Assembly (NCBI GenBank): GCA_945787295.1 | Contig: CALZHQ010000032.1 | Coordinates: forward strand, 1-27,312 | DNA: 27,312 nt | Direction: 5' to 3' | Source of the DNA: an uncultured Desulfuromonadales bacterium | GTDB lineage: Bacteria > Desulfobacterota > Desulfuromonadia > Desulfuromonadales > Geopsychrobacteraceae | In this document: in pieces, positions 1-27,312 of the stretch | How the letters are laid out: each line of letters starts with the position of its first letter | How positions within the stretch are numbered: the stretch's first letter is position 1 | Program-made: the position numbers and the translations under genes | The notes under the pieces: generated by a model | What the model was told of the DNA's origin: nothing | The model's input: the letters and a program-made list of their open reading frames with translations, nothing else | The model's database searches: none

Positions 1-2
1 CC

Positions 3-3000
3 ACCGGCGCCTTGATCAGCATTGCGGCAGGCCAAACGGCGCCTGGCGACTGCGCGACCTGTCACACCGGGACCTGGGAAGCCGAGCATTCGACCATGCC
101 AAACCATACCGGTATCGTCACCGTGACAGGCACCACCTGCGGGACCTGCCACGACGACACTCTGGTCAGCGTGGCAGCCGATACTCATAACGCCTGCATT
201 AGTTGCCACGACGCCATAACTGGCGCCCTAATCAGCATTGCGATAGGCCAAACGGCACCTGGTAATTGCGCGACCTGCCATACCGGCACCTGGGAGGCCG
301 AGCATCCGGTTGCCTCTGATCATACTGGTATTGTCACCGTCGGCAGCACCAGCTGCGCCAGCTGTCATGACGACACCCTGGTCAGTGCGGCAGTCGATAC
401 CCATAATGCCTGCGCCAGCTGTCATAACGCCGCAGACGGTGCTCTGATCAGTATTGCCACAGCTCAGGCTGCCCCTGGTGACTGCGAAACCTGTCATACG
501 ACCGGGTTTGACACCATCCACACCGCCCATGCGCATACTGTGGTACAAGGTCCTGGTGATCTCTCCCACATTGCCCCGGGTCAGCTGTGCAGCAACTGTC
601 ACGTGGTATCAACCTGGGCCGAGATCGAAGGCACTGAGCACAATGTCCCGACCAACGGGGCCGGCTCTTGTGCCACCTGTCACAACAGCCCACGACAAGA
701 AGTCATCGACGCCATCAATCTTGGCGCAAACCCGACCAACTGTCTGCCGTGTCACTCGAACAAGGACATGACCCCCCACGGTAGTGCCAACCACATGACC
801 CTCGGTTATGTCACTGGCGGCGCAACTCCGTGCCTGACCTGTCATGATCCGGGTGGCAGTACGAATGAGGCGGTCACCATCATTCATAATAGTAACTGTG
901 CACTTTGCCATACCACCATACCGGCGCTGCAGCCTGGCGTCCCAGTCGGTGGCGGTGACTGTTTGACCTGTCACACCAGCACCTGGGATGTGACCCACAC
1001 CACCAACACCCCGAGTCACAACACGCTGATTCAGGTGGCCGCGACCGGCTGTGCCAGCTGTCACAGCGATCCTCCGCCGCTCACCGATGCTGGCGATCCG
1101 AAGGTGCACAATGCCTGCGCCACCTGTCACGATGTAAATGGCGGACTGGTCAGCAGTGCGGTTGGTCAGGACTTCACCACTGGCGGCGACTGCGCCACCT
1201 GCCATACCGGCGGCTTTGACGTCACCCATGCAGCACATGCACATACAGTTGCCTTGAATGCCGCTGACATTTCTGCTGGTCTTTCCTGCGGTTACTGCCA
1301 TGTTGTGGCGAACTGGACTGAAATTGATGGGACCGAGCATAATGTCGCCACCAACGGGGCCGGTTCCTGCTCAACCTGTCATAACAGCCCGAGAGTAGAA
1401 GTTCTGACCGCCATAGCAACGGGCGCCAACCCGACCGATTGTCTGGATTGTCATTCGGATAAAACAACGCTTCACGGCACGAGCGACCATACAGCGCTCG
1501 GCTATGTGACGACCACGGCATCATGCGTGACCTGTCACGATCCAGGTGTGGTCCCGAATGCGACGGTCAGCATCACGCATTTGAATAATTGCGCCCTCTG
1601 CCATACAACTCCTCCGTTCCTGCAGCCTGGTGTTCCGGGTCAAGGCGAATGTGTCTTCTGCCATAGCAGCACCTGGGAAGCCACCCATACGACAAATACC
1701 CCGGACCACAGCAACCTGGTTCAGGTGGCAACGACCGACTGCGCGAACTGTCACGACAACACCCTGGCCAGCGCCGCAGCCGATACCCACAACAGCTGCT
1801 CCAGCTGTCACAATGCCGACGGTACCCTCAGAAGCCTGGCGATCGGCAAGACCTTCGTTGCTGGGGGCGACTGTGCGACCTGTCATACCGGCACCTGGGA
1901 AGTAACTCACCCGACAGCACCAGACCATACAGCCCTGGTGGCCGTTGGTGTTAGCAGCTGTGCGAACTGTCACAGCAATCCACCGCCGTTGACCGATGCG
2001 GGCGACCCAAAGGTACACAATGCCTGCGTTAGCTGTCATAACGCCACCAGCGGCGCTCTGATCAGCAGTGCCGTCGGCAAGACCTTTGCGGTGGGTGGCG
2101 ACTGCGCCACCTGTCATACGACCGGTTTTGACACCATCCATACCGCCCATACTCATACTGTTGCGGAAGGCCCCGGTGATCTCTCCCACAACGCGCCGGG
2201 ACAGCCGTGTAGCAACTGTCACGTGGTTTCGACCTGGGCAGAAATCGAGGGAACCGAGCATAATGTACCGACCAACGGCGCCGGCTCCTGTGCCACCTGT
2301 CACAACAGCCCGCGGCAGGAAGTCATAGACGCCATCGCTCTTGGCGCTGATCCGACCAACTGTCTGAATTGCCATTCGAACAAGGATATGACTCCGCACG
2401 GCAGTGCCGACCACATGACCCTCGGTCACGTCACCGGCGGCGCAACTCCGTGCCTGAGCTGTCACGATCCTGGTGGCAGCACGAATGAGACGGTCACCAT
2501 CATTCACAACAGTGATTGTGTCCTTTGTCACACCAGTATACCTGCTCTGCAGCCTGGTTTGCCGGCTGGTGGCGGTGACTGCCTGGCATGTCACACAGAC
2601 ACCTGGACTGTCACCCACACCACCAATCCACCGAGCCATAACACCCTGGTCACGGTCACCGGAACCACCTGCGGCAGCTGTCACAGCGATCCGCCGCCAC
2701 TTGCCGATGCCGGCGATCCGACCAACCATAACGCCTGCGGCAGTTGTCATGATGTGGATGGCGGTTTGATCAGCAGTGCGGTCGGTAAAGACTTCACCAC
2801 TGGTGGTAACTGTGCAACCTGTCACACCGGCACTTGGGAAGCAAACCACACCCTGTCGCCAGCACCGGACCATACTGCTCTGGTGAACATAACCGGTACA
2901 ACCTGTGGACCTTGTCACACTGATCCGCCGCCGCTGGTCGATGCGGGTGATGCGACCAATCATAATGCCTGCGCCAGCTGTCATAACGCCGCTGACGGGG

Positions 3001-6000
3001 CTCTGTTGAGCAGCGCGATTGGCAAGACTTTCGGTGTGGGTGGTAACTGTGCAACCTGTCACTCCAACACCTGGGACGCTCTGCATAGCACCAATGTTGT
3101 GAGCCACAACAGCTTAGTTACTGTCACCGGCACTGGTACCACCGGCACCGGCTGTGCGAACTGTCACAGCGATCCTCCGCCGCTCACCGATGCTGGCGAT
3201 CCGAAGGTTCACAATGCCTGCGGCAGCTGTCACGATGCGAACGGTGCACTGATCAGCACTGCTATCGGCAAGGATTTCACTACTGGTGGTGACTGCGCAC
3301 TCTGTCACAACACAGGTTTCGATACGATCCATACTGCCCATGCGCACACGGTTGCCGAAGGAGCCGGCGATCTCTCCTACGATGCACCGGGTCAGCTGTG
3401 CAGCAACTGTCACGTGGTCTCGACCTGGGCCGAGATCGATGGCACCGAACACAACGTTCCGACCAATGGTGCCGGCTCCTGTGCCACCTGTCATAACAGC
3501 CCGCGGCAAGAAGTTATTGACGCCATCGCTCTGGGTGCAGATCCGACTAATTGCTTGAATTGCCACTCGAACAAGAACCTGACCGTTCACGGTAGCGCCG
3601 ATCATGTCGCACTCGGCTACGTTCTCGGCGGTGCCACGCCATGTCTGAACTGTCACGATACCGGTGCTGCGGTGAATGGCACCGTGGCCACCACCCATTT
3701 GAGTAACTGTACTCTGTGTCACACCACTGCGCCGGCGTTGCAGCCAGGCATCCCGGCCGGTGGCGGTGTGTGTACCGTTTGTCACACCAACACCTGGGAC
3801 GTTCTGCACATCACCAACACCCCAAGCCACAACAACCTGGTGCAGGTGGCTGCTACTAGCTGCGGACTCTGTCACAGCGATCCGCCACCACTGACCGATG
3901 CCGGCGATCCGAAGGTTCATAATACCTGTTCCAGCTGTCACGACGTGGACGGTGGCCGCATTAGCAGTGCTTCCGGTAAGGACTTCACGACTGGCGGTGA
4001 CTGTACGACCTGCCATCTGAGCAGTTGGGAAGTGACTCATACCACCAATACTCCAGACCACACTCCGTTGGTATCGGTAGTCGGTACCGGCACGACCGGA
4101 ACCGGCTGCGGTAATTGTCACAGCGATCCGCCGCCATTGACCGATGCCGGTGACGTGAAGGTGCACAATGCCTGCGCCAGCTGTCACGATGTGAACGGTG
4201 CGCGAATCAGCTTGGCAGTGGCCAAAACCTTCGCCGTCGGTGGCGATTGCGTGACCTGTCATGCCAGCGGTTTTGATGGTTCCCACAGCGCCCATACCCA
4301 TACCGTTCAACTCGGTGCCGGCGATCTCTCGCATAATGCGCCGGGTCAGCCGTGCAGCAACTGTCACGTGGTCTCGACCTGGGCCGAGATTGAAGGGACT
4401 GAGCACAATGTGCCGACCAACGGGGCCGGTTCCTGTGCGACCTGTCACAACAGCCCGCGTCAGGAAGTTATCGATGCGATCACCCTGGGTGCTGATCCGA
4501 CCAACTGTCTGGATTGCCATTCAAATAAGAACCTGACCGTCCATGGCAGCGCCGACCATATGACCCTCGGCTATGTCACGGTTGGAGCAACGCCATGCCT
4601 GAGTTGTCACGATCCGGGCGGCACTACGAACGAGACAGTGACGCTGATCCACAACAGCAACTGTGCCCTGTGCCATACCACGATCCCGGCGCTGCAGCCG
4701 GGTCTGCCGGCCGGCGGTGGTGACTGTCTGGCCTGCCATACCGATACCTGGGAAGTAACCCATACCACCAATACGCCGGACCACACCCCGCTGGTCACCG
4801 TGGTCGGCACCGGTAGTACCGGAACCGGTTGTGCGAACTGTCACAGCGATCCGCCGCCATTGACCGATGCCGGCGATGTCAAGGTGCATAACGCTTGCGC
4901 CAGCTGTCATAATGTCGATGGTGGACTGATCAGCAGTGCAGTTGGGCAGGACTTTACTACCGGCGGCGACTGCGCGACCTGTCACAGCAGCGGCTTTGAC
5001 ACCACGCACAGCACCCATGCGCATACCGTCCAACTCGGTGCCGGCGATCTCTCGCATAATGCGCCGGGTCAGCTGTGCAGCAACTGTCACGTGGTTTCGA
5101 CCTGGGCCGAGATTGAAGGGACTGAACACAACGTTCCGACCAACGGTGCCGGCTCCTGTGCCACCTGTCACAACAGCCCGCGTCAGGAAGTTATCGATGC
5201 GATCACCCTGGGTGCCGATCCGACCAACTGTCTGGATTGCCATTCAAATAAGAACCTGACCGTTCACGGCTCCGCCGACCACATGACCCTCGGTTATGTC
5301 ACGGTCGGGGCGACGCCATGCCTGAGCTGTCACGATCCGGGCGGCACTACGAACGAGACAGTGACGCTGATCCACAACAGCAACTGTGCCCTGTGCCACA
5401 CCACCATTCCTGCCCTGCAGCCGGGTCTGCCGGCCGGTGGCGGTGACTGCCTGGCGTGTCACACCGATACCTGGGATGTCACCCATACAACCAACACGCC
5501 GAGCCATAACACGCTGGTCACGGTGACCGGCACCACCTGCGGCAGCTGTCATAACGACCCGCCGCCGTTGACCAACCCGGGCGACCCGCGGGTGCATAGT
5601 GCCTGCTCTAGCTGTCACGATGCGAACGGCGGTCTGATCAGCAGCGCGGTCGGGACCGATTTCACCACCGGTGGCAACTGTGCGACCTGTCACACCACGA
5701 GCTGGGAAACGCTGCATAGTACCAACGTGCCGAGCCATAATGCCCTGGTGACCATCAGCGGCACCGGCACGACCGGAACCGGCTGTGGTAACTGTCACAG
5801 CGATCCGCCGCCACTCACCGATGCCGGTGATGTGAAGGTGCATAATGCGTGCGGCAGCTGTCACGATGTGAACGGCGCTCCGATCAGCAGCGCGATCGGT
5901 AAGACCTTCGTAGCCGGTGGCGACTGTGCGACCTGCCATAACAGCGGTTTTGACACCACTCACAACGCCCATACGCATACGGTCCAACTCGGCGCGGGCG

Positions 6001-9000
6001 ATCTCTCGCACAACGCACCGGGTCAGCCGTGCAGCGACTGTCATGTGGTCTCGACCTGGGCGGAGATTAATGGCACCGAACACAATGTGCCGACTAACGG
6101 TGCCGGCTCCTGTGCCACCTGTCACAACAGCCCGCGGCAGGAAGTCATCGACGCCATTACTCTGGGTGCCGATCCGACCAACTGTCTGGATTGCCACTCG
6201 AACAAGAACCTGACCGTTCACGGCAGTGCCGATCACATGACCCTCGGTTATGTCACGGCCGGAGCGACGCCGTGCCTGAGCTGTCATGATCCGGGTGGCA
6301 GCACCAATGAGACGGTTACGGTCATTCATAACAGTAATTGTGCCCTGTGCCACACCACCATTCCTGCCCTGCAGCCGGGTCTGCCGGCCGGAGGCGGTGA
6401 CTGTCTGGCCTGTCATGCCGATACTTGGGATGTCCTGCATACCACCAACACCCCGAGCCACAATACGCTGGTGACCGTGACCGGTACCCAGTGCGGCACC
6501 TGTCACAGCGACCCGCCGCCGCTCACCGATGCCGGCGATCCAAAGGTTCACAATACCTGCGCCAGCTGTCACGATGTGGATGGTGGGCTGATCAGCAGTG
6601 CCGTTGGTAAGGATTTCACCACCGGTGGTAACTGTGCGACCTGTCACACCGGCAGTTGGGAAGCGACCCATACCACCAACATTCCGAGCCACAACACTTT
6701 GGTCCAAGTGGCTGCGACCAGCTGTGCCAGCTGTCACAGCGATCCGCCGCCGTTGACAGATGCCGGCGATCCAACCAACCACAATGCCTGTGGTAGTTGT
6801 CACGATGTGAACGGTGCTCGGATCAGCAGTGCCTCTGGTCAGACCTTCGCTGCTGGTGGTGACTGTGCGACCTGTCACACCGGAACCTGGGAAGCCACCC
6901 ACACCCTGTCTCCTGCACCGGACCATACCGCCCTGGTAACTGTGACCGGCTCCACCTGTGGTCCTTGCCATAGTGATCCGCCGCCGCTCACCGATGCTGG
7001 TGATGCGACGAACCACAATGCCTGCGCCAGCTGTCATGACGCCACCACTGGTGCTCTGCTCAGCAGCGCGCTCGGCAAGACCTTCGCCGGCGGTGGTAAC
7101 TGTGCCACCTGTCACACCAGCAGCTGGGATGCTCTGCATACCACCAACACTCCGAGCCACAACGCTCTGGTTCAGGTGGGCGTAAGCAGCTGTGCCAGCT
7201 GTCACAGCGATCCGCCGCCATTGACTGATGCCGGCGATGCGAAGGTCCACAATGCCTGCGGTAGCTGTCACGATGCGAACGGTGTTCTGATCAGTTCTGC
7301 TGTGGGTACAGACTTCACCACCGGTGGTGATTGTGCCACCTGTCACACCAGCGGCTTTGACACCTTGCACTCAACCCATAGCCATACTGTCAGTTTGGGC
7401 GCCGGTGACCTGTCTGCCGGTAGTTCCTGTGGCAGTTGTCACGTGGTTGCCAACTGGACCGAGATCGATGGGACCGAGCATAATGTTGCCACCAACGGCG
7501 CCGGTTCCTGCGCGACTTGCCACAACAGCCCGCGTCAGGAAGTCATCGACGCCATCACCCTAGGGGCAAACCCGACCAACTGTCTGGATTGCCATTCGGC
7601 TAAGACTGCTGCTCACGGTAGTGTCGATCACGTGGCCCTCGGCTACGTCACCGGCGGTGCAACACCATGTCTGAGCTGTCACGATACCGGTGCAGCCGTC
7701 AACGGCACCGTTGAAACAACTCACCTGGACAACTGTACGCTCTGTCATACCACCGCACCGGCCCTGCAGCCTGGCGTGCCGGTCGGTGGCGGTGACTGTG
7801 TGACCTGTCACACCGACACTTGGGAAGTGACCCACACCACCAACACCCCGAGTCACAACCCGCTGGTGCAGGTGGCCGCGACCAGTTGCGGCAATTGTCA
7901 CACTGATCCGCCGCCGTTGACCGATGCAGGTGATTCGGCCAACCACAATACCTGTGGCAGCTGTCATGATGCGAACGGTGGTTTGATCAGCTCCGCGGTG
8001 GGTAAAGACTTCACCACCGGTGGCGACTGCGCGACCTGCCACACTGGGACCTGGGAGGCCGAGCACCCGTCGATGCCGAACCATACCGGTCTAGTTACCG
8101 TGACCGGCACCACTTGCGGGTCCTGCCACGACGACACCCTGGTCAGCGCAGCACCTGAGACCCATGACGCCTGCGCGAGTTGTCACAACCCAGTAGATGG
8201 TGCTCTGATCAGCATTGCAGCTGGCCAGACAGGAGCTGGCAACTGCGTCACCTGTCACACCGGCACTTGGGAAGCGATGCACACGACCATGCCGAACCAT
8301 ACCGGTCTTGTTACTGTGGCTGGCACGACCTGCGGGTCCTGTCACGACGATACCCTGGTCAGCGCTGCACCGACCACGCACAACGCCTGTGTAAGTTGTC
8401 ACGATACAGTCACTGGCGCATTGATCAGTATTGCAATAGGTCAAGCCGCTCCGGGTAATTGTGAAAGCTGTCACACCGACGCCTGGGAAACGATGCATGC
8501 AAACTCTTGTGGCTCTTGCCACGGTAACGGCACTGACCAACACTGGCCGCAACTGAGCAGCAGCGACCCGGCCGATTATCCGAACCGGGCCGGTTCCCAT
8601 GCCGAGCATGTCCTCTCCATTGCCGATGCGATCAACGGCGGCGGTTTCGGTAGTGGTACCACCGCTGAGAAGAACGCCAGCTGTATCTACTGCCATCCGG
8701 GCGGCACCCATACCAACGATGATTCTACGGCGCCAGCTGACCTCTATCAGGATGGTCAGGCCGGCAACAGCGATGCCGATGACAAGTACATCTACGTGCT
8801 TGACGACGCCGCCGTTCCGGGACCGGGCGGGACGAAGAACTTCCCGATCGATACCGATGGCAGCGCCAAAGCATACAACCACCTCGATCCGACCAACCCG
8901 ATCGAGAATTACGGCACCTGCAGCAACATCGATTGTCACAGTAGCGCCGCTTACACTCCGCATTGGTACGGCGATGTTGTGCCTCCGGGAACCATCACCG

Positions 9001-12000
9001 ATCTGGCCGCCAGCACCACCGATCCTGATGCGACTGAGCAGGTGCCGGGCAGTGTCGCCCTGACCTGGACGGCTCCGGGTGATGACGGTTTGTTACCCAC
9101 CAGGGCCTACCAGTACGAAGTACGCTACAGTACCTCGCCGATCAACGAAGGCAACTTCGCTTCGGCAACCCGCACCGGTGCGCCTCCCAAGGTGGCATTC
9201 AGAGGGATTACCGAAAAGATGGTGATAACCGGCCTGACTCCGGGTCAAAGCTACTACTTCGGTGTCCGGACCTACGATGAAACCTACGACCCGGCGCTGG
9301 CCAATAACGTCTCGCTGGTCGCGGCAACCGGCAGTTCTGTTGCCGCCCATGCAGATGATGTCAAACCGGAGTTCTTCGGGATGGATCGGGTCGATCTGAC
9401 CAACGAGTACTCGTACGACGGCAACCTGGTGACCACCGCGGTCGATCTGCACTGGACTGCCGGACAGGATTACAGCCTGCCGCTGACCTACCGGATCTGG
9501 TGGAGTGAGTATTCGCTGAAGACCCACCTGGCGCTGGGCGGCAGCCTGCCGACCAGCGATACCGGCTACACCGAAACCGGTGGCGTGCCGACCGAAGGTG
9601 GCAGCGATTACTTTATCTATACAACCACCACCCAAGCTGACGAGCACCGGCTCCAGGGCTTGACGGCAGGTGTGCTGTATAACCTGCTGGTCCGCGCGGT
9701 TGACAACTCGCCGGCAAGCAATACCGACACCAACACGGTTGTAAAGATGGTCCTGCCGAAGACCATGGCTGAGTTCAACTCAGATACAAAGATGTATTTG
9801 ACTAACAGCTCAAATGCTCTTGTTGTCCAGGCCGATCCGATCAATCCTGTCTGGCCAGGGGCTGGAACCAGTACCTTGACTGTTGGTGGTTCCCTGACCT
9901 GGGTGGCTTCATCAACCTACAGCTCTGATACCAATGTACAGGGAATCGGTTTCGATATCCTCGCGGCGAATCAAGACAAAGATACTGCGACTCTTGAGTA
10001 TCAACTCGGCTATGCCACCAGTGGCGGTAGTTGGGTTCAGTCGCTAGGCAATGAACCGGTCAAGTCGAGAGCCTTGGGCCGTAAGTCGAGTCGTGTCCAG
10101 AAACTGGGTATGTTCGATTTTGCCGATATCGTTCCTGCTGGATATAAGCTGGCCGTTCGTTTGTCGGCACCGGGGACCAACCCTGGAGATATTAATCTGT
10201 CATTCGGAACGAACAACAACAAGGGCCAGCTGCTGATCAACGAGCAGGCCTATAACCATGCACCGGATGCTCCGAGTGGCATCAATATCACCGAACAGCT
10301 AGTCGGCGGCTACCTGGATATCGACTGGACCGCATCGGGCGACAATGATCCGGGTCTCGGTCAGACCGTGAAATATGATGTCTTCGGTTCGGCCGATAAT
10401 GGCGGCAGCTATCCTTACGTCATCGCGACCGACGTCACCGATCCGGTGGCCGGAGTCACCTGGGATACGGTTCAGGATGGCTTGGCTGGCAGCAGCTACA
10501 ACATCAAGGTTAAGGTTGTGGCCCATGACGGCAACCTGTACGAGACCGGCCTTGCTGCTCCGAACGATCTGGATGCTGGCGTGGAGGGTATTTCCGGGAC
10601 TTATCTGCTGGATAACAGCGTCGACACCGAGCCGCCAGCTGCGCCGACGCTTGTAACATATAAAACGCGCCCGGTTCAGGGGACCGTGTACCTCGAATGG
10701 TTAGCGGTCGGCGATGACGGCGACAAGGGCTCAAGAGCCGGCCAGTACGATATCCGCTTCAGCAAGGTTTCAGCCGGTCCATTCGATTGGGCCACGGCAA
10801 CCCAAACAGATGGCGAGCCGACTCCTGGGTTCAAAGGAAGCATGGAAGAGTTCGATCTGATGCGGCTGGATCCGGAGAACGATTACTATATCGCCATGAA
10901 GGCCGCCGACGAGGCCGGCAACTGGTCGCCGCAGTCGAACGTTGTCACGGCAGTCGGTGGACGCGAGTTCTGCGGGACCTGCCATTCGACGCCGCCTGAG
11001 CTCGACCCGAATATCGGTACCCATAGGGCGCATGGCAACACCCTGGATGATTGCGTCAAGTGCCACGGTGAAGAGGTCTGGACCTACACGGTTCATCACT
11101 ACGACGGTCAGCTGAAGCTCGGCTGGGGTTACGATGCCTCAGGCACCCGTCTGCCGTCGGTTGAGGCTGATATCGTTGGTGACAACGTCAGCTACAGCCA
11201 GTTCAACGGCACCGAGATGGTGAAGATCTATGAAGACACCGACGGTGGTGGCGGCTTTAACGCCACCGGCACTTACGACGTGCCTCAGGGCTACAACGGC
11301 GACAGTGGTAGCTGCATGAACTTCGTCGATCCCACCGGTGGTACCAGCGGGGTCTACGCCAGTGGCTGTCACGGTCCCTTCGTACCCAAGTGGGCTGATG
11401 GTGCCGACGGCCCGCAGCTCGCACCCCAGTGTGCTGACTGCCATGGTGACAAGACGCCTGCGCGCGATCTTGACCCCTACGGACGGGTCTGGGACGACAA
11501 TGTCGCCGGCTTGCCAACGCCTGAAGTCCAGGCGTCTCCGCCGCTCGATAATCACGGCTATAACACCGGCCGCTTTGTCGGCGCCCACGAGAAGCACCTG
11601 AATATCTCGATGCGCTTCGCCAAAGGCGATCCCTGTCGACTCTGTCATCTGAATACCTGGGAGAGCGGTATGCACGCCAATACCAGCCAGGATGTTGTCT
11701 TCGACGTGGCCGCCGGTGTTGATGAAAACACCCCGGCTGTTTGGACGCCGAATGCCAGCGGCCCGGACACCCCGGGAACCTGTGGCAGCCTGAACGCCTA
11801 CAGCTGCCACGATACCGGGGCGACCTGGGACACTGGTACGCCAGCCAAGTGTAACGAATGTCACGGGTTCGGCGGGCTTGCCTACACGGTTGGGGCCGGT
11901 TCCAGCGAGATCGGCCATGTCATGGACGCTGGTCAGGTTCAGGATTGTACCCACTGCCATGTTGCTGGCCATCCGCAGTCGCCGGATGGCGTCACCCCGG

Positions 12001-13400
12001 GTGACCCGGCGACCCTGTTGATTCCGAATAACCCGGCGATCGGCATCAGTTACCTCGATGGTGGTATCCATCTGCGCAAAGTGATCGGTGGCCGCAGCCA
12101 GATGAACGATGGTTCGACGATCGATACCCTGGCCGAGGTCTGCTGGGGCTGCCACGAGGACAACGGCATCTCCGAGTGGGGCACTAATAACCAGGCGGCA
12201 ACCGGCAACAGTGCTTACGACTACGGCAGCCTCGATCAGACCAACTGGGTCGGCGCGGTTTGGAACAGTGCGAACTTCGGTTACAAGACCGGTTACATCC
12301 AGTCGACCCACACCACAGATCCGACCGGGACGTCGCAGGTGACCTGGGATGCTGCTAATGGCCGTTACAACGAAACCACCGATACGGTAGATAAGATCCG
12401 CTGCTCCAACTGCCATGATGTGCATAACCGCAACCTGGCACCAGGCGACACCATGAGCGGAGCACCTTTCCTGCGCGGCACCTGGATGGGCAACCCATAT
12501 GAAGAAGATGGTGCGCCGTTCAGCCAGGATTACACCTCGCAGAACGCCTACGGGGCAGTCCCCCGTGGCGGAACAGCTTACAACGAGTTGGGTGGCTACT
12601 ACATCGATCAGAACAACGTCGTTCCGGGTACCGGAGCAACGACGCAGACTCCAGCAACCTATCCGACTTCCGGCTGGACGTTGGAAAGCTCGGCTGGCCT
12701 CTGTACCCTCTGCCATGGAGACGATGTCGACAACCTCGACCAGCTCAGCGGTGAGAATCTCTGGGTGGGAACCAACGGGCACAGCAACGCAGTTGTTGGC
12801 GGTTCGATGAGCAATGCGGCGAATATCTTCGACTTCACCCACGGCCGGCCGACGCCAGTTCAGGTTGGAGACCGGAGCAACCGCGGAGTCGGAGAATTTA
12901 CCAGCCAGGTGCCGAGTATGGGCTACATCTCACAGCAAGAGGTTGAGGGGAATGCTGAAGGTCACGGCTACCGTGGTCACGCCAGCAGCGGTTATACTGG
13001 TGAGTATATTCCTTCAACCGACCCGGCCAGCAGAGCCTATGGTTTCACCGCTTATGATTGGGGAGCTTCGGTCGATGCCGGGACCACGGACGGTCTTTAT
13101 CACCAATTCAGCTGCTCCAAGTGCCACAACCCGCATGCGTCGCGCTTGCCGAAGCTGATGATCACCAACTGTCTCGATATCAGGCATAACACCTGGGATG
13201 ATGCAAAGTCGAGCGATCAGACACGTTACACAGCTGCGGCACTGAGCGCTGTCGACTCGGGCAAGAAGGCCGCTTACTACGCCTCGGCTCAGAACTGTCA
13301 CCGTTATGATGACAGCCGCTCGACGCAGCAGCTCAAAGGTGGCTGGAACAAGGTGACGCCGTGGGAGAATGAGAACATCAATGATACGGCGCATCCGTAG
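3..13400 (+). CDS. Giant multiheme c-type cytochrome with FN3-like domains (5' partial)
   Basis: The frame is open to the window edge, so the true start and any signal peptide lie upstream; the TTG at 12 is internal to a repeat and is not a start. At least 4465 residues are encoded. Manual counting gives 121 CxxCH motifs: 108 in a modular array (nt 51-8459), three just after it, and ten in a C-terminal segment. There is also one CX4CH (8919), one CX7CH (11781) and one CX17CH (11313). Four FN3-like domains and one further beta-rich domain (nt 8976-10965) carry no heme motif. No membrane helix is visible. Covalent heme attachment happens outside the cytoplasmic membrane, so a periplasmic, outer-membrane or extracellular electron-transfer or electron-storage role is inferred from the family. 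The stop TAG at 13398 is followed by a strong hairpin. No porin or cytochrome-maturation gene is present in the window. Confidence 0.95.
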   Translation, partial: TGALISIAAGQTAPGDCATCHTGTWEAEHSTMPNHTGIVTVTGTTCGTCHDDTLVSVAADTHNACISCHDAITGALISIAIGQTAPGNCATCHTGTWEAEHPVASDHTGIVTVGSTSCASCHDDTLVSAAVDTHNACASCHNAADGALISIATAQAAPGDCETCHTTGFDTIHTAHAHTVVQGPGDLSHIAPGQLCSNCHVVSTWAEIEGTEHNVPTNGAGSCATCHNSPRQEVIDAINLGANPTNCLPCHSNKDMTPHGSANHMTLGYVTGGATPCLTCHDPGGSTNEAVTIIHNSNCALCHTTIPALQPGVPVGGGDCLTCHTSTWDVTHTTNTPSHNTLIQVAATGCASCHSDPPPLTDAGDPKVHNACATCHDVNGGLVSSAVGQDFTTGGDCATCHTGGFDVTHAAHAHTVALNAADISAGLSCGYCHVVANWTEIDGTEHNVATNGAGSCSTCHNSPRVEVLTAIATGANPTDCLDCHSDKTTLHGTSDHTALGYVTTTASCVTCHDPGVVPNATVSITHLNNCALCHTTPPFLQPGVPGQGECVFCHSSTWEATHTTNTPDHSNLVQVATTDCANCHDNTLASAAADTHNSCSSCHNADGTLRSLAIGKTFVAGGDCATCHTGTWEVTHPTAPDHTALVAVGVSSCANCHSNPPPLTDAGDPKVHNACVSCHNATSGALISSAVGKTFAVGGDCATCHTTGFDTIHTAHTHTVAEGPGDLSHNAPGQPCSNCHVVSTWAEIEGTEHNVPTNGAGSCATCHNSPRQEVIDAIALGADPTNCLNCHSNKDMTPHGSADHMTLGHVTGGATPCLSCHDPGGSTNETVTIIHNSDCVLCHTSIPALQPGLPAGGGDCLACHTDTWTVTHTTNPPSHNTLVTVTGTTCGSCHSDPPPLADAGDPTNHNACGSCHDVDGGLISSAVGKDFTTGGNCATCHTGTWEANHTLSPAPDHTALVNITGTTCGPCHTDPPPLVDAGDATNHNACASCHNAADGALLSSAIGKTFGVGGNCATCHSNTWDALHSTNVVSHNSLVTVTGTGTTGTGCANCHSDPPPLTDAGDPKVHNACGSCHDANGALISTAIGKDFTTGGDCALCHNTGFDTIHTAHAHTVAEGAGDLSYDAPGQLCSNCHVVSTWAEIDGTEHNVPTNGAGSCATCHNSPRQEVIDAIALGADPTNCLNCHSNKNLTVHGSADHVALGYVLGGATPCLNCHDTGAAVNGTVATTHLSNCTLCHTTAPALQPGIPAGGGVCTVCHTNTWDVLHITNTPSHNNLVQVAATSCGLCHSDPPPLTDAGDPKVHNTCSSCHDVDGGRISSASGKDFTTGGDCTTCHLSSWEVTHTTNTPDHTPLVSVVGTGTTGTGCGNCHSDPPPLTDAGDVKVHNACASCHDVNGARISLAVAKTFAVGGDCVTCHASGFDGSHSAHTHTVQLGAGDLSHNAPGQPCSNCHVVSTWAEIEGTEHNVPTNGAGSCATCHNSPRQEVIDAITLGADPTNCLDCHSNKNLTVHGSADHMTLGYVTVGATPCLSCHDPGGTTNETVTLIHNSNCALCHTTIPALQPGLPAGGGDCLACHTDTWEVTHTTNTPDHTPLVTVVGTGSTGTGCANCHSDPPPLTDAGDVKVHNACASCHNVDGGLISSAVGQDFTTGGDCATCHSSGFDTTHSTHAHTVQLGAGDLSHNAPGQLCSNCHVVSTWAEIEGTEHNVPTNGAGSCATCHNSPRQEVIDAITLGADPTNCLDCHSNKNLTVHGSADHMTLGYVTVGATPCLSCHDPGGTTNETVTLIHNSNCALCHTTIPALQPGLPAGGGDCLACHTDTWDVTHTTNTPSHNTLVTVTGTTCGSCHNDPPPLTNPGDPRVHSACSSCHDANGGLISSAVGTDFTTGGNCATCHTTSWETLHSTNVPSHNALVTISGTGTTGTGCGNCHSDPPPLTDAGDVKVHNACGSCHDVNGAPISSAIGKTFVAGGDCATCHNSGFDTTHNAHTHTVQLGAGDLSHNAPGQPCSDCHVVSTWAEINGTEHNVPTNGAGSCATCHNSPRQEVIDAITLGADPTNCLDCHSNKNLTVHGSADHMTLGYVTAGATPCLSCHDPGGSTNETVTVIHNSNCALCHTTIPALQPGLPAGGGDCLACHADTWDVLHTTNTPSHNTLVTVTGTQCGTCHSDPPPLTDAGDPKVHNTCASCHDVDGGLISSAVGKDFTTGGNCATCHTGSWEATHTTNIPSHNTLVQVAATSCASCHSDPPPLTDAGDPTNHNACGSCHDVNGARISSASGQTFAAGGDCATCHTGTWEATHTLSPAPDHTALVTVTGSTCGPCHSDPPPLTDAGDATNHNACASCHDATTGALLSSALGKTFAGGGNCATCHTSSWDALHTTNTPSHNALVQVGVSSCASCHSDPPPLTDAGDAKVHNACGSCHDANGVLISSAVGTDFTTGGDCATCHTSGFDTLHSTHSHTVSLGAGDLSAGSSCGSCHVVANWTEIDGTEHNVATNGAGSCATCHNSPRQEVIDAITLGANPTNCLDCHSAKTAAHGSVDHVALGYVTGGATPCLSCHDTGAAVNGTVETTHLDNCTLCHTTAPALQPGVPVGGGDCVTCHTDTWEVTHTTNTPSHNPLVQVAATSCGNCHTDPPPLTDAGDSANHNTCGSCHDANGGLISSAVGKDFTTGGDCATCHTGTWEAEHPSMPNHTGLVTVTGTTCGSCHDDTLVSAAPETHDACASCHNPVDGALISIAAGQTGAGNCVTCHTGTWEAMHTTMPNHTGLVTVAGTTCGSCHDDTLVSAAPTTHNACVSCHDTVTGALISIAIGQAAPGNCESCHTDAWETMHANSCGSCHGNGTDQHWPQLSSSDPADYPNRAGSHAEHVLSIADAINGGGFGSGTTAEKNASCIYCHPGGTHTNDDSTAPADLYQDGQAGNSDADDKYIYVLDDAAVPGPGGTKNFPIDTDGSAKAYNHLDPTNPIENYGTCSNIDCHSSAAYTPHWYGDVVPPGTITDLAASTTDPDATEQVPGSVALTWTAPGDDGLLPTRAYQYEVRYSTSPINEGNFASATRTGAPPKVAFRGITEKMVITGLTPGQSYYFGVRTYDETYDPALANNVSLVAATGSSVAAHADDVKPEFFGMDRVDLTNEYSYDGNLVTTAVDLHWTAGQDYSLPLTYRIWWSEYSLKTHLALGGSLPTSDTGYTETGGVPTEGGSDYFIYTTTTQADEHRLQGLTAGVLYNLLVRAVDNSPASNTDTNTVVKMVLPKTMAEFNSDTKMYLTNSSNALVVQADPINPVWPGAGTSTLTVGGSLTWVASSTYSSDTNVQGIGFDILAANQDKDTATLEYQLGYATSGGSWVQSLGNEPVKSRALGRKSSRVQKLGMFDFADIVPAGYKLAVRLSAPGTNPGDINLSFGTNNNKGQLLINEQAYNHAPDAPSGINITEQLVGGYLDIDWTASGDNDPGLGQTVKYDVFGSADNGGSYPYVIATDVTDPVAGVTWDTVQDGLAGSSYNIKVKVVAHDGNLYETGLAAPNDLDAGVEGISGTYLLDNSVDTEPPAAPTLVTYKTRPVQGTVYLEWLAVGDDGDKGSRAGQYDIRFSKVSAGPFDWATATQTDGEPTPGFKGSMEEFDLMRLDPENDYYIAMKAADEAGNWSPQSNVVTAVGGREFCGTCHSTPPELDPNIGTHRAHGNTLDDCVKCHGEEVWTYTVHHYDGQLKLGWGYDASGTRLPSVEADIVGDNVSYSQFNGTEMVKIYEDTDGGGGFNATGTYDVPQGYNGDSGSCMNFVDPTGGTSGVYASGCHGPFVPKWADGADGPQLAPQCADCHGDKTPARDLDPYGRVWDDNVAGLPTPEVQASPPLDNHGYNTGRFVGAHEKHLNISMRFAKGDPCRLCHLNTWESGMHANTSQDVVFDVAAGVDENTPAVWTPNASGPDTPGTCGSLNAYSCHDTGATWDTGTPAKCNECHGFGGLAYTVGAGSSEIGHVMDAGQVQDCTHCHVAGHPQSPDGVTPGDPATLLIPNNPAIGISYLDGGIHLRKVIGGRSQMNDGSTIDTLAEVCWGCHEDNGISEWGTNNQAATGNSAYDYGSLDQTNWVGAVWNSANFGYKTGYIQSTHTTDPTGTSQVTWDAANGRYNETTDTVDKIRCSNCHDVHNRNLAPGDTMSGAPFLRGTWMGNPYEEDGAPFSQDYTSQNAYGAVPRGGTAYNELGGYYIDQNNVVPGTGATTQTPATYPTSGWTLESSAGLCTLCHGDDVDNLDQLSGENLWVGTNGHSNAVVGGSMSNAANIFDFTHGRPTPVQVGDRSNRGVGEFTSQVPSMGYISQQEVEGNAEGHGYRGHASSGYTGEYIPSTDPASRAYGFTAYDWGASVDAGTTDGLYHQFSCSKCHNPHASRLPKLMITNCLDIRHNTWDDAKSSDQTRYTAAALSAVDSGKKAAYYASAQNCHRYDDSRSTQQLKGGWNKVTPWENENINDTAHP
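2103..3770 (+). repeat. Higher-order block, copy 1 (L-SSS-L')
   Basis: This block holds hemes 28-48 and resembles 5925-7796 unit by unit. Both have an S unit with the LSPAPDHTALV insert, directly followed by an S unit reading WDALH, and both end in an L unit whose fifth and sixth hemes read DTGAAVNGTV and NCTLCHTTAPALQPG. Copy 2 has one extra S unit. A segmental duplication followed by gain or loss of a three-heme unit is inferred. Confidence 0.7.
4248..5447 (+). repeat. Near-identical adjacent L units (L5 and L6)
   Basis: The L units at 4248-4724 and 4971-5447, separated by one S unit, encode identical protein from CSNCHVVST through to the following LACHTDTW, about 125 residues. The DNA differs at many positions, nearly all synonymous third bases. 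This pair is the closest in the array. Confidence 0.8.
5925..7796 (+). repeat. Higher-order block, copy 2 (L-SSSS-L')
   Basis: This block holds hemes 76-99 and is the counterpart of 2103-3770. It has four S units where copy 1 has three. Its last L unit (7332-7796) has an N-terminal half like the second L unit at 1191 (VVANWTEIDGTEHNVATNG) and a C-terminal half like the L unit at 3294, so it looks like a recombinant. Confidence 0.7.
8460..8975 (+). other. Array-terminating heme domain with CxxxxCH motif
   Basis: This segment of the giant cytochrome ends the regular array. It has a last W-type motif (CESCH, 8460), then CGSCH (8508), CIYCH (8682) and CSNIDCH (8919) followed by TPHW. The CxxxxCH motif with preceding CxxCH motifs resembles the Geobacter CxxxxCH...CxxCH domain family (TIGR01904). 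Whether the CX4CH site takes heme cannot be told from sequence. Confidence 0.6.
8976..10965 (+). other. Heme-free beta-domain block: four FN3-like domains plus one other
   Basis: Within the giant cytochrome, four segments read as fibronectin type III-like domains: about 8976-9345, 9358-9765, 10258-10617 and 10621-10962. Typical signs are a proline-rich entry (PPGTITDL, EPPAAPTL), a strand with V.L.W.A.GDDG and a late strand with GL.PG.SYYFGVR or L.PENDYYIAMKA. The second is divergent. Between the second and third, about 9766-10257 encodes a different beta-rich segment with a PAGYKLAVRL motif that I cannot assign. The block has no CxxCH. FN3 domains often act as spacers or adhesion modules; that role here is inference. 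Confidence 0.7.
10966..13400 (+). other. C-terminal ten-heme segment of the giant cytochrome
   Basis: CxxCH motifs start at 10971, 11052, 11430, 11634, 11850, 11946, 12141, 12402, 12702 and 13113. Unlike the array these are irregularly spaced, with long intervening segments rich in Gly, Asn, Tyr and Asp. A CX17CH (11313-11372) and a CX7CH (11781-11810) are additional candidate sites. The last motif, CSKCHNPHASRLPKLM, and the tail with NCLDIRH and NCHRYD look like the C termini of larger FN3-containing Geobacter-type cytochromes (from memory, not searched). Confidence 0.7.
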
Positions 13401-13489
13401 GTGAAGATGATGCAAAAGGACGAGAACATCCGGCTTTCGAACCTGTAAATCTATTTCTGCTTGCAGGGCCGTTTGACTCGGTAAATGTT

Positions 13490-13538
13490 AACCAAAACAG
13501 GCTGGCCGTTCGTATGGACGGACCAGCCTGTTTTGGTT
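13490..13538 (+). terminator. Strong hairpin, probable terminator of the giant cytochrome gene
   Basis: AACCAAAACAGGCTGG (13490-13505) is perfectly complementary to CCAGCCTGTTTTGGTT (13523-13538), and the loop can pair further (CCGT with ACGG). It starts 89 bp after the cytochrome stop. The T-rich tract lies in the 3' arm rather than after it, so it may work in both directions. Confidence 0.75.
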
Positions 13539-13880
13539 TGAACAAGCTGTTTTGGCATGCGACGGTTAGGGTTAAGTGAACTTATGAGGTGCCGGTAAGA
13601 TTGCCTCGAATCTTTCTTGTTAGTGGGACGGAGAAGTGTAAGCTTTTCCGACAAGCAGACTGTTGAATGAAAAATTTTCAGCGCACCAAAGCCCCGAATG
13701 AATATGCCCATTTCCTATGGGCAATGATCGGTGTATTGTTGTTTCGATAGATAATGGCCGGTTAAAATCGATAGAAAATTTAATAGTCCAAAAAAGCATA
13801 AACTTTATAAGAGTCGTATCTTCAATGATTAGGCAGGGTGTGTCGTTGTGAGCAAACCTTCAAACTTAATAAAAATTCAA

Positions 13881-13911
13881 TCCCAGTACCGACCGCCAAA
13901 TCCTACTGGGA
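13881..13911 (+). repeat. Inverted repeat upstream of lipB
   Basis: TCCCAGTA (13881-13888) pairs perfectly with TACTGGGA (13904-13911) across a 15-base loop. Its right arm shares GGGA with the next hairpin, so both cannot form at once. Confidence 0.55.
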
Positions 13912-13933
13912 GTCAGAGCTTCGGTTTGACCCC
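13908..13933 (+). repeat. UUCG-loop hairpin, REP-like, upstream of lipB
   Basis: GGG-a-GTC-a-GAGC, loop TTCG, GTTT-GAC-CCC forms a stem with two bulged A residues and two G-U pairs, 30 bp before the lipB start. The GTCAGA...TTTGACCCC pattern resembles dispersed REP-type palindromes of other proteobacteria. Only one copy is seen in this window, so a REP assignment is a guess; a leader RNA structure is the alternative. Confidence 0.45.
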
Positions 13934-13962
13934 TGTTCTTATTATGATCAGCAGGAGTTGAT

Positions 13963-14625
13963 GTGAAATCGGTTGAGCTAAAGTTCACGGACCTTGTTGT
14001 CGAGGATTGGGGCTTACTCGATTATCAGCAAGCCTTTGCCAGGCAGGCGGAAATGGTTGCTGAGCGGCTGCAGGGGCAGGGCGAGGATACGCTGGTTCTG
14101 GTTGAACACCCGGCAGTGGTTACCTTGGGGCGTCGTGGTTCAGCGGCCGACCTGCTCCTGCCGGAACCGCAAATTTCCGCTGCCGGTGTTGCATTGCAGC
14201 ATATCAACCGGGGCGGTTTGGCGACCGCCCATGAGCCCGGTCAGTTGATTGCCTATCCCATCATTGAATTAAAACAGAAGGATTTACGCTGGTATGCCGA
14301 CAACCTCCTCGGAACAGTTATTGATGTCCTGGCGGATTATGGTTTGCGGGGTGAACTTAAGTCTGGAGAGCCGGGAGTCTGGGTCAATGAGCGCAAGATC
14401 TGCAGCTTCGGGATTGCCGTTAAAAAGTGGCTTTCATCACACGGGATTGCCCTGAATGTCAACAACGGTCTAAAGACCTTCGATATGATCGTCCCCTGTG
14501 GGCGGCCTGAGGAAAAGGTGACCTCGGTGGCCGGGGAGCTTGGCAACGAAATCGATTTGACTGAAATTAAAAGCCAATTTGTTCAACATTTTCTCACCCG
14601 CTTCGCATACCAGCTTAAAGCTTGA
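13963..14625 (+). CDS. lipB: Lipoyl(octanoyl) transferase
   Basis: LipB moves the octanoyl group from octanoyl-ACP to the lipoyl domains of enzymes such as pyruvate dehydrogenase and the glycine cleavage H protein, the first step of lipoate synthesis in the cytoplasm. The 220-residue product has the family landmarks: LVLVEHPAVVTLGRRG (45-60), the RGG..TAHEPGQL substrate loop (83-95), the catalytic Lys in RKICSFGIAVKKW (K145), HGIALNVN (160-167) and the catalytic Cys in IVPCGRPEEKVTSV (C179). The GTG start at 13963 is chosen because AGGAG (13953-13957) sits five bases upstream; the nearby ATG at 13961 is out of frame. LipA is not in the window. The loop reads HEPG where many LipB proteins have HGPG. 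Confidence 0.95.
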   Translation: MKSVELKFTDLVVEDWGLLDYQQAFARQAEMVAERLQGQGEDTLVLVEHPAVVTLGRRGSAADLLLPEPQISAAGVALQHINRGGLATAHEPGQLIAYPIIELKQKDLRWYADNLLGTVIDVLADYGLRGELKSGEPGVWVNERKICSFGIAVKKWLSSHGIALNVNNGLKTFDMIVPCGRPEEKVTSVAGELGNEIDLTEIKSQFVQHFLTRFAYQLKA

Positions 14626-14673
14626 TAGAATAAGCGATATTTGCACAATCAATTTGTCAGTGGAGGTGCTTCG

Positions 14674-15465
14674 ATGAAGTGTCATGAAGTCGATTATACG
14701 ATTATTGGTGATGATATGCAGATGGTCGAAGTTGAACTTGACCCGAATGAAACTGTTGTCGCTGAAGCCGGCGCCATGACCTACATGGAGGAGGGGATCG
14801 GTTTTGAGGCAAAGATGGGGGACGGCTCCGAACCGGAGAAGGGCCTGTTCGGTAAATTGCTCGGCGCTGGCAAACGGGCCTTGACCGGTGAATCGATCTT
14901 TATGACCCATTTCAGCAATAACGGATCGGGGAAGCAGCATGTCGCTTTCGCGGCGCCTTATCCTGGTAAAATTATCGCTCTCGATATGGCAACTCTATCG
15001 GGACAGCAAATCCTTTGTCAGAAAGATTCATTTCTCTGTGCCGCTGCCGGAACCCGCATCGGAATTGCCTTTCAGCGCCGTCTCGGCACCGGTTTTTTTG
15101 GTGGTGAAGGTTTTGTATTACAGCAGCTCCAGGGAGACGGTATGGCCTTTGTCCATGCCTGTGGGACGATCATCGAAAAACAACTGCAGGGCGAAACCTT
15201 GCGGGTCGATACCGGCTGTATTGTCGCCTTTGAGTCGACTGTCGATTACAGCATCGAGCGAGCAGGCGGCTTGAAGAGCATGTTTTTTGGTGGAGAGGGC
15301 CTGTTTCTGGCGACTTTGCGCGGGTCCGGAAGGGTCTGGTTGCAGAGTCTTCCGTTCAGCCGCTTAGCGGATCGGATTATCGCTCATGCGCCAAGCGCAG
15401 GGGGAAGTGATAAGGGTGAAGGTTCCCTTTTAGGTGGACTCGGCCGGATGATGGATGGCAATTGA
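14674..15465 (+). CDS. AIM24 / TIGR00266 family protein
   Basis: The 263-residue product begins [26 protein letters not shown] and shows the glycine-rich beta pattern of the AIM24/TIGR00266 family, including [12 protein letters not shown] near 29-40, [11 protein letters not shown] in the middle and [19 protein letters not shown] and [21 protein letters not shown] in the second half. The family name comes from a yeast mitochondrial protein; the bacterial role is unknown and no catalytic residues are recognised. The ATG at 14674 is preferred over upstream in-frame codons because GGAGGT (14662-14667) lies six bases before it. It follows lipB by 48 bp and may be co-transcribed with it. No signal peptide or membrane helix is visible, so it is probably cytoplasmic. 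Confidence 0.85.
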
Positions 15466-15542
15466 GTTTTCTGCTGGCACTGCAGATGAATTCTGTTATG
15501 ATTAGGCGATTGTTATAAATAAAATGTCAGGAAGGATTTGGA

Positions 15543-16406
15543 ATGTCTACTGATTTTCAAACTGTCGTTCGTTCAATATCTGATTTGCCGCCGATGCCCG
15601 CAGTTGCCACCAAGGTTTTAGAACTGCTGGGGGATCCGAATGTTAATTATGCAAAGTTGGGTGAAGCCGTTTCCGGAGATCCGGCAGTTTCTGCGCGTCT
15701 TTTAAAAGTTGCTAATTCTGCTTTTTACAGTATGTCGCGACAAATCAAGACGCTCGATCATGCCATCGCAGTGGTCGGCGAGCGGACTTTGCGGAGCCTC
15801 ATTCTGGCGGCCAGTCTGGAGGGTATGAACAAGTCATACGGCTTGTTGGAAAAACTGCTGTGGGAAGATTCGATCGGTTGTGCCATCGGCTGTCGCGTTT
15901 TGGCTAGAAAATTTTCCAGCGCAGATCCCGAGGAAGCCTTTTTGGCCGGGCTGTTCAGGCATCTTGGGAAAGTCGTCATGAATTACAGTGATAATGAGTC
16001 TTACCGCTCACTGGCTGAGGCAGAATATGCGGGTGAAGGGACTTACGTTGAACTTGAGGGGAATTATTTTCCTTATGCTCACTCTGTTGTTGGTGCTGCC
16101 GTTCTCGATAAGTGGAATTTTAATCGCTCTATCGTCATGACAACCCTGCATCATGCTGATTTAAAGATTCCGCATGAAGAGGAAGAGGAGGGCGGAAATA
16201 CCCTCTTACGTTTGACCGCGACGGTCAACTTAGCTGACCGCATCTGTAAAAAGCTGGGGATTGGCCAACGCGAGCCGGATGAATCGCTTGATGTTGCCAG
16301 TTGTCTCGGCGCTAAAGCGCTTGAACTCGATGAGAACGACGTCAAAGAAGCGCTTGATGAGGTTGCGGAGGTTTTTGCTGAAAACCGTGACAGTTTTGTC
16401 GGCTAA
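15543..16406 (+). CDS. HDOD-domain protein
   Basis: The 287-residue product starts with the HDOD signature: ISDLPPMPAVATKVLELLGDPN, then GDPAVSARLLKVANSAFY and IKTLDHAIAVVGERTLRSLIL. The middle has FLAGLFRHLGKVVM, where a true HD phosphohydrolase would have a fuller set of metal-binding residues. HDOD proteins are signalling or regulatory proteins without proven enzyme activity and are abundant in Desulfuromonadia. This is a single-domain form with no response-regulator receiver, GGDEF or EAL domain attached. The ATG at 15543 has AGGAAGGA about six bases upstream. A strong terminator 15 bp after the stop ends the transcription unit. Confidence 0.9.
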   Translation: MSTDFQTVVRSISDLPPMPAVATKVLELLGDPNVNYAKLGEAVSGDPAVSARLLKVANSAFYSMSRQIKTLDHAIAVVGERTLRSLILAASLEGMNKSYGLLEKLLWEDSIGCAIGCRVLARKFSSADPEEAFLAGLFRHLGKVVMNYSDNESYRSLAEAEYAGEGTYVELEGNYFPYAHSVVGAAVLDKWNFNRSIVMTTLHHADLKIPHEEEEEGGNTLLRLTATVNLADRICKKLGIGQREPDESLDVASCLGAKALELDENDVKEALDEVAEVFAENRDSFVG

Positions 16407-16421
16407 GTAAATAGAATTCTC

Positions 16422-16452
16422 AAAAAGGGAGGCCTTGAGCCTCCCTTTTTTT
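16422..16452 (+). terminator. Rho-independent terminator after the HDOD gene
   Basis: AAAAAGGGAGGC (16422-16433), loop CTTGA, GCCTCCCTTTTT (16439-16450) form a perfect 12-bp stem with a T run continuing to 16452. The A run on the left gives it potential in both directions. Confidence 0.92.
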
Positions 16453-16473
16453 ATCTGCTTTTTCCCCTGGAGA

Positions 16474-16503
16474 GTGACTTGGAGCGAGGAATTTTGCTAT
16501 GTT
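16474..16503 (+). promoter_or_regulatory. Candidate promoter for the tlyA operon
   Basis: An extended -10 (TG-C-TATGTT, hexamer at 16498-16503) has a -35-like GTGACT at 16474-16479, 18 bases upstream. It lies directly after the terminator and 34 bp before the tlyA start. Both hexamers are imperfect. Confidence 0.35.
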
Positions 16504-16537
16504 ACCCTCTTAAAGGCTACAATGAATAAGGTATGTC

Positions 16538-17278
16538 ATGAAGGAACGCTTGGATAAACTTTTGGTAGAGCGGGGGCTGGTTTCTTCTCGAGAACGCGCC
16601 AGGGCTCTGATCCTGGCCGGGAAAGTCGTTGTTGATGATCACCGGATAGATAAAGCCGGGATTAAGGTTGATGTTGAGGCGCAATTACGCATCAAGGGCG
16701 AGGAGCTGCCTTTCGTCTCCCGTGGCGGTTTGAAGTTGGCAAAAGCCTTACAGCAGTTTCCGGTTTCGGTTGCCGGATGCATTGCCATCGATGTCGGTGC
16801 TTCTACCGGTGGCTTTACCGATTGTCTGCTTCAGCATGGCGCGGCAAAAATATATGCCGTGGATGTCGGTTACGGGCAGTTGGCCTGGAAGCTGCGTGAG
16901 GACAGCCGGGTGGTGAATATGGAGCGGTGTAATATTCGCTCTTTGAGCCCGGAACAGTTGCCGCAAATGCCATCTCTTGCCGTCATCGACGCATCTTTCA
17001 TCTCGCTCGCTAAGGTTTTACCCAGTACTCTGCCGTTACTCTCTGCTGACGCAGAGATTATTGCGCTCATCAAGCCGCAATTTGAAGTTGGGAGAGGGCA
17101 GGTCGGTAAGGGGGGCGTGGTTAAGGATCCGCAGATGCATCAAAAAGTCATTGAGGATATTAAAGAGCTGGCGGAGCAGCTGGATTGCGCTGTGCTTGGC
17201 GTTGAAGAAAGTCCGATCCTTGGTCCCAAGGGGAATCGCGAATTTCTTATCTACTTACGTAAAGGGGCTTGTGAATGA
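16538..17278 (+). CDS. tlyA: TlyA family rRNA (cytidine-2'-O)-methyltransferase
   Basis: The 246-residue product has an N-terminal S4 RNA-binding domain (MKERLDKLLVERGLVSSRERARALILAGKVVV) followed by an FtsJ/RrmJ-like methyltransferase fold: SRGGLKLAKAL (about 61-71), the SAM-binding IAIDVGASTGGFTDCLL (about 82-98), VDVGYGQL, VVNMERCN, IDASFISL and LIKPQFEVGRGQVGKGGVV. This is the TlyA layout; characterised members 2'-O-methylate cytidines in 16S and/or 23S rRNA and some are linked to capreomycin sensitivity. Which rRNA sites are used here is unknown. The ATG at 16538 has a weak AAGG seven bases ahead. Its stop overlaps the next start as ATGA, so translation of the two is probably coupled. 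Confidence 0.92.
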   Translation: MKERLDKLLVERGLVSSRERARALILAGKVVVDDHRIDKAGIKVDVEAQLRIKGEELPFVSRGGLKLAKALQQFPVSVAGCIAIDVGASTGGFTDCLLQHGAAKIYAVDVGYGQLAWKLREDSRVVNMERCNIRSLSPEQLPQMPSLAVIDASFISLAKVLPSTLPLLSADAEIIALIKPQFEVGRGQVGKGGVVKDPQMHQKVIEDIKELAEQLDCAVLGVEESPILGPKGNREFLIYLRKGACE

Positions 17279-18051
17279 ATCGGGTCTATTTCATCGGTGC
17301 TGGTCCGGGGGACCCACAGCATCTCACACTACAGGGTGCAGAGGCCTTGAAGCGTTCAGCAGTTGTTTATCTGCCTTTGCCCTACGATGAGACTTTTTCC
17401 GCCTATCTGGAAGACAAGCAGATCCTGATCCCTTTCGATTACGATTTTGCTGAATTGCTGGAGCTCATAGAGGGTCAATTAGCGGTCTCCCCGGTTGCCT
17501 TTCTGATCCCCGGGGATTTAACCTTTTATTCCCCATTTCAGGGTTTTATCGATCACTTTGCCGACCGTGCAGAAGTGATCGCCGGTGTCGGCGTAGCCAA
17601 TGCGGCCTCTGCGCGGTTAAAGCGGACACTTGATCTGCCATCGGTTTGCAACCGTGCTTTGATTGTTTCACCCAAAACATTGGGGGATAAGGACGGCAGC
17701 CCAAAAATTGAAGAGCTGGCCGCACCAGGGGTTTCTCTGCTGATTTATATGAACAATCTGCCGTTGGCCGAGTTGGCGGGAAAATTACGTCAGGGCTATG
17801 GGAAAGATGTTCCGATTGCCCTGCTGCATCGTTTGGGACTGGATGGTGAAAAGGTGATCGAGGCGACTCTCGACACTATAGTCGATGCCTGCGAGGGGCA
17901 TGATTATTTTTATCTCGATGACCCGACAAAAAGACCGGCACTGACCCTGGTTGTCGTCGGTGAAACGCTGCAGGCCGAAATCGACGGTCAATGGTGGGAC
18001 TATCGGCGTGAAACCATGTGGAAGCAGCGCAAGGTGGCAGAAGGACGATGA
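17275..18051 (+). CDS. Tetrapyrrole (corrin/porphyrin) methylase family protein
   Basis: The 258-residue product opens with VYFIGAGPGDPQHLTLQGAEAL, the glycine-rich start of SAM-dependent tetrapyrrole methylases such as CobA/CobI/CobJ/CobM, and has the second signature FLIPGDLTFYSP (about 77-87) and VIAGVGVANAASARL (101-115), equivalent to the E..PG.SS/A motif. The C-terminal half (IYMNN, DVPIALLHRLGLDGEKVIEATLDTI, LTLVVVGETL) follows the family. It is not specific enough to assign a precorrin position, and no other cobalamin or siroheme gene is nearby. It starts in an ATGA overlap with tlyA and ends in an ATGA overlap with the U32 gene, which suggests one coupled unit. It could act on an unusual tetrapyrrole or be an RsmI-like outlier, though RsmI usually has a different N terminus. 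Confidence 0.8.
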   Translation: MNRVYFIGAGPGDPQHLTLQGAEALKRSAVVYLPLPYDETFSAYLEDKQILIPFDYDFAELLELIEGQLAVSPVAFLIPGDLTFYSPFQGFIDHFADRAEVIAGVGVANAASARLKRTLDLPSVCNRALIVSPKTLGDKDGSPKIEELAAPGVSLLIYMNNLPLAELAGKLRQGYGKDVPIALLHRLGLDGEKVIEATLDTIVDACEGHDYFYLDDPTKRPALTLVVVGETLQAEIDGQWWDYRRETMWKQRKVAEGR

Positions 18052-19001
18052 AGCTGATTTCGCCAATAGACCGAGCCAGTGAAGCGGAGCCCTTGCTTAA
18101 GGCGGGTGCCAACGAGCTTTATGGCGGCTACGTTCCTGAAGAGTGGCAAAACCGCTTTGGTTTGTTGGCATCGATCAATCAGCGGACTTTTGCTGGCGCG
18201 CAAATCGATTCTTTGGCCGATCTTCAACAGATTGTTGCCTGCTGTCGCCAGCATGGTGCTGAGTTCGCGCTGACCCTGAATTCACCATTTTACTCAGATC
18301 AGCAACTGCCGCTCTTGGTTGATTATGTCGCCGAAGCAGAATCAGCAGGTGTCAGCAGTGTGATCCTCGCTGATCTGGCCTTGCTCAGGGTGTTAAAACA
18401 AGAGTTTCCTGGATTGCTCTATCATGCCAGCACCTTGGCTCATCTCGGTAACTCTGCAGCGATCCGCTTTTATCAGCGGCAAGGGATCGGCCGCGCCATC
18501 TTGCCGCGCCATCTCACGATTGCCGAGATGGGCGAGATTTGCAAACAGGTGCCTGGAATCGATTTTGACGCTTTCCTGCTGGTCGGCAAGTGTCCAAATA
18601 CTGAAGGCCTATGTACCTTTCATCATGCCAGTGCCGATAAGGTCTGGCCTTGTGAAATCAGCTACCGGATGGAACCTCTCGGCGAATTGTCGGCAGAATT
18701 GCAGGCGGCGATCAATAAGCAGCAGAGCTGGTCGCAAACAGATCGACGCCATGGCTGTGGACTCTGTGCGATCCCGCTGCTTTTAGAGGCCGGAATCAAA
18801 GGTCTCAAACTGGTCGGGCGGGGCGCGCCGACAATCCGCAAAATAAAGAATTTGCAATTGGTTAGACAGTTCATCGAGTTGGCTGCGGAAAAACTGCCGT
18901 CGGCCGTGTATCAGCAAAAAGCTATGGCTGCTCATAGCGAGCATTTTGGGATAGGCTGTAGTGAAAATGTTTGCTACTATCCCGAACTCTACAGCGAATA
19001 A
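18048..19001 (+). CDS. U32 peptidase-family protein, UbiU-like cysteine set
   Basis: The 317-residue product begins MKLISPIDRASEAEPLLKAGANELYGGYVPEEW, typical of U32-family proteins, followed by LASINQR, LTLNSPFYS, VSSVILADLALL and YHASTLAHLGNSAAIRFYQ. Cysteines at 182, 189, 202 and 237/240 (KCPNTEGLC, WPCEISY, HGCGLC) match in order and approximate spacing the [4Fe-4S]-binding cysteines of UbiU; a further GCSENVC (304-309) lies near the C terminus. UbiU/UbiV hydroxylate ubiquinone precursors without oxygen, while other U32 proteins modify RNA or have unknown roles, so no substrate is claimed here. The ATG at 18048 in an ATGA overlap is preferred to the upstream GTG at 18018. The 5' neighbour is the tetrapyrrole methylase; the HIT gene follows after 27 bp. 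Confidence 0.82.
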   Translation: MKLISPIDRASEAEPLLKAGANELYGGYVPEEWQNRFGLLASINQRTFAGAQIDSLADLQQIVACCRQHGAEFALTLNSPFYSDQQLPLLVDYVAEAESAGVSSVILADLALLRVLKQEFPGLLYHASTLAHLGNSAAIRFYQRQGIGRAILPRHLTIAEMGEICKQVPGIDFDAFLLVGKCPNTEGLCTFHHASADKVWPCEISYRMEPLGELSAELQAAINKQQSWSQTDRRHGCGLCAIPLLLEAGIKGLKLVGRGAPTIRKIKNLQLVRQFIELAAEKLPSAVYQQKAMAAHSEHFGIGCSENVCYYPELYSE

Positions 19002-19028
19002 AAGAGTATTCCAGAAAGGAGTACAACG

Positions 19029-19376
19029 ATGGCAGCTGACTGTCTTTTCTGTAAGATCTCAACAGGTGAAATCCCTGCCACAATCCGTTACGAAGACGAA
19101 GAATTGATTGCTTTTGAGGATATTAATCCGCAGGCCCCACATCACTTATTGATCGTGCCGCGCAAGCATATTCGTACCACTCTCGATTTAACAACTGCGG
19201 ATAATAATCTGATCGGTCATATTTATCAGGTGGCCGGTAAACTGGCTAACGATCTGGGTTTTGCTCAGGATGGATTTAGAATTGTCAATAACTGTAATGA
19301 AGGGGGCGGACAGGTTGTCTGGCATCTTCACTTTCACCTGCTCGGCGGCCGCGATATGGGTTGGCCTCCCGGCTAA
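19029..19376 (+). CDS. HIT family hydrolase (HINT-type)
   Basis: The 115-residue product is a complete HINT-like protein. DCLFCKISTGEIPA at the N terminus contains the Cys pair of zinc-binding HINT proteins (C5, C8), followed by EDINPQAPHHLLIVPRKHI, DGFRIVNNCNEGGGQVVWHLHFHLLGG. The HxHxH histidine triad (H99, H101, H103) is intact; the middle and last His act in nucleophilic hydrolysis of nucleoside phosphoramidates and AMP conjugates in characterised members. AAAGGAG (19015-19021) is seven bases before the ATG at 19029. It lies 27 bp after the U32 gene and 18 bp before the RelA/SpoT homologue. Confidence 0.94.
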   Translation: MAADCLFCKISTGEIPATIRYEDEELIAFEDINPQAPHHLLIVPRKHIRTTLDLTTADNNLIGHIYQVAGKLANDLGFAQDGFRIVNNCNEGGGQVVWHLHFHLLGGRDMGWPPG

Positions 19377-19394
19377 TGTTCAAGTGTTATTTGT

Positions 19395-20834
19395 ATGATG
19401 AAAGATTTCAGCGAAAAAACAGAGCTGCGCATGATTACCGAGATCATGGAATTGCTGGTAACTCATTATGGCGCCGGCCTCTCCGAGGAGGATCTGGATC
19501 ATGAACTAAGCCGGGTTGAGCAGGCCCTGACGGATGCTCGCTCGTCTCATAAGGGGCAAGTACGCAAGTCGGGAGAGCCCTACATATTCCACCCGTTGCG
19601 GGTGACCCATCTGGCGGCTCGCCATTGGATGGATTTTCCCTCGGTAATAGCGGCACTGTTGCACGATGTGGTCGAGGACACGCCGGTGACCCTGGATGAT
19701 GTCGAGAAGAAATACGGTAGTGAGGTTGCCCATCTGGTTGATGGCTTGACCAAGGTGACTTCTGAGGCAAAATCAAAGGAAGATCTGAAAAAGGAAACCT
19801 ATCGCAAGACAGTTCTGGTCGCTATTGATGATATCCGTGTTCTTTGCCTCAAGTTCTGGGACCGCATCGATAACCTCCTGACCATCGACGCTTTATCTCC
19901 GCAGAAACAAAGTCTGATCGCCGAAGAAACCCGGACTATCTATGTGCCGTTGGCCCAGCACCTGGGTATGGGCTATGTCGCGACGGAACTGGAATCCCTC
20001 TCCTATAATCTGCTCTATCCGAAGCGGGGCGAAAAGTACAATCAGCGCATCGAAATCCTCAAAAATGAGAACGCCGAGTACCTGCGTAAAACTCGGGCAA
20101 AAATCAAGGGGGTCTGCGAGCAACAAAAACTGTCGGTCCAGTTAAAAGATCGTTGGCGACCGTTCTCGATCGCTGCGGTTCAGTCGATGCCGCGTGGATT
20201 TGTGACCCTCTACACCCTGGAAGTGCAAGTTGACAGGATGATGGATGCCTATCTCTTCCTCGGCTTGTTGCACGGGATGTTTCCGCCCATCCCGGGCAAA
20301 CTGCGTGATCATTTGAATTTGACCTCTATGCACGGTTACCAGGCGCTGAAAACTACGGTGCAGGTTGGAGAACAGCGCATGCGGGTTGAGATTACCACCC
20401 GTAAGCTGGCCCGGTTTAACCATTCCGGGGTGCTGGCTCCCGGTTTTAAATTCCGTCATGACAACTTCCGCACTTTGATGAAGTCACTCCTCGATGGCGA
20501 GTCGGCTTTTGATACCGAATCGCTTAAACTTGCCTCTGCGACGATCCAGGTCTACACCCCTCGCGGTGATAGCCGTACCCTCCCTGAGGGCAGTAGTGTG
20601 CTCGATTTTGCTTTTGAGATTCATGAGTCGCTTGGTCTGCACGCCCGTCGTGGCCAGATAAACGGCCGCACCCGACAACTTAAAACCCGTTTGATTGATG
20701 GTGATCAGGTCATCATCGAGACCGCAGAAAAACCAGAAGTCCTGCCGAAGTGGTTGGAGTGGGCAGTAACTCCGAAAGCCCGCAACACGATCCGTCGCTA
20801 CCTGCGTAACAAAGTCAGATCCTCCCGTAACTGA
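19395..20834 (+). CDS. Divergent RelA/SpoT homologue, probably hydrolase only
   Basis: The 479-residue product has the RSH domain order without the C-terminal helical and ACT domains. The HD hydrolase part keeps the residues known from Rel/SpoT: VRKSGEPYIFHP (R57, H66), LLHDVVEDT (H90, D91, E94, D95), LVDGLTKVT and KFWDRIDN (D156, N160). The synthetase part is degenerate: RxKxxxSIxxKM is reduced to RWRPFSIAAVQSM (252-265), the NGYQSLH motif reads HGYQALK (313-319), EIQIRT reads EITTRK (332-337), and I find no equivalent of the catalytic Asp. A TGS domain follows (about 384-444). Hydrolysis of (p)ppGpp without synthesis is inferred. No clear Shine-Dalgarno precedes the ATG at 19395, so it may depend on coupling to the HIT gene 18 bp upstream. 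Confidence 0.85.
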   Translation: MMKDFSEKTELRMITEIMELLVTHYGAGLSEEDLDHELSRVEQALTDARSSHKGQVRKSGEPYIFHPLRVTHLAARHWMDFPSVIAALLHDVVEDTPVTLDDVEKKYGSEVAHLVDGLTKVTSEAKSKEDLKKETYRKTVLVAIDDIRVLCLKFWDRIDNLLTIDALSPQKQSLIAEETRTIYVPLAQHLGMGYVATELESLSYNLLYPKRGEKYNQRIEILKNENAEYLRKTRAKIKGVCEQQKLSVQLKDRWRPFSIAAVQSMPRGFVTLYTLEVQVDRMMDAYLFLGLLHGMFPPIPGKLRDHLNLTSMHGYQALKTTVQVGEQRMRVEITTRKLARFNHSGVLAPGFKFRHDNFRTLMKSLLDGESAFDTESLKLASATIQVYTPRGDSRTLPEGSSVLDFAFEIHESLGLHARRGQINGRTRQLKTRLIDGDQVIIETAEKPEVLPKWLEWAVTPKARNTIRRYLRNKVRSSRN

Positions 20835-20847
20835 TCGGACATAATTC

Positions 20848-21993
20848 ATGTTGAAAATAGTCGTTGTCTCGCTGGTATCTGCGCTGCTATTCGGTCTTTC
20901 CTGCCCGGCGGCCGCCGACGGGCAGGATAATGTTGTTATCTATCACCGTTTCGATGAGGGTCGTTATCCCTCAACCAATATTTCGACAGAAATATTTGCC
21001 CAGCAACTGGCCTATCTCAAAGAGCAGAACTATCAGGTGTTGTCTTTGGGAGAGGTCGTTCGGCGGTTAATAATAGGAGAAGCTTTGCCGGAAAAGGGAG
21101 CTGCTCTTTGCGTGGACGATGCCTTTACCTCTTTTGCGGAAGCTGGGATGCCGCTGGTGCGTCAATATGGCTATCCGATCTCGCTCTTTGTCAATACCGA
21201 TGCGGTAGGAACGAGTGGCTATCTGGATTGGGATGAAATCAGGGCATTGCGGGCTGAGGGGGTTGAGATTGGCAACCACACGGCATCACATGCCTACCTC
21301 GTCGAGATGGAAGCAGACGAAGATATCAGCGCTTGGCGAGAGCGGATTGTTCAAGATATCAGTAAGGCGCAGCAACAATTTAAACAACACCTGGAGTTTG
21401 AGCCGACTCTCTTTGTTTATCCCTATGGCGAGTATTCTTCAGATGTTGTCAAGATTGTCAAAGAACTCGGTTATCAGGCAGCTTTTGCCCAACAGTCAGG
21501 CGTTGTGCATGCCAAGCACGACCTTTTTACCCTGCCTCGCTTTCCGATGGGCGGACCTTATGCGACTTTTGAAGGGTTCAAGACGAAGCTGCTGATGAAG
21601 CCACTAGTGGTTTTGAATGAACAGCCATTGAGTCCGGTTGTAAAGAGTAATCCCCCGGAATTGTTGCTGGAAATCGATGCTGTCGACGTCGACATGCGTC
21701 GGGTTAACTGTTTCGTGCAGGGTGAGAATAGCTGCCAGGTCGAGGCGGTTGTCGATCGGGATGGGTGGTACCGGGTTGTCGCAGAGCAGCCGCTCACTGG
21801 GCGACGCAATAAATATACTTTGACGGCGCCGGGAAAAAAGGGCGGCTGGCATTGGTACAGCCATCTCTGGTTGAATGCTAAGCGGCCGGCGCTTGAGTTA
21901 GCTGTACAAGAAGAACAGGAGGGTTCGTCGTTAGCTGCGGACGCGCAGGTTGACGTCGGCAAACCGGTTGAGGCGGTTAAGGCGGATCAGTGA
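20848..21993 (+). CDS. Secreted polysaccharide deacetylase (NodB-like)
   Basis: The 381-residue product has a Sec signal peptide (MLKIVVVSLVSALLFGLSCPAAADG, cleavage near residue 23). The NodB-homology motifs follow: IYHRF (H33), the metal/catalytic Asp pair in CVDDAF (D90, D91), the metal-binding His pair in GNHTASH (H144, H148) and FVYPYGEYSSDVVK (190-202). Such enzymes remove acetyl groups from N-acetylglucosamine polymers or peptidoglycan outside the cytoplasm. After about residue 245 comes an unassigned beta-rich region, ending in an acidic, low-complexity tail. The start is 13 bp after the RSH gene. Its last 63 bp overlap the convergent glucosaminidase-like gene, so part of the tail is encoded opposite that protein's C terminus. 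Confidence 0.88.
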   Translation: MLKIVVVSLVSALLFGLSCPAAADGQDNVVIYHRFDEGRYPSTNISTEIFAQQLAYLKEQNYQVLSLGEVVRRLIIGEALPEKGAALCVDDAFTSFAEAGMPLVRQYGYPISLFVNTDAVGTSGYLDWDEIRALRAEGVEIGNHTASHAYLVEMEADEDISAWRERIVQDISKAQQQFKQHLEFEPTLFVYPYGEYSSDVVKIVKELGYQAAFAQQSGVVHAKHDLFTLPRFPMGGPYATFEGFKTKLLMKPLVVLNEQPLSPVVKSNPPELLLEIDAVDVDMRRVNCFVQGENSCQVEAVVDRDGWYRVVAEQPLTGRRNKYTLTAPGKKGGWHWYSHLWLNAKRPALELAVQEEQEGSSLAADAQVDVGKPVEAVKADQ

Positions 21994-22833
21994 TTGCAGG
22001 TCTTTTACGTAGTCTTCGCCACGAATTGAGTAGCGGAACAGGCCTTCAGCCAGCTTGGAGCCTTTTATCGGCTGTTGGCTGGCCCGCGCCTCAGCGCGGA
22101 GTTGGCGCAGTTCTTTGTAGGCAAAATGGGTGTTCAGGTTTCTTAGGTAGGAACGGATCGATTCGTAGACGGTTTCAAAGCGACGAACTTCGTAGGTTGC
22201 GCCTTCGGGGCGACCCTCTGGGATAATGCCGGTTCCCTGGATAAAGGTCCACTCACCGAACAGGTTGTTGGCCAGTTGTGAAAAGCGTGAAGTCCCCCAG
22301 GCTGATTCGTTTGCCGCCTGGGCTAATGCCAGCTCTGCCGGGATGATGTCGACCCGAAACAGTAACTCATCGATTGTCTGCTTTGACATGATCGAGTCAC
22401 TTTTGACTTTATAACGTTTGGTCAGTCGTTGAAGGGTCTGAATCTGACTTTCTGTTAATATGTAGCCACGAGCAATCAATCGCTGGAGTTCAAGAACTTC
22501 TTCGCGCTCCCGGCGGATTTCGTTGTTAGCCAATAGAATCATCGGCAGCAACGATTTAAAAAAGATCTTTTTTTTGCGTTTATTTGAGTCGATGCTCGGC
22601 AGGTCGGTCGGCAGAGTTTGCAGGATGAGTGGTGGGACTCCTTGGTCCAGATTGTCCAACTGGTAGCTGCAACGCTGGAATTCGTCTTCCAGTTCAGCTG
22701 CGAGGGTCATTTTTAATATCTGGATGTCGGGTCCCTGGTAAATCGGGGCTGCGCTGTCAGAGCAACTGACCAGTAACAGCGAGAGCATCCAGCAAAAGAG
22801 GAATAATGTTTTTAGTGGTTTGTTTTTTGTCAT
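21931..22833 (-). CDS. Bax-like glucosaminidase-domain lipoprotein
   Basis: The 300-residue product has a lipoprotein signal peptide: KNKPLKTLFLFCWMLSLLLVSC with lipobox LVSC (C24). Residues about 152-300 resemble E. coli Bax and the glucosaminidase family: DIIPAELALAQAANESAWGTSRFSQLANNLFGEWTF, with the likely catalytic Glu at 176, then YEVRRFETVYESIRSYLRNLNTH and FRYSIRGEDYVKDLQSLIRLN. It is expected to be a membrane-anchored enzyme acting on peptidoglycan glycan strands; direct activity of Bax-type proteins is poorly documented. Residues 85-145 are rich in charged residues and may form a helical linker. The gene converges on the deacetylase gene with a 63-bp overlap and no terminator between them. 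Confidence 0.87.
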   Translation of the reverse strand: MTKNKPLKTLFLFCWMLSLLLVSCSDSAAPIYQGPDIQILKMTLAAELEDEFQRCSYQLDNLDQGVPPLILQTLPTDLPSIDSNKRKKKIFFKSLLPMILLANNEIRREREEVLELQRLIARGYILTESQIQTLQRLTKRYKVKSDSIMSKQTIDELLFRVDIIPAELALAQAANESAWGTSRFSQLANNLFGEWTFIQGTGIIPEGRPEGATYEVRRFETVYESIRSYLRNLNTHFAYKELRQLRAEARASQQPIKGSKLAEGLFRYSIRGEDYVKDLQSLIRLNRLNRFADVNLRVRS

Positions 22834-22897
22834 AAATTATTTAGGCCCTTGCCGATAAATAGAGATCGCAGCATAGAGCAGCGAAATTTATATAGAA

Positions 22898-22912
22898 ACT
22901 GTACCTTACAGT
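22898..22912. promoter_or_regulatory. Palindrome in the gap between bax-like and yjbQ-like genes
   Basis: ACTGTA-CCT-TACAGT is a perfect six-base inverted repeat in the 178-bp region between the two divergent genes, a suitable place for an operator. The half-site resembles CTGT..ACAG LexA sites but the spacing differs from the E. coli box, so no regulator is named. I found no clear promoter hexamers in this gap. Confidence 0.35.
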
Positions 22913-23011
22913 CAAGATTATTTCGTTCAGTAGCTTTTAACATATCAAGTGGGATGCTCCAGCTATCGATAATCACAATTGAAATCAGAATGTTAAAAAG
23001 GGTTATATCCT

Positions 23012-23431
23012 ATGAAATCTTACCGAAAAGAGCTCTGGTTCGATATTCCTACCCGTCGGGAATTCAGGAATATCACTTCACAGGTGGCGCAGTGTCTTCA
23101 GGAAAGTGGCATACGTGAAGGTTTGCTGCTCTGTAATGCCATGCACATCACTGCTTCTGTGTTCATCAACGATGATGAGCATGGACTGCATAACGATTTT
23201 GAACGCTGGCTGGAGGGGCTTGCGCCACATGCTCCGATCACTCAGTATCAACATAACAATACCGGTGAGGATAATGGCGACGCACACTTGAAACGCACTG
23301 TGATGGGCCGCGAGGTTGTCGTTGCGGTCACGGAAGGTCGACTTGATTTTGGACCGTGGGAGCAGATTTTTTATGGTGAATTTGATGGGCAACGGCGAAA
23401 ACGGGTACTGGTTAAAATCATTGGAGAGTGA
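23012..23431 (+). CDS. YjbQ / UPF0047 family protein
   Basis: The 139-residue product matches the full length of the YjbQ (UPF0047) family. Landmarks are [23 protein letters not shown] near 34-56, [62 protein letters not shown] at the C terminus, with the conserved H of NAMHITAS and of DAHLK. Family members have been reported to have thiamine phosphate synthase activity in complementation tests, but the physiological role is uncertain. No TPP riboswitch is visible upstream. The ATG at 23012 follows AAAAAGGG (22996-23002) by about nine bases. The 54-codon gene starts 58 bp downstream. Confidence 0.88.
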
Positions 23432-23456
23432 CTTGTATACAACAATATGGTAATAT
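23428..23456 (+). promoter_or_regulatory. Candidate promoter before the 54-codon gene
   Basis: GTGACT (23428-23433) and TAATAT (23451-23456) are 17 bases apart, overlapping the yjbQ-like stop codon and 33 bp before the small gene. The -35 is weak. Confidence 0.3.
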
Positions 23457-23489
23457 TTGTAGTCTTTTCAATTTGATAAGAGGCTTTCG

Positions 23490-23654
23490 ATGGAAACCAT
23501 AAAAACTGCAAGCTTTGAATATCTAATCGGTTTGTCGGAAGAGAAGCCCGAAGGGGGCTATACGTTTGTGCTTGATGGTAGTCGCTATGAGATTGAAGAT
23601 GTGCTCGAAATCTCGAAGATTGCCGAGAAACACGGCTATATCGTTATTTATTGA
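23490..23654 (+). CDS. Small acidic hypothetical protein, 54 aa
   Basis: ATG at 23490 with AAGAGG (23478-23483) six bases upstream opens a 54-codon frame ending TGA at 23652. The product starts METIKTASFEYLIGLSEEK, continues GGYTFVLDGSRYEIEDVLEIS and ends KIAEKHGYIVIY. It is acidic, has no signal peptide or membrane segment, no Cys, and its pattern suggests a small beta-hairpin plus helix. I do not recognise a family. The good ribosome-binding site, the placement 58 bp after the yjbQ-like gene and 26 bp before the ferritin-like gene, and the sensible composition support a real gene, probably in one transcript with the ferritin-like gene. Confidence 0.7.
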   Translation: METIKTASFEYLIGLSEEKPEGGYTFVLDGSRYEIEDVLEISKIAEKHGYIVIY

Positions 23655-23680
23655 ACTTTTTTGAACGGGAGAAATTAAAC

Positions 23681-24163
23681 ATGAGCGTCGAAATTGATGA
23701 CAACGTTTGTTATACCTACGAAGCAGCCTTGGAAAAAGCGATTGAGATGGAAGAAGAAGGTTTTCGTAATTACCTGAATGCAATCCAGATGGTTAAAGAT
23801 CGTCAGGCCAAGGTTTTATTACGCGATGCAGCAGCAGAAGAGTTGAAGCATAAATTCAAGATCGAGATGGCTCTGCTGGAAGGGCATGATAAAAGTTCTG
23901 CCGAGATGAGGAAACCGGTGCCGACGATGAATTTGGATTATGTCTTTGATCAAAAGGAGATCACGCCAGGATCTGACGCCAGGACTGCTGTCGCGTATGC
24001 CATTCACCTGGAAAAAGGTGCAGTTGATTTTTATCAACGTTTGATGTCAGGTTGTGAAGGTGCGCCGAATGCGGAACTTTTTGAGCGTTTGCTCGCGGAC
24101 GAAACCAAGCACCTGAAGATGCTTGAAGATTTTTATGAGGATTATTTCCTCGCAGAAAACTAG
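23681..24163 (+). CDS. Ferritin-like / rubrerythrin-type diiron protein
   Basis: The 160-residue product is a four-helix ferritin-like protein without a C-terminal rubredoxin domain. Iron-ligand-type residues appear in the expected order: E..EEEGFRNYL in the first helix (about 19-32), the ExxH motif AAEELKHKFKIEM in the second, AYAIHLEKGAVDFYQRL in the third and LLADETKHLKMLEDFYEDY in the fourth. Rubrerythrin-like proteins in anaerobes reduce peroxide or bind iron; which applies here is unknown, and with no rubredoxin domain it would need an outside electron donor. ATG at 23681 is chosen over TTG at 23651 because GGGAGA lies just upstream and because the shorter form starts 26 bp after the small gene rather than overlapping it. 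A terminator follows. Confidence 0.88.
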   Translation: MSVEIDDNVCYTYEAALEKAIEMEEEGFRNYLNAIQMVKDRQAKVLLRDAAAEELKHKFKIEMALLEGHDKSSAEMRKPVPTMNLDYVFDQKEITPGSDARTAVAYAIHLEKGAVDFYQRLMSGCEGAPNAELFERLLADETKHLKMLEDFYEDYFLAEN

Positions 24164-24196
24164 CGAAAACAGATTTTCAAAATAGTGTATAATTTA

Positions 24197-24225
24197 GGGG
24201 TGGCGCGATAGTGCTGCCCCTTTTT
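24197..24225 (+). terminator. Terminator after the ferritin-like gene
   Basis: GGGGTGGC (24197-24204) pairs with GCTGCCCC (24213-24220) with two G-U pairs around an eight-base loop, followed by TTTTT. It starts 34 bp after the stop codon. Confidence 0.8.
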
Positions 24226-24327
24226 ACGTATCGGGTAGATAATCACAAATATTAGAAAAAACAACATGTTGCAAAGCAAAAACCGATCTGCTAACTTAGG
24301 TATAACGCTGTTTGATTGGAGGTTGCT

Positions 24328-24549
24328 GTGGAACTTGATATTGTGAAAGCGCTATTCGGCTTCTACATAGTTGCTGTCTCTCTGGTTCGATTGATGGCTG
24401 ATAAAGAGTATTTTAACCTGACTCTGATGAAGAAAGTGTGGGGCCGTAGTCAAGGCCTGATGATCCATTTTATCTCAAACGTCATTATGCCGATGTTGTT
24501 TGCCATTTATTTCTTCTGTCGCGGCATAGCGGCAATGCCCGGATTCTAA
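24328..24549 (+). CDS. Small membrane protein, 73 aa, two helices
   Basis: GTG at 24328 with GGAGG (24318-24322) five bases upstream starts a 73-residue product; the in-frame TTG at 24316 lies on the ribosome-binding site and is not used. Two hydrophobic stretches, IVKALFGFYIVAVSLVRLM (about 5-23) and MIHFISNVIMPMLFAIYFFC (about 45-64), flank a basic segment with KKVWGRSQG. The basic loop suggests both ends face the periplasm, by the positive-inside rule. I do not recognise the family. It stands alone between the ferritin-like terminator and the minus-strand toxin-antitoxin genes. Confidence 0.72.
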   Translation: MELDIVKALFGFYIVAVSLVRLMADKEYFNLTLMKKVWGRSQGLMIHFISNVIMPMLFAIYFFCRGIAAMPGF

Positions 24550-24613
24550 GGAAACAAAATATCTGCTTTTTGGCCGCACCACTTGAGTGTGAGGTGGTTT
24601 TGATTTGTTGAAA

Positions 24614-24647
24614 AATCCCTCTCCCGCGAAATGCGGTGAGAGGGATT
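24614..24647 (-). terminator. Terminator of the toxin-antitoxin operon (minus strand)
   Basis: AATCCCTCTCCCGC (24614-24627), loop GAAAT, and GCGG-T-GAGAGGGATT (24633-24647) form a 14-bp stem with one bulge. The A run lies to its left on the plus strand, which is a T run after the hairpin on the minus strand, so the working direction is minus. It is 48 bp beyond the toxin stop. Confidence 0.75.
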
Positions 24648-24694
24648 GTCAATTCCGCCAACTGGGCCCTGAAAAGAGGACATATGACCAATGT

Positions 24695-24970
24695 TTAGTA
24701 TGATTTTTTAAGATCTCGATAAAAATTTTCATGCGAACCTAACATGAGGAGAGTGAGCGTTTTTTCGTTGAACTGATATGCGATAAGAAAGAGTTGGTTA
24801 GTTATTTTGCATTTATAAACGTAAACACCCTGAAGATCTCCTCTTTTCTGCACCCCAATTTCAGGATCAGTCAAGATCTTATGAATTTCCCTATCAAGCT
24901 CTGCAATTTGTTTTTTATGCAACTTCTTTTTGGCCTTGGCAAAGGCGGAGGTCTGAAAAACCTTTCGCAT
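24695..24970 (-). CDS. RelE/ParE-superfamily toxin
   Basis: The 91-residue basic product begins MRKVFQTSAFAKAKKKLHKKQIAELDREIHKIL and continues with GVQKRGDLQGVYVYKCKITNQLFLIAYQF and TLTLLMLGSHENFYRDLKKSY, the helix-helix-beta-sheet pattern of RelE/ParE toxins. RelE-type members cut mRNA in the ribosome and ParE-type members poison gyrase; this sequence alone does not decide, though the KCKITNQLFLIAYQF strand and GSHENFY tail resemble RelE-like annotations. The ATG shares one base with the antitoxin stop (TAATG), a coupling typical of such operons. It is the second gene of the pair. Confidence 0.85.
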   Translation of the reverse strand: MRKVFQTSAFAKAKKKLHKKQIAELDREIHKILTDPEIGVQKRGDLQGVYVYKCKITNQLFLIAYQFNEKTLTLLMLGSHENFYRDLKKSY

Positions 24971-25197
24971 TATTGGCCCTCGCCAAACACATACTCTTCG
25001 ACCATCCCAGCCTCAACTTCTGCCTGAGCTAGAAGAATCTCGCGGATAACAGAAAACGGAAGATCGGGATTCTCCTCGGCTGCTCGGCCAATAGACGCCC
25101 AATATTCAACTTGTCCTGCTAAAGAGCGATGTTCAACTTTTGAAACAGTCTTTGCACTCTTTATTAACTCATCATTGATTTTCACAGCTTGCGGCAT
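24970..25197 (-). CDS. ParD-like antitoxin
   Basis: The 75-residue product begins MPQAVKINDELIKSAKTVSKVEHRSLAGQVEYWASIGRAAEENPDLPFS, which matches the ParD-like antitoxin family (PF11903 type): a ribbon-helix-helix DNA-binding N terminus, the HRSLAGQVEYWA helix and the ENPDLP turn. The acidic C-terminal part (AQAEVEAGMVEEYVFGEGQ) would neutralise the toxin. AAGGAGG just before the ATG at 25197 is a strong ribosome-binding site, fitting the need for more antitoxin than toxin. It is followed without a gap by the toxin gene. Confidence 0.88.
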   Translation of the reverse strand: MPQAVKINDELIKSAKTVSKVEHRSLAGQVEYWASIGRAAEENPDLPFSVIREILLAQAEVEAGMVEEYVFGEGQ

Positions 25198-25218
25198 ATG
25201 TTTCCTCCTTGCCGATTA

Positions 25219-25247
25219 ATTTTATAGCATTTAGTCGCATTGTGCAA
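25219..25247 (-). promoter_or_regulatory. Promoter of the toxin-antitoxin operon
   Basis: On the minus strand TTGCAC (plus 25242-25247) and TAAAAT (plus 25219-25224) are separated by 17 bases, a good sigma-70-type promoter 21 bp before the antitoxin start. Confidence 0.6.
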
Positions 25248-25256
25248 CTTTTAGTC
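25230..25256. repeat. 20-bp-spaced direct repeat, candidate antitoxin operator
   Basis: TTTAGTC occurs at 25230-25236 and 25250-25256, exactly 20 bp apart (two helical turns), each followed by a similar GC-then-TTGTG/TTGCTG segment. It overlaps the -35 of the toxin-antitoxin promoter, as expected for autoregulation by a ribbon-helix-helix antitoxin; that role is inference. Confidence 0.45.
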
Positions 25257-25327
25257 TCGCTTTGCTGAATTGTATGGCCGTGTAATATTTTTAGAGCCTT
25301 CTCAAAGATTTTTAGGTGGTAAGAAAA

Positions 25328-25357
25328 ATCCCCCGCATCATTTTCGGTGCGCGGGAT
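25328..25357 (-). terminator. Second minus-oriented terminator-like hairpin
   Basis: ATCCCCCGCATC (25328-25339), loop ATTTTC, and GGTGCGCGGGAT (25346-25357) pair over 12 bp with one C-C mismatch and one G-U pair. The flanking A run to its left makes a T run on the minus strand. No minus-strand gene lies to its right in the window, so it would stop transcripts antisense to the htpG leader. Confidence 0.5.
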
Positions 25358-25418
25358 GCCGCTGCCTTCAACAGAATAACCGACCGACTATTTTAGTGAT
25401 GCGGACTTTTTTGCGCTC

Positions 25419-25447
25419 TTGACAAAATCTTTGTCGATACTTATCTT
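25419..25447 (+). promoter_or_regulatory. htpG promoter with overlapping palindrome
   Basis: TTGACA (25419-25424) and TATCTT (25442-25447) are 17 bases apart, 34 bp before the htpG start. GACAAA-ATC-TTTGTC (25421-25435) is a perfect palindrome covering part of the -35 and spacer, a possible operator. No CIRCE element and no good sigma-32 match (CTTGAAA...CCCCAT) is visible. Confidence 0.6.
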
Positions 25448-25480
25448 TCTCTGCGCGAATAAATTTTATGGAGGTAGATA

Positions 25481-27312
25481 ATGTCTGACACGTTTGAAAA
25501 AGAAGAAGGTTCAATCTCGATTCACACCGAGAACATTTTCCCGATCATCAAAAAATGGCTGTACAGCGATAAAGATATCTTTTTGCGTGAGCTGGTTTCC
25601 AATGCTGTCGATGCCATTCACAAGCTGCAGAACATCAACCTGATTGAAGGCCTGAAACTGGCTGACGAATACCAGGTGGATATTCGGATCGACAAAGACG
25701 CCGGTACTCTGACCGTTGTCGATAACGGTCTCGGTATGACCGCTGAGGAGATCCGCAAGTATATCAATCAGGTGGCTTTTTCTTCTGCCGAAGACTTCAT
25801 CGAAAAGTTTAAGAGTCTGGAGGATAAGAACCAGATTATCGGCCATTTTGGGCTCGGATTTTATTCCAGTTTTATGGTGGCAGAAAAAGTTGAGATCCGC
25901 TCGCTATCCTATCAAAAGGATGCAGATGCGGTTCACTGGCAATGTGCCGGAACCACCAGTTATGAGCTCGACGCAAGCGACAAGAAAGAGCGGGGCACTG
26001 AGGTTGTTCTGCATCTGAACGACGAGGAGAAGGAATTTCTTGAAGCGGACAATGTTCGCGAAGTGTTGAAGAAGTTCTGTAACTTTTTGCCGATTTCGAT
26101 CTGTCTGGAAGGGGAAGAGGTCAACGATAAAAACCCGCTATGGACCAAGTCGGCCAGTGAGATTTCCGACGATGAGTACAAGGAGTTTTATCGGAAACTC
26201 TATCCGATGTCTCAGGACCCGCTGTTCTGGATTCACCTGAACATCGATTTTCCGTTCAATCTGAAGGGAATTGTCTACTTTCCCCGTTTGACCAATGAAT
26301 TCGATGTCACCAAGAGCCATATCAATCTGTTCTGCAATCAGGTTTTTGTCTCCGACAACACTCCTGAATTGATTCCGGAATTTCTCACCCCGCTGCAGGG
26401 CTGTCTCGATGCTCCTGACTTACCGCTCAATGTGTCGCGGAGCTATCTGCAGAATGAACCGCAGGTGCGCAAGATCCGCGAAGTTATCAGCGGCCGGGTT
26501 GCCTCCAAGGTGGTGGAGTTGGCAAAGAAGGATCGTGAGATCTTCGAGCCGATCTGGGAAGATATCCACACGTTTGTCAAATATGGCATGATGCGCGAGG
26601 ACAAGTTTTACGACAAGGTCAAGGATCAGGTGATCTACCGGTCGACTGGCGAAGATAAGTACACCACGCTGCCCGATTACCTGGAGCGCGCCAAGGAACA
26701 GCATGAGAATAAGGTCTACTACGCTAACGATGAGGGCGTGCAGGCGACTTACCTGAAGATGTTCAAGGCGCAGGGGATGGAAGCGTTGATCCTTGATGCG
26801 ATGATCGATAATCATTTCATCCAGTTCCTCGAGTCGAAAAACACCGATATCAAGTTCGAGCGGGTTGATTCTGATGTCACCGAAAACCTGATCGAGCAGG
26901 ATGCCAGCAGTGAGATTGTTGATGCCGACAATAAGAGCCGCACCGATCGGATCGAAGAAGTCTTCAAGGCCGAACTCGATATCAAGGGTTTGACGATCCG
27001 TATCGAGTCACTGAAGGACGATTCAGTTCCTGGCGTGATTCTGCTCAATGAACAGCAGCGACGCTTCAAAGAAATGACCAGCATGATGGGGCAGGGCGAG
27101 ATGCCCGACCTGTTTGCCGATCACACCCTGATGGTTAATTCTGCCAGCCCTGCGGTCGAAAAGGTGCTGAAGTTGCAAGAAGAGGGGGATAAAGAAACCT
27201 CTGGCTTGCTGATGCAGCAGATCTACGATCTGGCGATGCTTTCGCATCAAGCGATCAGCAAAGAGCGGATGGCTGGTTTCCTCGAACGTAGTGGTAAACT
27301 GCTGGGGATGAT
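25481..27312 (+). CDS. htpG: Molecular chaperone HtpG (Hsp90 family), 3' partial
   Basis: The frame runs off the window after 610 codons; family members are usually about 610-650 residues, so little is missing. The GHKL ATPase domain has LRELVSNAVDAIHKL (E37, N41), VVDNGLGMT (D80, G82), IGHFGLGFYSSFMVAEKVEI (119-138) and RGTEVVLHL. The middle domain contains YFPRLTNEFDV, FVSDN and LPLNVSRSYLQNEPQVRKI, whose Arg is the conserved ATP-contacting residue of Hsp90. The C-terminal dimerisation part follows from roughly residue 500. HtpG is a cytoplasmic ATP-dependent protein-folding chaperone. GGAGGT (25470-25475) is five bases before the ATG. NAVDAIHK replaces the more usual NASDA.DK, a mild divergence. 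Confidence 0.95.
   Translation, partial: MSDTFEKEEGSISIHTENIFPIIKKWLYSDKDIFLRELVSNAVDAIHKLQNINLIEGLKLADEYQVDIRIDKDAGTLTVVDNGLGMTAEEIRKYINQVAFSSAEDFIEKFKSLEDKNQIIGHFGLGFYSSFMVAEKVEIRSLSYQKDADAVHWQCAGTTSYELDASDKKERGTEVVLHLNDEEKEFLEADNVREVLKKFCNFLPISICLEGEEVNDKNPLWTKSASEISDDEYKEFYRKLYPMSQDPLFWIHLNIDFPFNLKGIVYFPRLTNEFDVTKSHINLFCNQVFVSDNTPELIPEFLTPLQGCLDAPDLPLNVSRSYLQNEPQVRKIREVISGRVASKVVELAKKDREIFEPIWEDIHTFVKYGMMREDKFYDKVKDQVIYRSTGEDKYTTLPDYLERAKEQHENKVYYANDEGVQATYLKMFKAQGMEALILDAMIDNHFIQFLESKNTDIKFERVDSDVTENLIEQDASSEIVDADNKSRTDRIEEVFKAELDIKGLTIRIESLKDDSVPGVILLNEQQRRFKEMTSMMGQGEMPDLFADHTLMVNSASPAVEKVLKLQEEGDKETSGLLMQQIYDLAMLSHQAISKERMAGFLERSGKLLGM

Follow-up and report, generated by a model that had tools for sequence, protein, structure and literature searches.

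We analysed a 27,312-nucleotide stretch of an uncultured Desulfuromonadales bacterium (hereafter the window; contig CALZHQ010000032.1), in which a single plus-strand frame, already open at the first bases, encodes a protein crowded with CxxCH heme motifs (Table 1). The original prediction had claimed at least 4465 residues and 121 canonical CxxCH motifs by manual count for the visible part, with the 5' end outside the window and the total thus a lower bound; our pattern search returned exactly 121 motifs along with 250 Cys and 282 His, and the length and the missing 5' end were borne out as well. Shuffling the residues of 3..13400 left a mean of 0.92 CxxCH (maximum 5 in 200 shuffles), and the other two plus-strand frames over the same bases contain 133 and 205 stops. 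Beyond CxxCH the protein carries four CXnCH pairs: CX4CH at residue 2973, CX17CH at 3771 and CX7CH at 3927, which we could locate as the three atypical sites reported before, and a CX41CH pair at 4390/4432 that had gone unlisted. The 121 CxxCH and four CXnCH motifs make 125 pairs and therefore use all 250 Cys (250 = 2 x 125). With 125 hemes the visible part has a predicted mass of ~536 kDa, at about 37 residues per motif over the whole visible chain.

Table 1. Features of the giant cytochrome gene and its downstream flank (window coordinates; residues numbered from base 3)
Feature	Position	Strand	Remarks
Giant multiheme cytochrome gene, 5' end beyond window	3..13400	+	4465 residues, 121 CxxCH, stop 13400
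Residues 1-13, resembling tail of three-motif S module	3..41	+	compared with S modules
Dense array, 28 modules in order SSHTHSTHTTTHTTHTHTTHTTTTHTSS, residues 14-2816	42..8450	+	108 CxxCH, 216 Cys
H module 1 (six motifs)	474..950	+	module parse
H module 2	1182..1640	+	module parse
H module 3	2094..2570	+	module parse
H module 4	3285..3761	+	closest to lone H module of G480 protein in L108, 71% identity
H module 5	4239..4715	+	module parse
H module 6	4962..5438	+	module parse
H module 7	5916..6392	+	module parse
H module 8	7323..7787	+	module parse
Junction, residues 2817-2990	8451..8972	+	CxxCH at 2820, 2836, 2894; CX4CH at 2973
~660 Cys-free residues (2990-3650)	8970..10952	+	single fn3 stretch by Pfam (3009-3093)
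C-terminal heme region, residues 3655-4465	10965..13397	+	10 CxxCH plus CX17CH, CX7CH, CX41CH; each invariant in 8/8 aligned sequences
Strong hairpin 90 bp past stop	13490..13538	+	fold of 13475-13560: -42.4 kcal/mol, z -6.75
Last 23 nt of tRNA-Val 3' end, beside lipB	13876..13898	+	21/23 identical to G476

The first 13 residues resemble the tail of an S module, so that at least one further module is likely to lie upstream, and judging from the sequence the array likely extends beyond the visible 5' end. At the other end of the gene, the hairpin past the stop is likely the transcript end; a scan for T-tract terminators found none on the plus strand, which is that of the cytochrome. On the minus strand of bases 1-13400, no more than 24 stops interrupt one of the antisense frames over 13.4 kb, leaving open frames of up to 708 aa, probably a by-product of repeated codons.

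The dense array (2803 residues) splits without remainder into 28 modules of three kinds, 15 T and 5 S with three motifs each and 8 H with six, at 26 residues per motif. The spacing of motifs follows a code of 30-35/22/25 in T, 29/19/24 in S and 35/27/24/30/22/21 in H, with small variations, and neighbouring modules are spaced by about 20 residues, measured from last to first motif. Exactly three non-motif His occur in all 20 T and S modules, and 7-9 accompany the six motifs in each of the eight H modules; one non-motif His per motif would fit the requirement of bis-His hemes. Met is present in none of the 15 T modules, in 3/5 S and in 5/8 H modules, and every module retains enough His. Pfam Cytochrome_C7 was matched in 15 stretches of the giant protein, and TIGR03508 (DmsE/MtrA-type decaheme) reached 260.8 bits against a cut-off of 192.2 as a whole-protein score over nine repeat stretches. 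A T-H-T-T segment found no chain among solved structures (PDB) at E 0.01, and two AlphaFold2 models gave mean pLDDT values of 37 and 33, so that the models support no fold or heme path.

Copies of each module share a mean protein identity of 0.78 (H), 0.69 (T) and 0.68 (S), with median ω values of 0.11 (27/28 pairs usable), 0.18 (101/105) and 0.19 (9/10), respectively. The median dS between modules exceeds 1. The repeats are old and maintained by purifying selection on the protein.

From the junction onwards the protein is similar to a family of giant cytochromes that we refer to as the scaffold family. Pfam detects an MtrC/F-like domain at residues 3948-4141, and the 14 heme sites of the C-terminal part, like all four CXnCH pairs, are invariant in 8/8 aligned sequences, the window included. 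The fourth pair (CXnCH, n ~34 to 71) is present in 61 of 66 scaffold relatives and may be a heme site, with a disulfide as the alternative; a working heme motif with a 14-residue loop is described for OmcZ (PMC9473688). When the scaffold profile was compared with the PDB, seven chains were retrieved, six of them matching in the fn3 part and one, a flavocytochrome, at E 0.007.

The two halves of the protein have different relatives. The C-terminal part is common to 66 of the 196 proteins found, which carry 15 to 71 CxxCH (up to 86 when CX3-4CH is counted) and in most of which fn3 appears among the listed domains, as in P0001 and P0007. By contrast, the profile built from the window's H modules matches seven of the 196 (P0189-P0195), none of which has the scaffold. 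H modules and scaffold thus coincide in 0/196 proteins, and likewise in none of 656 locus frames, where the H profile scores at least 20 bits in 18 and the C-terminal part at least 150 bits in 63. Scaffold giants with at least 40 motifs are looser (48-69 residues per motif versus 26 in the window's array) and lack H modules. At four loci a separate gene upstream of the scaffold gene shows 43 (L015), 37 (L024), 33 (L028) or 15 (L016) visible motifs at about 38-40 residues per motif, with no H module, whereas in the window array and scaffold form one frame.

Searched with the profile of the window's own copies, which may miss distant arrays, H modules are strong in three of 136 genomes of the order (G480, G476 and G423; 185-232 bits) and weak in 15, with 12 weak matches in a broader draw of 395 genomes and one in the 21 genomes behind the examined loci (each up to 30 bits). 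A 700-residue array piece used as genome query matched 8/30 genomes, all weakly, and the plasmid collection searched held no match. The scaffold protein P0073 was matched somewhere in 49 of the 136 genomes, so that a common scaffold contrasts with a rare array.

In the three sister genomes we found five array frames (L108-L112) that share the window's spacing code but have one H module and 10-35 CxxCH each, with no scaffold match in any of them, compared to eight H modules plus scaffold in the window. The largest, from G480 (L108), encodes a protein of 1247 residues that has 35 CxxCH in modules ordered H T S S S T T, together with MopE-type repeats and a signal-like N-terminus; the remaining four hold 10-17 CxxCH, and three are cut by contig ends. 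H identity between the window and these genomes reaches 71%. The best tree groups the eight window H copies together, which suggests that H modules multiplied within the window's own lineage, yet support is poor (38/81; 40% of 200 bootstrap trees) and this growth is favoured rather than shown. The same two kinships would also result if the fusion were ancient and the gene had been split or lost in other lineages. G476 also retains, at a contig edge, a shrunken piece of the C-terminal end (L117:8577-9389) with the tail as in the window and most heme motifs lost, either an eroded copy or poor assembly; as it is the only such piece found there, the protein may be dispensable in G476.

The visible neighbours of the cytochrome are mostly housekeeping genes by Pfam, with no electron-transfer gene among them and no outer-membrane barrel partner gene on the downstream side of the window. 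HtpG shares 86% identity with its G480 counterpart and 77-78% with those of G025, G026 and G027 (genomes reached through two loci filed as Geopsychrobacter and one as Deltaproteobacteria), which places the host probably in this part of Desulfuromonadales. Synteny with G480 extends over eleven genes from an HDOD gene to htpG (57-88% identity) and with G476 over ten genes from lipB to a rubrerythrin-like gene (64-90%); the HDOD gene of G476 matches that of the window in pieces at 50-53%, and synteny there is therefore imperfect. A tblastn search with the cytochrome found no match in the syntenic stretches of either genome. Instead, lipB of G476 is accompanied by a tRNA-Val (cac), a homologue of the G480 UDP-glucose dehydrogenase and an HD gene, and G480 has a tRNA-Val and the UDP-glucose dehydrogenase next to the HDOD gene. 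The window contains no intact tRNA. Between cytochrome and lipB, however, sits the 23-nt end of a tRNA-Val listed in Table 1, and the flank beyond it is also similar to G476; with up to three mismatches, this tRNA-Val end was absent from 200 gap shuffles and from the rest of the window.

A partial tRNA 3' end is a mark of DNA entry at the 3' end of a tRNA gene. Since two syntenic relatives have the intact tRNA without the cytochrome, the giant gene probably lies in an insert of which one end is the tRNA-Val scar. No integrase was seen within the window, and a rearrangement that broke tRNA-Val is the alternative. When lipB was used as synteny probe in the first ten genomes, 3/10 matched, and the two of these loci that were inspected show no cytochrome beside lipB. 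Cytochromes are also reported in a predicted prophage of D. soudanensis (PMC4914508), so that mobile cytochromes have a precedent.

Several minor observations concern the same regions. Array genes of G480 lie close after tRNA genes, namely Asp-Val-Asp before the cluster that holds the 35-motif gene (L108:2744-3109) and tRNA Arg 460 bp before a 17-motif gene (L109:7233-7767); second copies of the ends of these tRNAs were absent from the stretches examined beside them, and L110, L111 and L112 contain no tRNA. G480 carries a reverse transcriptase gene (PF00078; L119:8518-9510) separated by a few kilobases from its UDP-glucose dehydrogenase gene at the tRNA-Val site. ParE-like toxin and ParD-like antitoxin genes occupy 24698-25197 on the minus strand of the window, whose flanking genes lie within about 160 bp of each other in the corresponding block of G480, which would reflect either a small insertion in the window or a loss in G480.

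Our preferred reading, to which we assign a probability of roughly 0.55, is that the frame is the 3' part of a gene for a giant c-type cytochrome that combines a 108-motif array with the fn3 and heme-bearing C-terminal regions of another giant family and serves as a surface-tethered electron relay or store. The protein would be exported through a signal peptide, as the N-termini of its relatives suggest: 46 of the 66 scaffold relatives pass a simple screen for N-terminal hydrophobicity, and the N-termini of P0190 and the L108 protein look signal-like by eye. Heme would then be attached at each motif and the array hemes ligated by two His each, so that the array could form an unbroken row of hemes that passes on and stores electrons, while the fn3 and C-terminal parts would dock the chain to the cell surface or to partner cytochromes. 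OmcS rises 48 Å per six hemes (PMC6584659); with this spacing (8 Å per heme) a single covalent chain carrying 108 hemes would be about 86 nm long. That the chain could serve as a wire or as a sizeable electron store, as the original prediction envisaged, is plausible, in that all 20 three-motif modules offer one extra His per motif. If its hemes run on without a gap, the array would rank with the longest covalent paths for electrons, and its clean code (three motifs with three further His, or six motifs) makes it testable module by module. The gene itself likely came to its present position within an insert at the tRNA-Val 3' end.

More tentatively, the gene could be a mobile wire built of interchangeable modules, in which H went from one copy to eight within the lineage and the array was welded to the surface anchor of a different giant family before the gene entered the chromosome at tRNA-Val. 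We regard this fuller history as possible but doubtful. Were it true, bacteria would lengthen and trade single-chain heme wires through module duplication and island transfer. The mosaic build, the short arrays of the sister genomes and the tRNA scar make the origin of giant cytochromes traceable in sequence.

A different function, which we hold to be unlikely, is that of a periplasmic electron store, a scaled-up GSU1996 whose triheme domains buffer electrons within the envelope when acceptors run out. The dodecaheme GSU1996, described as a periplasmic capacitor (PMC10138318), strings repeated triheme domains along a single chain, the same plan of three-motif modules as in the window, and the 15 Cytochrome_C7 stretches agree with such a kinship; yet it has 12 hemes with a His-Met heme in each domain, whereas the T modules are devoid of Met. 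A chain of ~86 nm would moreover hardly fit the periplasm, the fn3 region suggests contacts at the surface, and a 69-motif cytochrome of D. soudanensis, which may or may not be kin to the window's protein, is predicted to be extracellular (PMC4914508). Membership in the GSU1996 type as such was ruled out by the Met test (0/15 T modules).

Less probable still is that the protein is a docking hub and not a wire: an OmcE-type filament system would use the C-terminal part as its functional cytochrome at the surface, while the array merely extends or spaces it. The C-terminal part does stand alone, both in 15-motif proteins and in ~700-residue, 11-motif proteins that adjoin NHL propeller genes (the preceding gene has NHL repeats in 3/3 scanned: L011, L012 and L019), and OmcE-like genes adjoin giants in four loci. 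The same loci supply possible partners for the surface chain of our preferred reading as well. In G480 (L108) the cluster runs PPIase, NHL propeller, OmcE homologue, 8-motif cytochrome and 35-motif array, and the OmcE homologue matches PDB entry 7tfs (E 1.6e-12; molecule titled 'Cytochrome c'), which we take to be the OmcE structure. An OmcE-like gene also lies directly before the giant in L003 (L003:3-2191; E 1.7e-27) and in a D. acetexigens-type genome (L096:2602-6456; E 9.9e-18), in both cases after an FG-GAP/PEGA propeller gene, and in G017 (L125:11024-14715) directly before a 3606-residue scaffold giant and after a 956-residue gene. Such a gene is found upstream of 3/34 giants with 1.5 kb of upstream sequence visible, a count in which some overlapping loci figure twice and to which L125 is additional; among array loci with visible upstream sequence (L108, L109 and L110) only L108 has one, and the six-motif neighbour in L109 had no PDB match. 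A PPIase/propeller operon with 16- and 26-motif cytochromes is described for sulfate-reducing partners of ANME archaea (PMC5539420). Against the hub stands the purifying selection on the array motifs and their matching His, which a spacer would not need.

That the chain does not stay intact and is cut after export into many small cytochromes is very improbable: each T or S module carries its own full set of Cys and His, and such modules occur in smaller proteins, but only about 20 residues lie between the last motif of a module and the first of the next. An assembly artefact with collapsed or expanded repeats is scarcely credible, for although the window starts within the array like a contig broken at a repeat, bases 1-9000 contain a single pair of exact DNA repeats of at least 60 bp, the longest being 71 bp, which makes short-read collapse or misassembly unlikely, the first 200 bases have no exact match elsewhere above 22 bp, the frame and the Cys and His counts are intact throughout, and the identical spacing code recurs in other genomes. 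Misassembly had been named beforehand as what would refute the prediction, and the sequence gives it no support. Recent tandem amplification or collapse was likewise ruled out by the median dS above 1 and the 71-bp limit on exact repeats.

The comparison with OmcE, OmcS and OmcZ, offered earlier as a measure of the motif count, is correct in that these have far fewer hemes per chain, but it is the wrong set for judging novelty, as giant cytochromes reach 86, 112, 161 and 228 motifs. The filaments resemble the window's protein in their inferred role of extracellular multiheme conduction and differ in being made of many small subunits; the array segment matches no solved chain. In the literature, Desulfuromonas acetexigens expresses an 86-motif cytochrome during growth on electrodes and iron oxide (PMC12133095), a Paludibaculum MAG is credited with 112 motifs (PMC11495043), the 69-motif cytochrome of D. 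soudanensis is encoded in a long-read genome (PMC4914508) and MtrA has 25.1 residues per motif (PMC7399161). Among public proteins, P0189 (7370 residues, 228 CxxCH) and P0190 (5776 residues, 161 CxxCH; its N-terminus is hydrophobic and its contig 139 kb long) are predictions whose counts lie far above the printed ones found (maximum 112). A record motif count was ruled out for the window, given public proteins with up to 228 CxxCH and a printed 112. P0189 and P0190 share H-like and T-like modules with the window but are arrays only, without its fn3/C-terminal scaffold, and their best H match scores 68 bits versus 319 within the window.

Neither an H/T array fused to an fn3 scaffold, nor the window's module code, nor a giant cytochrome at a tRNA scar was found in open-access full-text literature or in protein searches, one of which covered the best 120 of 202 matches. 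What is unusual is the combination of array and scaffold in one protein; larger motif counts are present in databases.

The 86-motif cytochrome of D. acetexigens, from the same bacterial order, resembles the window's protein in its many motifs per chain. Genome G518 has a 100% match to P0073, which is named Trichloromonas acetexigens, presumably the same species as Desulfuromonas acetexigens, and contains an 87-CxxCH frame that is likely the published cytochrome. Its motif spacing mostly alternates between about 23-30 and 13-16, in pairs and not triplets, and unlike the window's protein it matches neither H module nor scaffold; the scaffold genes found in G518 are separate. Another G518 frame (L095:6125-11113) packs 77 CxxCH into 1663 residues, about 22 per motif, and is denser than the window's array.
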